A stretch of 64,000 bases of DNA from Gordonia gummivorans (GTDB lineage Bacteria; Actinomycetota; Actinomycetes; Mycobacteriales; Mycobacteriaceae): contig NZ_JAKWBF010000009.1 in the NCBI RefSeq assembly GCF_022513585.1, positions 1 to 64,000 on the forward strand, given 5' to 3'. Under the pieces are notes generated by a model, which had not been told where the DNA came from, made no database searches, and saw nothing but the letters and a program-made list of their open reading frames with translations. Below are positions 1-64,000 of the stretch, in pieces; position 1 is the first letter of the stretch, and every line of letters begins with the position of its first letter. A program made the translations under genes and the position numbers.

Positions 1-208
1 GATCGCCATGCGCCTGCACCGCCTGATCGGCACTGACAACTCCGGCCATTTCTTGTCTACGAATGATATTGCTTACTTCAAACATCACCAGTTGCGGTGC
101 GAGCAGGTGCGTGCCCGACAATTGTTCAACCGCCCAGTTGCCGTCCGGTCCGTCGTCGAGCAACAGGGTGACGAGGGCCGAAGACTCACATACGGCGGCC
201 ACCGTCAC
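1..208 (-). CDS. VapC-like PIN-domain toxin, N-terminal part only
   Basis: The gene runs off the left edge of the window; about 69 N-terminal residues are visible. It begins with GTG overlapping the antitoxin stop (GTGA, 208-205), the usual coupled vapBC layout. The start reads VTVAAVCESSALVTLLLDD, followed by a LAPQLVMFEVSNIIRR stretch typical of actinobacterial VapC PIN ribonucleases. The second conserved acidic residue (Glu in FEVSN) is present. The first catalytic position, almost always Asp (V-D-x-S-A-L-V), is Glu here (V-C-E-S-S-A-L-V). The family cleaves RNA with an acidic metal site, so the substitution may weaken activity. The C-terminal acidic residues lie outside the window. Family assignment is firm; activity is uncertain. 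Confidence 0.8.
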   Translation of the reverse strand, partial: MTVAAVCESSALVTLLLDDGPDGNWAVEQLSGTHLLAPQLVMFEVSNIIRRQEMAGVVSADQAVQAHGD

Positions 209-435
209 CGTCGGTCGGCATCTCGCGCATCGAGGATCGCTGCGGCATCGACCCGAACTCCAGTTGTGCCGACTCGCGCCCGCGCCCGCGCAATCACATC
301 ATCGACCTGCGGACGTGCCGCAGACTCCATCAGCATGCCGCGCAAGTACTCCTGCAATGACTTGCCCGCCCGTGCGGCCCGCCCAGCGAGCTCATCGCGC
401 ACCGCGTCCGGAACGTCACGGACTGTAATCACCAC
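205..435 (-). CDS. VapB/FitA-like ribbon-helix-helix antitoxin
   Basis: 76-residue protein with the FitA/VapB-type start VITVRDVPDAVRDELAGRAA, a ribbon-helix-helix DNA-binding fold, followed by a C-terminal tail with RARARVGTTGVRVDAAAIL that would wrap the toxin. Antitoxins of this family neutralise their VapC partner and repress their own promoter. The start is GTG at 435. No strong ribosome binding site precedes it, so the exact start is a little uncertain. The downstream toxin gene overlaps it by 4 bp. Length and composition are normal for the family. Confidence 0.88.
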   Translation of the reverse strand: MVITVRDVPDAVRDELAGRAARAGKSLQEYLRGMLMESAARPQVDDVIARARARVGTTGVRVDAAAILDARDADRR

Positions 436-713
436 ACTCGTGCAGTCAATGTAACTGCGTTGTCATCATTATGCAGCTGTGCCGTGGTTGGGACTGATCC
501 CTCTTCGCCCGCACCGGCGATCCGCTCTGTCCGATCTCGGCTCCGATCGCGACGCGCAGAGCATATGCAGGATTACCGGCACTCTCTGAGTAGTTCACTC
601 CTATTGCACTGCGCCGCAGCCGGATTCCCCGACCAGCCGGCTCGCGCGTCGAGTGGCATACGCGAGTGCTGCCGACATCCGTAGCGGACGTCCTCGCCGA
701 GGTGGCGTGTGCC
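436..713. other. Intergenic stretch upstream of vapB, no gene seen
   Basis: Open frames on both strands here lack protein-like composition and ribosome binding sites. The part next to the antitoxin (about 440-480) is AT-richer than the surroundings and probably carries the vapBC promoter, but no clear operator was found. Confidence 0.5.
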
Positions 714-1100
714 CTATCCGCGAGCGGCCACTGCCAGTTTCGCCGACGCAACCAAGTGCTGCGCTGCGCGGATCATCCGCTTTAGCTCTGCGGAGGTTAG
801 GTCCTGATGCGTGTACGCAGCCTTGTTCTTCAGGTTTAACAGCGTGTTCAGGTGTCGCTCAGATCCACTGTCCGCACGCTTCAGGAGGGCTGCAGCCTCG
901 GCGTGGTTGCCGGTGTTGGAATGCACACCGAGGCGAACACAACAGACAACGTCTGAGGCTGCGATGCCAGCGTCGACGTACAAGTCCCCAGCGGCGTTGG
1001 GCATCTCCTCCCCGAGATGGTCAGCGGCATCAAAGAACTCGTTCGCCTTCGACATCCGCCCTGCGATGACCACGGAGTCACAGTCGCGCTGCGACGCCAT
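714..1100 (-). CDS. HEPN-domain protein, partner of the adjacent nucleotidyltransferase
   Basis: 128-residue alpha-helical protein of the HEPN type that accompanies minimal nucleotidyltransferases in actinobacteria. It has a helix with YVDAGIAASDVVCCVRLG, then an AEAAALLKRAD segment and the conserved C-terminal stretch LLNLKNKAAYTHQDLT. Canonical HEPN toxins carry an R-x(4-6)-H RNase motif. Here the equivalent stretch reads K-N-K-A-A-Y-T-H, so the catalytic Arg appears to be Lys; activity is therefore unproven. The start ATG (1100-1098) overlaps the stop of the upstream gene as TGATG, indicating translational coupling. Inferred role: toxin half of a MNT/HEPN toxin-antitoxin pair. Confidence 0.72.
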   Translation of the reverse strand: MASQRDCDSVVIAGRMSKANEFFDAADHLGEEMPNAAGDLYVDAGIAASDVVCCVRLGVHSNTGNHAEAAALLKRADSGSERHLNTLLNLKNKAAYTHQDLTSAELKRMIRAAQHLVASAKLAVAARG

Positions 1101-1741
1101 CAGGACCTCCCCGACGCCGGGCGCAGCTGCGCGTTGAACCAGGACCGAGTACCCGCAACGGTGAGGCCCTGCTTCGCCACGTCACGAAGCAGAGGTTCAC
1201 CCGCGGCAGCCGCAGCGCGAAATTCGTCCGCAGCGTACTCGACTATGCGGCCGTCGTTGCCAGTCCACGCCGTGATAAGTCGGGCAACCTCTGTCACCCG
1301 ATGCCCCCACACGTCGTCGCCTTCGTAGCCCCAGTCGCAGGCGCGCACCAAGATCAGGTCAATGTCGCTATCGAGGCGCATGTGCCCGGTCGCCGCCGAC
1401 CCGAAAACCGCGGCGTACCGCAGCGTCGTACCCCACTCTCGGAGGTGTTCTTCGAGACGGTTCAGAAACGCCGAGTTCAGACGTGCCAACGCCATGATCG
1501 GCTCAGCAGCGAGGTGTTCGGTGTTGAGTCGATAGGTATTCGTCCTACCCACCTGATCGTGCAGCACAACGCCCTGAATGGTGAGTCGGTTGAGGACCTT
1601 GCGGATGCCTTCAGCCGATGCCGTGGTGAGAATGCGATGGACCTGGCTGATTGTGAACGTAGCGTCTGCGGACGCCAAAACCGCGAGTACGTCTCCGTCC
1701 AGGGTCGGCGTGACCGTGGCCAACGGTTTGTTCAGTTGCAC
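1100..1741 (-). CDS. Winged-helix plus MNT-type nucleotidyltransferase (antitoxin-like)
   Basis: About 213 residues. Residues ~10-85 look like a winged helix-turn-helix (FTISQVHRIL, EGIRKVLNRLTIQGVV). The C-terminal half is a minimal nucleotidyltransferase with the GS-x(10)-D-x-D signature: FGSAATGHMRLDSDIDL. MNT proteins of MntA/HepT systems AMPylate the HEPN partner to silence it. The GTG start at 1741 is chosen because GGGAGG lies 8 nt upstream; a TTG at 1765 in the same frame would start inside the operator. The fused DNA-binding domain makes autoregulation through the palindromes at 1763-1794 plausible. Confidence 0.78.
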   Translation of the reverse strand: MQLNKPLATVTPTLDGDVLAVLASADATFTISQVHRILTTASAEGIRKVLNRLTIQGVVLHDQVGRTNTYRLNTEHLAAEPIMALARLNSAFLNRLEEHLREWGTTLRYAAVFGSAATGHMRLDSDIDLILVRACDWGYEGDDVWGHRVTEVARLITAWTGNDGRIVEYAADEFRAAAAAGEPLLRDVAKQGLTVAGTRSWFNAQLRPASGRS

Positions 1742-1762
1742 GCCCGACACCTCCCACCATTC

Positions 1763-1794
1763 CAACTAAAGTTAGAGTAACACAACTATAGTTG
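1763..1794. promoter_or_regulatory. Tandem palindromic operator of the MNT/HEPN operon
   Basis: Two copies of CAACTAWAGTTR lie 20 bp apart: CAACTAAAGTTA at 1763-1774 and the perfect 12-bp palindrome CAACTATAGTTG at 1783-1794. The spacing is about two helical turns and they sit 22-53 bp upstream of the inferred GTG start. The obvious candidate binder is the winged-helix domain of the MNT protein. Confidence 0.7.
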
Positions 1795-1856
1795 AAGTGC
1801 AGGAACCGTAACAACGGCGTTTCGATGAGCTAGTCCGGGACTTCTCGGCGCTCCAC

Positions 1857-2525
1857 CTATTTCAGACCCGATGGCACGCTCTTGCCGTTGACGGTCACGG
1901 TGACTTCGCCGGTCTCGGTGTTCTCGGTGACCTTGCCGTGCTCGAAGGTCACCTGTTGCACGTCCCCTTCAGTGGTCACGTCGCTGGTCGGAACTCCCAG
2001 AGGTCCGGCCGAGCCGTTCTTGCCTGTGACTGACGGGGTGCCGTCCGGGGCGCGCTCGGTGTTCCACGCGTCGCGGATCTTGCCCGATGTGACGATGTAC
2101 GCCGGGGTACCTGGGGCGTTGTTCTTCGCGATGATCACGCCACCCTGGAATTGCTGGAAGACGACACCGCTTTCGCGGGTTCCCGCGTTGTGGTCACCAG
2201 TCAGCGGCTTGCCGAGGGCCTCCTTCTGAGCGTCGGTCGCCGACGAGTACTTGGCCGCGAGGGGGCCAGTCAGCGTCACTTCGACGTCCCGCTCCCCTGT
2301 GAGGGTCACCGCTGCGGGTGCAGCCGACTCGGTGGTGGTCGGAGTTGTCGTCTCGGTGGTCGTCTCTTCACTGCTCGCCACGTGTGACTCCGACATCGAC
2401 GATGCGGCCGGCGAGGAACTCGGTGCGGCGGCGTCAGTGTCGTCTCCTCCGCAACCTGCGGCGATCAAGGCGATCACAGATAGTCCGGCGACGACCATGG
2501 CGGGACGGTGAGCGAGTTGCCTCAT
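1857..2525 (-). CDS. LGFP-repeat lipoprotein
   Basis: 222 residues starting at ATG 2525 behind GAGAGGA. An N-terminal lipoprotein signal peptide ends in a lipobox (VIALIAAGC), then comes a Ser/Thr/Glu-rich linker (~residues 30-70). The folded part has the LGFP-type pattern KPLTG...GVVFQQFQGGVI and GKIRDAWN, with LGVPTSDV further on. LGFP domains in mycolate-containing bacteria bind the cell envelope and are found on mycolyltransferases and cell-wall lipoproteins. The open frame extends upstream to 2690, but those 55 residues lack sense and lie before the signal peptide. A paralogue sits at 18070-18720. Likely outer face of the plasma membrane; function unknown. Confidence 0.85.
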   Translation of the reverse strand: MRQLAHRPAMVVAGLSVIALIAAGCGGDDTDAAAPSSSPAASSMSESHVASSEETTTETTTPTTTESAAPAAVTLTGERDVEVTLTGPLAAKYSSATDAQKEALGKPLTGDHNAGTRESGVVFQQFQGGVIIAKNNAPGTPAYIVTSGKIRDAWNTERAPDGTPSVTGKNGSAGPLGVPTSDVTTEGDVQQVTFEHGKVTENTETGEVTVTVNGKSVPSGLK

Positions 2526-2693
2526 GTATTCCTCTCGGATCTTCGACACACAACCGGTCCGGCGCGAACCGGACATCAGTTTCGACTGTATCGGCCGAGA
2601 CGGCTCGGAGTTGGGCGGTCGCCCGCCGGCTGCGTCATCCGATCCACCTTCGCGCTCCGCACGAAATGAAGGCGCACCACCAAGCGCCATTCA

Positions 2694-3161
2694 TCATCGG
2701 ATTGTGTAAACCAGCCCCAACCCATCGGCGGCGAGGCCGACCATGAACTCTTGTGCTCGACGGAGGTATTCGTTGGTGTAGTCGGCGCTCGAGTACGAGA
2801 CGATCTCCTTGATCGTGGCGTCGTCGGTCGGTTCCACCAGCACGACGTCTTCGGAGATTTCCTTGACGATGTCCGGACTGAGAACGTGAACGAACCCGAG
2901 GTGCGCGCCGTAGGGGCCGATCGGGGTGACGTTCCCTTTGACCAACTCCAACGAGATACGCGGACGCAGAAACCCGTCGTCGACCGTGAAGATGTGTTGG
3001 AGTTCGCGCCAGGCCTTGTCGAGGTAAAGCATCCGAGGGCGATCCCCCTCCGGTCCCCACGCGTCACTCAGCGGATCGTCGGAGATGTACGGATAAGGAT
3101 CGCGACGCGCGGACGCGACATCCTCGGGTTGAAGTGGATAGGCATAGTAGCGAATTCCCAT
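2694..3161 (-). CDS. DUF1877-family protein
   Basis: 155 residues if started at MGIRYYAYPLQPED, which is how family members normally begin. An ATG four codons earlier (3173) is possible; neither has a strong ribosome binding site. The sequence shows the typical DUF1877 features: early Tyr-rich strand, DRPRMLYLDKAWRELQHIF, and EYLRRAQEFMVGLAADGLGL near the C-terminus. DUF1877 proteins are small cytosolic proteins of unknown function, often found in YfbM-like contexts. It follows DUF2255 on the same strand with a 79-bp gap, so co-transcription is possible. Confidence 0.8.
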   Translation of the reverse strand: MGIRYYAYPLQPEDVASARRDPYPYISDDPLSDAWGPEGDRPRMLYLDKAWRELQHIFTVDDGFLRPRISLELVKGNVTPIGPYGAHLGFVHVLSPDIVKEISEDVVLVEPTDDATIKEIVSYSSADYTNEYLRRAQEFMVGLAADGLGLVYTIR

Positions 3162-3240
3162 GAGCCAGAGCATGTCACGGTATTTCGCCGGGGCGCCCGC
3201 GACAGATGCGCCTGTGGATAACACGGCTGCATCCCACAAA

Positions 3241-3639
3241 TCACTCGGGAATAAGCGGCACCTGCTGACGCTCGGCGGGGTTGAGGCGAAGCGTCGTCGA
3301 CGCAGCGTCACCGTAGCGGCCATACTTGGTCCGGTAGCTCTCGTCCACGTCGGCACGCAGCCCCGGGTCAGCTTCTGCGGCAACGATATCGGTGACCGTC
3401 ACGTCGGTGGACAAGCCGGGCACACTCACGCGCGCATGTCCCGTGCGGACAGCGTCCCCAAACCACCCGGTGTTGCGTCGGTACCAGGTGCGGACATAGA
3501 CGGAGGTCCGCACGCACACCACCCACACGGGCACTGCTCGACGCCACGTACCGTCGGGCTTGCGAACCGAAATCAGCAGTTCGCGCGTCGCGCCGAGCAA
3601 GTCGAGTTCGTTTTCGGTCCAACCCTCGGAATACGTCAC
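3241..3639 (-). CDS. DUF2255-family protein
   Basis: 132-residue protein from GTG 3639, preceded by GAGGAG at a 6-nt spacing. The sequence has the DUF2255 layout: an N-terminal TENELDLLGATRELLISVRK stretch, a central VWVVCVRTSVYVRTWYRRNTGWF segment in which the Arg/Tyr/Trp pattern is diagnostic, and a C-terminal ESYRTKYGRYG helix. The fold is thought to resemble flavin-reductase-like barrels of the deazaflavin nitroreductase type, but I know of no assigned activity. Stand-alone or leading the DUF1877 gene downstream. About 160 bp without a gene separate it from the TetR gene. Confidence 0.8.
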   Translation of the reverse strand: MTYSEGWTENELDLLGATRELLISVRKPDGTWRRAVPVWVVCVRTSVYVRTWYRRNTGWFGDAVRTGHARVSVPGLSTDVTVTDIVAAEADPGLRADVDESYRTKYGRYGDAASTTLRLNPAERQQVPLIPE

Positions 3640-3800
3640 CCTGACTCCTCGATCCGCGGCTTCCGACTGTCAAGCCTACGTCGCAGCACGTCGACGTCTG
3701 GGTTCACCACGTGCGGAAGCCTGATCCAGATCGCGACCGTGCCGGCCCGAACCCAGGCATCGGAACAACGGGCTCGAAACGACCTCCCACGGAACGGGAC

Positions 3801-4352
3801 TCAGTGTGAGCTGTCGTTGATCAGTCCGGAGTGGAGTCGCACGAGTCGCTCCGCCCAGTCGTCGCCTACCGCGCCGATCCGCGCGTACTCGGCGATGAGC
3901 GACCCGACGATCGAATCGATGAGTGTTTCGATGTCAACGCCGCCGACGAGTGTTCCCTCCTCGATCCCCCTGGTGACCGCGGCCGCGACGGCAGCACGAT
4001 GCGCAACGAGTACGCCCCGGAAGATTTCGGTGAACGGTGGGTCGGCGTCGGTCATCAAGGCTGCCATCCCACCGAAACCGATACCGTCGACGACGATGGC
4101 ACTGGAGCTGGCAATGACCCACCGCAACCGCTGAGCACCAGACATGGGCTCCGGCGCCGGCCCAGGTAGGCCAATCGCCCGCAACACCTCGGTCAGCATC
4201 TCGGCTCGGTCGTTGTACCGCCGATAGATCGTCGTACGCGCCATTCCCGTGTGCTCGGCGACGCGTTCGATCGTCACCGCGGTGGGTCCCTTCGTACGAA
4301 GAAGGTCGAGTGCGGCCGCGCGGATCCGCTCGTCGGCGTCGGATCGTGGCAC
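3801..4352 (-). CDS. TetR-family transcriptional regulator
   Basis: 183 residues from GTG 4352 behind GGGAGG (7-nt spacing). The N-terminal helix-turn-helix is standard (AALDLLRTKGPTAVTIERVA then TGMARTTIYRRYNDRAEML); the C-terminal ligand-binding domain is variable and its ligand cannot be read. The gene is divergent from the small membrane-protein gene at 4453. The 100-bp intergenic region carries two 19-bp palindromes, so the regulator very probably represses both genes. Cytosolic dimer by family analogy. Confidence 0.9.
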   Translation of the reverse strand: MPRSDADERIRAAALDLLRTKGPTAVTIERVAEHTGMARTTIYRRYNDRAEMLTEVLRAIGLPGPAPEPMSGAQRLRWVIASSSAIVVDGIGFGGMAALMTDADPPFTEIFRGVLVAHRAAVAAAVTRGIEEGTLVGGVDIETLIDSIVGSLIAEYARIGAVGDDWAERLVRLHSGLINDSSH

Positions 4353-4390
4353 CAGATTTCCTCCCGCGGGAATGGATCAGTCGTCGCTTA

Positions 4391-4426
4391 CGCTACATTA
4401 ACTGTAGCGCTACACTACATGTAGCG
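4391..4426. promoter_or_regulatory. Double TetR operator between divergent genes
   Basis: Two 19-bp palindromes with identical 7-bp arms, CGCTACA-N5-TGTAGCG, occupy 4391-4409 and 4408-4426 and share two bases. Centre spacing is 17 bp. They lie 39 bp from the tetR start and 26 bp from the start of the divergent gene. Confidence 0.85.
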
Positions 4427-4452
4427 TTTCGTTCTGATTGTGGAGGTAAGTG

Positions 4453-4836
4453 ATGAGCAAGGTTTCGTTCTCGTTCCTCGGATATGTGCTGTTGCTGTGC
4501 GCGTTCGTTGGTCTCGGTGTGTCGGTGTACGCCGCCGCGTCGCAGTTCGCGATCGGGCAGGTGCTGGTGCTTGCCGGCGTCACCGCAGCGCTCTACGTGG
4601 TGTCGGTGACCAGTTTCCGGCTGCAGATCCGGATGACGCATCGTCGTGACGCAATCTACGACGCGCAGCCTGCGGTTCCGACCGAGCAACTCGCCCGCGT
4701 CGACCGGTATCTGCACACCTACCGGAGCAATGCAGCCCGGGCGTCGGCCGTGAGTCTCGTTCCTGAGGCCCGGTCGACAACCCCGACGCCGGTCGACGCC
4801 AGGGACGTACGTCGCGATCCTCGATGGGCGGCCTGA
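4453..4836 (+). CDS. Small membrane protein controlled by the divergent TetR
   Basis: 127 residues. The start is ATG 4453, 6 nt after GGAGG (4442-4446), preferred over the GTG immediately before it. Two hydrophobic segments (about residues 6-28 and 35-55: FLGYVLLLCAFVGLGVSVY; VLVLAGVTAALYVVSVTSF) are followed by a polar C-terminal half rich in Arg and Thr (IRMTHRRDAIYDAQ). It resembles small actinobacterial membrane proteins without assigned function. Being under a double TetR operator suggests an inducible role, possibly in an envelope or efflux response; that is inference. It ends 11 bp before the convergent ferritin-like gene. Confidence 0.7.
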   Translation: MSKVSFSFLGYVLLLCAFVGLGVSVYAAASQFAIGQVLVLAGVTAALYVVSVTSFRLQIRMTHRRDAIYDAQPAVPTEQLARVDRYLHTYRSNAARASAVSLVPEARSTTPTPVDARDVRRDPRWAA

Positions 4837-4847
4837 ACGATCGCCGA

Positions 4848-5648
4848 TCAACCCTCGGATACCGGCCGCTCGTGGAAAACGGTTGCGATCGCGTCGTCGA
4901 ACAGCTGCATGGTGTCGCTGACAAACTGTCGCCTGCGCACCCCACAGGCACGCAATGCCGGCCCATGATCGACGGCCACGACGATTGCCACGACGAGTGC
5001 GAGTCCACGCCATGCGTGCCGGGCGAGCCGCTTCGCGTATCGGGGCTTGCGGCGGAATTCGACTGCGAGACGGCGGCATTGGAATGGGACGTGGTGACGC
5101 TCGTCGTCGAGGATCCGTTCCGACACTCGAGTCAACAGTTCGTCTCCACCGCCGTCGGCGAGGGCGCGGTAGTAGCGCAATGCCACGACCTCGGCAACGG
5201 TCAAGACCATCAACTCGAGTCGGAGGCCAAGTAGACGACGCAGACGAACGAAGACGGCGTCGGTCCAGTCGGCGTTGATCGTCGGCGCACCGGCCGCCCG
5301 CAGGATCTCGGCGAGCATGCGCGCGTGGTTCTGCTCTTCGGCCACGAACAAACGGATCGCGGTCTCGTAGTCGCGATCCCCGGTGTCCGCTGCCTTCGCG
5401 ATCAGGTGGGGGCCGTCGCCACTCTCCCCGACTTGAAACTTCTGAACGCTGCGGATCACCGCGGGATCGAGTCGACACACGAGCGTCGGATCCGATGCTG
5501 CCGGATCCGATGCTGCCGGATCCGATGCTGTCGGATCGGATGCTGTCGGATCGGATGCTGTCGGATCGGATGCTGTCGGATCGGATTCCAGGGCCTGACG
5601 TTCGGCTCGAGCGACGAACTCCGAGGACCACAACAGCGTTTCGGTCAT
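4848..5648 (-). CDS. Ferritin-like diiron-domain protein with a repeat-expanded N-terminus
   Basis: 266 residues. After about 20 residues comes a run of seven SDPTA/SDPAA units encoded by a 15-bp minisatellite, then a ferritin-like four-helix domain. The iron-binding motifs are visible: EEQNHARML in the first pair and DDERHHVPF in the second, i.e. ExxH and DExxH. The class includes rubrerythrin-like and hydroxylase-like proteins; the substrate cannot be read. The repeat-encoded segment is probably disordered and variable between strains. The start ATG 5648 has only a weak ribosome binding site (GGGCGG). The gene is convergent with the small membrane gene. Confidence 0.75.
   Translation of the reverse strand: MTETLLWSSEFVARAERQALESDPTASDPTASDPTASDPTASDPAASDPAASDPTLVCRLDPAVIRSVQKFQVGESGDGPHLIAKAADTGDRDYETAIRLFVAEEQNHARMLAEILRAAGAPTINADWTDAVFVRLRRLLGLRLELMVLTVAEVVALRYYRALADGGGDELLTRVSERILDDERHHVPFQCRRLAVEFRRKPRYAKRLARHAWRGLALVVAIVVAVDHGPALRACGVRRRQFVSDTMQLFDDAIATVFHERPVSEG
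5486..5590. repeat. 15-bp coding minisatellite, seven units
   Basis: Unit YCGGATCSGATGCTG. Units 1-3 carry GGATCC and units 4-6 GGATCG; unit 7 (5576-5590) is degenerate. It lies in frame inside the ferritin-like gene and encodes (SDPT/AA)n. The 15-bp length keeps the frame when copies are gained or lost. Confidence 0.95.
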
Positions 5649-5783
5649 CCGCCCATCGTGTCATCGCCCGCGGGACGGATGGCTCAGCGTCATTCGTTCG
5701 CATGTCTACCGGGATCATTGCGACGAGTGAGACGAATAGTTAGGATCGTCTCGGCCCGGTCGATCTGCTCGCCGAGACGGGGC

Positions 5784-6290
5784 GGGTTGTCCGGCAACAC
5801 CACCAAGCGCCGACTCGGCGAGACGCAGACGTGGGCAATCGCTGTGGGTCGTCCCGGCGGCATGCTTCGGGACTCCGACGGATGGAAACTCACCGTTCAC
5901 GTTCGTCTCATGCATGCACTCGTCAACGACGCATTCGAACGAAATGGACTCTCCCAGACCGACGTGACCGACGCCGGCGCCGAACTCGCGAATGCGCTCG
6001 TCGACGTCCAATCCGAACTCCACTACCGCCATCGGCAGGACGCGTCGGCGTGGTACGCGCGCGAACGTCTGCTCAGCATGCTCGAGGGCTTTCTCGGCCC
6101 CCGTGGGATGGCAGATCTTCGCTTACCGCAACGCCTTCCGTGGGCTTTCGGAGTCGCGATGGTCCGGAACACGATCAGCTATCGCGTGATCGGTCCCTCG
6201 CCGTTCGGTGACCGATATCTGGAATGGCGTGGCCCGCAAGGCACGCGAAAGAGCCGTCTTCAGCCATTTCGGTTCCGACGCAGCCGAAGT
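5784..6290 (+). pseudogene. Remnant of an MpaB/DUF2236-type oxygenase gene
   Basis: The reading frame contains recognisable family blocks: KRRLGETQTWAIAVGRPGG, DGWKLTVHVRLMHALVN, then ANALVDVQSELHYRH, YARERLLSMLEGFLGP and LPQRLPWAFGVAMVRNTISYRVIG. Full-length members are about 350-400 residues. Here roughly 150 N-terminal residues are missing, and about 80-100 residues are deleted between ALVNDAFERNG and LSQTDVTDAGAELANALV, so the block order is kept but the middle is gone. No start codon or ribosome binding site fits the first block. The family is heme-binding (latex-clearing-protein-like), and the lost part should include heme-pocket residues. A decayed gene is the best reading. Confidence 0.7.
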
Positions 6291-6351
6291 CGGCTCGCTC
6301 CCGTTGGGCAGACATGGCTGAGGGCCGAGAGGGATAGTCCGCAGAGGCCGA

Positions 6352-6630
6352 TCAGTTGCCGAGCCCGATCACCCCGGGAGACCTTCCACCGGCCCGCCGG
6401 CCGGGATCCGAGGTGCATGGTGGCCGGTCGCTGTGACGGTCCGGGTGCGGCCCTGACGCGGAGCCGCATCGGGTAGGCGTCGGGACCAAGTAGCGGTACT
6501 CGGATGCATATGCTGGGGCATGATCAACCATGCCGGCCGCCGTGGAGATAACAGCCGCCGTCGCTATGGCAACAACAAGAGCGCTGCTCGCTCGGCGCAG
6601 TGCGCCTGATCGAGATCGTCTGATCGTCAT
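6352..6630 (-). CDS. Possible small secreted protein
   Basis: 92 residues from ATG 6630 with AGGG/GGGAC-type pairing upstream. The N-terminus is a convincing signal peptide: a basic start (MTIRRSRSGALRRAS), a hydrophobic core (ALVVAIATAAVISTAAG) and an A-Y-A-S cleavage site. The remaining ~50 residues are Pro/Arg/Gly-rich and contain two Cys, but they look less protein-like; a frameshift near residue 50 is possible. No family recognised. It fills the interval between the MpaB remnant and the DUF1622 gene. Confidence 0.45.
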   Translation of the reverse strand: MTIRRSRSGALRRASSALVVAIATAAVISTAAGMVDHAPAYASEYRYLVPTPTRCGSASGPHPDRHSDRPPCTSDPGRRAGGRSPGVIGLGN

Positions 6631-6740
6631 ATGCCCTGTCCCTTCGCGAGATCGGACGATGGCTGACTCAAGCGTCGGAGATGTGCGACGTGGAATCGCG
6701 AGTAGCGAACTACCTGTTTCGGTTGAGTACGCTGACGCCC

Positions 6741-7172
6741 ATGCACTTCGAGTCGGTGTTCACCGGTGTTGCCGTAGGTTTCGAGGCGATCGGCGCGTTG
6801 GCCATGATCGTCGGATTCGTGATCGCGGTGGTACTGGGTATTCGTTCGCTGCGACGCGGAGAGGGCGGTCAGGTCGCGTTCGGTGTTCTCCGGACCGCGC
6901 TCGGATCAGCCATCCTGTTGGGTCTCGAGGTACTCGTGGCCGCCGACCTGATCCGCACGATCACGTCGAAGCCGTCGATCGAGGATGCCCTCATCCTCGG
7001 GCTCATCGTGCTCATCCGGACGATCTTGTCGATGTCCATCCAGATCGAGATCGAGGGCGTACTCCCCTGGCGACGGGCATTGCTGGCCAGCGGTGCTCAG
7101 CAACTAGGTGCTGCGATCTCACGAGACGCGGCGTCGAGTGCTGCAGGACAAGACCGCGGACCGAAGACCTGA
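6741..7172 (+). CDS. DUF1622-family membrane protein
   Basis: 143 residues from ATG 6741 (MHFESVFTGVAVGFEAIGA); an in-frame ATG at 6681 would add a non-hydrophobic extension not seen in the family. Three hydrophobic helices are visible (ALAMIVGFVIAVVLGI; AILLGLEVLVAADLI; ALILGLIVLIRTILS), with family-diagnostic RTALGSAILLGLEVLVAADL and LIVLIRTILSMSIQIEIEG. DUF1622 proteins are small inner-membrane proteins with no firm function. No good ribosome binding site is visible, so it may be leaderless or weakly translated. The C-terminal tail is polar and cytosolic. Confidence 0.85.
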   Translation: MHFESVFTGVAVGFEAIGALAMIVGFVIAVVLGIRSLRRGEGGQVAFGVLRTALGSAILLGLEVLVAADLIRTITSKPSIEDALILGLIVLIRTILSMSIQIEIEGVLPWRRALLASGAQQLGAAISRDAASSAAGQDRGPKT

Positions 7173-7187
7173 TCGGCACCGTCGAAC

Positions 7188-7601
7188 TCAGTCGCGCGGT
7201 GCGCTGGGCTCGTAGGTGATCCGGATGGGACGTAGAACCGCACGCGTCGTTGCGTCGGTACCCCGGACCGCTGCCGAGGCGAGAATCAGTCCCGGCACCT
7301 TCCGGACTCCGGCGACCACCAACTCGGCCGGTGCCGAACCAAGATGCACTGGACGTACAAACCTGGTGTCGCACTCGGTGATTCGCACACCATTCGCCGC
7401 GGCCCAGTGATCGGCGTGGTGCAGCACGATGCCCAGGATCAAGTACCCATGTGCAATCGCCGACGGCAACCCGGCGGCCTTCGCGGCCTCGTCGGACAGG
7501 TGGATGGCGTTGGCGTCGCCCGACACCTGCGCGTAGCGACGCACGCGATCACGCGTGACGTATTCGGTTGCCTCCCACAACAGATCGGAGGGCTCGGTCA
7601 C
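7188..7601 (-). CDS. MaoC-like hotdog dehydratase, HadB-like
   Basis: 137-residue hotdog-fold protein with the R-specific hydratase motif intact: YAQVSGDANAIHLSDEAAKAAGLPSAIAHGYL, in which Asp and His (SGDxNxIH) are the catalytic pair for (R)-3-hydroxyacyl dehydration. It begins with GTG overlapping the stop of the upstream hotdog gene (GTGA, 7601-7598), so the two subunits are made together. This is the HadA/HadB arrangement, in which one subunit is catalytic and the other binds acyl chain. The substrate (ACP or CoA thioester) is not visible. This is not the fatty-acid-synthase-II hadABC locus by context. Confidence 0.85.
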   Translation of the reverse strand: MTEPSDLLWEATEYVTRDRVRRYAQVSGDANAIHLSDEAAKAAGLPSAIAHGYLILGIVLHHADHWAAANGVRITECDTRFVRPVHLGSAPAELVVAGVRKVPGLILASAAVRGTDATTRAVLRPIRITYEPSAPRD

Positions 7602-7996
7602 GACTCGGCGTCCTCGTCGCGAAATGCCATCGTGGCAACCGACTCCGCCAGAGGTAATTCGTCGGCCACCAGAATCTCCCCGCGCACCTGAGTCTGTACC
7701 GCGCCCGCGCGGCGGGTCACCGATTCGACGCGAAGCCGGCCGGTGACGACGTCACCGGCCACGGGTGCGCGCCTGATTCGAAGCGATTCGGCGGTCAGGA
7801 CGATACCGTCACCCGGTACAGCGCCCTCTTCGACCGCTTCCCGGGCGAGGATTGCCATCACTTGATGGATGACCGGTAGACCCGACGCCGACCGTCCCTG
7901 GCTGATGACGTCGGAATAGCCGGTCAAGAGCGCATCAGTGACCGCTATCGGTTCCGGTGTCCGGAAGACCATTCCCTCCGCCACTGTGTATGCCAT
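7598..7996 (-). CDS. FAS1-like dehydratase N-terminal hotdog protein, HadA-like
   Basis: 132 residues from ATG 7996 (MAYTVAEGMVFRTPEPI); an upstream ATG at 8038 is possible but gives an unlikely extension, and neither has a clear ribosome binding site. The sequence has hotdog-type strands and HQVMAILAREAVEEG, but it lacks the SGDxNxIH catalytic motif of its neighbour, as expected for the non-catalytic partner of a heterodimeric dehydratase. Its stop overlaps the start of the catalytic subunit. The pair probably dehydrates or hydrates 3-hydroxyacyl thioesters in lipid metabolism; the chain length is unknown. Confidence 0.72.
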   Translation of the reverse strand: MAYTVAEGMVFRTPEPIAVTDALLTGYSDVISQGRSASGLPVIHQVMAILAREAVEEGAVPGDGIVLTAESLRIRRAPVAGDVVTGRLRVESVTRRAGAVQTQVRGEILVADELPLAESVATMAFRDEDAES

Positions 7997-8139
7997 GCCC
8001 AAAGGGTATTCCGATGGCCAACGCGAATGACTGCTCATCGTGAAATCGACCGGCGCCACAGATGTCTCGGCATTTCGCGATGGGGAACATCACTGGCGGT
8101 TACCGTCGGGGGCGAAGTGTCGGTCGGGAGGAACACAGA

Positions 8140-9312
8140 ATGTCAAGGCTTGCGCCGCAGCGAACTCCACTGTCCACAGCACGAGTCGCGGCCGGATTGA
8201 CCGTTGCCCTGGGCATCGTGCTCGCGCTCATCATGGGTCAGCAGCCGATGGCCTCGTCGGCGCCCGGATCCACACACCGCTTCCTGTTGACGGCGGCGAC
8301 CGGGTCCATGGGCATCAGTGTTCTTCGGGTGTCCGACAGCGGAGGCCTGGCCCCGGTCGCGGGCACTCCCTTTCGTACCGGTTTCGGGGTCCTTTCCTTG
8401 ACGGTCTCCCCCGACGGCTCAACCGTTTATGTGCCACATATCGTCGAGCCGGCGGTGAGCGGGTATCGCCTCGACAGGTTCGGCAGATTGCATGAAATCC
8501 CCGGAGCCCGATTGAATTTCAGTGGTCTGCCCACCGCAGCACAACTCGCGCCCGACGGAAAGCACCTGTATGTCGTCGTGGGTGGGCTGCCCGGCCGCGT
8601 CGAATCGTTCGCGGTCACGGCTTCTGGTGCGCTCCGGCCAACCGGAATGCCGGCGGTGCGGGTGGATGGTCTCAGTGTGGTCGGGCAGGCGGCTGTTGAC
8701 CCCGACGGCCGCTTCTTGCGCGTGGTGACCTACCTCGGCACCACCTTGTCGAGCTACGCGATCGGTCCGGGCGGACGTCTCACTCCGCGCGGCGTGATGT
8801 CGATCGGCCTGGGACCGGTCGCCCCTGCATTCACGCCGGACGGACGCTACCTGTACACGAGCGACGAACTGACGCTGAGCATGTCGGGGTTCCGGGTGCG
8901 GCGGGACGGGGGTCTCACGAGACTGCCCGGGTCGCCGTTCGTCACCGGAGGCATTCCGCACGGCGCCATCGTCACGCCCGACGGCCGACGTCTGTATGTG
9001 CCAAACGCGATCGGTGTCGGCACGTCGATAGCCGGGTTCGACGTGCACGCAGATGGTCGGCTGACACCGTTGCCGCACTCGCCGTATCCGATGCCACTGG
9101 GGAGCCTGCCCGGGTCGCTGGCTCTGAATCCCGACGGCAAACACCTTTACGCCGTCGACGTGGCGACGGTCCGCAGCACGAGCAGCCAGGCGCACACCTA
9201 CCTGATCGCGGCCGACGGGAGTCTGCGACCGTCGAATCGTCAACCCGTCGACACCGGTGCGCTGATCACCGACGGTCCCGTCGTCGCACTTGCCACGGTG
9301 GGCGGTCCGTGA
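8140..9312 (+). CDS. Exported beta-propeller (lactonase/YVTN-type) protein
   Basis: 390 residues from ATG 8140, with GGGAGG 8 nt upstream. An N-terminal hydrophobic export signal (VAAGLTVALGIVLALIMG, then an A-x-A-like site near SSAPG) is followed by repeated propeller blades. Each blade has a D-G-(R/K/S)-x-(L/V)-Y-V motif: SPDGSTVYVPH, APDGKHLYVV, DPDGRFLRVV, TPDGRYLYTS, TPDGRRLYVPN and NPDGKHLYAVD, giving six or seven blades. Similar to 6-phosphogluconolactonase-like and YVTN proteins, which in this exported form have no firm enzymatic role. It is followed closely by an LLM oxidoreductase. Confidence 0.8.
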   Translation: MSRLAPQRTPLSTARVAAGLTVALGIVLALIMGQQPMASSAPGSTHRFLLTAATGSMGISVLRVSDSGGLAPVAGTPFRTGFGVLSLTVSPDGSTVYVPHIVEPAVSGYRLDRFGRLHEIPGARLNFSGLPTAAQLAPDGKHLYVVVGGLPGRVESFAVTASGALRPTGMPAVRVDGLSVVGQAAVDPDGRFLRVVTYLGTTLSSYAIGPGGRLTPRGVMSIGLGPVAPAFTPDGRYLYTSDELTLSMSGFRVRRDGGLTRLPGSPFVTGGIPHGAIVTPDGRRLYVPNAIGVGTSIAGFDVHADGRLTPLPHSPYPMPLGSLPGSLALNPDGKHLYAVDVATVRSTSSQAHTYLIAADGSLRPSNRQPVDTGALITDGPVVALATVGGP

Positions 9313-9364
9313 CGACGGCTGGTCGCGGGTGGGTCATCGTGTCCAGAATGCGTAGAATCCGATC

Positions 9365-10312
9365 ATGTGGTTCGGTGCGCATCTGCCGCTGATCGACTTC
9401 GACGGAACGGGCCCGCCCCCGCTCGGCCGCTACGTCGACGCTGCTCGCGGCGCCGGATTCACCGCGATCGGCGCCAACGACCACCTCGTCTTCGCCAGGC
9501 CCTGGCTCGACGGCCTGGTCGCATTGGCGAGCATCGCCGAACGCAGCGACATGACCCTCGCGACCACGGTTGCCCTGCCGGTGATCCGTGGCCCGGCGGC
9601 AATGGCGAAGGCTGCCGCCGCGTTGCAGACGCTGTCGGGCGGTCGATTCGTGCTGGGCGTCGGTCCCGGCTCGTCGGCGGCCGACTATGCCGCGGCGGGG
9701 ATCGCCTTCGATGAGCGGTGGCCCCGATTCGACGAATCGTTGCGTGCGCTCACGGCGTCGCTGCACCGCGGCGAGCCGATGGCCGGCCGATTCTATAACT
9801 TGCCAGATCTCAAACCGGTTCCAGCACAGACTGTCCCGCTCTGGGTGGGTAGCTGGGGCTCGGCAGCGGGCCTGCGCAGGGCCGCTCGGTATGGGAATGG
9901 ATGGCTCGCCTCGGCATACAACACGAGCCCGGAAAAGATCACGACGGGGAGCGAACTACTGCACACCGCGCTCGATTCCGTCGGACGCCGAATCGACGCG
10001 TTCCCGATCGTCCTCGCGACGATGTGGATGTTCGTGACCCAGAGTTCATCCGTGGCACAAGACCGACTGCACATGCTGGCCCAGCTACTCGGACGCGATC
10101 CGTCCGCACTGGCCGATCTGCTGCTCATCGGATCTGCCGAGCGCTGCGCGGCAACCTTGGACCGATATGCCGATGCCGGCGTCGACGGGGTGTTTGTCTG
10201 GCCCATCGGCGATCCGATCGAGCAACTGGCGATCTTCGGGTCGTCGGTCGCCAGAAACGTCCGGCTGCATGACGGCCCTGCATTGCGGGATCACCGTGGC
10301 AAACCGACGTAG
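9365..10312 (+). CDS. LLM-class (F420 or flavin) oxidoreductase
   Basis: 315 residues with luciferase-like TIM-barrel features: start MWFGAHLPLIDF, an IGANDHLVF loop, ATTVALPVIRGPAAMAKAAAAL and LQTLSGGRFVLGVGPGSS, which is the conserved barrel segment. In mycolata most such proteins use coenzyme F420 rather than FMN. The cofactor cannot be decided from sequence alone. The substrate is unknown. It begins 52 bp after the propeller gene on the same strand. Confidence 0.83.
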   Translation: MWFGAHLPLIDFDGTGPPPLGRYVDAARGAGFTAIGANDHLVFARPWLDGLVALASIAERSDMTLATTVALPVIRGPAAMAKAAAALQTLSGGRFVLGVGPGSSAADYAAAGIAFDERWPRFDESLRALTASLHRGEPMAGRFYNLPDLKPVPAQTVPLWVGSWGSAAGLRRAARYGNGWLASAYNTSPEKITTGSELLHTALDSVGRRIDAFPIVLATMWMFVTQSSSVAQDRLHMLAQLLGRDPSALADLLLIGSAERCAATLDRYADAGVDGVFVWPIGDPIEQLAIFGSSVARNVRLHDGPALRDHRGKPT

Positions 10313-10404
10313 ACTCGGCGATGCTGCGACCACGGCCACCCGCCCGAAACGCAGCAGGTCACATCAGTGGTCAGCCGACGGGTGGTTCGAGGAAGGTGGT
10401 GTGG

Positions 10405-11436
10405 GTGTCGCTGTCGGATCGCGTCGACGGCTTTCAGCGCCGCTATCCGGCGAGTGGATTCCCGCTGGGCGTCGCCTACAAGTTCTTCGATGACCAGGGC
10501 GGCTACCTCGCCGCGCTCATCACCTACTACGGCTTCATCTCCCTGTTCCCGCTGCTGCTGGTGTTCACCTCGGTGCTGGGCATCGTGCTCGACGACAATC
10601 CCGAACTTCAGAAGGAGATCGTCGACTCGGCGCTGAGTCAGATACCGGTGATCGGCGATCAGTTGAGCGAACCCGGACAGCTCTCCGGCAGTACGACGGC
10701 GGTGGCGATCGGTATCGTCGGTGCCGTTTACGGCGCCCTCGGCGTATCGGTTGCCATCCAGAATGCGATGAACATCGTGTGGGCGGTCCCCCGCAACGAG
10801 CGTCCGAATCCCATCCAGGTGAGGATCAAGGGCGCGATGCTGCTGTCCACGGTCGGACTGGCGATCATCGGCCTCACCGTGCTCAACGGCGTGATCGCGG
10901 CAATCAACCTCGGAGCAGATGGTCGGGTTCTCACGATCCTCGGTTCGCTGGTCCTCTACACCGCGGTGTTCATCGTCGGCTTCCGGTTCGGAACGAGCCG
11001 CTCGGTGAGCACCCGCGATGTGCTGCCCGGCGCACTGATTGCGTCCGTCGGATGGCAGGCCTTGCAGACATTCGGGACCCTGTTCATCCAGCGCTTCATC
11101 GCCAATTCCAGTGCCACCAGTGGTGTTTTCGCGGTCGTCCTCGGCCTTCTCGCGTTCTTGTACATCGCGTCGGTGATGGTGGTGGTGTGCCTCGAGTTCA
11201 ACGTCGTGCGCGTCGACAACCTCTATCCACGGTCGCTGCTCACCCCGTTCACCGACAACGTGATCCTCACTCCCGGCGACGAGGCCGCCTACTCCGCGCA
11301 GGCACGAGCCCAGCGCAGCAAAGGATTCCAGGAAATCGACGTCACCTTCGACAACCCGGCCGGAGACGATCGAGCGGATGCGTCGAGATCCGATCAGCAC
11401 CCAACCGCCCGAGAAGGGTCCTCTCCCGACGGCTGA
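10405..11436 (+). CDS. YihY/BrkB-family inner-membrane protein
   Basis: 343 residues from GTG 10405, placed by GGAAGG 8 nt upstream. The family hallmark N-terminus is present (FPLGVAYKFFDDQGGYLAALITYYGFISLFPLL), and six hydrophobic segments follow across residues ~40-290. The C-terminal ~50 residues are polar and cytosolic. The family was once called ribonuclease BN in error; its members are membrane proteins of unknown transport or envelope role. The gene is convergent with the fadB end at 11522. Confidence 0.88.
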   Translation: MSLSDRVDGFQRRYPASGFPLGVAYKFFDDQGGYLAALITYYGFISLFPLLLVFTSVLGIVLDDNPELQKEIVDSALSQIPVIGDQLSEPGQLSGSTTAVAIGIVGAVYGALGVSVAIQNAMNIVWAVPRNERPNPIQVRIKGAMLLSTVGLAIIGLTVLNGVIAAINLGADGRVLTILGSLVLYTAVFIVGFRFGTSRSVSTRDVLPGALIASVGWQALQTFGTLFIQRFIANSSATSGVFAVVLGLLAFLYIASVMVVVCLEFNVVRVDNLYPRSLLTPFTDNVILTPGDEAAYSAQARAQRSKGFQEIDVTFDNPAGDDRADASRSDQHPTAREGSSPDG

Positions 11437-11521
11437 GGTGAGTCTCTCGGCTAGCGCCTCGAGCACCACAGGGAGCGGATGGTGGCTGATGTCGTATGTG
11501 TAACTCAGGTGGGCTTGCGGG

Positions 11522-13714
11522 TCAGGCCAGTGGTGTCCCCTCCGCTGCACGCAGTCGCAAAGACTCGGCGACGAGGAATCGGTCGCCGTACCTTTCCTGC
11601 AATTGGTCTGCGCGAGCGACGAATCCGGCGATACCGACCCCGTTGCGCGAATCGCTGTACTGGTCGATGTATTGGAGGGCGCCACCGGTCCAGGCCGGGT
11701 AGCCGATGCCCATGATGGAGCCGATGTTGGCCTCGGCGACCGATCCGATGACGCCATCGTCGTAGCAGGCGTAGGCCTCCAGTGCCGCGGCCACCAGCAT
11801 GCGATCCTTGGCGTCGTCGAAGGGGATGTCGGCGTCGGGGTTCCAGTACTCGGCGGCCAGTGTCGGCCACAGCCCGAGTCGCTTGCCCGCTGGTCCGTCG
11901 TAGTCGTAGAAGCCGCGGCCTTCGAGTCGGCCGGGACGGTCGAATTCCTCGAGCATACGGTCGACGAGCGGATAGGACGCACTCGTGATGAACGGAATAC
12001 CACGTTGCTGTGCGTCGGCGATGAAGCCGGCTCGGATCTTGGCAATGGTCTTCATGTTGATCTCGTCGAACAGGGTGAGCGCGCCGGCGGGGAATCCGGC
12101 TTGCAGCGCGGCTTGTTCGGCGCTGGCCGGATGCATCCCCTCGGCGACCAGCGACAGGGCTTCGTCGACGAATTTGGCGATGACCCGGTTGGCGTAGAAG
12201 CCGTAGACGTCACGCACCACGATCGGCGTCTTGCGGATCTGCTGCACGAAATCCAGTGCTCGAGCCAATGATTCATCGGAAGTGTTCTCCCCGACCACGA
12301 TCTCCACCAGCGGCATCTTGTCCACCGGCGAGAAGAAGTGCAGGCCGATGACATCCTCCGGGCGGCTGACCGCGCTCGACATCTCCTTGATCGGCAGGGC
12401 CGAGGTGTTCGATGCGAGCAGCGCGTCAGCGCTGGAGTAGGTTTCGACCTCGGCGAGGACCTTCTTCTTGAGTTCGACGTCCTCGAACACGGCCTCGACG
12501 ACGAAGTCGGCGCCCTTGACGTCGGCGATGTCGGCGGTGGCCAGGATGCGGCCGAGAATCTCATCGCGAGCCGTTGCGGTCATGCGCCCCTTGGCGACTG
12601 CCTTGTCGAGAAGGCCGCGTGAGTAGTCCTTGCCACGTTCGGCGCCTTCGATCGTGATGTCACGCAAGACGACATCAATACCCGCGCGAGCGGCGACGTA
12701 GGCGATGGCCGCGCCCATCATGCCCGCGCCCAGAACGGCGACCTTCTCGGCCGTTCGTGTCGGGATGCCCGACGGCCGCGCGCTGCCCTTGTTGACCGCG
12801 TTCAGGTCAAAGAACAGCGCCTTGATCATGTTGGTGGAGATCTGGCCGCAGATCAGGTGGGCGCAGTAGCGGGTTTCGATGGCGAAGGCGGTGTCGATGT
12901 CGACTTGAGCGCCCTCGACCGCGGTGGCCAGCACCGAGATCGGGGCCGGCATCGGCGCACCCTTGAGCTGTTTGCGCACGTTCGCCGGAAACGCGGGCAA
13001 CTGAGCCGCGAGCGCCGGGGATGCCGGAGTGCCACCGGGGATCGTGTAGCCCTTGCGATCCCACGGCTGGGTCGCATCCGGGTTGGCCAAAATCCACGCC
13101 TTGGCGCCGGCGATCATCTGTTCCGGTGAGTCGGCGACCGCGTCGATGACACCCACCGACAGCGCCTTGGCCGGCGTCATCCGCTGGCCCTGGCCTACGA
13201 CGTTGAGCACGGCGCCCACGATGCCGAGCATCCGCACCACCCGGGTGACCCCACCGGCACCCGGGAGCACACCCAACGTCACCTCGGGCAGGCCGAGGAG
13301 ACTGCCCTTCTTGTCCAGCGCGATCCGATGGTGAGTGGCCAACGCGACCTCGAACCCACCGCCCAGCGCGGTGCCGTTGATCGCCGAGACGACGGGCCGT
13401 CCCAAGGTCTCGAGGCGACGGAACGACTCCTTGAAGTGGTCGAGGCCGGCCGAGATCTCGGCGACATCGCCGGGACCGGAGTTCATCAGTTTGTTCAGGT
13501 CGCCGCCGGCGAAGAAGGTGTCTTTGCCGGAGGTGACGACGACACCGGTGATGGAGTCCTTCTCGGCTTCCAAACGCTCGACTGTTTCACGCAAAGCAGT
13601 CGCCATGGCGTCGGTCATGGTGTTCGTCGGCTGCGACGGATCATCGATGGTGAGGGTGACAATGTCGTCGGCGTCGACAGACCAGCCGATGATGTCAGAA
13701 GCAGTGGTGCGCAC
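11522..13714 (-). CDS. fadB: Trifunctional-type fatty acid oxidation alpha subunit FadB
   Basis: 730 residues from GTG 13714 behind GAGGAG. Residues ~1-290 form an enoyl-CoA hydratase domain ([40 protein letters not shown], with the catalytic Glu in PEV). Residues ~325-640 are a 3-hydroxyacyl-CoA dehydrogenase with Rossmann motif [14 protein letters not shown] and the [15 protein letters not shown] active-site region. The size and domain order match mycobacterial FadB (Rv0860). Its partner thiolase FadA lies immediately upstream (9-bp gap), so the two form the alpha2beta2 trifunctional complex. Cytosolic; last gene of a fadD-fadE-fadA-fadB operon. Confidence 0.95.
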
Positions 13715-13723
13715 GGTGTCTCC

Positions 13724-14935
13724 TCAGACGCGTTCGATGATGGTGGCAACGCCCATGCCGCCGCCGATGCACAGGGTGATCAAAGCGCGGCGCGCGCCGC
13801 GGCGTTCGAGTTCGTCGACCATCGTTCCGGTCAGCATCGCCCCGGTCGCCCCGAGTGGATGGCCCATCGCGATGGCACCCCCGTTCACGTTGATGGTCTC
13901 GTCGTCGATACCGAAGTGCTTCTGGTAGTTGAGGACCACCGACGCGAAGGCTTCGTTCAACTCGAACAGATCGATGTCGGCGACAGTGAGTCCGGCCTTG
14001 GCCAGCACCTTCTCGGTTGCCGGTACCGGACCGGTCAACATGATGGTGGAATCGGCACCGCTGGTGGCCGCCGCCACCACGCGCGCGCGTGGCGTCAGAC
14101 CCGCTGCCCTACCAGCAGTTTCGCTACCGACGAGCACGAGCGCCGAACCATCGGCGATGCCCGAGGAGTTGCCCGCGTGATGAGCGTGGTCGATGGATTC
14201 AACCCAGTGGTACTTCTGCAACGCGACGGCGTCGAACCCGCCCAGGTTGCCCATGTCGGCAAATGACGGCCGCAGACCCGCCAGCGCCTCGGCGGTGGTG
14301 TCACCGCGGACGAGCTCGTCGTGATCGAGCACCACCGATCCGTTCAGATCACGCACCGGGACAATCGACTTGGCGAAGAATCCGCCCGAGATCGCGGCGG
14401 CAGCACGCTGTTGGGACTGCACCGCATACGCGTCGACATCGTCACGGGTGAACCCGTTGACCGTGGCGATGAGGTCCGCGGCGACACCCTGCGGAATGAA
14501 GTAGGTGCCGTAGTTGGTGGCCGGATCCAACGGCCATGCACCGCCGTCGGAGCCCGGTGGGATCCGGGACATCGACTCGACGCCCCCGGCCAGCACCAGA
14601 TCGTCCCAGCCGGAGGCGACCTTCTGGGCAGCGACGTTGACCGCTTCCAGACCCGATCCGCAGAAGCGGTTGAGCTGCACGCCCCCGACGGAATCGGGCA
14701 GCCCAGCCGCCAGTGCGGCGGTTTTCGCGACGTCACCACCCTGGTCACCGATCGGTGACACCACACCGAGGACGACGTCGTCGATCGTGGCGGGGTCGAG
14801 TTGCGGGTGCCGCGTACGCAACTCATCGATCAGTCCGACGATCAGATCGATCGGCTTGATGCCGTGCAGGGAACCGGTCTTCTTGCCGCGGCCGCGCGGC
14901 GTGCGAATTGCTTCGTAGATGAAGGCGTCAGTCAT
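13724..14935 (-). CDS. fadA: Acetyl-CoA acyltransferase (thiolase) FadA
   Basis: 403 residues from ATG 14935 ([17 protein letters not shown]), 9 nt after GAGGAC-type pairing. Thiolase residues are in place: nucleophile Cys92 in [10 protein letters not shown], the NEAFA and GHPLGATGA blocks, and the second Cys in LCIGGGMG near the C-terminus. It catalyses thiolytic cleavage of 3-ketoacyl-CoA and pairs with FadB to complete the cycle, as in Rv0859/Rv0860. The open frame extends further upstream to 15358 through the end of fadE, but this is out of register with any thiolase. Confidence 0.95.
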
Positions 14936-14964
14936 GGCGATGTCCTCGAGAATGATGGTGGGTA

Positions 14965-16107
14965 TCAGAGCAGCCGGGCGATGAGGTCTTTCATCACCTC
15001 GTTGGCACCGGCGTAGATCTTGGCGATGCGGCCGTCGACGAACAGCCGCGCGATCGGGTACTCCTCCATGTATCCGTACCCGCCGTGCAACTGCAGACAA
15101 CGGTCCACGACCTGCGTCTGCTGTTCGGAACACCACAGCTTGATCATCGCGGCCCGCTTGACATCGAGTTCGCCTCGGAGGTGACGATCCACGGCGTCGG
15201 TGACGAACGCTCGCATCACCTCCAGCGTGGTCGCGATCTCGGCGAGTTCGAACCGCGTGTTCTGCAATTTGAACAGCGGCTTCCCAAAGGCCTCGCGTTC
15301 GCGAACATAGGCAAGCGTCTGCTCGTAGGCGCTCTCCACCGCACCGAGCGCGGCGCAACCGACGATCAGACGCTCCTGCGGCAACTGCTGCATCAACTGG
15401 ATGAAGCCCGTGCCTTCGGTGCCGCCCAACAGATTCTCGGCGGGCACGCGTAGACCGTCGAAGAACAGTTCGGTGGTGTCCTGACCCTTCTGCCCGATCT
15501 TCTTCAACTTGCGGCCACGCTCGAAACCCGGTGTGTCATCACCGACCTCGGCAACCAACAGCGACAACCCCGACGCGCCCTGGCTGGGATCGGTCTTGGC
15601 CGCAATGATGATCAGATCACACGTCGCACCGTTGGAGATGAACGTCTTGGCACCCGAGATCACATACTCGTCGCCGTCACGGATCGCGCGGGTCTTGATC
15701 GACTGCAGATCCGAGCCGGTACCAGGTTCGGTCATCGCAATCGCGCCGATCCATTCACCACTGGCCAACTTCGGAATCCACCGACGCTTCTGCGCCTCAC
15801 CGGCATACGCGAGGAGATAGTGCGGCACGATGCCGGTGTGCACACCCAACTGCATCGAGATCTCACCACCGCGGGCCTGCTCATGAAACAGCACTGCCTC
15901 GTGTGCGAAAGTCGCTCCCCCACCGCCGTATTCCTCCGGCACCGACATACACAGCAGGCCCAGCTCTCCTGCCCGCCGATACAGTGCCCGATCGGGCTGG
16001 CCGGCGGCCGCGAACTCCTCGTAGCGCGGCGCGACCTCCTTGGTGAAGAACTCACGTGCCAGGCTCGTGAGATCGGCCAGTTCCGCGTCGAGATCAGTGG
16101 TCGTCAT
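14965..16107 (-). CDS. Acyl-CoA dehydrogenase, long-chain type
   Basis: 380 residues from ATG 16107 ([13 protein letters not shown]) behind GGGGAG. The FAD-binding blocks are clear: [32 protein letters not shown], and C-terminal [18 protein letters not shown]. The position that is Glu in MCAD/SCAD (IYEGT) is Ala here ([13 protein letters not shown]). As in LCAD, the catalytic Glu is probably the one on helix G, in [13 protein letters not shown]. It oxidises saturated acyl-CoA to trans-2-enoyl-CoA in the first beta-oxidation step, feeding FadB and FadA downstream. Confidence 0.92.
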
Positions 16108-16127
16108 GGTGGTGTTCTCCCCTGTGG

Positions 16128-17885
16128 TCACTTGGTGTAGAGCGCGTCGATCTGATCGGCGTACTTCTTCGCGATCGGTGTGCGCTTGAGCTTCATCGTC
16201 GGTGTCAGCTCGTCGCCGCCGGGCATCCAATAGGTCGGCAGGACCTGCCAGTTCCGGATGTGTTCCACCCGGGAAAGGCGTGAATTGGCCTGGGCTACTG
16301 CTTTTTCGATGGCCGCGGTGACGGCCGGATGTGCCGACAATGCGTCGACGTCGGCACCGTCGAGCCCGTTGGAGGCAGCGAATGCCGTTGCGGCATCGGG
16401 GTCGAGTGTGATCAGCGCCGAGACGAACGGTCGGTTGTCGCCGATGGCTGCCACGGTCCCGATCAGCGGGCTCGCCGCTTTCAGCGCGCCCTCGATGTTG
16501 CTAGGCGACATGTTCTTTCCGCCGGAATTGATGATCAATTCCTTCTTGCGATCAATGATCGTCAGGTAGCCGTTCTCGAGCGTGCCGATGTCGCCCGTGT
16601 GAATCCACCCGTCGGCATCCAGAGTCTGTGTCGTCCGCTGCGGATCGTTGCGATATCCGCGCATGACACCGGCACCGCGTACCAAGATCTCACCATCGTC
16701 GGCCAAGCGGAGTTCGGTGCCAGGGATGGGCTTACCGACCGATCCGTACCGAGGCGCGTGGATTGGATTCACCGTGGTGACCGCAGACGTCTCCGACATA
16801 CCCCACGCTTCCATCACCGGGATACCCAGTGCCAGCATGAAAGTCAGCGCTTCGGTGTCAATGGGCGCGGCACCCGACACCGCGGCGGTGAGCGAATCGA
16901 GGCCGAGTTTGGCCCGCAGCTTGCCGAGCACGAGACGATCGGCGATGCTCGCGGCGATCCGATCTACCGGCGACAGGGGCCGGCCGTCGATGATCGCCTG
17001 GGCGCGTTGGCGGCCGGCGCCGACCGCCCAGCGCGCGAGCGCTCCCTTGGGGCCTTCCTCGGCGGCCAGAGTCATCTCGATGCTGCCCTTGATCTTGTAC
17101 CAGAGCATCGGCACCGCGACGAAGAAGGTGGGGCGCACCTGCGCCAACGTGGCGACCAGCGTCTTGGGGTCGGCGACGTCGACGACCTCGCTGCCGAAGT
17201 ACATCGGCGCGTACTGACAGATCCAGCGATTGATCAGGTGCGCGTCGGGCAGGTAGGACACCACCCGGCCGCGGGCGAGGTCGCCGATCACGTCGACGAC
17301 AACCCCGAGCTGATACAGGAGGTTGGCGTGCGTGAGTTCGACGCCCTTGGGGTTACCCGTGGTCCCGCTGGTGTAGATGAGGGTCAGCACGTCGTCGGCC
17401 TGGACAGCTCGCCACGAGGCGTCGAAGTCGAAATCGGCTGGCGCGCTGAGCTGTTCGATGTCGCCGAGGGTTTGCACGTCGTCCATCGACGCGCCGTCCA
17501 CGCAGACGACGACAGCTCCATCGGGTGCCGCGTCGAGTACGCGTTGGAGGAACTGCGATTCCGTGACGACGACCTTGGGCTCGGCATTGGTGAACAGGTA
17601 CTGGATCTGCGGCGTGGCATTGGTGTTGTAGATCGAGAATCCGATCGCCCCAAGATGCATTGCGGCCGCGTCGACGACATGGAACTCGGGCCGGTTGGTG
17701 AGCATGATGCCCACCGTGTCGCCGCGGCCCACTCCGAGAGCGGCCAGACCGGCCGCAACTCTACGGACGCGGAGTCCGTACTCGCGCCACGTGAGCGCGG
17801 TGGTGCCGTCCGAAGTGCGGATCGCAACCTCGGCGCCGAGTTCATCGACCTGCCGCTGGAAATGAGTACAGAGGGTCTCGGACAT
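16128..17885 (-). CDS. Long-chain fatty-acid-CoA ligase (FadD), first gene of the fad operon
   Basis: 585 residues from ATG 17885 with AGGGAGA upstream. ANL-superfamily motifs: P-loop LIYTSGTTGNPKGVELTH, A5-type GMSETSAVT, DGWIHTGDIG and the C-terminal catalytic Lys region PTMKLKRTPIAKKY. The length and the central insert fit the large acyl-CoA synthetase class (FadD15/FadD11 in mycobacteria). It activates fatty acids to CoA thioesters for the three downstream genes. Only 20 bp separate it from the dehydrogenase gene. Confidence 0.93.
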   Translation of the reverse strand: MSETLCTHFQRQVDELGAEVAIRTSDGTTALTWREYGLRVRRVAAGLAALGVGRGDTVGIMLTNRPEFHVVDAAAMHLGAIGFSIYNTNATPQIQYLFTNAEPKVVVTESQFLQRVLDAAPDGAVVVCVDGASMDDVQTLGDIEQLSAPADFDFDASWRAVQADDVLTLIYTSGTTGNPKGVELTHANLLYQLGVVVDVIGDLARGRVVSYLPDAHLINRWICQYAPMYFGSEVVDVADPKTLVATLAQVRPTFFVAVPMLWYKIKGSIEMTLAAEEGPKGALARWAVGAGRQRAQAIIDGRPLSPVDRIAASIADRLVLGKLRAKLGLDSLTAAVSGAAPIDTEALTFMLALGIPVMEAWGMSETSAVTTVNPIHAPRYGSVGKPIPGTELRLADDGEILVRGAGVMRGYRNDPQRTTQTLDADGWIHTGDIGTLENGYLTIIDRKKELIINSGGKNMSPSNIEGALKAASPLIGTVAAIGDNRPFVSALITLDPDAATAFAASNGLDGADVDALSAHPAVTAAIEKAVAQANSRLSRVEHIRNWQVLPTYWMPGGDELTPTMKLKRTPIAKKYADQIDALYTK

Positions 17886-17950
17886 GGTCTCCCTGGTTTC
17901 TCGCCGAACACCCGGGTGCGGCCCGGGATGCACTACTTGCGGGGTTTCTG

Positions 17951-17997
17951 TTGACGCAACGCCAATAAAGCTAGGCCATCATTTGGCGCGGTGTCAA
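17951..17997 (-). promoter_or_regulatory. Promoter and inverted repeat upstream of the fad operon
   Basis: On the minus strand a consensus TTGACA (17997-17992) is followed by an 18-nt spacer and TAGCTT (17973-17968). An imperfect inverted repeat overlaps both elements: 17951-17965 against 17983-17997, 12 of 15 positions matched. It is a plausible operator for a fatty-acid-responsive repressor. Confidence 0.6.
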
Positions 17998-18019
17998 CAA
18001 TTGTCCGAGGTAGACACGA

Positions 18020-18053
18020 CTGCGCCCACCCGCGGTTACGCGGATGGGCGCAG
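18020..18053 (-). terminator. Hairpin terminator after the LGFP lipoprotein gene
   Basis: 15-bp stem with one mismatch around a GTTA loop (arms 18020-18034 and 18039-18053, CTGCGCCCA at the base). It starts 17 bp after the lipoprotein stop and lacks a U-tract, which is common for high-GC actinobacteria. It separates that gene from the fad operon. Confidence 0.75.
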
Positions 18054-18069
18054 ACGTTGATCGGTATCG

Positions 18070-18720
18070 CTACTTCGCGGGCACGACCTTCCCGTTCACG
18101 GTGACCTCGACGGTGTCGGTTGCTGCGGTCCAGGTGATCTTGCCGTTCTCGAAGGTCGACGTCTTCACGCCGTTCTCCTCGGTCTCGTCGCTGGTGGCGA
18201 CGCCGAGTGGTCCTTGTGAACCACCTTTGCCATCGGCTGCGGGATTGCCGGATTCGTCACGCGGCACATTCCAGGCGTCGCGGATCTTGCCCCAAGTGAT
18301 GTACGCCGGCGTTCCCGCATCACCATTCTTGGCGGTGATCACGCCACCGGTGAACTGTTGGAACACCACGCCGTTGGAGCCGGTGCCGGACGCGTTGGGC
18401 CCGGTCAGGGGCGCACCGAGGTCGGCCTTCTGCTTCTCGGTGGCGGCCTGGTACTTCACCGCGATGGGACCGGTGAGCGTCACGCTGCTGCCGTCGGCTG
18501 CGGTGAGTGCAACCGTCTGCCCCTGCCCAGACATGTCGCCGGACGATGGCGCCCCACTCTGGGTGGTCATCATCGCCGACGATGACGCCGACGCATCACT
18601 GCTGTCGTCGTCGCTACATCCCGCGACGACGATAACGGCAATGGCGGCCGCGGCCGCTGCACCGACGATCCTCGTCCCCCGCCTCCGCATTGGCCTGGCT
18701 TCTTGAATGGTCTGCTGCAT
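18070..18720 (-). CDS. LGFP-repeat lipoprotein, paralogue
   Basis: 216 residues from ATG 18720 (MQQTIQEARPMRRRG) after AGGG. The signal peptide ends in the lipobox VIVVAGC, followed by a Ser/Asp-rich linker. The LGFP-type core matches the gene at 1857-2525 block by block: LTGPNASGTGSNGVVFQQFTGG, then PAYITWGKIRDAWN, then GPLGVATSDE and a C-terminal VTVNGKVVP. Expected to be anchored to the outer face of the membrane and to interact with the cell envelope. Divergent from the ammonium transporter, with about 250 bp of promoter region between them. Confidence 0.85.
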   Translation of the reverse strand: MQQTIQEARPMRRRGTRIVGAAAAAAIAVIVVAGCSDDDSSDASASSSAMMTTQSGAPSSGDMSGQGQTVALTAADGSSVTLTGPIAVKYQAATEKQKADLGAPLTGPNASGTGSNGVVFQQFTGGVITAKNGDAGTPAYITWGKIRDAWNVPRDESGNPAADGKGGSQGPLGVATSDETEENGVKTSTFENGKITWTAATDTVEVTVNGKVVPAK

Positions 18721-18973
18721 GATTCCCTTTCGGTTTCTCTGAGCACTTGCCACGGGCATGCGCGCCCCCGTCGCACGAGACCCTTAGCCACCCTAAGCGA
18801 AGTTTGTGGACGAGTATTCGATGTTTACCGAATTGTTGGCTTGCGGTCGTGCGGCGGCTCCGAGCCGGCGTCTGCGGCGATAGTCCGAAATGCCCTATTC
18901 GCAGGTAGATGCACTGCAGCACACCAAAATCGACCGCTACACTTTCGATTCTCAGACGCGACGGAAGGTGGCC

Positions 18974-20272
18974 ATGTTCCCGAAGTACGGAATCCCCGAC
19001 GGCGCGAACACTGCATGGCTGTTGGCAGCGTTCGCCCTGGTTCTGCTGATGACGCCGGCTTTGGCGCTCTTCTACGGCGGGATGGTGCGCTCCAAGAGTG
19101 TGCTCAACATGATGATGATGTGCCTGTCGGCCATCCCCATCGTGTGGATCATCTGGGTGATCTTCGGTTACTCGCTGGCGTTCGGAACCGACCACGGTGG
19201 GTTGATCGGGAGCCTCAGCTCCTTCCCCGGCCTCGAACACACCTACGGACACGACGACGCACATCCCGACGGAATATCGCTTGTCGGAACCATCCCGGCC
19301 ATCCTTTTCGTCGCGTTCCAGGCCGGATTCGCCATGGTGACCGTCGCCCTCATCGCGGGCGCGGTCGCCGACCGTATGCGATTTGTGGCGTGGGTGATCT
19401 TCGCCGCGGTGTGGTCGGTCCTGGTCTACATCCCCATCGCGCACTGGGTCTTCAGCGCGCCGGGCCTGACCGAGGCCGACGGCGGCTGGATCGTCTCCGA
19501 CCTCAAGGCGATCGACTTCGCGGGCGGCACGGCAGTCGAGATCAACTCCGGTGCTTCGGCATTGATTCTTGCGCTCCTCCTCGGTCGTCGAAATGGATGG
19601 CCCAAGGATCCGATGCGGCCGCACAACCTGCCCTTCGTGATGCTCGGCGCAGGCCTGCTGTGGTTCGGATGGTTCGGGTTCAACGCGGGTTCGGCCCTCG
19701 CCGCCGACGGATCGGCCGCGCTCGTCGCAGCCAACACCCTCGGAGCCGGTGCTGCGTCGATGGTCGCCTGGCTGATCGTCGAACAAGTACGTCATGGCCG
19801 CCCGACCTCGTTCGGTGCCGCATCCGGTGTGGTCGCCGGTCTTGTCGCCATCACGCCGGCGTGCTCGTCGGTGACGCCGCTCGGCGCGCTCGCGGTGGGC
19901 GCGGTGGCAGGCGCGGTGAGTTCCTACGCCATCGAACTGAAGTTCCGCTGGCGCTACGACGATTCGCTCGACGTCGTGGGCGTCCACTTCGTCGGTGGTG
20001 TGGTCGGCACACTGATGATCGGTTTGGTGGCATCGAAGAACACACCGGCCGGCGTCGACGGGCTGTTCTATGGCGGCGGTCTGGACCAGTTGTGGCGCCA
20101 GGCGGTCGCGGTGATCGCCGTACTCTCCTATGCGGCGATCGTCACCGGGATCATCGGGCTCGCGCTGAAGTACACGATCGGTCTGCGTGCCGATCGCCAA
20201 CACGAGGTCGACGGAATCGACGACGCCCAGCACGCCGAGTCCGCGTACGACTTCTATAGCGCGGGACGCTGA
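18974..20272 (+). CDS. Ammonium transporter (Amt family) with Glu/His instead of twin-His
   Basis: 432 residues from ATG 18974, preceded by GGAAGG. Eleven hydrophobic segments and Amt signatures are visible: MTPALALFYGGMVRSKSVLN, DFAGGTAVEINSG, MLGAGLLWFGWFGFNAGSAL and VGVHFVGGVVGTLMIGL. The channel twin-His site is altered: the first His is Glu189 (GGTAVEINSG, normally GGTVVHINAG) and the second is retained as His338. Fungal Mep1/Mep3 show the same substitution. No linked glnK/glnD is present. Inner-membrane trimer by family. Confidence 0.93.
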   Translation: MFPKYGIPDGANTAWLLAAFALVLLMTPALALFYGGMVRSKSVLNMMMMCLSAIPIVWIIWVIFGYSLAFGTDHGGLIGSLSSFPGLEHTYGHDDAHPDGISLVGTIPAILFVAFQAGFAMVTVALIAGAVADRMRFVAWVIFAAVWSVLVYIPIAHWVFSAPGLTEADGGWIVSDLKAIDFAGGTAVEINSGASALILALLLGRRNGWPKDPMRPHNLPFVMLGAGLLWFGWFGFNAGSALAADGSAALVAANTLGAGAASMVAWLIVEQVRHGRPTSFGAASGVVAGLVAITPACSSVTPLGALAVGAVAGAVSSYAIELKFRWRYDDSLDVVGVHFVGGVVGTLMIGLVASKNTPAGVDGLFYGGGLDQLWRQAVAVIAVLSYAAIVTGIIGLALKYTIGLRADRQHEVDGIDDAQHAESAYDFYSAGR

Positions 20273-20403
20273 TCCGACGAGGTCTCGCTGACCTGAGCAG
20301 ATGTCAGCAACACCGCTGGCGTCTGCGCGTAGGCGGATTTGCCTCGGCTCCCGCGCCGGGTTCGTAGGATTGCGTCGACCACGTCGACGGGAGACTGACC
20401 GAG

Positions 20404-21204
20404 ATGACCGACAAGCGAATCGTCCTGGAGATCGACGACAACGGCGTCGCAACCGTGACGTTGAACCGCGCCGAGAAGCACAACGCGCTCGACCGCGCGA
20501 TGTTCGATGCACTCCTCGACGTCACGGCCCGTCTCGCGACGCAGCCCCGGGTTCGCGCGGTCGTCCTGCACGGCGCGGGCAAGAGCTTCTGCTCGGGACT
20601 GGATGTTTCGAGTCTCGGAGAGGGCGGTGGCGCGTCGTCGTTGCTGACCCGAGAAGACGGTCACGCTGCCAACGATGCCCAGCGGGTGTCGGTCGATTGG
20701 GGCCGTATCCCGGCGCCGGTGATCGCCGCGATCACCGGCAACTGCTTCGGCGGCGGACTGCAGATAGCTCTCGGTGCCGACATCCGGTACGCCACCCCGA
20801 ACGCGCGACTGTCGATCATGGAGGTGAAGTGGGGGCTGGTACCGGACATGGGCATCACCCAAACGCTGCCGCGGCTCGTGTCTGCCGACGTCGCCAAAGA
20901 GTTGACCTTCACCGGCCGCATTCTCGGCGGCACCGAGGCCCACGAGCTCGGACTGGTCACGCGTGTAGTGGAGGATCCGCTCGGAGCAGCACTCGAACTG
21001 GCCCGCGAGATCGCGAGCAAGTCTCCGGACGCCGTACGCGCGGCGAAACGACTGTACGACGAGACCTGGAATGGCACGGATCCCGCCAGGGCCCTTCTGT
21101 TGGAGAGTGAGCTCCAGGTCGGCCTGATGGGTTCGCCCAATCAACTCGAAGCGGTCCGAGCCGGATTCGATAGTCGCACACCGAACTTCGCCGATCCCGA
21201 CTGA
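20404..21204 (+). CDS. Crotonase-superfamily enzyme, dienoyl-CoA-isomerase-like
   Basis: 266 residues with GGGAG upstream. Crotonase features: NRAEKHNALDRAMFD, oxyanion-hole GKSFCSGLDVSS and GNCFGGGLQIALGADIRYA, and C-terminal RAAKRLYDETW. The active-site stretch reads EVKWGLVPDMGITQTLP, giving a Glu and an Asp where Δ3,5-Δ2,4-dienoyl-CoA isomerases have their Glu/Asp pair; hydratases usually lack that Asp. So isomerase of unsaturated acyl-CoA is a reasonable inference, and enoyl-CoA hydratase the alternative. Stand-alone gene after amt. Confidence 0.85.
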   Translation: MTDKRIVLEIDDNGVATVTLNRAEKHNALDRAMFDALLDVTARLATQPRVRAVVLHGAGKSFCSGLDVSSLGEGGGASSLLTREDGHAANDAQRVSVDWGRIPAPVIAAITGNCFGGGLQIALGADIRYATPNARLSIMEVKWGLVPDMGITQTLPRLVSADVAKELTFTGRILGGTEAHELGLVTRVVEDPLGAALELAREIASKSPDAVRAAKRLYDETWNGTDPARALLLESELQVGLMGSPNQLEAVRAGFDSRTPNFADPD

Positions 21205-21349
21205 CCAGAGACAACAAGAGCTTCGGCGGATCCACTGTCGCCGGAAATTGGTTGTGCGGTAGGCGCAACGCGCGTTAGCGTGTCCACATGGTCTGATCTG
21301 CGCGTCACGCACCGTCCTCATCCCTCCGACGTGAGAGAGCTGTATCCCA

Positions 21350-21943
21350 TTGCGCAAGTTGATCTATTTCGTGGCGTCGACCCTTGACGGCTTCATTGCC
21401 GGAACCGATGGCGCCGACCCATCCACGTCCATCTTCGATCCTTCGGGCGCCCACGCCGGCCCACTGATGGCCGAATATCCGGAGATGATTCCGGGACATG
21501 TACGGTCCGTCTTGGGCGTCGAGGGCGTACCGAACAAGCACTTCGACACCATTCTGGAAGGCCGTGGATCATACGAGATCGGGACGGCCGCCGGTATCGG
21601 CGACGCGTATCCGCATCTACGCCACCTGGTGTTCTCGACAACTCTGGACTCGACGTCGGACCCGGCGGTCGAGTTGGTCGGTTCCGCCGCCGTCGACCGG
21701 GTCCGAGCGCTGAAAGACGAGCAGGGCCTGGATATTTGGCTCTGTGGAGGTGGCTGCATGGCGGCGTCGTTGCGCGACGAGATCGACGAGATCCACCTGA
21801 AGCTCTACCCTGTGGTACTTGGTGACGGTATCCCCTTGTTCGGACGCGTACCCGGGGGTGAATCGGAGATTGATCGATTCACGTTGAACGGTGCGCGAGT
21901 CTTCGACAGTGGCGTCGCCCTGATGACCTACGCCCGGGCATAA
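21350..21943 (+). CDS. Dihydrofolate-reductase-like (RibD C-terminal domain) protein
   Basis: 197 residues. The frame begins with TTG 21350 (MRKLIYFVASTLDGFIAGTDG); a GAGAGAG stretch lies about 10 nt upstream. The family motifs are STLDGFIAG, GRGSYEIG, LDIWLCGGGCMAASLRDEIDEIHLKLYPVVLGDGIPLF and the C-terminal SGVALMTYAR. Members reduce pterin or flavin-like substrates with NAD(P)H; physiological substrate unknown. The 145 bp before it hold nothing recognised. Confidence 0.82.
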   Translation: MRKLIYFVASTLDGFIAGTDGADPSTSIFDPSGAHAGPLMAEYPEMIPGHVRSVLGVEGVPNKHFDTILEGRGSYEIGTAAGIGDAYPHLRHLVFSTTLDSTSDPAVELVGSAAVDRVRALKDEQGLDIWLCGGGCMAASLRDEIDEIHLKLYPVVLGDGIPLFGRVPGGESEIDRFTLNGARVFDSGVALMTYARA

Positions 21944-21993
21944 CCAGCTGAAACCGGGCCGCACGGTCGCCGGGCAGCGTAGCGTTCGACCGT

Positions 21994-23163
21994 ATGAGAG
22001 CACAGTCCGGTTCTCGAGGTCTTGTCGCGGCGATGGCTGTAGTGGTGGCAGTCGTCGCGGCAATGGTCGCTTCGTCGACTCTCGTGTTCGCCGCGCCCGC
22101 CGCATCCGCCCTGCGTGTCGGAACAGTGCTGCGCACGTCCGCAATTGCGCCAGACCATCTGCCGAGCGGTGCCGCTCGTGGGTATCGGTTGCTGTATGTG
22201 ACACAGGATCAGAACGGTCGACGGGTCACCAGTACAGGCGCTCTGTATCTGCCGGCGGGCGCTCCCCCGTCGGGCGGCTGGCCGGTCTACTCGTGGGCGC
22301 ACGGGACGAGTGGCATCGGTGACCGGTGCTCGCCCAGCATCGTCAGGGGCAGCGTCCGGGACCGGCTGGAGCCGGGGATCGCGCATGCGTTGAAGGTCGG
22401 CTATGCGGTGACCGCGTCGGACTATCCGGGATTGGGTAGCGGAGGCGTGGCGGAGTATCTGGGCGGCCGGGCAGAGGGTTCGGCGGTCATCGACATGATC
22501 CGGGCGTCTCGCGCGACAGTCCCTGCGCTGTCACGGCGATGGGTGTCCAGTGGCCACTCACAGGGTGGGCACGCTGCGCTGTGGGCTGCCTACCTGGCGC
22601 CGCGGTACGCGCCCGAACTGGCATTGAAAGGCACCGTGGCGATCGCACCCGCGTCGCAGATCGAAAACGTCATTCCCCTGTTGCTGCCGGGAACGCCAGA
22701 TCTCGGTCGGTACAACGGATTCGCCGGTCTGGCCCTCTACGTGCTCTCCGGGCTCGAGCACGCACGAGCAGACCTGAACGTCGATGACCGGCTTACTCCG
22801 GCCGGCCGCTCGTGGGTGGCGCGAGTCCGCAATCTCTGTGTGGGGCAACTCGCTTCGGCCCTGCGTGAGGTCACCCCGGGAACGCTCGTCGCGAAGCCGT
22901 TGACCGACCCGGCCTTCGTCGCAGCACTGCGCGACTACACCACTGTGCCCGCGGGTGGCTACGGCACACCGGTGCTGATCGAGCACGGCGACTCCGACCT
23001 GACCATTCCGATGCCGTTCAGTGTGGCACTCACCGCGCAGATGCGCGCCGCAGGCACCGACGTCCGACTCATCACCTACCCGGGGCAGGGCCATCCCGGC
23101 GTCACCCGCGCCGGAATGATGGATGCCTTCAGCGCAATCAGCAGGTACTTCGCCGCGCCGTGA
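21994..23163 (+). CDS. Secretory lipase (LIP family, alpha/beta hydrolase)
   Basis: 389 residues with a signal peptide (AAMAVVVAVVAAMVASSTLVFAAPA-type core ending near APAASA). The hydrolase fold shows nucleophile Ser189 in SSGHSQGGHAAL; likely acid Asp in EHGDSDLTIP and His in PGQGHPGV complete the triad. The family includes secreted triacylglycerol lipases and wax/ester hydrolases of Corynebacteriales. No lipase chaperone is linked. Translation ends 14 bp before the GTG of glgX, which may be read from the same transcript. Confidence 0.87.
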   Translation: MRAQSGSRGLVAAMAVVVAVVAAMVASSTLVFAAPAASALRVGTVLRTSAIAPDHLPSGAARGYRLLYVTQDQNGRRVTSTGALYLPAGAPPSGGWPVYSWAHGTSGIGDRCSPSIVRGSVRDRLEPGIAHALKVGYAVTASDYPGLGSGGVAEYLGGRAEGSAVIDMIRASRATVPALSRRWVSSGHSQGGHAALWAAYLAPRYAPELALKGTVAIAPASQIENVIPLLLPGTPDLGRYNGFAGLALYVLSGLEHARADLNVDDRLTPAGRSWVARVRNLCVGQLASALREVTPGTLVAKPLTDPAFVAALRDYTTVPAGGYGTPVLIEHGDSDLTIPMPFSVALTAQMRAAGTDVRLITYPGQGHPGVTRAGMMDAFSAISRYFAAP

Positions 23164-23176
23164 TCGAATTGACGTC

Positions 23177-25345
<2,169 letters not shown>

Positions 25346-25404
25346 GTCGACAGCAGCCCCATCCGTTCCCTGAGCCTGGATCCGTGAGGGGCCCCTTCCG
25401 GTCC

Positions 25405-25504
25405 CTGAGGTGCGAGCGGAGCGAGCCTCGAAGGGCGCAGGTGCGACGACAACGTCATCTCGCCAGGGCTTCGAGGCTCCTCGCTTGCGCTCGTCGCACC
25501 TCAG
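25405..25504. repeat. Intergenic inverted repeat element
   Basis: Left arm CTGAGGTGCGAGCGGAGCGA onward (25405-25433) pairs imperfectly with the right arm 25469-25504 (CTTCGAGGCT...GCACCTCAG). Looks like a REP-type intergenic element common in this group. It follows glgX and faces the end of fadD5. Further upstream (25371-25386) lies TGAGCCTGGATCCGTG, a core shared with the element at 51819-51938. Confidence 0.72.
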
Positions 25505-25520
25505 CCGGCGGGGTCCACGC

Positions 25521-27131
25521 TCAGTGGGACAACCCGGAGTCCTTGCTGCCGTAAGCATCTCGCAGCTTGGGTTTGACGACCTTGCCGCCGGCGTTGCGGG
25601 GTAGCTCGTCGATGATGACCAGATCCTTCGGATGCTTGAATCGCGCGAGGTTCTCGTTGAGATGGGATTCGAGATCATTCAACGTCAGATCGTCGACGCC
25701 ATCGGCGAGCACGACGACCGCGACCGGTACCTCGCCCCATTTCTCGTCGGCGCGCCCGATGATCGCGGCCTCGGCGATCGCCGGATGGGCGTAGAGGGCG
25801 TTCTCCACCTCCGCGCAGTAGATGTTCTCGCCACCGGAGATGATCATGTCCTTGGCGCGGTCGACCACGTACAAGAAGCCCTCGTCGTCCTGACGGACGA
25901 GATCGCCGGAGTGAAACCAGCCTCCGCGGAAGGCGTCGGCGGTGGCTTGCGGATTCTGCCAGTAGCCGACCATGAGATTCGGTCCGCGGTAGACGATCTC
26001 GCCGACTTCGCCGGGTGCCACGTCGTTCATCATGGGGTCGACGATGCGGGCCGTCACCGCGGGCACGACCTTGCCGACGGATCCGATCTTGCGCAGCGCA
26101 TCCTTGCCCTCGAGGATGCACGTCACCGGGGACATCTCGGTCTGGCCGAACGCGGTCATGTTGAGTGCCTGCGGGAAGGTGTCGTTCATCGCGTTGAGCA
26201 CCGTGTCTGATGCGGGCGCCGCACCCCAGCTGATCGTGTGCAGTTTGAGGTCGCGGGGCCGGGCCGCTTGTGCGGCACAGATGGCCTGCCACTGAGCCGG
26301 CACCATGAACACCGACGTCGTGCCCTCGCGTTCCATCGTGTCGAGCATGGTGTCGGCGTCGAACGCACCGAGGGGGTGGATCACCGCCCGCACACCTCGA
26401 TACAGCACCGGCGCGAAGCCGGCGATGCCTGCGATATGGAACAACGGCGGCACGATCGAGGCGACGTCGGCGTCGGAACCGCCCTGCTGTGCAGTCGCGA
26501 TGGTCGTCACGGCCTGCGCTTGCAGATTCTGATGGGTCAGCATGGCGCCCTTGGGTTTACCGGTGGTACCCGAGGTGTACATGATGAGCGCGACGGTGTC
26601 CTCGGGGACGTCGACCTCGGGCAGGTCCGAGGCATCCTCGGCGAGGATGGTCTCGTAGTCCAGGTGTGCCGGATCGTCGCTGCCGTCGACGACGATGACG
26701 TTGTCGATGCCGCCGGTCGACGCACTCACCGCGCCGGCGAGCGGCGCGAGCAACCGCTCCGTGAGGATCACCCGGGCACCGCTGTCGGTGACGAGATAGC
26801 CGACCTCGGCCGGACTCATCCGGATGTTCACCGGCACCGGGATGGCGCCGATCAGGTTGGCCCCCAACACCGCTTCTACGTACTCGGTCCGATTGAGCAG
26901 GGCCATGAGGACACGGTCGCCGAAGCGCACTCCGCGACGGTGCAGCGCGGCCCCGAACGCACGAGACCGGTGTTCGAGATCGCGCCAGGTGGTGGCGTGG
27001 TCGAGGTAGGTGATGGCCGTGGCGTCGGGGGTCATGAACGCGTGACGGCGGACCTGGTTGTTCCAATGGTTGCGGCGCGAACGCATCGGTTCGGTCACCA
27101 GGTCGCTTGTCGTGTCGACAGTGGCGGTCAT
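25521..27131 (-). CDS. fadD5: Acyl-CoA synthetase FadD5-like
   Basis: 536 residues from ATG 27131; AGGGGAG sits 6 nt before it, whereas the ATG at 27137 is directly adjacent to the same sequence, so the later start is preferred. Nearly every block matches mycobacterial FadD5: NHWNNQVRRHAFMTPDA, P-loop ALIMYTSGTTGKPKGAMLTH, VPAQWQAICAAQAARPRDLKL, SWGAAPASDTVLNAM, FGQTEMSPVTC, MISGGENIYCAEVEN and C-terminal PRNAGGKVVKPKLR. FadD5 in Mycobacterium heads the mce1 lipid-import operon, but no mce genes lie here. Acts on free fatty acids, possibly those released from recycled envelope lipids. Confidence 0.9.
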   Translation of the reverse strand: MTATVDTTSDLVTEPMRSRRNHWNNQVRRHAFMTPDATAITYLDHATTWRDLEHRSRAFGAALHRRGVRFGDRVLMALLNRTEYVEAVLGANLIGAIPVPVNIRMSPAEVGYLVTDSGARVILTERLLAPLAGAVSASTGGIDNVIVVDGSDDPAHLDYETILAEDASDLPEVDVPEDTVALIMYTSGTTGKPKGAMLTHQNLQAQAVTTIATAQQGGSDADVASIVPPLFHIAGIAGFAPVLYRGVRAVIHPLGAFDADTMLDTMEREGTTSVFMVPAQWQAICAAQAARPRDLKLHTISWGAAPASDTVLNAMNDTFPQALNMTAFGQTEMSPVTCILEGKDALRKIGSVGKVVPAVTARIVDPMMNDVAPGEVGEIVYRGPNLMVGYWQNPQATADAFRGGWFHSGDLVRQDDEGFLYVVDRAKDMIISGGENIYCAEVENALYAHPAIAEAAIIGRADEKWGEVPVAVVVLADGVDDLTLNDLESHLNENLARFKHPKDLVIIDELPRNAGGKVVKPKLRDAYGSKDSGLSH

Positions 27132-27184
27132 TGCCATCTCCCCTTAGTCCCAACTCGCGGGGTGCCGCACCATCGCGGTCCCCG

Positions 27185-27229
27185 CCTACTGTGTGATCGA
27201 GGTACTTGTGTCCTCGATCACACAGTAGG
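27185..27229 (-). terminator. Perfect 18-bp hairpin after the carboxylase gene
   Basis: Arms CCTACTGTGTGATCGAGG (27185-27202) and its exact complement (27212-27229) around a 9-nt loop, 37 bp after the carboxylase stop. No U-tract. The size and perfection suggest a strong terminator, and it also insulates fadD5 on the same strand. An operator upstream of fadD5 (48 bp before its start) is an alternative. Confidence 0.7.
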
Positions 27230-27265
27230 TGGACGGGCTTGGGTTTCGCCGGGGATCGGGCGTGC

Positions 27266-30200
27266 TCAGGAGATCGAGGCGTGCGCTCCCGAATCCGACC
27301 ACGCTGTGCTGCTCTGGATCGCGCCGATGATCCTGGGACGCAACTCGGCCGCGCGGATCACCGCGTCGACCGACCCGACCTCCACCGCGCGTTGGATGCT
27401 GTGCACCGCGTCGAACTCGGCAGCGACCTCACCGATCTTCTCCGCGCGGACCGTCTGCCGGGTGTCGGCGAGCTCGGCACCGAGCTCTGAGCGGTCGACA
27501 CCGGTCGCACCCGAAAGCTGGGACTCCAGTTCGCGCACCCGCGGATCTGCCGCCACACGCTTGCCGACCTCACCGGCGAACACGACGGCGGCTGCCGGGG
27601 CGCCACCGAGCACCGACGCGAACGAGCCCTCGATCGCCAGCACGGTCATGTTGGGATTGAGCGCCTTGGAGAACACCACGAAGGCACCGCCGTGATAACG
27701 CGAGATCACGCAGAACACGATCGGCCCGCGGAAGTTCACGATCGCGCGACCGATCTCCGCGCCGTACTCGAGCTGCAGCTTGCGCAACGACTCCGGCGAA
27801 CCGTCGAAGCCCGACAGGTTGGCCAGCACCACGAGTGGCCGGTTGCCAGAGGCGACGTTGATCGCGCGTGCCGCCTTCTTGGACGACTGCGGGAACAGAG
27901 TACCCGCGGTGTAGGTATCGGGTCCGTCCGTGGGTGTGTAGCCACGACGCTGCACTTCCTTGGACTCGATTCCCAACAGACACACCGGGATTCCGCCCAT
28001 GTGCACGTCCTGGACGACGGCGGTCTCGGCGTCGGCCATGCCGGCCCAGCGTTCGAGTACCGCGTGGTCCTGGTCGGCCACGGCGCGCATCACGGTCCGG
28101 ATGTCGAAGGGCTTCTTGCGATCCGGGTTGGTCGAGCTGGCGAAGATGTCGCCGACCTTGGTGAAATCGCTGCCCGCCAACACATGCGGATAGTCGGAGA
28201 TGTCGCGTTCGGTGGGGTCGCTGGTGAGCGACCGGCGTGGGGTCTGCTCGCCCGGCACGACGAAGGTGTGGTCGTAGTGCGACATCAGGATGTCCCGGGC
28301 GGCACCGAGATTCGGTGCCCAGTACTGCGCCTGACCGTTGGGACCCATCACGCGGTCGTAGCCGCCGATGCCGAAGTTGTCCTCGGCCGAGACACCACCG
28401 GAGAAGTCCAGCGACTGCTTGCCCGTCAAGACCATCGCCGAATCGGGGGTCATCACGAGGATTCCCTTGGTGTGCATCAGCATCGTGGCCTCGGCGTTCC
28501 AGTACGGCTGGGCACCGACGTTGATACCGGCGACCACGATGTTGATCTCGCCACCCGCCTGGGTGAACTCGACCACCCGCTTGAGCGCGCGCGCCACCGA
28601 GTCCATGTTCTCGGTACCGGAATCCATCGAGATCCGGGCACCCGACGACAACGCGTACCACTCGAGCGGAACCTGCATCTGCTCGGCGAGGTCGAGAGCC
28701 GCGATCACACGGCTGCACTCGGGCTCCGACAGCGCGCCCAGCGACTTGGTCGGGTCGCCGAGGAGCACGACTCGGGTGACGCCTTCCTGGTACTTCTCGG
28801 TTGGCGTGGTGATCACGCCGGCCACGATCGCGGCGGTGTTCTTGCCCCGCGGGCGTTCGACGGGCACCAGGCGCTGCTCGGCGTCGAGGTCGTACTCGGC
28901 GAAGTCGCCGAGCAACCCGACCAGCTCGTAGGGGTAGATGGCGTTGCGGCGAGCCGCACTGAGCACCTTCTGCCGGTACTCGTCGACCGGCTCGATCGGA
29001 TCGGACGTCGCCTCCCCGACCGTGACATCGATGCCACCGGTCGGCTTCACGGTGAAACGCACCGACACCTTGTTCAGCGCACGCGTCTCCGGAACCCGTC
29101 GTCGGGCGATCAGCTGGACTTCTTCCAGACCGACGCCGGAGGTGATGCCGCGGATGTGCGAGCCGATGGTGTACAGATCCTCGTCGCTGACATCCATCGG
29201 CGGCCAGATGTACATCACGATGCGGTTGGTGTTCGCGGTGCGTCGCGCGCCGCGCTGGGCGCGTCGAATCGAGTCGACGCACGACGCGAGCGTCGTCTCC
29301 GCGGACGGGATCGTCAACAGACGGCCATCGCTCTCGCGCAGTGCGGTCAGGTCGCGGATCTGTGCGAAGGCGATCAGACGGTCGTCGGACGGGTTGTCCT
29401 TGGCCACACAGCGGAACAGGTACACCTCTTCGTCGTCCGCGGACGGCAGGCGGGTGATGTCGAACTTGTGCAGCCGCTCGAGCTGCATCCGCTGCGCGAT
29501 GTAGGGATGCAGTCCGCGGATGAGTCGTTCTTCGGCCATTCCGGTGGCGGATGGGCGGAAGGTGATGTGGTGGTGCATCCGAGCGTCGCCGCTGCCTGCC
29601 ACCGTGATCGTCACCCGATGGACCCGGTTGGGTAGCGACGTGGACGCGATGATCTCGTGCAGGGTGCCGGCCATCGCGTCGAAATCGTCGGGCTGTTGCT
29701 CCCAGCTGAGGTAGATGTCGGCGTCGACCGGTCCGGTCGCTCGGGCGAGCTCGCCCAGGCCGGCGATGGTGTCACCGAGCTGGTCGAAGTCCACAGCGGC
29801 CGAGACGAGGTTGAAACCGTCCCGCTCGGCGATCACGAAGGATGCGCCGCCGAACTGTTCGGTGCGGATCCCCGACAGACCCTTGTTGCCGTAGTAGCGG
29901 CGGGTCAGGACCTCGAGCATGACCGAGTTGTCGGCGCTGCCGCGCACGATCCGCTGGCCCAGGATGCGCACCAACGGTTCGGTCGAGCCGACCATCTCGG
30001 CGATGCGGTCGGCCCGATCCGGAGTGGTCGGGTTCTCGTCGAGGTAGCGCAGCTGCTTGCGGACGTCGTTGTAGACCCGTGCTCGGCTGCGACGCAGAAG
30101 CGGTTGCCCGTACCAGGCGTAGACGACGCCGCGCGCGAGGTCGGCGATGGCCGGGAAACGCACCTGCGAGGCGGCGACGAGCCGGTCGAGGGCACCTCCG

Positions 30201-32758
30201 ATCCGATCGCGCAGTTCGTCGCGCGGTGTGGGCTCCGCCAGCCACTCACGCAGCAGCGCCGACATCACCGCGACCGAGTCGGCCGGGTTCTGCAGGGCGA
30301 GGAAGATGCGGAAGACCGCCGCCTCCAACTCAGGGGTCCGGTCCAGTTCGGTGACACCGTAGTGCGCGAGCGCCCGGCCGAGCTGATTGTGGAATGCCTC
30401 GGGAAGTCCGTCCCGCTCGACGTCGAGGCTCTGCAGATAGGTGTGGAAGTTCTCCCGGGCGCTGTGCACGTGTTCGATGCCGAGGTCCTGGCCCGACGGA
30501 CGGTTCTGACTGAGCTCGGCCAGATCGGCGAAGACCGTGATCAGCTCCAACTCGTCGGCCAGGGGGCGTCGGCCACTCTCCAGCGCCGCGTGGCGGACGG
30601 TGAGGTAGTCGTCGAGGGGACGATGCGGGTCCTGCGGGTCGACGTCGTAGCCCAGCAGCTGACTCCGCAGATCCTCCTGCGTGCGCGTGGTGCGTTCGTG
30701 CGGTTCGACGTCGGTGGGTTCGGCGGGCAGCGCGATGTCGACGGCCTCGTCGACCTCTTCGGCCGGTTCGTCGTCATCGTCGTCGGCCAACGGTTCGAGC
30801 CGAAGCAGGGTCGCACCGGTCTCGACCTGGGTGCCGACCGACACCAGACATTCCTTGAGCCGCGATCGCACCGGAGCACGCAGCACGGTTTCCATCTTCA
30901 TGCTCTCGAGCACGAGGACCGGAGCACCGGCCTCGACCTCGGCGCCGGCTTCGAGCGGGGTGGCGACCACGAGCGCCGGGGCGGGCGATCGGACGACGCC
31001 GCCTTCATCGCGGCTCACCCGGTGGGTGACACCGTCGACGTCGATCAGGTGCACGGGACCGTGGGTGTCGGTGACGAGGCGGTAGCGCACGTGGTTCACG
31101 ACCATTTGTGCCGCATGCTCGTCGAACCGTTCGAGGTCGACGTCGGCCGTGTGTGTTTCGGCACCGGCCTCGATGGCGATCCGGAAGCGGTGCGCGCCGA
31201 TCCGGGCGACGCGAACGCGGTAGGTGACGCCGCGGAGTTTGAGATCGAGTGGTGCGCCACTGTCGTGCTGAACCTGCGGCCGGCCGCCGGCGGCGGTGGA
31301 CAGCAACCGCTGCCGCTCGACCGACTCGCCCTCCTCGTAGGCGTCGATGGCCGCGGCGGCCAGCGCGATCGCCGAATGCCGGTGTGCGACGAGTCCGCCT
31401 TCGGCGCGGACCCGGTCGATCCAGCCGGTGTCGGCGCTGCCGTCGATGACGGCGGGCTGATTGAGCAACTCCAGCACAAAGCTCTTGTTGGTTGCGCCGC
31501 CCTCGATGATGACCCGCGTTTCGGCCATTGCCCGGCGCAGGCGACCGAGTGCCTCGTCGCGGTCTCGGCCGTAGGCGATGATCTTGGCGATCATCGAATC
31601 GAAGTCGGCAGGGATGGTGTCGCCCTCGCTGACACCGGTGTCGACCCGGATGCCGGGTCCCGCGGGCAGCTCGAGGCGGGCGATGCGACCGGGTGACGGC
31701 GCGAAGTCGCGGTCGGGGTCCTCGGCGTTGAGGCGGGCCTCGATGGCGTGTCCGCGTTCGGTGGGCGGTTGGCCTTCGAGCCGTCCGCCCGAGGCGACGT
31801 GCAGCTGCGCCCGCACCAGGTCGATGCCGGTGGTGACCTCTGTGATCGGGTGCTCCACCTGAAGACGGGTGTTCACCTCGAGGAATGCGAACAGCTTCTC
31901 GCCCGGGTGATACAAGAACTCCACCGTCGCGGCACCGCGGTAACCGACGGCCACCGCGAGGCGCTCGGCCGACGACTTCAGGTCGGCCACCTGCTCGGGC
32001 GCGAGGACCGGCGATGCCGACTCTTCGATGATCTTCTGGTTGCGACGCTGCACCGAGCAGTCACGCACGCCGAGGGCCCACGCGGTGCCCTGACCGTCGG
32101 CGATGACCTGAACCTCGACGTGGCGCGCGCCCGTGACCAGGCGTTCCAAGAACACGACTCCGCTGCCGAAGGCTCGTGCCGCTTCGTCCCGGGTGCGTTC
32201 GTAGGCGTCGACGAGGTCGGCGTCGTTGGTCACCACACGGATGCCGCGTCCGCCGCCTCCGGCGGTCGCCTTGAGCATGAGGGGGTAGCCGATCTCGGCG
32301 GCCGCGGCCTCGGCCTCGTCGACGGTGTCGACGGCGCCACGACTCCACGGCGCCACCGGCACGCCGACCTCCTCGGCGATCAGCTTGGCGCCGATCTTGT
32401 CACCGAGCTTGCGCATCGCCTCGGGCGATGGTCCGACGAAGGTGACGCCGATCCGTTCACACAGCTCTGCGAAGAGTGGATCCTCGGCGACGAAGCCCCA
32501 ACCCACCCACGCGGCGTCCGCGCCCGACTCGAGCAGTGCGCGCTCGAGGACCTTGAGATTGAGGTACGGCCGCGACGCGGCGGGACCCAGGTCGTAGGCG
32601 AGGTCGGCCTCACGGACAAAGGTTGCCTCGCGGTCGACGTCGGTGTGCAGCGCGACGACCTCGATCGGAATACCGGTCTCCGCGGACAATCCTCGGACGG
32701 CATGGATCAGTCGCATGGCGGACTCACCGCGGTTCACGATGGCGATGCGGGTGAACAT
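27266..32758 (-). CDS. Single-chain acyl-CoA carboxylase (BC-BCCP-central-CT)
   Basis: 1830 residues from ATG 32758 with GAAGGGA upstream. Residues ~1-450 form biotin carboxylase (KATAGGGGRGIRVV, ASPVLAPEQ, FLEVNTRLQVEHPITEVT). BCCP has VLESMKMETVLRAP with biotinylated Lys621. A ~570-residue central region (~690-1270) has no clear motif. The C-terminal carboxyltransferase (~1290-1790) contains ARISMDSGTENMDSVARAL, GINVGAQPYWNAEATMLM, SGFDGSPESLRKLQLEYG and SRYHGGAFVVFSKALNP. This eukaryotic-ACC-like order differs from the shorter LCC proteins of mycobacteria. It makes a malonyl- or 2-alkylmalonyl-CoA; the acyl length is unknown. Confidence 0.88.
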   Translation of the reverse strand: MFTRIAIVNRGESAMRLIHAVRGLSAETGIPIEVVALHTDVDREATFVREADLAYDLGPAASRPYLNLKVLERALLESGADAAWVGWGFVAEDPLFAELCERIGVTFVGPSPEAMRKLGDKIGAKLIAEEVGVPVAPWSRGAVDTVDEAEAAAAEIGYPLMLKATAGGGGRGIRVVTNDADLVDAYERTRDEAARAFGSGVVFLERLVTGARHVEVQVIADGQGTAWALGVRDCSVQRRNQKIIEESASPVLAPEQVADLKSSAERLAVAVGYRGAATVEFLYHPGEKLFAFLEVNTRLQVEHPITEVTTGIDLVRAQLHVASGGRLEGQPPTERGHAIEARLNAEDPDRDFAPSPGRIARLELPAGPGIRVDTGVSEGDTIPADFDSMIAKIIAYGRDRDEALGRLRRAMAETRVIIEGGATNKSFVLELLNQPAVIDGSADTGWIDRVRAEGGLVAHRHSAIALAAAAIDAYEEGESVERQRLLSTAAGGRPQVQHDSGAPLDLKLRGVTYRVRVARIGAHRFRIAIEAGAETHTADVDLERFDEHAAQMVVNHVRYRLVTDTHGPVHLIDVDGVTHRVSRDEGGVVRSPAPALVVATPLEAGAEVEAGAPVLVLESMKMETVLRAPVRSRLKECLVSVGTQVETGATLLRLEPLADDDDDEPAEEVDEAVDIALPAEPTDVEPHERTTRTQEDLRSQLLGYDVDPQDPHRPLDDYLTVRHAALESGRRPLADELELITVFADLAELSQNRPSGQDLGIEHVHSARENFHTYLQSLDVERDGLPEAFHNQLGRALAHYGVTELDRTPELEAAVFRIFLALQNPADSVAVMSALLREWLAEPTPRDELRDRIGGALDRLVAASQVRFPAIADLARGVVYAWYGQPLLRRSRARVYNDVRKQLRYLDENPTTPDRADRIAEMVGSTEPLVRILGQRIVRGSADNSVMLEVLTRRYYGNKGLSGIRTEQFGGASFVIAERDGFNLVSAAVDFDQLGDTIAGLGELARATGPVDADIYLSWEQQPDDFDAMAGTLHEIIASTSLPNRVHRVTITVAGSGDARMHHHITFRPSATGMAEERLIRGLHPYIAQRMQLERLHKFDITRLPSADDEEVYLFRCVAKDNPSDDRLIAFAQIRDLTALRESDGRLLTIPSAETTLASCVDSIRRAQRGARRTANTNRIVMYIWPPMDVSDEDLYTIGSHIRGITSGVGLEEVQLIARRRVPETRALNKVSVRFTVKPTGGIDVTVGEATSDPIEPVDEYRQKVLSAARRNAIYPYELVGLLGDFAEYDLDAEQRLVPVERPRGKNTAAIVAGVITTPTEKYQEGVTRVVLLGDPTKSLGALSEPECSRVIAALDLAEQMQVPLEWYALSSGARISMDSGTENMDSVARALKRVVEFTQAGGEINIVVAGINVGAQPYWNAEATMLMHTKGILVMTPDSAMVLTGKQSLDFSGGVSAEDNFGIGGYDRVMGPNGQAQYWAPNLGAARDILMSHYDHTFVVPGEQTPRRSLTSDPTERDISDYPHVLAGSDFTKVGDIFASSTNPDRKKPFDIRTVMRAVADQDHAVLERWAGMADAETAVVQDVHMGGIPVCLLGIESKEVQRRGYTPTDGPDTYTAGTLFPQSSKKAARAINVASGNRPLVVLANLSGFDGSPESLRKLQLEYGAEIGRAIVNFRGPIVFCVISRYHGGAFVVFSKALNPNMTVLAIEGSFASVLGGAPAAAVVFAGEVGKRVAADPRVRELESQLSGATGVDRSELGAELADTRQTVRAEKIGEVAAEFDAVHSIQRAVEVGSVDAVIRAAELRPRIIGAIQSSTAWSDSGAHASIS

Positions 32759-32917
32759 GGCCGGGTCCCTTCTCTCGTTCGTCAGGTCGGCGAATCACGC
32801 GCCGAGGGGCGGACCCGGACGATTGTTTCGAAGATTTTTCGTACGCGCGAGTACGGTCCCGGCGACGTGTGTCGGGAGGACACATGTCGCCGGGACCGGT
32901 ACGGCGAGATTCGACGA

Positions 32918-33403
32918 CTATGCCGCGAGAAGGTCGTCGATCTGGTTGATGGCTCCAGAGGAGCCTTCGAGGACGCCCATGTCGAGGACCTTCTGTAGGT
33001 CGTCGGCGGAGGCGTAGGTGCTGACATAGGTTGCGACAGTGCGGCCGTCGTGCTCGGAGAAGGTGTAGTCGCTCGTCGACACCGGCATCGAATCGACCGG
33101 ATTCAAGTCGCCGTCGGCGAACCCGTCGGTGAATCGGAAGCCACTGGGTTCGTCGACGGAGATGATGTCCATGTATCCGCCGAACTTATCCCCTTCCGGG
33201 CTCGTCATGTAATACGTCACACGACCGCCCGGACGGAAGTCATGGTCGACGACGGTCGCCGGGTAGGTGGGCGGTCCCCAGATCTTCTCGAGCTGACGCG
33301 GGTCGGCGTAAACCTGCCATATCCGGCTTCGGGGGGCCGCGAATTCGGCGGTGATGGTGATGGTGAGTGTGTCGATGTCGTGGGCGACGCTGGTGACCGG
33401 CAT
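32918..33403 (-). CDS. SRPBCC (AHSA1-type) protein
   Basis: 161 residues from ATG 33403, with AGGAGG 8 nt upstream. The START/AHSA1-like fold is shown by ITAEFAAPRSRIWQVYADPRQLEKIWGPP, then DFRPGGRVTYYMTSPEG and the C-terminal helix DDLQKVLDMGVLEGSSGAINQIDDLL. Such proteins bind hydrophobic ligands or act in toxin/lipid processes. It lies 3 bp behind an ArsR-type gene, the widespread ArsR-SRPBCC arrangement, so the regulator probably controls it. Confidence 0.88.
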   Translation of the reverse strand: MPVTSVAHDIDTLTITITAEFAAPRSRIWQVYADPRQLEKIWGPPTYPATVVDHDFRPGGRVTYYMTSPEGDKFGGYMDIISVDEPSGFRFTDGFADGDLNPVDSMPVSTSDYTFSEHDGRTVATYVSTYASADDLQKVLDMGVLEGSSGAINQIDDLLAA

Positions 33404-33406
33404 GGG

Positions 33407-33748
33407 TCAGTCCTCCTGAGTGGGGTCGGTGGCGATCAGTTCGTCGATGCGGGCAATCCGGCCGCGCCAGACCTGCTCGAGTTCGGTGAGCATGTCCGAG
33501 ACCGCACGTACCGCGGACACGTCACCGCTCGCGATCTGCTCGCGACCGCTGCGCCGCTTGTTGAGCAGTCCGGCGCGTTGGAGCACGGCGACGTGTTTCT
33601 GCACAGCGGCAAAGCTCATGTCGTACTTGGCCGCCAGTGCCGTGACCGAATGCTCCCCCGCCAGCACGCGCCGCATGATGTCGCGGCGGGTGCGGTCGGA
33701 GAGTGCATGGAACAGGGCGTCGGCCCGGTCCTCATCCGCTTCGCTCAC
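33407..33748 (-). CDS. ArsR/SmtB-type regulator paired with SRPBCC
   Basis: 113 residues if begun at GTG 33748 (VSEADEDRADALFHALSD); the frame extends upstream to a TTG at 33763, but that start lies inside the palindromic operator. The winged-helix domain is clear: ALSDRTRRDIMRRVLAGEHS, then AAKYDMSFAAVQKHVAVLQRAGLL and a KRRSGREQIASG wing. No metal-binding Cys pair, so it probably senses something other than metals. Translated just ahead of the SRPBCC gene (3-bp gap). Confidence 0.88.
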   Translation of the reverse strand: MSEADEDRADALFHALSDRTRRDIMRRVLAGEHSVTALAAKYDMSFAAVQKHVAVLQRAGLLNKRRSGREQIASGDVSAVRAVSDMLTELEQVWRGRIARIDELIATDPTQED

Positions 33749-33753
33749 CGTTC

Positions 33754-33781
33754 CAACATACAACCAATTGGTTGTATGTTG
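33754..33781. promoter_or_regulatory. 28-bp perfect palindrome, ArsR operator
   Basis: The sequence at 33754-33781 is a perfect palindrome: CAACATACAACCAA and its exact complement. It sits 5 bp upstream of the chosen arsR start codon, where binding would block transcription. Confidence 0.9.
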
Positions 33782-33982
33782 TCAAGCCCTCGATCGCAGA
33801 AGCCCGGCTATCGTGACTCGTGGGAACGTGCCGCCACCCGTCTCGGCGCGGCGCGGTTACCGGTGGGTAGGACCCAACGTTCGGCACGATTCGACCCACA
33901 ACGAGATACTGGTAGCGCCGAGACGCTCGGACGCATGCGATCCATGTGGTGAGTGAAGAGAAACCGGAGACAAAGGCGGGTT

Positions 33983-36220
33983 ATGAACGCGAAGCAGCCG
34001 ACCATCATCTACACCCTGACCGACGAGGCGCCGATGCTGGCGACCTACGCCTTCCTTCCGGTCATCCGCGCATTCGCCGACGCGGCCGACATCAACATCG
34101 AGACGAGCGACATCTCGGTGGCCGCCCGCGTGCTGGCCGAGTTCGGTGACTACCTCACCGAAGAACAGCGGGTGCCCGACAATCTGGCCGAATTGGGACG
34201 GCTGACCCAGGATCCTGACACCAACATCATCAAGCTGCCGAACATCAGCGCGTCGGTCCCCCAGTTGCTCGCCGCCATCAAGGAGCTGCAGGGCAAGGGA
34301 TACAAACTCCCCGACTTCCCGGGCAGCCCCAAGACCCCCGAGGAAGAAGAGATTCGGACGCGTTACACCAAGTGTCTGGGCAGTGCGGTCAATCCGGTTC
34401 TGCGCGAAGGTAATTCCGATCGTCGGGCCCCCAAGGCGGTCAAGGAGTACGCGCAGAAGCATCCGCACAGCATGGGCAAATGGTCGATGGCGTCGCGCAC
34501 CCACGTCGCCCACATGCGTCACGGCGACTTCTACCACGGCGAGAAGTCGATGACGGTCGACGGCGACCGTGAGATCAAGATGGAACTGGTCACCGCCGAC
34601 GGCGAGACGATCGTGCTCAAGCCGAAGGTGTCGCTGACCGACGGCGACGTCATCGACAGCATGTACATGAGCAAGAAGGCGCTCATCGAGTTCTACGAAG
34701 AGCAGATGGAAGACGCCTACAAGACCGGCGTGATGTTCTCGCTGCACGTCAAGGCGACGATGATGCGCGTCAGCCATCCGATCGTGTTCGGGCACGCGGT
34801 GCGGACCTTCTACAAGGAGGCCTTCGCCAAACACGGTGAGCTCTTTGATGAGCTGGGCGTCAACGTGAACAACGGTCTGTCGGATCTGTACAGCAAGATC
34901 GAGTCGCTGCCCGCGTCCAAGCGCGAGGAGATCGTCGACGATCTGCACAAGTGTCACGAGCACCGGCCCGAGTTGGCCATGGTCGACTCGGCGCGCGGCA
35001 TCACCAATTTCCACTCCCCCAGCGACGTCATCGTCGACGCCTCCATGCCGGCGATGATCCGGGCCGGAGGCAAGATGTACGGCGCAGACGGCCGCACCAA
35101 GGACACCAAAGCGGTCAACCCGGAATCGACCTTCTCCCGCATCTATCAGGAGATGGTCAACTTCTGTAAGACCAACGGGGCCTTCGATCCCACGACGATG
35201 GGTACGGTGCCCAACGTCGGCCTGATGGCACAGAAGGCCGAGGAATACGGTTCACACGACAAGACATTCGAGGTACCCAAGGCCGGAACCGCAAACATCA
35301 CCGACCTGAAGACCGGCGAGGTGCTGCTCACCCAGGAGGTCGAGGAGGGCGACATCTGGCGACTGTGCATCGTCAAGGACGCACCCATTCAGGACTGGGT
35401 CAAACTGGCCGTAACCCGGACCCGTGAATCCGGCATGCCGGTTGTGTTCTGGCTCGATCCCTACCGTCCGCACGAGAACGAGCTGATCGCCAAGGTGCAC
35501 AAGTACCTCGAGGATCATGACACCGACGGTCTCGACATCCAGATCATGTCGCAGGTTCGGGCAATCCGGTACACGATGGAGAGGCTGATCCGCGGCCTCG
35601 ACACGATCTCGGCCACGGGCAACATCCTGCGTGACTACCTGACCGACCTCTTCCCCATTCTCGAGCTCGGTACGAGCGCCAAGATGCTCTCGATCGTGCC
35701 GCTGATGGCGGGCGGCGGGCTCTACGAGACCGGCGCAGGCGGTTCGGCACCCAAGCACGTCAAGCAGCTCCTCGAGGAGAACCATCTCCGTTGGGATTCG
35801 CTGGGTGAGTTCCTCGCGCTGGCAGTCAGTCTCGAGGATCTCGGGAAGAAGAACGACAACCCGAAGGCCGAGATCCTGGCGAAGACGCTCGACGCGGCCA
35901 CCGGCAAACTGCTGGAGAACGACAAGGGACCGTCGCGCAAGGTGGGTGAGATCGACAACCGCGGCAGCCAGTTCTACCTCGCCCTGTACTGGGCGCAGGC
36001 GCTGGCCGAACAGACCGACGACACCGACCTGCAGAAGCACTTCGCACCGTTCGCCGAGTCACTCGCCGCGAACGAGGACGCCATTCTCGGCGAACTCAAC
36101 GGCGCACAAGGCGAAGCCGTCGACATCGGCGGGTACTACTACCCCGACGGCGATCTGCTCAAGAAGGTGATGCGCCCGAGCACCACCTTCAACGAGGCGC
36201 TGGACGCGGTTCAGTCCTGA
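33983..36220 (+). CDS. icd2: Monomeric NADP-dependent isocitrate dehydrogenase
   Basis: 745 residues from ATG 33983 ([17 protein letters not shown]); GGCGGG precedes it. Length and sequence match the monomeric IDH class (Icd2, Rv0066c: 745 aa). Recognisable blocks include the N-terminal [39 protein letters not shown] with substrate-binding Ser/Asn, the [20 protein letters not shown] block, and [33 protein letters not shown] near the C-terminus. It oxidises isocitrate to 2-oxoglutarate in the TCA cycle. A weak hairpin follows the stop (36238-36285). Confidence 0.97.
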
Positions 36221-36466
36221 CCTGAAGAGATCGGTGACCGGAGCGCTGACCCGGGGAGATGCAGTCTGCCGCGGAGGCGCTCCGGACAGTCTGTGTCCTG
36301 TTGGAGAGCACACAGTTGAGCCGACTCGGCATCCCGCGTCGAACTGCGAGGTGCCGACCGCGCGAGCGGCCCTCGCCCTTGCGCTTCCAAGTGTAGGATC
36401 AGCCCCACGGCCTGAAACAGTCCGGGTCACTTCAGCCCATCCTGCTTCACCGTGCTCGGAGGCGAT

Positions 36467-37996
36467 ATGACCAAGAGCAATTCCCTGTATACGACTCGAG
36501 ATTCGGGAGCCCCGGCCGGTAGCGACGAACATTCGCTCACTGTCGGTGCCGGCGGTCCGATCGTTCTGCACGATCACTACCTCATCGAACAAATGGCCCA
36601 GTTCAACCGCGAGCGAATCCCCGAACGTCAGCCGCACGCCAAGGGCAGCGGCGCATTTGGAACATTCGAGACCACCGAGGACGTGTCGGCCTACACGTGT
36701 GCGGCGTTGTTCCAGCCAAAGGTCAAGACCGACATGGTGGCTCGCTTCTCGACGGTTGCCGGGGAGCGTGGCAGCCCCGACACCTGGCGCGACCCAAGGG
36801 GTTTCGCGCTCAAGTTCTACACCACCGAAGGTGTCTACGACATGGTCGGCAACAACACGCCGGTCTTCTTCATCAAGGACCCGATGAAGTTCCAGCACTT
36901 CATCCGTTCACAGAAGCGGCGCGCCGACAACAACTTACGCGACCACGACATGCAGTGGGATTTCTGGACGCTGTCCCCCGAGTCCGCGCATCAGGTCACT
37001 TGGCTGATGGGTGACCGCGGAATCCCGAAGACGTGGCGGCACATGAACGGGTACAGCTCACACACGTATCTGTGGGTCAATGCGCAGGGGGTCAAGCATT
37101 GGGTGAGATACCACTTCATCACCGATCAGGGCGTTGAATGTTTCACTCAGCACGAAGCAGATCAGATGGCAGCCGCGGACACCGATTTCCACACCCGCGA
37201 TCTGTTCGAGACCATCGCGGACGGAGGCCGGCCGAGTTGGACGCTGAAGGTTCAGTTGATGCCCTATGACGACGCGGTGGGCTACCGGTTCAACCCGTTC
37301 GACCTGACAAAGGTGTGGCCGCACGGCGACTACCCGCTGCACGACGTGGGAACAATGACCTTGCACACCAACCCGACCGACAACCACGCCCAGATCGAAC
37401 AGGCGGCCTTCGAACCGAACAACGTGGTGCCTGGGATCGGCTTCAGCCCCGATCGGATGCTGCTCGGCCGGGTCTTCTCTTACGCCGACGCCCATCGCGC
37501 ACGGCTCGGAGTGAACTACAAGCAGATCCCGGTGAACAGTCCGCGCAACGACGTGCACACCTACTCCAAGGATGGCGCCATGCGGATCAACCCGGTGAGC
37601 GATCCGGTGTACGCACCGAATTCGAAGGGCGGGCCGGCTGCCGTGTACGCGGGTCAGCCCGAACCGCAGTGGGCAGCCGACGGTCAGATCATCCGCAGTG
37701 CCTACGTGGATCATCCCGAGGACGACGACTGGGGCCAGGCCGGCACGATGGTGCGTGAAGTGTTCGACGACGCCGCCCGAGAACGATTCGTGGACAACGT
37801 CGTCGGACATCTCTTGAACGGCGTGTCCACACCGGTCCTGGAACGGGCCTTCGACTACTGGAGTCGAGTCGACTCCGACATCGGTGCCCGGATCAAGGCG
37901 GGGGTCGCCGACAAGCAGGGCGAACCCGATCCGAAGGTCGATGAGCAGGGCAATCCGGCGCGCACGTCGATGCAGGAGAAGGTGCAGAGTTCGTGA
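36467..37996 (+). CDS. katA: Monofunctional heme catalase KatA
   Basis: 509 residues from ATG 36467, with GGAGG 4 nt upstream. Clade-3 type small catalase: distal His57 in [12 protein letters not shown], Asn130 in [13 protein letters not shown], and proximal Tyr in [14 protein letters not shown]. The NADPH- and heme-binding loops are in place and there is no C-terminal flavodoxin-like extension. Cytosolic tetramer. No linked OxyR or FurA; the 246-bp upstream gap probably carries its promoter. Confidence 0.95.
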
Positions 37997-38002
37997 CGGC
38001 AC

Positions 38003-38040
38003 GCGCAGTTGATCGTCGCCCGCTCGACGATCAACTGCGC
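38003..38040. terminator. Bidirectional hairpin terminator between katA and the VanY-like gene
   Basis: Perfect 16-bp stem (GCGCAGTTGATCGTCG at 38003-38018 and its complement 38025-38040) with a 6-nt loop, 6 bp after the katA stop and 5 bp after the end of the convergent peptidase gene. No T-tract on either strand. Confidence 0.8.
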
Positions 38041-38045
38041 GGCGA

Positions 38046-38561
38046 TCAACCGGGATTGTGGTCGATCCGGGCGGCCGCGTCGGGCCACATCGGCGGGCAC
38101 GCGAACCCCCGGATGGTCGCGACCTCGAAATGCCACCATTCGTTGGCGAATGTGCGGCAGAGACCCCAGCGGTACCCGTTCGTCTCCAGCCAGCGTGCCC
38201 CGGCGCGTGGGCCGACGTCGATGGCGTACCCGGTGACATGGGTTGATTCCTCTGGCGGCAACACCCAGCGTCGGGCGGCCGCGGGGCTGCCATAGGTGGC
38301 GATTCCTTCCCGCCACAACCGCCGCTGCTCGGCGACCGAACGCTTTCCCGACGTGATGCTCAACGGCACGCCTTGTGACTGTGCGGCAGTGGCGGCCTGG
38401 CGATAGGCGGTCGCCAGCGTCGGGTCCAGGCCTGCGGTGGTCGACGCGCTCGCAGGACTCCACCCGAACGTGGAGATCGCAAGCAACAGTGCGACGGCAA
38501 GAATCAGCCGCGCAATGTATGGCCGGCCATGAGAACGCATGCGCACAGTAAAGCCCGTCAC
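38046..38561 (-). CDS. D-Ala-D-Ala carboxypeptidase-like (VanY/peptidase M15) exported protein
   Basis: 171 residues; the N-terminus (MRSHGRPYIARLILAVALLLAISTFG) is an export signal ending near ASAS. M15 motifs: SITSGKRSVAEQRRLW, zinc-site STHVTGYAIDVG (SxHxxGxAxD) and EWWHFE (ExxWH). Cuts the terminal D-Ala from peptidoglycan stems in the envelope. Start uncertain: GTG 38561 or ATG 38540, neither with a clear ribosome binding site. Confidence 0.85.
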   Translation of the reverse strand: MTGFTVRMRSHGRPYIARLILAVALLLAISTFGWSPASASTTAGLDPTLATAYRQAATAAQSQGVPLSITSGKRSVAEQRRLWREGIATYGSPAAARRWVLPPEESTHVTGYAIDVGPRAGARWLETNGYRWGLCRTFANEWWHFEVATIRGFACPPMWPDAAARIDHNPG

Positions 38562-38585
38562 CGCGGGATGTGGCCAACCGGCGCG

Positions 38586-39848
38586 TCAGGCCGACACTCT
38601 CAGCTGGGTCCGCAGGAAACGGAGGATGTGCGTCCACGCATCCCGTTGGGCGGCGGCCGTGGCTGCTGGACTCCCTCCCGAGATCAGCCCGGACGAGCGG
38701 TCGACGGTCGTCGGGATCGCCGGCGGCCGGATGAAATGTCCGACATCGTCGTAGATCCGCAGTTCATCCTGGGCGGCGAAGGGGTTGCGGGCGGCCTCGC
38801 GTCGATCGATGATCGCGGCGGCCATCGGGGCCGCGGGATAGCACCTGTCTGCGGTGCCCGCGATCACCAGCATGGGGCAGTCGATGTCCTCGACGCGCAG
38901 GGTCGCCTCCGCGACAGCTGACGCATCGCGGAGGCCGGCCTCGTACGCGCTGCTGGTGGCCAACGCCGTCGATGTCGGTGTGCGGGATATCCGTCGGCGG
39001 AGCTCGTTGCGCAGCACCTGTGGCAGTAGTCGCTCGGACTTGACCGGAACGTAGGGAAGATCCTCACCGCCGTGGGTGAGGGCGGACATCTTCTGCGGTG
39101 GTCCGTCGTCGCGCAGCGCCTGGAAGACGACATGACTCGGCGCGACCGCCACGACGGCACGGACCGCGGTGCCGGTGGTGATCAGGGTGGCCAGCGCTGT
39201 CTGGACCCCTACCGATCCGGCGTGCACGGCGACCGCGTCGCCGTCGACGTAGGGCAACTGCCGGAACGCCTCGATGCCGCCCGCGATGTCTTCGGTCGCG
39301 ATGCGTGAGAAGGCGTCCGGGAGGCCGGGCTGCTGCGTGTAGTACAGCGTCGCGGTAACGTACCCGTGCGACGCGAGCAGGGCGGTCGTCGCTGCGATCG
39401 ATCGTCCCACCATGGTTCCCGGCAACACCACGATCCCCGGAAGACACGGCTGATCATTGGGCGGACGATAGATCTGCAGGACCCACCCGTCGCCGGTGAT
39501 GCGTTCGGTCCGCAAATCCAGCCCCCATCGCCGGGGCACGGTCTGCGTCGCCGAGTCATGAGCGGTGTTCGCGGTGATCGCGAATTCGATTTCCGTGGCG
39601 CAGTTCTCGAAGATCGCCGCAGGGCGGTCGACGGCCTTGTTCTGCATCGTCGCCCACGGCGAGTCGAGGTCGGGGATGTCGAGCCAGCCGCCGGGGCCCA
39701 CCGCGTAGGACGCGCTCGACCGCCATGGCGCACCCGCCGCGTCCGCGGTCGACACGATGAGGTCGACGGTGTCCGCAGTAGTGCCCGACACCCGGAATCG
39801 CAGTGGCGAATCCACCAGGTCGCTCTCACCCGAGATATGAAGATCCAT
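38586..39848 (-). CDS. Acyl-CoA thioesterase/BAAT-like alpha/beta hydrolase
   Basis: 420 residues. The N-terminal beta-sandwich (~1-130, DLHISGESDLVDSPLRFRVSG; NATEIEF-like) and C-terminal hydrolase domain match the bile-acid-CoA:amino-acid N-acyltransferase/acyl-CoA thioesterase family. The nucleophile is Ser in AVHAGSVGVQTAL (many eukaryotic members have Cys), with DDVGHFIRPP as the His region. Likely cleaves acyl-CoA esters. ATG 39848 starts it; no gene recognised to be co-regulated. Confidence 0.72.
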   Translation of the reverse strand: MDLHISGESDLVDSPLRFRVSGTTADTVDLIVSTADAAGAPWRSSASYAVGPGGWLDIPDLDSPWATMQNKAVDRPAAIFENCATEIEFAITANTAHDSATQTVPRRWGLDLRTERITGDGWVLQIYRPPNDQPCLPGIVVLPGTMVGRSIAATTALLASHGYVTATLYYTQQPGLPDAFSRIATEDIAGGIEAFRQLPYVDGDAVAVHAGSVGVQTALATLITTGTAVRAVVAVAPSHVVFQALRDDGPPQKMSALTHGGEDLPYVPVKSERLLPQVLRNELRRRISRTPTSTALATSSAYEAGLRDASAVAEATLRVEDIDCPMLVIAGTADRCYPAAPMAAAIIDRREAARNPFAAQDELRIYDDVGHFIRPPAIPTTVDRSSGLISGGSPAATAAAQRDAWTHILRFLRTQLRVSA

Positions 39849-39922
39849 GATTTGCCCTCTCCCCCATCATCACTCGTCGCCAATGGTGTATTGCGACCGG
39901 TACAGGCCGGTACAGGCCGGAG

Positions 39923-39961
39923 CCACGGTGTCGAGGAGGGGCGATCTCCACGACACCGTGG
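39923..39961 (-). terminator. Hairpin after the small secreted protein gene
   Basis: 11-bp perfect stem CCACGGTGTCG / CGACACCGTGG (39923-39933 and 39951-39961) with a 17-nt loop, 19 bp after the stop. A 10-bp direct repeat (CCGGTACAGG, twice) lies just beyond (39898-39920). Confidence 0.55.
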
Positions 39962-39979
39962 TCCGGTCGGCACGCCTGG

Positions 39980-40468
39980 CTACTGCAGGGTGTATGTCGC
40001 CGCCATGTTCGGTGCGTCGCGGTAGACCCTGGCGATGACCTGCTCGCCCGGCTGTGAAGCCTTGGAGCCTGCGGTCCAGGTCATTCCCCACTGGTGCGCC
40101 AGCGAGGACACGTAGTGGTACGTGCTGCCGAATCGGTAGTTGTAGCTGTAGTCCACCGTCACCGAGAAATGGACGGGGTTCGTCGACCAGGCCCGTGCCA
40201 CTGTCGTCTGGCCGGGCTGGAGTACCTGTGCGGGCCGGTCGATCCAGCGGTCGGGAGACGAACTGCCAGAGGAGGCGTCGGTGTACGGGTACGAGTTCAG
40301 CTGGAGCGGCCAACCGGTCTGGTTCTTGATCACGAGGGTCGCGTTCGCGCCGCCCGGCGGGAACGGTCGGGCGTCCGCTGCTGCGGACCCGACTGCGGTC
40401 AGCCCGGATACGAGTGCCACGGTCGCGACGATCAGAGCCAGCAGGTGCCGGCCTTTGGTGGTTCCCAT
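39980..40468 (-). CDS. Small secreted protein, unknown
   Basis: 162 residues from ATG 40468 behind AAGGAG. N-terminal signal peptide (LLALIVATVALVSGLTAVGSAAADA). The mature part is beta-rich: ATLVIKNQTGWPLQLNSYPY, then VLQPGQTTVARAWSTNPVHF and DYSYNYRFGSTYHYVSSLA. No Cys in the mature part and no firm family; the composition recalls aegerolysin-like or immunoglobulin-fold secreted proteins, but that is only a resemblance. Divergent from the regulator operon, with 263 bp between them. Confidence 0.72.
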   Translation of the reverse strand: MGTTKGRHLLALIVATVALVSGLTAVGSAAADARPFPPGGANATLVIKNQTGWPLQLNSYPYTDASSGSSSPDRWIDRPAQVLQPGQTTVARAWSTNPVHFSVTVDYSYNYRFGSTYHYVSSLAHQWGMTWTAGSKASQPGEQVIARVYRDAPNMAATYTLQ

Positions 40469-40731
40469 CAGCGTTCTCCTTCTCGACTTCCCTGGGTGGG
40501 GTCTCGGCTACGGGACGTGCTCAGCCGATTCCTTTGAGCCTAGAAACGCCGGGGTCGGGTGATAAGTCCCAGTTGCGGGGGGACTTTCGGAGATTCGGAT
40601 GTGTTCGTCGCCGGACACGACCTAATCACATGTCCCGTCCAGTGGGTCTGTGCGACAGTGGGATAGGCGAGAATGAAGCTTGCCGGGACCCTACACGGTG
40701 GTTGCGGGATCGATGATTGGGAGGTCGACGA

Positions 40732-41394
40732 ATGGAAGCCGACGCAGTGGCGCGCGTGGGTGTCGTCGACGACCACCAGTCCACGGTCTGGGGTATCGAA
40801 CGAATTCTGGACGGCCATTCGTGGCTCACTCTCGCCGGTGCGGCGCAGACGGTTCCCGAACTGCTCAGCGGCGACGGAGGTTTCGACCTGGTGATCCTGG
40901 ATCTGCGCCTCACCGACGACAGTAGCCCGCAAGCCAATGTCGAACTGTTGCACACCAACGGCATTCACGTTCTGGTGTACACCTCGGGCGAATACCCCGA
41001 TCTACTGCGCTCGGCAGCCAAGGCGGGAGTGCTCGGGATGATCCCCAAGTCGGCGCCGGAGGACATGGTGATTCGAGCGATCGAGGAAGCGGCACGGGGT
41101 GAACCCGTCCTCGGCACGGAGTGGGCTGCCGCCATCGACGCGGACCCAGACCTGAACGCGGTGCGGTTGAGTCCACAGTTGCAGCGCGTGCTGACCCTGT
41201 ACGCCAACGGCGCGACGTCACGGTCCATCAGCGAGGCGATGAATGTTCAAATCGACACCGTCAACGAGTATCTGAAACGAATCCGGCAGAAGTACGCGTC
41301 GGCCGGCAGGCCGGCGAACACGAAACTCGACCTGTTCAAGCGAGCCCTGGAGGACGGGTGGGTATCGATGCCGCACCGTACGTCCGGGATGTGA
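40732..41394 (+). CDS. NarL/LuxR-type response regulator
   Basis: 220 residues from ATG 40732 with GGGAGG 7 nt upstream. The receiver domain has acidic pocket Asp13/Asp14 (VGVVDDHQS), phosphoacceptor Asp57 in LVILDLRL and Lys in GMIPKSAP. The C-terminal LuxR helix-turn-helix is NGATSRSISEAMNVQIDTVNEYLKRIRQKY. Its stop shares TGATG with the kinase gene start (41392-41396), so the two are coupled. Targets unknown. Confidence 0.9.
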   Translation: MEADAVARVGVVDDHQSTVWGIERILDGHSWLTLAGAAQTVPELLSGDGGFDLVILDLRLTDDSSPQANVELLHTNGIHVLVYTSGEYPDLLRSAAKAGVLGMIPKSAPEDMVIRAIEEAARGEPVLGTEWAAAIDADPDLNAVRLSPQLQRVLTLYANGATSRSISEAMNVQIDTVNEYLKRIRQKYASAGRPANTKLDLFKRALEDGWVSMPHRTSGM

Positions 41395-42578
41395 TGGAGG
41401 CGCAGACCGCAGACGGTGATCGAATTCTGCGGCTCCTGACCCGATTCGTCGGACTCGGGTATGCGGCCTACCTACTGGTGTCGATCCCGGAACTGGGTGC
41501 GGACGGTCAGATGGTCGACGGGTGGTGGACGCCGGTGGCCGTCGTCTTGGTCTTCGGCCCCGGGCTCGCGCTGATCGCGACCAGTTTCTCGACGATGCCC
41601 AGTTTCTCGAGAATGCGGGGTGCCACGGGCGTCGCGGCGTGCGCCGCCTTCGGCGGCTACGTGCTCGCCAATCTCTTGTGGCTGATCGCGTGGAACGGTG
41701 GGCACGTGATGTCGGCGAGGAGCACCTGGATGGTGATGTTCTCGGGTCTCGCCGGCCTGTCCGCGGCCCTGGTCGCCCCACCCGCGTGGGCGTTCGCGGG
41801 CCAGGTCGTGGCGTCGTTTCTCAGTGTCCTGACCAACCAGCTAGGACTCGTCGGGGTGGAGTCATTGGCCGCGCGGGTCGCCTACGAGACGGTGTGGGCG
41901 GTGGCCTTCAGCTCGGTGTTTGTCGCCGCAGCACTGCTCACGGTCCGCACCGCGCACCTGCTCGACGCCACGCGCCGCGACGTGGAGCGACAAGCGGTGG
42001 CCGATGCGGCGCGGGTGGCGCGCGACGAGGAACGAGCACGTTTCGACGCACTGGTGCACGACCGCGTCCTGGCCACCCTTCTCCAAGCGCATCGGACACC
42101 GGATGATCCGCGTGTCGGATCTCATGCCCGCGATGCGCTGACCGAACTGGATCGGCTGGCGCACCAGCTCGCCGTTGAAGAAGCGGTTGGGATCGACGCC
42201 CTGCAGCGGCGGCTTCGTCGTGTGTGTGCAGAGCACGCCGTGCAGCCGGAGATCCACACCGACGGCGACGTGGCCGGCGCGCGGTATCCCGCACATGTCG
42301 TCGGAGAGATGCTCGCCGCCGCCGCCGAGGCATTGCGCAACAGCTCATTGCACGCCGCCGGGGCGACCCAGGAGGTGACCGCATGGCTGGCACCGCGGGC
42401 TCTGCGATTGGTCATCGCCGATACCGGGCCCGGGTTCGATTCGCGGCGGCGTGAGAGCGGCCGGCTCGGTCTGGACTTCAGCATCACTCGACGCATGCAG
42501 CGACTTCGTGGTGGCCGATCCGTGGTGACCAGTGCGGTCGACGCCGGTACCACCGTCGAACTCGAGTGGCGCTCGTGA
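41394..42578 (+). CDS. Membrane histidine kinase, DesK/NarX-like
   Basis: 394 residues from ATG 41394 (MEAQTADGDRIL). Five to six hydrophobic segments fill residues ~15-180, then a coil (ATRRDVERQAVADAARVARD) and a HisKA_3-like dimerisation helix with phospho-His222 in DALVHDRVLATLLQA. The ATPase domain is intact: AAAEALRNSSLHA (N box), VIADTGPGFD (G1) and GRLGLDFSI (G2). Paired with the response regulator upstream; the input signal is probably sensed in the membrane. The downstream gene starts with ATG on its stop (TGATG). Confidence 0.87.
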   Translation: MEAQTADGDRILRLLTRFVGLGYAAYLLVSIPELGADGQMVDGWWTPVAVVLVFGPGLALIATSFSTMPSFSRMRGATGVAACAAFGGYVLANLLWLIAWNGGHVMSARSTWMVMFSGLAGLSAALVAPPAWAFAGQVVASFLSVLTNQLGLVGVESLAARVAYETVWAVAFSSVFVAAALLTVRTAHLLDATRRDVERQAVADAARVARDEERARFDALVHDRVLATLLQAHRTPDDPRVGSHARDALTELDRLAHQLAVEEAVGIDALQRRLRRVCAEHAVQPEIHTDGDVAGARYPAHVVGEMLAAAAEALRNSSLHAAGATQEVTAWLAPRALRLVIADTGPGFDSRRRESGRLGLDFSITRRMQRLRGGRSVVTSAVDAGTTVELEWRS

Positions 42579-43660
42579 TGCCGACGTCGCCCGTCGACCA
42601 GGATGATCCGGGCCGTGGCTCGGATCCGGTCCATGACCTTCTCGGTATGCATTCACGCGGCGCTCGCACGGTCGCGTACGGATTCTTCGCGGCCGGCTGT
42701 CTGCTGACCTTCGGGTCGCTGAAGTCCGGTGTGGGGGTCGCCGCGGCGGTTGTTCCGCTCGCGCTGCTCGCCGTCGGCGGCGCGGTGCTCCTGCGGACCC
42801 ACGGCGACCCACTCCCTCGCCGCGCCACCGTCGTGGTCGCGATCGTCCCGATCGTGCAGGCCATCGCGATGCTGCCCGCCCTGCCGGTGCCCATCAACCA
42901 GCCGCTGCAGGCCGCGGTGGCCTTCGGTGGCGGCACGGTCCTGTGTGCCTTTCTGTGTGTGCGTGGACGTGTGGCGGCGTCGTGGACGAGTCAGGCGATC
43001 GTGTTCGCGGTGGCGGCGGCGTGGGCGCTGCGCACCGGAGGCGGTCTCGACCAGGCCGTTGGACAGTTGCTGTCCAGCACCGGCTTGATGGTCTCGGCGA
43101 CTCTGTTCGCGTGGCTGGTGCGACCCGCCGCCGCGACCATCTATCGGCTGCGCGCTGCCCAGACCCGTCAGCTGGCCGAGCGTGCCGCCGCCGACGCGGT
43201 CCGCACCGAGCGGGCGACGCAAAAGGCTCGGCTCGATGAACTGGCTCGCCCGCTGCTCGTCACCATCGCCGAGGACGGTGGTCTGACCGGCGGTGACGTC
43301 GAACACGCACGTCTCCTCGAGGCGCGGCTGCGCGACGGGATCCGGGCACGTGCTCTCGATGTCCGGCAGGTGACTCGATCGACCTGGGCGGCACGGGCGC
43401 GCGGCGTCGACGTCCGGCTCCTCGACGACAGTCGCAGCGGGCCAACGGATGCGGACGAGGCGACGATGGCCGGACTCCACGCGGAGATCGTCACCCACCT
43501 CGACCGGGCCGTCGACGGACAGATCACCATCCGACTCCAGCCTCCGGGCCGGACGTCTCTGGCCACGATCACCACCATCACCGCCGACGGCGTGAGCATC
43601 CACGAGATCGCGGCCGCCGGTGCGGCCGAGGCCACCGCCGGAGCGGAGAACGGCATCTAG
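42578..43660 (+). CDS. Degenerate sensor-kinase-like membrane protein
   Basis: 360 residues from ATG 42578, overlapping the kinase stop. The N-terminal half has five or six hydrophobic segments. A coil and a helix follow in register with the kinase: RARFDALVHDRVLATL of the neighbour corresponds to [16 protein letters not shown] here, so the phospho-His is replaced by Arg. No N-box or G-box remains after it. It looks like a paralogue of the kinase that has lost catalysis, perhaps a co-sensor or anchoring subunit. It ends on the CTAG that is also the jetC stop. Confidence 0.72.
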
Positions 43661-46600
43661 ACCGGCAGCCGCGCCCCGCTCGAGCGGCGCAGATCCGAGA
43701 ACGCCTGAATCGAGGTGGACATCGCGGTCGCCACCGGACGCGCATCGGCCCCTTCGGTTTTCGACACCATCACGACGTTGTCGATGTACGGCTGGATCGT
43801 GCTGGTGTTCTGCACGGTCGCAACGATGATCAGCTGGAAGCCGAACTTCCGGAACGCCGACAGGGCCTGTTGCGCGAATTGCGGATCCGACTTGGAGAAG
43901 GCTTCGTCGAGCATCAGCTGGGCGAAGATCGGACGGTTGTCATGACCGTTGGGACTCGCCAGGTTGAAGCTCAGCGCGCCCGCGAGACAGAACGCCATCA
44001 GCTTTTCCTGCTCGCCACCGGAGTTGTCGCCGGCGTTACTGTAGGTCCGAATGGTCTCGCCGCTGTCGGCGTCGTGCTCCTCGCAATAGAAGTCGAAGCG
44101 ATTGCGCACGTCGAGTGCGTCCCGAGTCCATTGCCGGTCCTCGGGCGTGGCACCCGCCAGCCGTTCGCGCAGGAGCAGGATGTCGGCATACTGCTCCAGG
44201 ATCGCCTGCTCGTCACCGAAACCCACCGCCGCCGCCCGGCCCGAGATCTGCCGCGCCTTCTCGCTCAGTTCGGCGACCGCAGCCAGGTGTTTGCGGCCCG
44301 GATGCAATCGCAGTCGGGTTCCTCGGTTGAATGCGACGGCACCCAGACCGCTGTTGACACGTTCGATCTGCTCGACGATGCGGCGCTCCTCCGCGTCGGC
44401 GGCCATGTGCAGGTTGAGGATTGCGCCCGGTGCCTGCTCGGTGATGAGCCGGCGCATCCGCTCGTAGGCAGATGGGAGTTCCCGCTCGTCGATCCGTCGG
44501 CACAGCGACACATAGTCGTGGATGCGCTCGTCGAAATCGTCGCTGTCGTTGGGGATGGCGTCCGGGAACTCTTCGTCGTATCGGTCGAGGATGCGGGCCA
44601 GTTCGTCACGCGAACGCCTTGTGTCCGAACGCATTCGATCGCGGTCGCGGGACACGACCTTCACCAGCTCCTGCCGGTACGACTCGGGCGCGAGCACGTC
44701 GAGCGTGGCGGCCGACTCCTCGCGGAATCCGTCGAGGGACGTCTGCGCCTGCGGCGCAATCGGTTCCGGCTTCAGGCGATCGATCAGATCGAGCAGTTGG
44801 GTGCGGCGCCGATCGTGAGTCGCGATCTTGTCGCGCACCAGGGCGGCCTGGGAGATCGCGGCACGCACCTGCTCCCAGATGTCCTCGGCCTTGCGCTGCA
44901 GCGCCTCGACATCGGGGTGCTCTTCCATCAGCAGGTCGTACTGCTCGGCCAGCTGATCCACCCGATCGTCGGCGGAATCGAGGTCGATTTCGCTCCACTG
45001 GGTGAACTGCTCGCAGAGTCTGCGGTAGGAATCGCGGCGCTGTTCACGCGACGTTCGTTCGCCGTCGAGCGTCGCACTGGCCTCGCGCGCCTGGTCGTAG
45101 GCGTGCTGTTCGGCGTCGAGTTCCTCTTGCAGCGCTGCGATCTTGGCGTCGACATTGCCGACGAACACGTACTGTGAGGGTCGCAGCGCTTGGCGGTCGT
45201 CCTTGACGGCCAGCTTCGCCGAGTCCTTGCGCAGACCACGATCGGTCACCGCTTTGGTGTGGTCGCCGAAGTCGGCGGTCGACTCGACGCATGCGTAATT
45301 GCCGAGGCGGGCAAGGATGGACAGCGCTTCCGACGAGCACGGGTGCGCCGGGTCGACGGCCCGCAAGGTGGCGCCGAGGGTGCCGGCCTCGGGGGTCGGC
45401 GGTCGACGATCCTCGGCATGGTGCAGCTGAATCCGTCCACGCATGTCGTGGTTGTTGACGAACCGAAGTGCTGCCCGGAAATGCTTGTCGGGAACGAGAA
45501 GTCGCAAGCCTGCCGAGCGCAGCACCTTCTCCACGGCCAGCCGCCAGCGCTCCTGGTCGGGATCGAGTTCGACGAGTTCGGCGACGTAACGCAATTCGGA
45601 TTCGTCGATGCCCAGCGCGGTGGCGAGCACCCGCCGCATCTCGTGCTCGGCGCGCGGAAGGGCCGAACCGGCCTGCTGCACCCGGGTGAGTTCGTCGGCC
45701 ACCGCATCACGCTGGGTACGCGCAGCCACCTCGCGTGCCAGGGTCTCGGCAAAATGCGCCTTGCCGGCCTCGAGTTGGCCCTCGATGTGGGTGGCGTCCT
45801 CCATCAGGGTCTCGCGCAGAGACCAGAATTCCTCGGCGTCGTTGGGCGGTGAGAAACCGAGCGCGGTCACCTTGTGCTCGTAGCTCGCCCGCCGGATCGA
45901 GGCCTCGTTGCTCACCTTCTGGGCGGTCGCGAGTTGCTCTTGCAGCGGGGCGAGGTCACCGGTCGACGTCGCGATCCGCGACAGGAGATGCGAGTGGTCT
46001 TGCCGGAGTTGGTCGTGCTGGGCGGTGAGGGCCGCCAAATCGCCGTCGAGCCTTGCAATCTGATCGTCGAGGTCGCTGACTTCGGGCGTCGCGTTGTGGA
46101 GGCGGAGGTTGTTCACGTACGAACGCACCGTCGTGGGATCGATCGTGTCGAGGACGCTGAACGTCGCAGCCTCGGCGACATAGCGTTCCTGGACGGTTTC
46201 GATGTTGGCGAGGATGGTGCGTTTGCGCCGGGCCACATCGAGCAGTTCTCGTGCCTCGACGAGCGGGTCGATCTGTTCAAGGGCGTCTTTGATGCCCGCG
46301 ATGCTGGTCGGTTCGTCGAGCATGAACTCGCGAACGAACTGCGCCAGACCGCCAACACTCTTGAGTGACTTCGCTTTTCCGAGGAGCTGCTGGGCCGCCT
46401 CGGACGCGCGGATCCCGATGAGCGAGTACAGGGTGGCAAGGTATTTACCCTCGCCGGGCCCACCTCGCCAGCCTTGTTCACGGAACCGGGCCGAATTGTG
46501 ATTGCCGGTCGCCCAGGCGTTGCACACCTCGGCGATGTCGGTGTCACCGTCGTGGATGTAATAGGCGCTGTGCGCGTCGGTCATCTTTCCGGCCGCCAGC

Positions 46601-47001
46601 CACTTGAGCACCAGTCCGGTGATCGCCGCACCCGACGTCGACGTGTAGGTCACCGCGATGGCGGCCCAGGCCGGTCCGGCGCCGCGCAGGTACATGATCT
46701 CGCGGGCCGCGTTGGCGCTGTCGCGGCGTTCACCCCACGCGCCACGCACGTACTTGCCGACGGTGCGCCGCCCGCTCGACGAACCGGCAGCGGTGGCGTC
46801 GCCGGACGCGTTGAAGTTGCGCCGGTGATCGGGCAGGAAGGCCAGCGAAATCGCATCCAACAGAGACGATTTGCCGCTGCCCGACGACCCGGTGATCAGT
46901 GATCCGTTGGGGCTGAACGGAATCGAGTGGTACCCGTCGAAGACACCCCAGTTGATCAACTGGAGCCGGGACAGGGAGTACTGGTCGACGGGTTGGTTCA
47001 C
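43657..47001 (-). CDS. jetC: JetC/MksB-like SMC ATPase of a Wadjet-type system
   Basis: 1114 residues from GTG 47001, with AAGGAG 7 nt upstream and a 4-bp GTGA overlap with jetB. Walker A is [14 protein letters not shown] (near residues 38-51). Long coiled-coil arms occupy roughly 260-480 and 630-860. The C-terminal ABC signature is [17 protein letters not shown], and Walker B is [14 protein letters not shown]. The family dimerises and extrudes DNA loops with JetA/JetB. In Wadjet, JetD then cuts circular plasmid DNA; no jetD follows this gene. Function as a condensin-like or anti-plasmid motor is inferred. Confidence 0.9.
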
Positions 47002-47771
47002 CAATCGTCTCCTTCGTCGTCCTCGTCGGAATCGAGTGCGATGACCTGCGTCCCGGCCTCATCGACCGACTGGTCGTCGTCGCCGGTGTCGCCCGCGGAG
47101 ATGAACTGCTCGAACTGCCGCTGCAGATCGGTGATCACCGACGCGGTCATCACGGCGGAGATGACCGGGCTGACGGTGAACGTGTCGGGATCGTCGCGGT
47201 TCTTGCGCAAGAACTCGAGTTCTTCGAGTTTGTCGATGGCGTGCTCGATGCGCTTGTCGAACAGCGCGAGATCACGATCGATCGTGTTGCTGACTCCTGC
47301 GAACAGTTCATGGATTTCTTCGCGCGTGATCATGATGTGCTCATCGCGCGCGGCACGAGCGTACTTCGCCAGGTGCAGCGCGAGTATGGCGTCGTAGGTC
47401 TGTATCGTCTCCCGCTTGAGAATCCTTCTGCCCCAACGTGAATCATATCCAGCCTGCTCGACGAAGGCGACCTGCAGTTCGTCCACTATGCGCAACCGCA
47501 GGTCGAGTTCGGACAGCCGCACCCGCAGAGCATCGGAGTACTCGGAAACCCAGGCCCAGAGTTGTGGATGTCGGTCGCCACTGACATATCGCCTCGTCAC
47601 CAGGTTCTGCAGCGCCCAGCAGGCGCGGTCGGGCAATTCGCTGCGATCGCCGTCGAACCGAGGGTGGCGCGGCCGCAGATCGTCGGCCGGTCCAGTCGCC
47701 GCGGCGGGTAGGTCGTCGTAGCCGGCGAATTCGTCGGCGTCCGGTGCACCGTCATCGGTGGTTGTTGTCAT
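46998..47771 (-). CDS. jetB: JetB/MksE-like DUF4194 subunit
   Basis: 257 residues from ATG 47771, overlapping the jetA stop by ATGA. The acidic N-terminal tail is followed by the DUF4194 core: [24 protein letters not shown], then [33 protein letters not shown] and [11 protein letters not shown]. The C-terminus is very acidic ([11 protein letters not shown]). This winged-helix subunit bridges kleisin JetA and motor JetC; it is equivalent to MksE/EptB. Confidence 0.88.
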
Positions 47772-49243
47772 AGCGCGTCGACCTCCGCGGTCGGAATCGG
47801 TTCGGTGAACATCAGGGCCGGGACCTCGATCGCCTGGTCCTCCCCCTGCAGGGAGCGGAATCGGAGCGCAACGGACTCATGTGCGTTGTTGCCGGGCTGT
47901 TTGAGCGCCCACGACCACAGGACGATGACGTGCGCCAGGTACGGCTCGTTCAGCCGTGCAAGCACCTCCGACAGTGTCACCGGGCCGTCGAGGACCGCGT
48001 TGTTGACCGTCTCGGTGAGTTCGACGGTGTCGACCTGGCCGGCGAGCGACGCGAAGGAGGAGAGGTCGGCGTCGCCACCGGCGGGCAGGGCGGGCGCCGG
48101 CGGATCGGGATGGCGGATCTCGAAGGCGAGTCGGCCGACCGACGACACCGCAGGTGTGGCCAGCGGCATCTCGTAGCCGATGCGGCGATCCGACAGGGAC
48201 GCCTTCAGCAGTTCGTTTGCGGTGGCGATCGCGTCGTTGAGTTGTCGGGCCACGCCGCGACTCTGTTCGAGTGTGCCCGAGGCCACGAACCTGCGGATGC
48301 GCCGCGCGCAGCGCTGACGGGTGCGCCCGACCTCACCCATCTGTTGGGTGACCAACCCGAAGAAGTTGTCCATCACCGACCGCAGCCCGGTGTCGATGCC
48401 CGGCAGGTGGTCGGTGACCGTCTCGATGTCGGAGATCAGCCGCGCCCGCTGCTCGGGATCCTGGATCATCTGGCTGAACGCGTGGTACGACGCACTCTGC
48501 GACGACTCCAGAAGTGCCTCGTAGTCGTCGAACATCTGACGTTGTCTATCGCGGTAGGCGAGGTCGGAATCGTTCGGGTCGTCGAGCAGTTGGGTGGTGA
48601 TGCGATCGAGCATGCTGCCGTACTGGCCGATGTCGGTGATCACCTGCTCCATCTGGTAGGCGATTGCTCGCGCTTCGTCCTCGGCGCTCCGCAGATCCGG
48701 GGCTCGTCGGTGGCCGGCGTCGAGGTCGGCGAGTTCGGCGTCGAGTTCTTCGATCTGGTGGGTGATCTCGTCGCGGATGTGGTCGGGATCGTCGGAGACC
48801 TGACCAGCGACCCGTCGGAGGCCCGCGGCGATGCCGTTGATGGAGCCGCCGGTCGCGACACTGTCTTCACGACGCAGCCGGCGCACATAGTCCAACACCG
48901 ATCGAGCGTCGGTCGAGAGGTAGCAGAGGTTCGGGGCGCCATCGGTGGCGTTGTCGGTCACCCGGTGCAGCCATCCCTGCTTGGCCCACAGCTTGATCAG
49001 ATCCAGGCCGTTCGGGGTGTCGGCGGCGCCCAGCTCGGCAACGTCGCGTTCGAGCCGGACGGCGAGATCGGTCTCGGCCAGGCGTGCGCCGAAGTCGAGA
49101 TGCCGCTCCATCAAGGTGACGTACAGGGCCGAGTTGGCGGCGGCGAAGAGCCGGACCGCGGCCGAACGCTGGATCGACCTGTTGGCCTCCCACACCTCGG
49201 CAAGCGTCGCCGGGCCGGCGTCGCTGAGCTCAGTACCGTTCAT
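47768..49243 (-). CDS. jetA: JetA/MksF-like DUF3375 kleisin
   Basis: 491 residues from ATG 49243, with GAGGG 5 nt upstream; the open frame runs upstream to 50047 through an unrelated gene. DUF3375 features: [52 protein letters not shown] and the coiled [13 protein letters not shown]. The C-terminal winged-helix part ([20 protein letters not shown]) would bind JetC. First gene of jetABC; all three overlap by 4 bp. Confidence 0.88.
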
Positions 49244-49366
49244 CGCAGCCCTCGGAGGTGTTGGCGGTATTCCCAGAATGAGGACCCCCAGAAGGAGGAC
49301 CCGAGGTAGTCTGCCACGCTCACCGATCACGACGAAATGTCGGTCCACATGGCCTACCGTTTTTCC

Positions 49367-50137
49367 ATGCAAAGGAATTCGAGGTTGATCGTCGCCGTGC
49401 TGGTTGCGACCGCGGCGGCTGCAGCCGGATGCGCCACTGACGACACCGGCTCCACCCCGTCGTCGGTCAGAACGGAGATTTCCACGACGGTCATGACGAC
49501 CACCGTCACGTCGCCACCGTCGTCGCCGAGCACATCGACGCAGGCCGTGAGCGGCTACGTCGGCACGCTGGTACCGACCCGTGGAGGCACCGAGACGACG
49601 ACCTTCGACGTCAATCTGCCGCAGGTGACCGGCGGGCAGGCGCCCGTCCGAGAGCGGTTCAACACCGGGATGCGTTCGGCGCTCACCGACGTGGTCAACC
49701 AGTTGTCTGACGCCACGGTCTCCGACGGCACCTTGCTCGGTGACGAGCGCAGTCGCGTGACCACGACAACGCAGCAGGTGGTGGCCGGTGTGGCGATCTT
49801 CTCCACCTATGGCCGTGGAGCCGCCCACCCCAACAACACGGTCGCGACGATCACGATCAATGCCGACACCGCGCAGCCGATTCTCCTCTCCGAGGTCTTC
49901 ACCGATCAGAACGCGGCTGCCGCACGTCTGGCCGCGTCGGTCAACCGGATCGACAGCCGGGCCAACCCGGTCGCCGCAGACATCAACAACTTCGCGAACT
50001 GGGTGCCTTTGCAGTCGGGTTTTCATGTCTACGTTCCGGTGAGTCACGCCGCCGGTGACTACCTGCCGGTGACCGTGCCGTGGAACGAGATCGCAGACCT
50101 CATGAAGCCCGGTATGCAGGTAGTTCTGGCCGGCTGA
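49367..50137 (+). CDS. Lipoprotein with RsiV/DUF3298-like (MPT64-type) domain
   Basis: 256 residues from ATG 49367 (MQRNSRLIVAVLVATAAAAAGC), lipobox AAAAGC. A Ser/Thr-rich linker (~30-75) precedes a compact domain with PVRERFNTGMRSALTDVVN, TVATITINADTAQPILLSEVF and C-terminal VPVSHAAGDYLPVTVPWNEIADLM, resembling the RsiV/MPT64 fold. Upstream in-frame ATGs at 49337 and 49349 lack a ribosome binding site. Envelope-associated; function unknown. Confidence 0.8.
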   Translation: MQRNSRLIVAVLVATAAAAAGCATDDTGSTPSSVRTEISTTVMTTTVTSPPSSPSTSTQAVSGYVGTLVPTRGGTETTTFDVNLPQVTGGQAPVRERFNTGMRSALTDVVNQLSDATVSDGTLLGDERSRVTTTTQQVVAGVAIFSTYGRGAAHPNNTVATITINADTAQPILLSEVFTDQNAAAARLAASVNRIDSRANPVAADINNFANWVPLQSGFHVYVPVSHAAGDYLPVTVPWNEIADLMKPGMQVVLAG

Positions 50138-50286
50138 GAATTTCTTTTCGAGATTGTGTAACGCCGCGTCGAGGTGCGCCGATGTACTCGATGGTTCCCG
50201 GTGAGTCAGTCAGACCCCCGACCCGACTGGCTCGCCGGGACCGCCAACCTCGTCCCGGTGTCGTCTCGATCTGCGAAGGTTGACGC

Positions 50287-50640
50287 GTGGCAATCTCCGG
50301 CGCGCACATCATCGTCTTCAGTTCTGACCCCGACGCGGATCGGGAATTCTTCACCGACGTGCTGGAGTATCCCCATGTCGACGCCGGCCACGGCTGGCTC
50401 ATCTTCAAACTTCCGCCGGCCGAACTCGCGGTACATCCCAGTGACACCTCCACCGCACATGAGCTGTATCTGACGTGCGACGACCTCGAGGAGACCACGG
50501 CGTCCCTTCGGGCTCGGGGCGTGACGCTCGACGAGGCCACCGACGAACCGTGGGGCCGGCTGACCGGATTCGTTCTGCCGGGCGGAAGCAAGGTCGGTCT
50601 CTATCAGCCGTTCCACCCGCGGGCGACCGAACTCGACTGA
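50287..50640 (+). CDS. VOC-superfamily protein (glyoxalase/bleomycin-resistance fold)
   Basis: 117 residues from GTG 50287 (VAISGAHIIVFSSDPDADREFF), with GAAGG upstream. VOC pattern: paired beta-alpha-beta-beta-beta units with AHELYLTCDDLEETTASLRARGV and WGRLTGFVLPGGSKVGLYQP. Metal ligands could be His7, Glu in AHELYLT and Glu near the C-terminus, but this is not certain. Small cytosolic protein; activity unknown. Confidence 0.85.
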   Translation: MAISGAHIIVFSSDPDADREFFTDVLEYPHVDAGHGWLIFKLPPAELAVHPSDTSTAHELYLTCDDLEETTASLRARGVTLDEATDEPWGRLTGFVLPGGSKVGLYQPFHPRATELD

Positions 50641-50690
50641 GGCGTCGCTCGCCCTCACCCATCACGGGTGTTCCGATCTACAGTTGAGTC

Positions 50691-51803
50691 ATGGTTATGG
50701 CAGACCGCCCCGAGGTTCAGACGGCGTCCGCGCCGGTCACCGCCCTGGCTGTGGTGGGATTGGCGCAATCGATGCTGAACGGACTGGCGCAGGTCCCGTT
50801 CCGCCAACCCTGGCGCGGCCCGGCCGGCCTCCTCGACAACATCGGCCAGTCGGTGACGCGACAGACCATTCGGTCCTTCATGGGCTATTCGATGGGACTA
50901 CCCATCGACGAGTTCCGCTCGATGGAGAAGATCCTCGACGACATCTGCCAGTGGGTTATGCCCCCATTCATCGCGTTGACCGACGGTGTGGAGATCACCG
51001 CGGACACTGTCGGCGGCGTTCCGGGTCTGTGGTGTCGTGCCAAGGCCAGTTCCGATGCCTACGTCGACGACCCCGCTGACAAGCAGGAGATCGGGGCGAC
51101 GATCCTCTACCTCCACGGCGGGGGTTACATCGGTACGTCACCCATCATGTACTCGGCGTTCGCCGCCTCGCTGGTCAAGGCCACCGGAAACGAGGTGTTC
51201 ATCGCCGACTACCGGATGGCACCCGAATTCCCCTTCCCCGCAGGCGTTCTCGACGCCGCGGACGTGTTCCGCGGCCTGCTCGACCGTGGTGTGTCGCCGG
51301 ATCACCTTGTGGTGGCGGGTGATTCGGGCGGTGGCGGACTCGCCGCGTCTCTGGTGTCGTACCTGCACGCACATGATCTTCCGATGCCCGCCGCGGTTGC
51401 GCTGTTCTCGCCGGAGGTCGACCTCGATCTCGATCATCCGTCGGTCACCGAGAACGCACATCTCGACATCCTCCCCTGGAACGTCCCGGTCACCCCGTAT
51501 CTGCAAGGCGTGCAACCCAATGACGCGCGGGTCTCGATCGTCGACGACCCCGACCCGGACTGGTTTCCGCCGACCTTCGTGTGCTGGGGTGCCGACGAGA
51601 TGTTCCGCGACGGGATCCGGCTGTTCGTCGAACGACTCGAAGGTGCCGGAGTGCAGGTCTATGCCATGGAGGAGTACGGCATGTTCCACGTCTTTCCGAT
51701 CCTCATGCCGTGGGCCGAGTCATCGAGACGGGTGTTCCGTGCGCTCGAGGAACTCTCCACACGGCATGTCAAACCCGACCTCGCTGCCGAGCAGACGCAC
51801 TGA
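50691..51803 (+). CDS. HSL-family alpha/beta hydrolase (esterase/lipase)
   Basis: 370 residues from ATG 50691 (50697 is an alternative). HSL motifs: oxyanion HGGGYIGTSP, nucleophile GDSGGGGLAAS, acid Asp in FVCWGADEMFRDG and His in GMFHVFPIL. The N-terminal ~90 residues form a cap-like extension (GLAQVPFRQPWRGPAGL). Hydrolyses short- to medium-chain esters by family. No linked genes; an inverted repeat follows the stop. Confidence 0.88.
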   Translation: MVMADRPEVQTASAPVTALAVVGLAQSMLNGLAQVPFRQPWRGPAGLLDNIGQSVTRQTIRSFMGYSMGLPIDEFRSMEKILDDICQWVMPPFIALTDGVEITADTVGGVPGLWCRAKASSDAYVDDPADKQEIGATILYLHGGGYIGTSPIMYSAFAASLVKATGNEVFIADYRMAPEFPFPAGVLDAADVFRGLLDRGVSPDHLVVAGDSGGGGLAASLVSYLHAHDLPMPAAVALFSPEVDLDLDHPSVTENAHLDILPWNVPVTPYLQGVQPNDARVSIVDDPDPDWFPPTFVCWGADEMFRDGIRLFVERLEGAGVQVYAMEEYGMFHVFPILMPWAESSRRVFRALEELSTRHVKPDLAAEQTH

Positions 51804-51818
51804 ACTGCGCTCCTCGCA

Positions 51819-51938
51819 CCTCGGCTTGGATCCGTGGAAGGCAGAGCTGGGCCCGAAATTCCGCTGTCTGAGGTGAGTTGGGCCGGTCTGCGTCCTTGCG
51901 GTCATCGTTCGACACGCTTCCACGGATCCGGGCTGAGG
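51819..51938. repeat. Intergenic inverted repeat element sharing a GGATCCGTG core
   Basis: Arms 51819-51840 (ending GGATCCGTGGAAG) and 51917-51938 (CTTCCACGGATCCGGGCTG...) match at 19 of 22 positions around a 76-nt spacer. The core T-(G/C)-AGCC-(T/C)-GGATCCGTG recurs at 25371-25386. Confidence 0.65.
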
Positions 51939-51991
51939 CCGGCGTGAGTAAGCATTTGCCGCCTCGGCGAGCGTGCGGCCATCTCGTTCGA

Positions 51992-52387
51992 TCACACGTT
52001 GACGTCGAAGCCGAGGTCGACGTCGCAGGCGGCCTGTCCGCCGCGAATCCCCCAGTTCTCGGTGGACGCTTCGCGCACCAGGATGGTGATGTGGTCGCTC
52101 GGAATGCCCAGGGCGCCCAGACGAGTGACGATTTCGCGGTAGAGGTTGCGCTTGGCCTCTACCGACCGGCCGGCGAAACAGTCGATCGTCACCAGTGTGT
52201 ACAGCTCGGGTGATGCGAGGCCGGGTGAGTACGAGAACCGGTGCGGCTCGTGCGCGATGAGCCGTACGTGCTTGTCGCTCTGCGGGATTCGGAAAGCCGC
52301 GACCAGTGCGTCGTGGACGGCGTCGATCATCGCGGCTTCGTGGTCAGGAGAGCATTCGCGTCGGGTCTCGATCAGTGAGCTGGGCAT
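51992..52387 (-). CDS. Tautomerase-superfamily protein
   Basis: 131 residues from ATG 52387. After Met removal Pro would be the N-terminal residue (MPSSLIETRRE), the catalytic base of 4-OT-type tautomerases. The family core is visible: IDAVHDALVAAFRIPQSDK, LVTIDCFAGRSVEAKRNLYREIVTRL and a C-terminal ILVREASTENWGIRGG. These enzymes act on keto-enol substrates or dehalogenation products; the substrate is unknown. Confidence 0.82.
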   Translation of the reverse strand: MPSSLIETRRECSPDHEAAMIDAVHDALVAAFRIPQSDKHVRLIAHEPHRFSYSPGLASPELYTLVTIDCFAGRSVEAKRNLYREIVTRLGALGIPSDHITILVREASTENWGIRGGQAACDVDLGFDVNV

Positions 52388-52399
52388 GACGACATCGTG

Positions 52400-53110
52400 T
52401 CACGCCGTCGGATGATCCTGAACTCGATTTTCGGCGGCGGCGCGCGAGTGGCAGACCAGCATCCGATCTGCGCCGCGCTGGAACTCGTAGTCAACCGGCC
52501 GGATCTCGGTGTCGATGTGCTCGCCGTCAAGAGCCTCGAGCAGAGCGGCGACGTCCGGGGCCGGCGTCGAACCCGATGCCACCAGCGGGAATACGCGCAC
52601 CTCGCCGGAGCTGACGCGGCACATCTCGCGAAGGGCCTCGAGGTGAAAGCGCTCATCGAGTTTGTCGGCATGGCTGAACAGCAGATGCGACGACACCACG
52701 AGACCGAAACTGGCGTCGTCGAACGGCAAGTCGGGCAACGAGCCTGCGACGTAGCGCTCGGGATGAGCGGTGATGTCGTCGACGAATCGCCGGCACGCCA
52801 GCATTCGTCGGGCCAGGTGGTCGTCGGGGTCGCGGTAGAAGCTCCACTGGTAGTCGTCGTGATGGCGGCGGACGAACTCGTTGCCGCGCAGTGTCTCTGA
52901 CCGGGTCAGCGCGTCGAGCGTGGCGGGGTGCTCGGCATATCTCGGGTCGCAAGCTGTGGCGTCTCCCCCGGCCGCATTGACCTCGGCGGTGAATGCGGAA
53001 GCACCTGCTGCGCAGTCGAGTACAGGCAATGCGAGGTCTGCGTCTGTCAGCGAGAACATCGCGCGATACTCGCCGAGCGGTCGGGCGGTGATCAGGATGT
53101 CATCGATCAT
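52400..53110 (-). CDS. Class I SAM-dependent methyltransferase
   Basis: 236 residues from ATG 53110 (GTG 53116 is an alternative). Rossmann motif I is PVLDCAAGASAFTAEVNAAGG; a motif II-like region gives LPFDDASFGLVVSSHLLFSH, and EMCRVSSGEVRVFP follows. Starts 6 bp after the TetR stop, so it is probably co-transcribed with that regulator and controlled by it. The substrate cannot be read. Confidence 0.82.
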   Translation of the reverse strand: MIDDILITARPLGEYRAMFSLTDADLALPVLDCAAGASAFTAEVNAAGGDATACDPRYAEHPATLDALTRSETLRGNEFVRRHHDDYQWSFYRDPDDHLARRMLACRRFVDDITAHPERYVAGSLPDLPFDDASFGLVVSSHLLFSHADKLDERFHLEALREMCRVSSGEVRVFPLVASGSTPAPDVAALLEALDGEHIDTEIRPVDYEFQRGADRMLVCHSRAAAENRVQDHPTA

Positions 53111-53116
53111 GACCAC

Positions 53117-53737
53117 TCACTGTGGTTGCCCCACGCCGTTGGACGTGAGCAAGGTGACGAGTTGGTGGGCAAGGCGATCTTCGCTGACGTCCACGTCGTC
53201 GTTGAGCCATGCGGCGATAGCCTGCGCGACCCCACCGACCAGGAAGTGGGAGATCAGCGGCGGCTTGCCGTGTTCGTCGGGACGAAACCGGTCGCCCGAC
53301 TGCGCGCTGAACAGCGCGACGAACGCCGCGGTCGACTCGAACCGCTTGGCCACGATCACATCGTTGGTCTGATGCCGCCCGAACAGCATCTCGCCGATGC
53401 GTCGATCACCGGCGATGGTGCGGATCAGTTGGGTCACACCCACACGCGTTCCTGCGCGGAATGTGCTGCTCGCGAGCGCACCCTGCACCTCGTCGATTAC
53501 CTGTGCCATCGCCCAGTCGTACACCGCGGCAGCGAAGACGTCCTTGTCGGCGAAGCTCTCGTAGAAGTACCGCTGGGCCAGCCCCGAGCGCCGACAGATC
53601 ACGCGAAGTGTGAGGTCGTCGTCTCCGCGTGGATCGCCGAGAATGTCGAGACCGGCCTCCAACAGCCTGCTTCGACGCTGCGCCACACGCTCGTCGACCT
53701 CCACGCCGCTGTACACGCGGCCGCCTTTGGCACCCAT
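53117..53737 (-). CDS. TetR-family regulator, partner of the methyltransferase
   Basis: 206 residues from ATG 53737 (MGAKGGRVYSGVEVDERVAQRR); no strong ribosome binding site. Helix-turn-helix: LLEAGLDILGDPRGDDDLTLRVICRRSGLAQRYFYESFADKDV. The C-terminal ligand domain has RHQTNDVIVAKRFES and no recognised ligand motif. Divergent from the PLP enzyme gene (start 53816); the 78-bp gap shows no clear palindrome. Confidence 0.85.
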   Translation of the reverse strand: MGAKGGRVYSGVEVDERVAQRRSRLLEAGLDILGDPRGDDDLTLRVICRRSGLAQRYFYESFADKDVFAAAVYDWAMAQVIDEVQGALASSTFRAGTRVGVTQLIRTIAGDRRIGEMLFGRHQTNDVIVAKRFESTAAFVALFSAQSGDRFRPDEHGKPPLISHFLVGGVAQAIAAWLNDDVDVSEDRLAHQLVTLLTSNGVGQPQ

Positions 53738-53815
53738 CGTGATGAGTGTGGCAGATCGGGCCGCGATCACGAGGATCGTTTCGACCTCGGCGCGGACGGT
53801 CTAGCCTCGGAAGAC

Positions 53816-54949
53816 ATGTGCGCCGACCGTCGGACATCGTCTGCCTACCTCGTCGACCGATCCGGCACGCGATACGAGCTGACCGATGCGCGGTGGCGAG
53901 GGGCGGACGGGTCGCCCCTCGCTGTGAGCCCGCTGCCTGGCCTCACGCCCGCGGACATCGTCGTCGGTGAACGATCGTTGTGGCGCTACGCCCCGGTGAT
54001 CCCGGTGGACCAGCGTCACCGAATCAGCTTGGGAGAAGGCGCTACTCCCATGCCCCTGCTCGACTGGGGTGAGAATCGCGTGCACTTCAAGCTGGAGTGG
54101 TTCAATCCGACCGCGAGCTTCAAGGATCGTGGTGTCTCGGTGATGATGTCGCATCTGCGCTCGCAGGGTGCGCAGGCCGTGTTGGAGGACTCGTCGGGTA
54201 ATGGTGGTTCGTCGGTGGCCGCCTATGCGGCAGCAGCGGGTGTGCACGCGACCATCCTGGTGCCAGAGGCGACCTCGGCGTCAAAGGTGGTCCAGGCGCG
54301 GGCGCATGGCGCCGAACTCGTCTTCGTGTCGGGAACCCGCGACGACGTCGGTGACGAGGCCATCCAGCGTTCGACTCGCATCCCCTATGCCAGCCACAAC
54401 TGGCATCCCATGTTCGTGCAGGGCGTGAAGACAATCGGCTACGAGATCTGGGAGGCATTGGGATTCAACTCTCCCGACAACATCGTCGTCGTGGCCGGCT
54501 CGGGAAGCCTCGTTCTCGGCTGCGACCTCGCGTTCACCGAACTGCTGTCGGCGGGTGCCATCGATCGTCGACCGCGACTGCTCGTCGGACAACCACGCGA
54601 CTGGGCCGCGATCGCCGACACCGTGAATCGAATTCACCAGACCGGGCAGCGGGCCCCGACGATGGCCGAGGGCGCCGCGATCGCGCGTCCGGTGCGGTTG
54701 CCCGAGGTCGTTGCAGCCATCGGAAGGTCTGCGGGTGCCGCCGTCGCGGTGACCGAGGATGAAATCGTGTCTGCGCTGCGCGCACTCGCATCGCGTGGTC
54801 TCTTTGTGGAGCCGACGAGTGCGGTCGCCGCAGCGGCGCTCGACCGCTTCATTTCCGACGGAATCATCCGGCGTTCGGAGACGACCGTGGTGGTGCTGAC
54901 CGGCACAGGTGCGAAGACATCGGACCGGATCGCCGCTGTCGTGGGATGA
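53816..54949 (+). CDS. Threonine-synthase-like PLP enzyme
   Basis: 377 residues from ATG 53816 (MCADRRTSSAYLVDRSG). Fold-type II PLP enzyme: Schiff-base Lys103 in NPTASFKDRGVSVMM, phosphate-binding SSGNGGSSVAAYAAAAG and C-terminal TGTGAKTSDRI. It is shorter than true ThrC and lacks the N-terminal latch of the housekeeping enzyme, so it may act on a different beta- or gamma-substituted amino acid. The divergent TetR/methyltransferase pair may regulate or join it. Confidence 0.82.
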   Translation: MCADRRTSSAYLVDRSGTRYELTDARWRGADGSPLAVSPLPGLTPADIVVGERSLWRYAPVIPVDQRHRISLGEGATPMPLLDWGENRVHFKLEWFNPTASFKDRGVSVMMSHLRSQGAQAVLEDSSGNGGSSVAAYAAAAGVHATILVPEATSASKVVQARAHGAELVFVSGTRDDVGDEAIQRSTRIPYASHNWHPMFVQGVKTIGYEIWEALGFNSPDNIVVVAGSGSLVLGCDLAFTELLSAGAIDRRPRLLVGQPRDWAAIADTVNRIHQTGQRAPTMAEGAAIARPVRLPEVVAAIGRSAGAAVAVTEDEIVSALRALASRGLFVEPTSAVAAAALDRFISDGIIRRSETTVVVLTGTGAKTSDRIAAVVG

Positions 54950-54987
54950 CGCCGCCCTTGTCCACGAGATGAGAGCGCCCTAGAATC

Positions 54988-55005
54988 TAGTCAATTAATT
55001 GACTA
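54988..55005. promoter_or_regulatory. 18-bp perfect palindrome, likely PadR operator
   Basis: TAGTCAATTAATTGACTA (54988-55005) is a perfect palindrome 16 bp before the SnoaL-like gene start and overlaps its likely promoter. Its half-site TAGTCAAT recurs upstream of the PadR gene. Confidence 0.8.
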
Positions 55006-55021
55006 CTAGGAGTTGGCTCAG

Positions 55022-55432
55022 ATGCATCCTTTCCGTGCGGCGGTCGAGAGTGGCGACACGCAGGCCATGGCCGACCTACTGGCCGATGACGTTGTCTTCA
55101 CCAGCCCGGTCGCGTTCAAGCCCTACCCCGGCAAGGCCATCACCGCCGCGATCCTGCGCGGCGTCATGCGCGTCTTCGAGGACTTCCGCTACATACGGGA
55201 GATCGCCGACCCGGACGGGCGCAACCATGCGCTGATCTTCGAGACCGTCGTGAGTGGTCGCACGATCACCGGCTGCGACTTCCTGCACGTCGACGACGAG
55301 GGCAAGATCGACGACTTCATGGTGATGGTCCGGCCGCTGTCGGGCGCCTCGGCGCTGGCCGAAGCGATGGGTGCGCAGTTCGAACGGATCCAGGCCGAGG
55401 CGGCGGAAGAGATCGCGGCAAACGCAGGCTGA
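55022..55432 (+). CDS. SnoaL/NTF2-like protein
   Basis: 136 residues from ATG 55022 (MHPFRAAVESGDTQAM); AGGAG sits 11 nt upstream. Short cone-shaped fold with FRAAVESGDTQAMADLLADDVVF and GCDFLHVDDEGKIDDFMVMVRPL. Members are small isomerases, cyclases or ligand-binding proteins; function unknown. It is regulated by the 18-bp palindrome just upstream, which has the PadR half-site. Confidence 0.82.
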   Translation: MHPFRAAVESGDTQAMADLLADDVVFTSPVAFKPYPGKAITAAILRGVMRVFEDFRYIREIADPDGRNHALIFETVVSGRTITGCDFLHVDDEGKIDDFMVMVRPLSGASALAEAMGAQFERIQAEAAEEIAANAG

Positions 55433-55457
55433 GCGTCGCGCTGCCGATTGGGGTGCG

Positions 55458-56033
55458 TCAACGATCGATTGGCACCGCGACGGCGGCCCGTGCGGCAAGC
55501 ACCCCGGCCGCCCGCCGGTACCACGCGGCGTTCTCGCGTTCGAACACGCTTCCGCGAAGGCCAGTCAGGTAGGGCCCGACTCGCCGACCCTCCGCGAGGA
55601 AGCGGTCCTCGGACATCTCCCCGCGGAGCTTGCGCAACAACCCCTCGATGAACTCGGCCTTGGCCAGGGACGCCTCGGCGCGCTGGTGCAGATGCTCGAT
55701 GAGCGGTCCGGGGTCACCCACATCGCTGGCGTACACCCGAACCAGCAGCTCGTCTCGGATGAAGGTCGGCTTGGAGGTGTTGCCGACGAAGTCCTCGAGT
55801 TCGGCGCGACCCGCGTCGGTGATCGTGAAGATGCGCTTGTTGGGGCGTCGTTCCTGGATGACTTCACGGCCGACGATGAGACCGCCGGTCTCGAGCCGGC
55901 CGAGTTCGGCATAGAGCTGCTGGGGGGTGGCAAACCAGTAACTGGCCACCGAGACATCGAAGTTCTTGGCCAACTGATAGCCCGTCGCGTCGGCGTCGAG
56001 CAACGCGGCCAGGACGGCATGGCGCAAGGACAT
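55458..56033 (-). CDS. PadR-family transcriptional regulator
   Basis: 191 residues from ATG 56033 (MSLRHAVLAALLDADATGYQLAKNF) behind GGAGG. The winged helix has the PadR signature: PQQLYAELGRLETGGLIVGR, then RPNKRIFTITDAGRAELEDF. The C-terminal dimer domain (Vir-type) contains AEFIEGLLRKLRGEMSEDRF. Divergent from an LLM oxidoreductase and convergent with the SnoaL-like gene; a related palindrome lies upstream of both target genes. Ligand unknown. Confidence 0.9.
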   Translation of the reverse strand: MSLRHAVLAALLDADATGYQLAKNFDVSVASYWFATPQQLYAELGRLETGGLIVGREVIQERRPNKRIFTITDAGRAELEDFVGNTSKPTFIRDELLVRVYASDVGDPGPLIEHLHQRAEASLAKAEFIEGLLRKLRGEMSEDRFLAEGRRVGPYLTGLRGSVFERENAAWYRRAAGVLAARAAVAVPIDR

Positions 56034-56065
56034 GCGTGCCTCCGTTCGTCGAAATCCGTCGTATT

Positions 56066-56085
56066 TAGTCAATAATATGATTATT
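56066..56085. promoter_or_regulatory. PadR-site-like dyad between padR and the LLM gene
   Basis: TAGTCAATAATATGATTATT (56066-56085) includes the half-site TAGTCAAT of the 54988 palindrome and the dyad AATAAT-ATG-ATTATT. It lies between the divergent genes, 33 bp from the padR start. Confidence 0.55.
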
Positions 56086-56159
56086 CACCCCTTGATCCAA
56101 TCGCGTGCGCGGCGTAGTTTCGCCCGCAGGCGGATGCCACACGGTCGAAAGGGTGAGTG

Positions 56160-57194
56160 ATGAAATTCGGTCTGCAACTCGGTTACTGGGGCGCGCAGCC
56201 TCCCACCAACCACGGTCAACTCGTGGCAGCGGCCGAAGCGACCGGTTTCGACAGCGTGTTCACTGCCGAGGCGTGGGGTTCGGATGCCTACACTCCCCTG
56301 GCCTGGTGGGGTTCGTCCACGCAGCGGGTTCGACTGGGAACGTCGGTGTTGCAACTCTCGGCGCGCACGCCGACCGCCTGCGCGATGGCGGCACTGACGC
56401 TCGATCACCTCTCCGGCGGGCGTCACATCGTGGGCCTCGGGGTCTCCGGCCCGCAGGTCGTCGAAGGCTGGTACGGACAGCGCTTCGCCAAACCGCTCGC
56501 GCGCACCCGGGAGTACATCGACATCATGCGGCAGGTGTGGGCGCGCGAAGCGCCGGTCACCAGCGACGGACCCCATTACCCGCTGCCGTTGGGCGGACCC
56601 GAGGCCAGCGGACTCGGCAAACCCCTCAAGCCGATCACCCATCCCCGTCGCGCCGACATCCCGGTGATGCTCGGGGCCGAAGGACCCAAGAACATCGCGC
56701 TCGCCGCCGAGATCGCCGACGGGTGGCTGCCGCTCTTTTACACGCCGCGCATGGCCGACACCTACAACGAGTGGCTCGACGACGGATTCGCCCGCGCCGG
56801 CGCCCGCCGTTCGCGGGCCGACTTCGAGATCTGCGCGACCGCCCAGATCGTGATCACCGACGACAAGGCGGCCACGTACGCCGCCATCAAGCCGTTCCTC
56901 GCGCTGTACATGGGTGGCATGGGCAGTGAGGACACCAACTTTCACGCCGAGGTCTACCGTCGCATGGGCTACGGCGAGGTCGTCGACGAGGTCACCGCAC
57001 TGTTCCGCAGCGACCGCAAAGACCAAGCGGCCCAGATCATCCCGGACGAGGTGGTGGACGACTCCGCAATCGTCGGCGACGCCGAACATGTGCGCACTCA
57101 GATCGGCGTGTGGGAGAAGGCGGGTGTGACCACGATGCTCGTCTCGCCCGGAAGCGTCGAGCAGGTCCAACAACTCGCCGCACTACTCGACTGA
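56160..57194 (+). CDS. LLM-class F420-dependent oxidoreductase
   Basis: 344 residues from ATG 56160 (MKFGLQLGYWGAQPPTNHGQ); AAAGGGTGAG precedes it. TIM-barrel features: FDSVFTAEAWGSDAYTPLAWWGS, LGTSVLQLSARTPTACAMAALTLDHLSGGR and GVSGPQVVEGWYGQ, the pattern typical of mycobacterial F420-dependent enzymes. Acts on an unknown carbonyl or hydroxyl substrate. Adjacent to PadR, whose operator lies in the gap, so probably induced with the SnoaL-like gene. Confidence 0.88.
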   Translation: MKFGLQLGYWGAQPPTNHGQLVAAAEATGFDSVFTAEAWGSDAYTPLAWWGSSTQRVRLGTSVLQLSARTPTACAMAALTLDHLSGGRHIVGLGVSGPQVVEGWYGQRFAKPLARTREYIDIMRQVWAREAPVTSDGPHYPLPLGGPEASGLGKPLKPITHPRRADIPVMLGAEGPKNIALAAEIADGWLPLFYTPRMADTYNEWLDDGFARAGARRSRADFEICATAQIVITDDKAATYAAIKPFLALYMGGMGSEDTNFHAEVYRRMGYGEVVDEVTALFRSDRKDQAAQIIPDEVVDDSAIVGDAEHVRTQIGVWEKAGVTTMLVSPGSVEQVQQLAALLD

Positions 57195-57388
57195 CGGGGG
57201 TCGACTGACGGGGGTCGGCCGCGTAGATACAGCCGCACCGATCGTGCTGGACGGCTGTGCCTGTTGGATAGACTCGAATGGCCAGCGCAATCGCCTATGG
57301 CGCCGACGACGTGCATCGACTTCGGACCGAGTCCGTTGGGCTGTCGCCGGCGGTCGATTGCCGCAAACGTCGCCGGAGGTGTCGCCAG

Positions 57389-60300
57389 ATGGGTCTGCTC
57401 AGTGCTCCGCTGTGGTTCGCAAATGTGGCCACGGGTGCCGCACTCATGGGTGGGGAGGCCGCGGTCAAGGCGGGGCGCACCGTGTCCCGATCTCTCGTCG
57501 ACGCAGCGGGTGAACAAATCACCGGGCTGACCGACCTCGCCCGCGGCGCCACCGCGGTGGTGGGCGAGGCGCTGACCGCATCGCCGGCCCGACGAATGAG
57601 TTCCCGCGGCGAGGTGCGGTGGATCGAGGTGCGCGGCCTCGATGGTGACGACCCAGACGCGGTGGCGCGCGCAGTGATCGATGCGGTCTCCGACACTGCC
57701 GGAGTTCGCGATGTGGTGTTGAATCGGGCAACCGCTCGCATGGTCGTCGTGGTCGACCGGGGGGGCCCGAGTGCGCAAGCGCTGGGCACGATCCTCGACA
57801 CCGCAGAGCACGGGGTGATCGCCGACCGGAGGCGGTTGCCGGCGACGCTCCCCGGTGACGACGCGGCCCTCGGCGCGCGACTGCTCAGTTCCACGGTGGC
57901 AACCGCCGGCCTGGTGGTCGGGACCACGGCGTCGCTTCTGGGCGCACCGGGATCATTCCGCTTCCTCGCCGCCCCGGTTTCTTTGTCGCACCACACACCG
58001 GCGATCCGAAACCGCGTCACCGAATTGTTGGGCCCCGAGGCGTCGGAGTTGGTCTTCGCGTTGATCGGTACGTCGGTCGGCGTACTGCGCGTCTCGCCGA
58101 CCGGGTTGTTCGCCGACGCGACCACGCGCGCCATGCTTGCGGCCGAGGCAGTCAACGGGCGCCGAACGTGGAACCGATTGGAGCACAACCTCACTCGTCA
58201 GGCATTCAAGACCGCCGACGAGCCCGGGACGCGGCCGCGAACACGATCGCTGCACACCAGCGGTGTCAGCGACGGTTATGCGAACAAGGCAGCCGCGGTC
58301 GGTGTGGGTGCCGCCGCGCTCGTCGGCGTCATGTCGGGCAGCGCCGACATGGCCACCGACACCGTGCTGACGGCGATGCCGAAACCCGTTCGGAGCGTGC
58401 GTCAGTCGTTCGCGTGCGCACTGTCCCGAGGCCTGTCGGGCCGACACGGCGCACTCGTGATGCATCCGTCGGTGCTGCGGCACCTCGACACCGTGGACAC
58501 GGTGCTGATCGACCCCCGCGTGCTCTACACCGACGAATTGACGGTCACGCAGATCAACGGACTGGACGGCGATTTCCGGGCGCGGGCGTGGGAAGCCGCA
58601 CGCGCCGCACTCGACGACGGACTGTTGACTCCCGGCCTCCACCCACTCGACGAGATCCCCGGAGCAGGCGGAACCGGCACCGCGTTGGTCAGTCCACTCC
58701 GCGACCCGCTCTCCTCGGCGGTGGTCACCGAGGCCCGACGGGTGGGCGCGCGCATCGTCTCGCTCGACGACCCCGGACTGCGTTCTCTCGGACAGGGTTT
58801 CGACGAGCTTCTCCATGCCGCCGGACCCGTCGACGACGCCCTCCGCCGGGCGCTGGCCACTCTCCACGATCGAGGCGCGACGGTCGCTTTCGTCACCGGC
58901 GCCACCGATATGGCGACCGCCGATGCGGAGGTCGTGGTCGGGGTCTGGCACCGGGACGCGCCCCCACCTTGGGGTGCCGACATATTTGTCCCCGACCTGG
59001 GCGGTGTGTGGCGTTTCCTGCACGCCCTCCCGGTCGCCAAGACGGCGGCGAACAAGGGAGTCCAACTGTCGGTCTCGGGTTCGGTGATCGGCGCGATCAT
59101 GCTGCTGCCCGACGTGGTGGGCAGCGGACCGGCGTCGGTCAATCTTGCTGCCGTAGGGGCGCTGTGGACCGGATTCCGCTTGGGTTCGGGAGTATTCGAC
59201 GAGTCGCTGCCGATACCGGAGCTGGGCCACGATTGGCATGCACTTCCGGTGAGTGAGGTCGCCCGGCTGCTCCCGCGTCCCGCACCGGACCAACCGATTC
59301 AGGAACGGCTGAGCGGTCTCACCTCGGTGTCGGTGGTCAAACCGGTCACCAACCGTGTGGCGGCGGTCTGGCGGACGGCCTCAGAGTTCGTCGGAGCGAT
59401 CCGTGGGGACCTCGACGATCCGATCACCCCGATCCTCGCCACCGGTGCGGCGGCCACCGCCCTCCTCGGCTCACCGCTCGACGCGGGCCTCGTCTTCGCG
59501 GTCCTGCTGCTCAACACCGCGATCTCCGCCGAGCAGGAACTCCACGCCGAGCGCATCCTCGACGAACTGCTGGCCGTCCAGGAACCGCTCGCCAGACGCC
59601 TCGTCGGCCCCGGAACCGGCGATCGCGAGGAACAGGTCCCGGCGAGTCGGCTGCGTCCGGGCGACCTCATCGCCGTCGGCCCCGGAGAGGTGGTCCCGGC
59701 GGACGGACGGATCGTCCGAGCCGACGCATTGGAAGTAGACGAATCCGCGTTGACCGGCGAGTCGTTGCCGGTGAGCAAGTCATCCGAGCCGACACCCGGT
59801 GCGCCACTTGCGGAACGGACGGGTTCGCTGTACGCGGGAACGGTCGTCATCGCGGGACGAGGCGTCGCCATCGTGACGTCGATCGGAGCCTCCACCCAGA
59901 TGAGCCGTGCGACCGCGATGACCGCACGGAAGTCCCGCAAGGTCGGGTTGGCCGCCCAGCTGTCGAAGATCACCGGTCAGGCCTTGCCATGGAGCATCGC
60001 CGGGGGCGGCGCCGTCGGATTGCTCAGCCTGCTGCGCGGCACCCCGCTGCACGATGCCGTCGCAGGCGGCGTCGCCATCGCAGTTGCAGCGGTTCCCGAG
60101 GGATTGCCCTTGGTGACCACCCTCGCTCAGCTCGCCGCGGCACGGCAGCTCACCAGTTCACATGTGCTCATCCGCAATCCACAGGCGATCGAGGCATTCG
60201 CACGGCTGGACGTGGTGTGTTTCGACAAGACCGGGACGCTCAGTGAGAACAAGCTGCGGGTGCGTGAGGTCGGTTCGGTGGACGGCGTCGAGGACGACGC

Positions 60301-62626
60301 TGTGCTCGCGGCCGCGGTGCACACGATCCCGCCACCGAGAGGTGAGCATTCGGTGCACGCCACGGACGAAGCGATCCGGGTGGCCGGGCTCGACATCGGA
60401 GTGCAGACCGGTGGCACCGATGCGAATCTCCTCTTCCAGTCGGATCGTCCGTACGCGGCCGCGATCATCGGTACGACGTTGTCGATCAAGGGTGCACCCG
60501 AAGCGATCACCGCCGCGTTGCGTCCGGGTGAGGCGTCGTTGATCGAGGTCATCGACGAGATGACCGCCGCAGGACTTCGAGTGCTGGCGGTCGCCGAGCG
60601 CGCGCTGACCCCCGAGCAGGCACAGGCCGCTCGGGCCGATCCCGACGTGTTCACGCAACTCTGCTCGGAGGACCTCCGCGCCCTGGGGGCGGTCGGGATC
60701 GCCGACACGGCGCGGCCCACGTCTCGTGGCCTCATCGAAGAACTGCAGCGACGTGACATCGGTGTCCGCCTGATCACCGGTGACCACCCGGTGACCGCGA
60801 TGGTGATCGCGCGAGACCTCGGGATGGCGCTGAAACCCGACGAGGTCATGACCGGAACCGCGTGGGAGGCCCTCACCAGCGATGGGCAGATCGCTGCGGT
60901 ACAGCGTTACCGAGTGTTCGCGCGGATGGCCCCCGAACACAAGGTTCAGGTGGTGCAGGCGCTCGAGGCTGCCGACCTGGTGACTGCGATGGTCGGTGAC
61001 GGCGCCAACGACGCCGCAGCGATCCGGGCGGCCACCGTCGGGGTCGGCATCGTCTCGAGCGGCAGCGACCCGGCCCGCACCGCGGCCGACGTCTTGCTAC
61101 TCGACGGCCAGATCGGCGCCTTCATCGACGCGATCGATGAAGGGCACCAGCTGTGGCGTCGGGTCCAGGCCGCGGTGTCGATGCTGGTGGGACACAATCT
61201 CGGTGAGGTCAGCTTTGCGCTGATCACCAGTACGGTGACGGGCAAGCCCGCCATGTCGGCGCGTCAGATCCTGCTCATCAACATGCTCACCGATGCGCTG
61301 CCGGCAGCGGCTCTCGCGGTGAGCCCCCAGGTCGGCGACGGTCTCGCGGACTTCGACGAGGCAGCGCTCTGGCGGGCCATCTACACTCACGGCGCGTCGA
61401 CGGCGGTCGGTGCCACGCTCTCGTGGCTGCTCGCACGACCGGGCGGGACGCCGCAGCGGGCAGCCACCGTCGGCTTGGCCGGCCTGGTGCTCACCCAGTT
61501 GACCCAGATCGTCGACGAATCGCACGGCAAGCTGGTCGTGATGACCAGCGTGGGCACGTTCATCCTGATGGCGGGCGTGATCACGACCCCGGGTCTGAGC
61601 TCCCTGTTCGGGTGCACGCCCCTCGGGCCGGTCGGATGGGGTCAGGCGCTCACCGGAGCGGGCGCCGCCATGGTGGTGTCCAAGATCGCCCCGGACGTCC
61701 TCGAACGGATGGGGCAGCAGGCGCGTAGTCGCGCAGAGTCACTCGTCGTCGATGACGAGGACACCGGCGCGAACGAGCAGCGCGTAAACTTCGCGGATCG
61801 GCGGCGTGAGCACACGAACGCCGGCGGCGAGCAACGTGTCCGGGCCGATGGCACGGCCGATCTCGGTCATGCAGGACAGCCTAACCGAACAAGCGGTGGA
61901 AGTCAGTACCCCGTGCCCGAATGGAGAGAAGATTTGTTGGAAGCGACGCGGTCGTTCGTCGACTCACACCGCGACGTCTCGAAGTTGGTCGCCGAGGCGG
62001 AACGCTTCGCTGTGCAGGTGCCGGTCCTCGGACGGATCTCTGTGCCCTCCCCCGACCAGCTTGCGTTCTACGGTGCGCTCGGTCTACTGGCGGTGCTCGA
62101 GGTGATCGATTGGCCGGTGGCACTCGCGGTCGGCGTCGGGCATGCGGCAACGACGCGCCATCTCGAACAGCGCGTCGAAGAGGCCGAAGCCGAGGTCGAA
62201 GAAGTGGCCGCCGAGGTGGAAGAGGTTGTCGCACAACTTCCCCCGGGTGCGCTGAAACAATTGACCGCAACGCGTGTCGAGACGGTGGCGGCGACGAAGG
62301 CACCGGCAAAGAAGGCTGCAGCGAAGAAGGTTGCAGTGAAGAAGGTTGCGGCCAAGAAGTCTCCCGCAAAGAAGGCAGCCGCCAAGGCACCGGCCAAGAA
62401 GGCAGCACCGGCCAAGGCGGCCGCCAAGAAGGCGGCAGCGAAGAAGGCGGCAGCGAAGAAGGCGGTGCCGGCGAAAACCGCTGCAAGGAAGGCACCGGCA
62501 AAGAAGGCTGCTGCAACAAAGGCTGGGGCGCAGAAGGCAACCGTCGCCAAGAAGACCGTCGCGAAGAAGGCGCCGGCCAAGAAAGCGGCAAGGTCGACCA
62601 CGCACAGCAACGTTGCGGAGAACTGA
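57389..62626 (+). CDS. ctpI: CtpI-type P-type ATPase reading through into a Lys/Ala-rich C-terminal protein
   Basis: 1745 residues as an open frame, from ATG 57389 after GGAGG. Residues ~1-1450 match CtpI: a long N-terminal region, actuator ALTGESLPVS, phosphorylation Asp946 in CFDKTGTLSENKL, PEGLPLV in M4 and AMVGDGANDAAAI. Its natural end is probably near nt 61745 (VVSKIAPDVLERMGQQA). The frame then continues through ~60 poor-quality residues into a second protein with a TM helix (LAFYGALGLLAVLEVI), a Glu-rich coil and a (K/A)-rich tail of the HbhA type. That part has its own possible start (TTG 61934 behind GGAGAG). So either a true fusion or two genes with a lost stop. Confidence 0.8.
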   Translation: MGLLSAPLWFANVATGAALMGGEAAVKAGRTVSRSLVDAAGEQITGLTDLARGATAVVGEALTASPARRMSSRGEVRWIEVRGLDGDDPDAVARAVIDAVSDTAGVRDVVLNRATARMVVVVDRGGPSAQALGTILDTAEHGVIADRRRLPATLPGDDAALGARLLSSTVATAGLVVGTTASLLGAPGSFRFLAAPVSLSHHTPAIRNRVTELLGPEASELVFALIGTSVGVLRVSPTGLFADATTRAMLAAEAVNGRRTWNRLEHNLTRQAFKTADEPGTRPRTRSLHTSGVSDGYANKAAAVGVGAAALVGVMSGSADMATDTVLTAMPKPVRSVRQSFACALSRGLSGRHGALVMHPSVLRHLDTVDTVLIDPRVLYTDELTVTQINGLDGDFRARAWEAARAALDDGLLTPGLHPLDEIPGAGGTGTALVSPLRDPLSSAVVTEARRVGARIVSLDDPGLRSLGQGFDELLHAAGPVDDALRRALATLHDRGATVAFVTGATDMATADAEVVVGVWHRDAPPPWGADIFVPDLGGVWRFLHALPVAKTAANKGVQLSVSGSVIGAIMLLPDVVGSGPASVNLAAVGALWTGFRLGSGVFDESLPIPELGHDWHALPVSEVARLLPRPAPDQPIQERLSGLTSVSVVKPVTNRVAAVWRTASEFVGAIRGDLDDPITPILATGAAATALLGSPLDAGLVFAVLLLNTAISAEQELHAERILDELLAVQEPLARRLVGPGTGDREEQVPASRLRPGDLIAVGPGEVVPADGRIVRADALEVDESALTGESLPVSKSSEPTPGAPLAERTGSLYAGTVVIAGRGVAIVTSIGASTQMSRATAMTARKSRKVGLAAQLSKITGQALPWSIAGGGAVGLLSLLRGTPLHDAVAGGVAIAVAAVPEGLPLVTTLAQLAAARQLTSSHVLIRNPQAIEAFARLDVVCFDKTGTLSENKLRVREVGSVDGVEDDAVLAAAVHTIPPPRGEHSVHATDEAIRVAGLDIGVQTGGTDANLLFQSDRPYAAAIIGTTLSIKGAPEAITAALRPGEASLIEVIDEMTAAGLRVLAVAERALTPEQAQAARADPDVFTQLCSEDLRALGAVGIADTARPTSRGLIEELQRRDIGVRLITGDHPVTAMVIARDLGMALKPDEVMTGTAWEALTSDGQIAAVQRYRVFARMAPEHKVQVVQALEAADLVTAMVGDGANDAAAIRAATVGVGIVSSGSDPARTAADVLLLDGQIGAFIDAIDEGHQLWRRVQAAVSMLVGHNLGEVSFALITSTVTGKPAMSARQILLINMLTDALPAAALAVSPQVGDGLADFDEAALWRAIYTHGASTAVGATLSWLLARPGGTPQRAATVGLAGLVLTQLTQIVDESHGKLVVMTSVGTFILMAGVITTPGLSSLFGCTPLGPVGWGQALTGAGAAMVVSKIAPDVLERMGQQARSRAESLVVDDEDTGANEQRVNFADRRREHTNAGGEQRVRADGTADLGHAGQPNRTSGGSQYPVPEWREDLLEATRSFVDSHRDVSKLVAEAERFAVQVPVLGRISVPSPDQLAFYGALGLLAVLEVIDWPVALAVGVGHAATTRHLEQRVEEAEAEVEEVAAEVEEVVAQLPPGALKQLTATRVETVAATKAPAKKAAAKKVAVKKVAAKKSPAKKAAAKAPAKKAAPAKAAAKKAAAKKAAAKKAVPAKTAARKAPAKKAAATKAGAQKATVAKKTVAKKAPAKKAARSTTHSNVAEN
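61739..61870 (-). CDS. Candidate leaderless small gene (43 aa), antisense to the ctpI run-on
   Basis: ATG 61870 to TGA 61739. The predicted product has a natural composition: MTEIGRAIGPDTLL, then ALLVRAGVLVIDDE at the C-terminus. TAGGCT sits exactly 7 nt before the ATG, which is the spacing of leaderless transcripts. No ribosome binding site. The plus-strand frame opposite it has no family character, which supports this strand as coding. No family is recalled with confidence. Confidence 0.45.
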   Translation of the reverse strand: MTEIGRAIGPDTLLAAGVRVLTPPIREVYALLVRAGVLVIDDE

Positions 62627-62691
62627 TCCCAAGATCTGGGTGACTACCCCGCTGAGCTGGGCAGATACCCTCGCGCTCTGCCCGCAGAATC

Positions 62692-62712
62692 TAGGGGAAG
62701 AACTTCTTCCCC
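62692..62712. repeat. First of two near-identical hairpins
   Basis: TAGGGGAAGAACTTCTTCCCC: GGGGAAGAA and its complement flank one central base. It lies 66 bp after the preceding stop and differs from the hairpin at 62761-62781 at 2 of 21 positions. Confidence 0.7.
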
Positions 62713-62759
62713 GGGGTTCGTAGTCGTCCGCTAGGAATTTCGCGGGGAGGACTCGAAGG

Positions 62760-62789
62760 GTAGGGGAAGAGTTTCTTCCCCTACTTTTT
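62760..62789 (+). terminator. Intrinsic terminator with U-tract
   Basis: Perfect 11-bp stem GTAGGGGAAGA / TCTTCCCCTAC with a GTT loop (62760-62784), followed by TTTTT (62785-62789). Terminates the plus-strand ATPase transcript. It is one of the few U-tract terminators in the window. Confidence 0.88.
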
Positions 62790-62805
62790 GCGGGCGTCCG
62801 TCGGA

Positions 62806-62862
62806 CCGGTCAACGAATTTCGATGCACGGTCAACGATTTTGGGCGCACGGTCAACGGGTCA
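62806..62862. repeat. Three-copy 21-bp direct repeat at the P450 3' end
   Basis: Copies begin at 62806, 62827 and 62848 with the shared core CGGTCAACG. The third covers the P450 stop codon. The 21-bp period matches two helical turns. Confidence 0.75.
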
Positions 62863-64000
62863 GGCGGGGACGTAGGCCGTCCGTCGTCGGATGTCGATGG
62901 GGAGTCCGTCGGCGGGTGTGGGGCCGGTGCCGTAGGTCAGTTCGAGTCGGTAGTCGGCGGGCACCGTCCACTCGAAGCGCTGCAGCATCTGGTGCATGAT
63001 CGACTTCACTTCCATGCCACCGAAATAGAGGCCGATGCACTTGTGTGCGCCGCCGCCGAAGGGTGCCCACGCGAACCGGTGGACCTTGTCCTCACGACGG
63101 TCGTCGGCGAATCGCTCGGGATCCCAGTGCGTCGGGTTCGGCCACCATTCCTTGCGCAGCATCGTGGTCCACGGATGAATGCCGATCATGGTGCCGGCTG
63201 GTATGTAGTGACCCAGAATGTCGGTGTCCTGGATGGCTTTTCGGAACAACATGCCGACCGGAGCGTTGATGCGGAGCGTCTCCTTGAAGGCAAGGTCGAG
63301 GCTGGGCAGCTTGTCGATGTCGTCGTAGTCGAGGGTCGGCTTGTCCAGGGCCAGCGATTCGGCGCGCAGCCGTTCCTGCCACTCCGGGTAGCGACCGAGG
63401 AAATACGCGAGCATCGACAACGCGATGGTGCTGGTGTCGTGGGCGGCCATCATGACGAAGATCATGTGGTTCACCACGTCCTCGTCGCTGAAGGTGTCGC
63501 CCTCGGGACTTTCGCTGTGGCACAGGACGCTGAACAGATCGTCGCCGTCGCCGGCTCGCTTGGAGGCGATCTCCGACCGGAAGTAGCGCTGCAGCGCCTC
63601 TCGCCCGCGCAATCCACGTGTCCAGGTGCCGAACTTCTTGGTGTCGAAGCGGACGAGGCCCTGTCCGCCACGAACCGCGGCTTCGAAGGAGTCCTCGAGA
63701 GCGTGCGCCTCGGTCTCGTTCAGTGACGCGCCCATGAACACCTCGGTCGCCAGCGACAGGGTCAAGTCCTTTGTACGGGAGTACATCGGAAAGCCGTCTT
63801 CGATGGGCCAATTGGCGAGGGTCTTCTCGATGTGCGGGGTCATCATGCCCAGGTAGCCCTTGAGTCGGGCGGGCGTGAACGCCTGCTGCATGATGCGGCG
63901 GTGATACATGTGGTCCGGTGCATCCATCAGCATGATTCCGCGATGGAAGAACGGGCCGATCATCGGCTCCCATCCCTCCTCGCTCGAGAAGGCCTTCTCG
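62860..64000 (-). CDS. Cytochrome P450, N-terminus beyond the right edge
   Basis: About 380 C-terminal residues are visible; the frame is open to the window end and continues (EKAFSSEEGWEPMIGPFF...). Features: MLMDAPDHMYHRRIMQQAF, I-helix MMAAHDTSTIALS, K-helix FKETLRINAP (ExxR) and heme-binding FAWAPFGGGAHKCIGLYFGG. Reminiscent of the CYP136-type enzymes of mycolata, but I cannot assign a CYP number. It needs a ferredoxin or reductase not seen here. Monooxygenation substrate unknown; lipids or steroids are likely by neighbourhood. Confidence 0.92.
   Translation of the reverse strand, partial: EKAFSSEEGWEPMIGPFFHRGIMLMDAPDHMYHRRIMQQAFTPARLKGYLGMMTPHIEKTLANWPIEDGFPMYSRTKDLTLSLATEVFMGASLNETEAHALEDSFEAAVRGGQGLVRFDTKKFGTWTRGLRGREALQRYFRSEIASKRAGDGDDLFSVLCHSESPEGDTFSDEDVVNHMIFVMMAAHDTSTIALSMLAYFLGRYPEWQERLRAESLALDKPTLDYDDIDKLPSLDLAFKETLRINAPVGMLFRKAIQDTDILGHYIPAGTMIGIHPWTTMLRKEWWPNPTHWDPERFADDRREDKVHRFAWAPFGGGAHKCIGLYFGGMEVKSIMHQMLQRFEWTVPADYRLELTYGTGPTPADGLPIDIRRRTAYVPA

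Follow-up and report, generated by a model that had tools for sequence, protein, structure and literature searches.

The jetABC operon and its products

The window analysed here, a stretch of 64,000 nucleotides of the Gordonia gummivorans genome, carries three consecutive genes on its (-) strand. The gene jetA (47768..49243, 491 aa) encodes an MksF-like kleisin (DUF3375; Pfam PF11855, 380 bits; PADLOC JetA, 824 bits), jetB (46998..47771, 257 aa) an MksE-like KITE protein (DUF4194; PF13835 and PF21980 MksE; PADLOC JetB, 463 bits) and jetC (43657..47001, ~1114 aa) an MksB-like SMC ATPase (AAA_29 and SbcC_Walker_B; PADLOC JetC, 1956 bits). All three are full length, and the PADLOC profiles JetA1, JetB1 and JetC1 match the respective proteins over nearly their entire length. 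The start of jetC is probably the GTG at 47001; the listed ORF begins at an alternative TTG at 47004. Neighbouring genes overlap by 4 bp, ATGA for jetA/jetB and GTGA for jetB/jetC. Homologues of JetA, JetB and JetC occupy a single operon as in Wadjet, and the locus shares with Wadjet JetABCD type I, MksBEFG and EptABCD the three subunits, the gene order, the overlapping genes and the ATPase motifs.

Searching the PDB by sequence, the Wadjet JetC chains were found to match the JetC of the window as distant relatives (E = 4.8e-56), while JetB returned chance matches only. The best match to an AlphaFold model of JetA of low confidence (pLDDT 67, pTM 0.35) is Wadjet JetA, followed by MukF; this model and that of JetB (pLDDT 55) are usable for family recognition at most.

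As in MksBEF-type complexes, the ATPase motifs of JetC are intact: Walker A GSSGSGKSS (46864..46890, (-) strand, present in 81/81 relatives), signature DNSGGEQEK and Walker B LMLDEAF. ATPase motifs were found in all 81 related JetC sequences examined. These domain, overlap and motif checks and the searches for jetD described below confirm what an earlier note had read from the letters of this DNA, namely a complete jetABC operon with 4-bp overlaps and intact ATPase motifs but devoid of jetD.

Absence of jetD from the operon and the genome

The earlier note also stated that jetC ends directly on a convergent operon. The two stop codons indeed overlap by 4 bp (CTAG), the convergent gene (42566..43660, (+) strand) coding for a membrane protein of no Pfam family that lies outside the system. 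Consequently, no space is left at the 3' end of jetC for jetD or a remnant of it. The convergent operon (40717-43660) consists of genes for a response regulator, a histidine kinase-like protein and this membrane protein.

JetD, the DUF3322/DUF2220 Toprim nuclease of Wadjet, is thus missing from the operon, and it was not found elsewhere. JetD_C (PF09983) had no match in the whole genome, the C. glutamicum control being positive, and the whole-genome search for DUF3322 (PF11795) gave a single sub-threshold match at chance level (E = 0.275). An assembly gap is an unlikely cause, since the genome (5.31 Mb in 111 contigs) received a completeness score of 100%. JetD_C was likewise not found in 26 other Gordonia genomes carrying the same operon, and together with the PF09983 and PF11795 searches this leads us to reject a missed jetD or an assembly gap. 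No Gordonia relative of the operon has jetD at the junction either, so that both places in which the earlier note proposed to look for the nuclease, the rest of the genome and the junction in relatives, proved empty.

Distribution and conservation in Gordonia

The D-less operon with the JetC type of the window (81-90% identity) was found in 37 of 59 Gordonia species genomes. SMC identity to the window genome is 75% or higher in 38 of the species; 37 of these carry the operon (a membership counted by hand, three of the 38 resting on a fragmented smc), as opposed to none of the remaining 21. The one clade species lacking this operon type is G038. SMC itself is encoded in all 59 genomes, that of the window genome being a canonical SMC. 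JetD_C was detected in 15 of the 59 and is absent from 27 of the 37 carriers; nine of the 37 encode a JetD adjoining a second JetC, which is only 24-28% identical to that of the window. Supply of JetD in trans by a second Wadjet is consequently rejected for most carriers. The sole JetD_C of carrier G025 is an unlinked fragment of 126 aa (L127, 5877-6257) with no jet genes beside it.

JetC is conserved to about the same degree as the housekeeping SMC, with a mean identity over 34 genomes of 83.4% vs 81.5%. Within Gordonia, dN ranges from 0.06 to 0.12 vs a dS of 0.8 to 1.4 (NG86, dS being near saturation). Purifying selection and the motifs intact in 81/81 sequences together argue for JetC being a working ATPase. 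The location of the operon is also fixed: all 14 contigs that contain both genes have jetC at a distance of 360-573 kb from smc, on its 3' side, and in 13 the two share a strand.

Such housekeeping-like conservation at a fixed location is unusual for defence. It weighs against the possibility that JetABC controls plasmids without cutting, small circles being compacted or silenced and their copy number lowered. This possibility draws on the action of Wadjet/Mks relatives on plasmids; in particular, the actinobacterial MksBEFG of C. glutamicum, nuclease included, was studied in its native host and acts on plasmids, not on the chromosome (PMC7083940, PMC10123090). It also has a model in Smc5/6, for which compaction without cutting has been proposed (PMC10586767). 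We regard it as quite unlikely for the Gordonia operon.

Relatives of the operon and evolution of the D-less state

Mycobacterial operons whose JetC is 54-63% identical to that of the window have no jetD at the locus, and JetD_C is absent from 42 of the 50 mycobacterial genomes with a D-less operon. Across 301 genomes of the family, JetD adjoins a JetC relative of at least 50% identity in a single genome (G334). A more distant JetC group (32-35%) is present in 16/16 genomes of one genus, none of them among the genomes with JetD_C. A major Gordonia clade and one further genus have D-less operons among their core genes. Searches of viral contigs revealed no relative of the operon. Matches in plasmid records were all below 60% identity, the best being a Tsukamurella record (33%) in which the JetC reading is split in two genes. 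This 22-kb record, plasmid 2 of Tsukamurella tyrosinosolvens NCTC13231, carries a JetABC-like operon, and the split of its JetC could reflect an assembly error or decay.

The nearest JetABCD operons, L141 (in G334) and L189, group together in the JetC tree as sister to 21 D-less rows (support 98/88). They were found in two genomes only, and their JetC is 50-51% identical to that of the window; they differ from the Gordonia operon by a jetD directly after jetC and, near L141, an apparent transposase gene. L189 belongs to Mycolicibacterium sp. 018/SC-01/001, which also encodes a D-less operon (L083); JetC identity to the window is 51% for the D-bearing and 55% for the D-less operon. Within this family alone, the tree requires five or more switches between the D-bearing and the D-less state. 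A single clade of all D-less JetC with L141 outside was rejected (AU p about 1e-39), which implies either several losses of jetD or one loss and a regain. When the Gordonia and mycobacterial carriers diverged, their operon already lacked jetD. Further D-less JetC rows (L174, L175, L177 and L178) form pairs, each with a D-bearing relative as its sister, which suggests that jetD was lost repeatedly within the family. An orphan JetD_C remnant without jet neighbours was observed around 8400-8800 of L190, in a Mycobacterium genome that has a D-less jetABC.

This orphan domain and the 126-aa fragment of G025 show that jetD does decay in the family, and one might take the Gordonia operon for a decaying remnant of JetABCD after a recent loss of jetD. 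Such a reading is largely refuted: all three genes are intact, dN is far lower than dS, none of the 81 sequences departs from the motifs, and the D-less state was in place before the Gordonia carriers parted from the mycobacterial ones.

Genes downstream of jetC and a possible partner of JetB

The earlier note had also raised the option of an unrecognised effector. The operon is flanked by two synteny anchors that recur beside jetABC in other Gordonia, a monomeric isocitrate dehydrogenase gene downstream (33953..36220, (+) strand; PF03971, 1253 bits; 15 of 26 loci in the shared-neighbour clustering) and an alpha/beta hydrolase gene upstream (50691..51803, (+) strand; PF07859; 11 of 26 loci). 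Variable genes separate jetC from isocitrate dehydrogenase across Gordonia; G. amarae (L049) and L060 have the isocitrate dehydrogenase cluster immediately after jetC. A comparison of the 26 loci revealed no co-directional gene downstream of jetC common to Gordonia and hence no neighbouring effector in place of JetD. The option is thus unsupported in the Gordonia neighbourhood, although in some relatives the place of the fourth gene is taken by a DNA-repair gene.

In one D-less sister subclade an AlkZ-like DNA glycosylase gene lies directly after jetC in 11/11 sampled loci (L142-L145, L147, L150-L153, L159 and L160, from five genus codes), its start being -4 to +6 nt from jetC in the nine loci measured. 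In nine mycobacterial loci (L068, L077, L078, L082, L086, L097, L099, L103 and L106), an ExoIII-like (Exo_endo_phos) gene starts -10 to +13 nt from the jetC stop; L102 and L109 have such a gene close by. An AlkZ orthologue is encoded in 59/59 Gordonia genomes, with or without jetABC. AlkZ is consequently rejected as a hidden effector in Gordonia, and its linkage to jetC in the sister subclade is a lead only.

Near its N-terminus, JetB bears the motif PRFDGD (47646..47663, (-) strand), in the region where the IFDR motif of Wadjet JetB contacts JetD (PMC10586767). The P, R, F, G and D residues are invariant in an alignment of 25 sequences, and PRF[DE]GD occurs in all 104 related JetB listed; the D-bearing L141 has the same motif. 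Loss of a docking motif can therefore not be invoked as proof of independence from JetD. Based on its conservation, the motif, whose correspondence to IFDR is one of region, may be structural or may bind another, unknown partner.

Two readings build on these observations. JetABC could sense small circles and recruit an unrecognised nuclease in trans, thereby controlling plasmids as Wadjet does. The conserved JetB motif and the nuclease-type or glycosylase genes directly after jetC in some relatives would suit such a mechanism, but we consider it unlikely given that no conserved gene lies beside the operon in Gordonia, that 27 of 37 carriers lack any JetD_C and that the AlkZ orthologue is there irrespective of jetABC. 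Alternatively, JetABC might be a genome-repair condensin acting with base-excision or crosslink repair, as the AlkZ-like and ExoIII-like genes beside jetC would suggest. A plasmid shredder would then have turned into a repair condensin, its JetD slot refilled in relatives by AlkZ- or ExoIII-like enzymes and its JetB motif binding a repair partner. In Gordonia and in most mycobacteria, however, repair genes do not adjoin jetC; Gordonia genomes have AlkZ as a core gene whatever their jetABC status, and the ExoIII linkage, limited to some related species, may be positional. To us, a repair condensin, also in this wider version with repair enzymes in the JetD slot, appears improbable, even more so than plasmid control without cutting.

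A probable nuclease-less condensin derived from Wadjet

The operon has intact subunits, a JetD_C-free genome, clade-wide conservation, purifying selection, a fixed location and a D-bearing sister group; it is neither an artefact nor a product of decay. Since the complex is complete, slowly evolving and anciently D-less, a condensin is more likely than a broken defence system. We therefore favour, with a probability of about 0.6, an MksBEF-type condensin derived from Wadjet, most likely a second condensin beside SMC. Judging from the evolutionary pattern, a chromosomal role is most likely, and of the options listed in the earlier note chromosome organisation fits the data best. A complete, ATPase-competent JetABC/MksBEF from a Wadjet-type ancestor would have lost its nuclease subunit and, as a set of core genes, been passed on by vertical descent. 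JetC dimers would be bridged by the JetA kleisin and the JetB KITE protein and load on chromosomal DNA; without JetD, the complex would translocate DNA or extrude loops but not cut, and could take part in chromosome organisation or repair.

The earlier note implied a layout without precedent. P. aeruginosa, however, has a D-less MksBEF. Both this complex and SMC act on the chromosome (PMC7485682), and loss of JetD from JetABCD is its probable origin (PMC10586767). The Gordonia operon belongs to this known kind of nuclease-less Wadjet relative: a MukBEF-like SMC, a KITE protein and a kleisin without nuclease, alongside SMC-ScpAB (the latter judged by SMC alone). The likeness to P. aeruginosa MksBEF, which lacks MksG and also has three subunits beside SMC and no nuclease partner, is one of composition; P. 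aeruginosa belongs to another phylum, and the chromosomal role known there is predicted here. Wadjet JetABCD differs from the operon in its JetD, which the window genome lacks in operon and genome alike, and in the vertical inheritance, fixed site and SMC-like conservation seen in Gordonia. Three observations speak against the condensin reading: the C. glutamicum Mks complex, which includes MksG, acts on plasmids and not the chromosome; the JetB motif is strongly conserved in the region of JetD docking; and over evolutionary time the operon can be done without, since this type is missing from G038 and from 21 other Gordonia.

In reviews, Wadjet defence systems have been proposed as the ancestors of the condensins MukBEF and MksBEF. 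Since a D-bearing and a D-less operon were found together within a single Mycolicibacterium genome, and since operons without jetD count among the core genes, this transition from defence to condensin becomes testable with close relatives. Defence-finding tools will call such operons Wadjet despite the missing nuclease, and their output should be read with caution.

A second D-less JetABC lineage was observed in 12 Gordonia genomes (L112-L123), its JetC being 24-26% identical to that of the window. Its sister is a D-bearing operon in G008, and no genome has both this lineage and the window type; the chance of such non-overlap at random would be 6e-7, but shared ancestry explains much of it. 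In G017 (L115, 5442-16334), a JetABCD operon lies next to a D-less JetABC of this second lineage.
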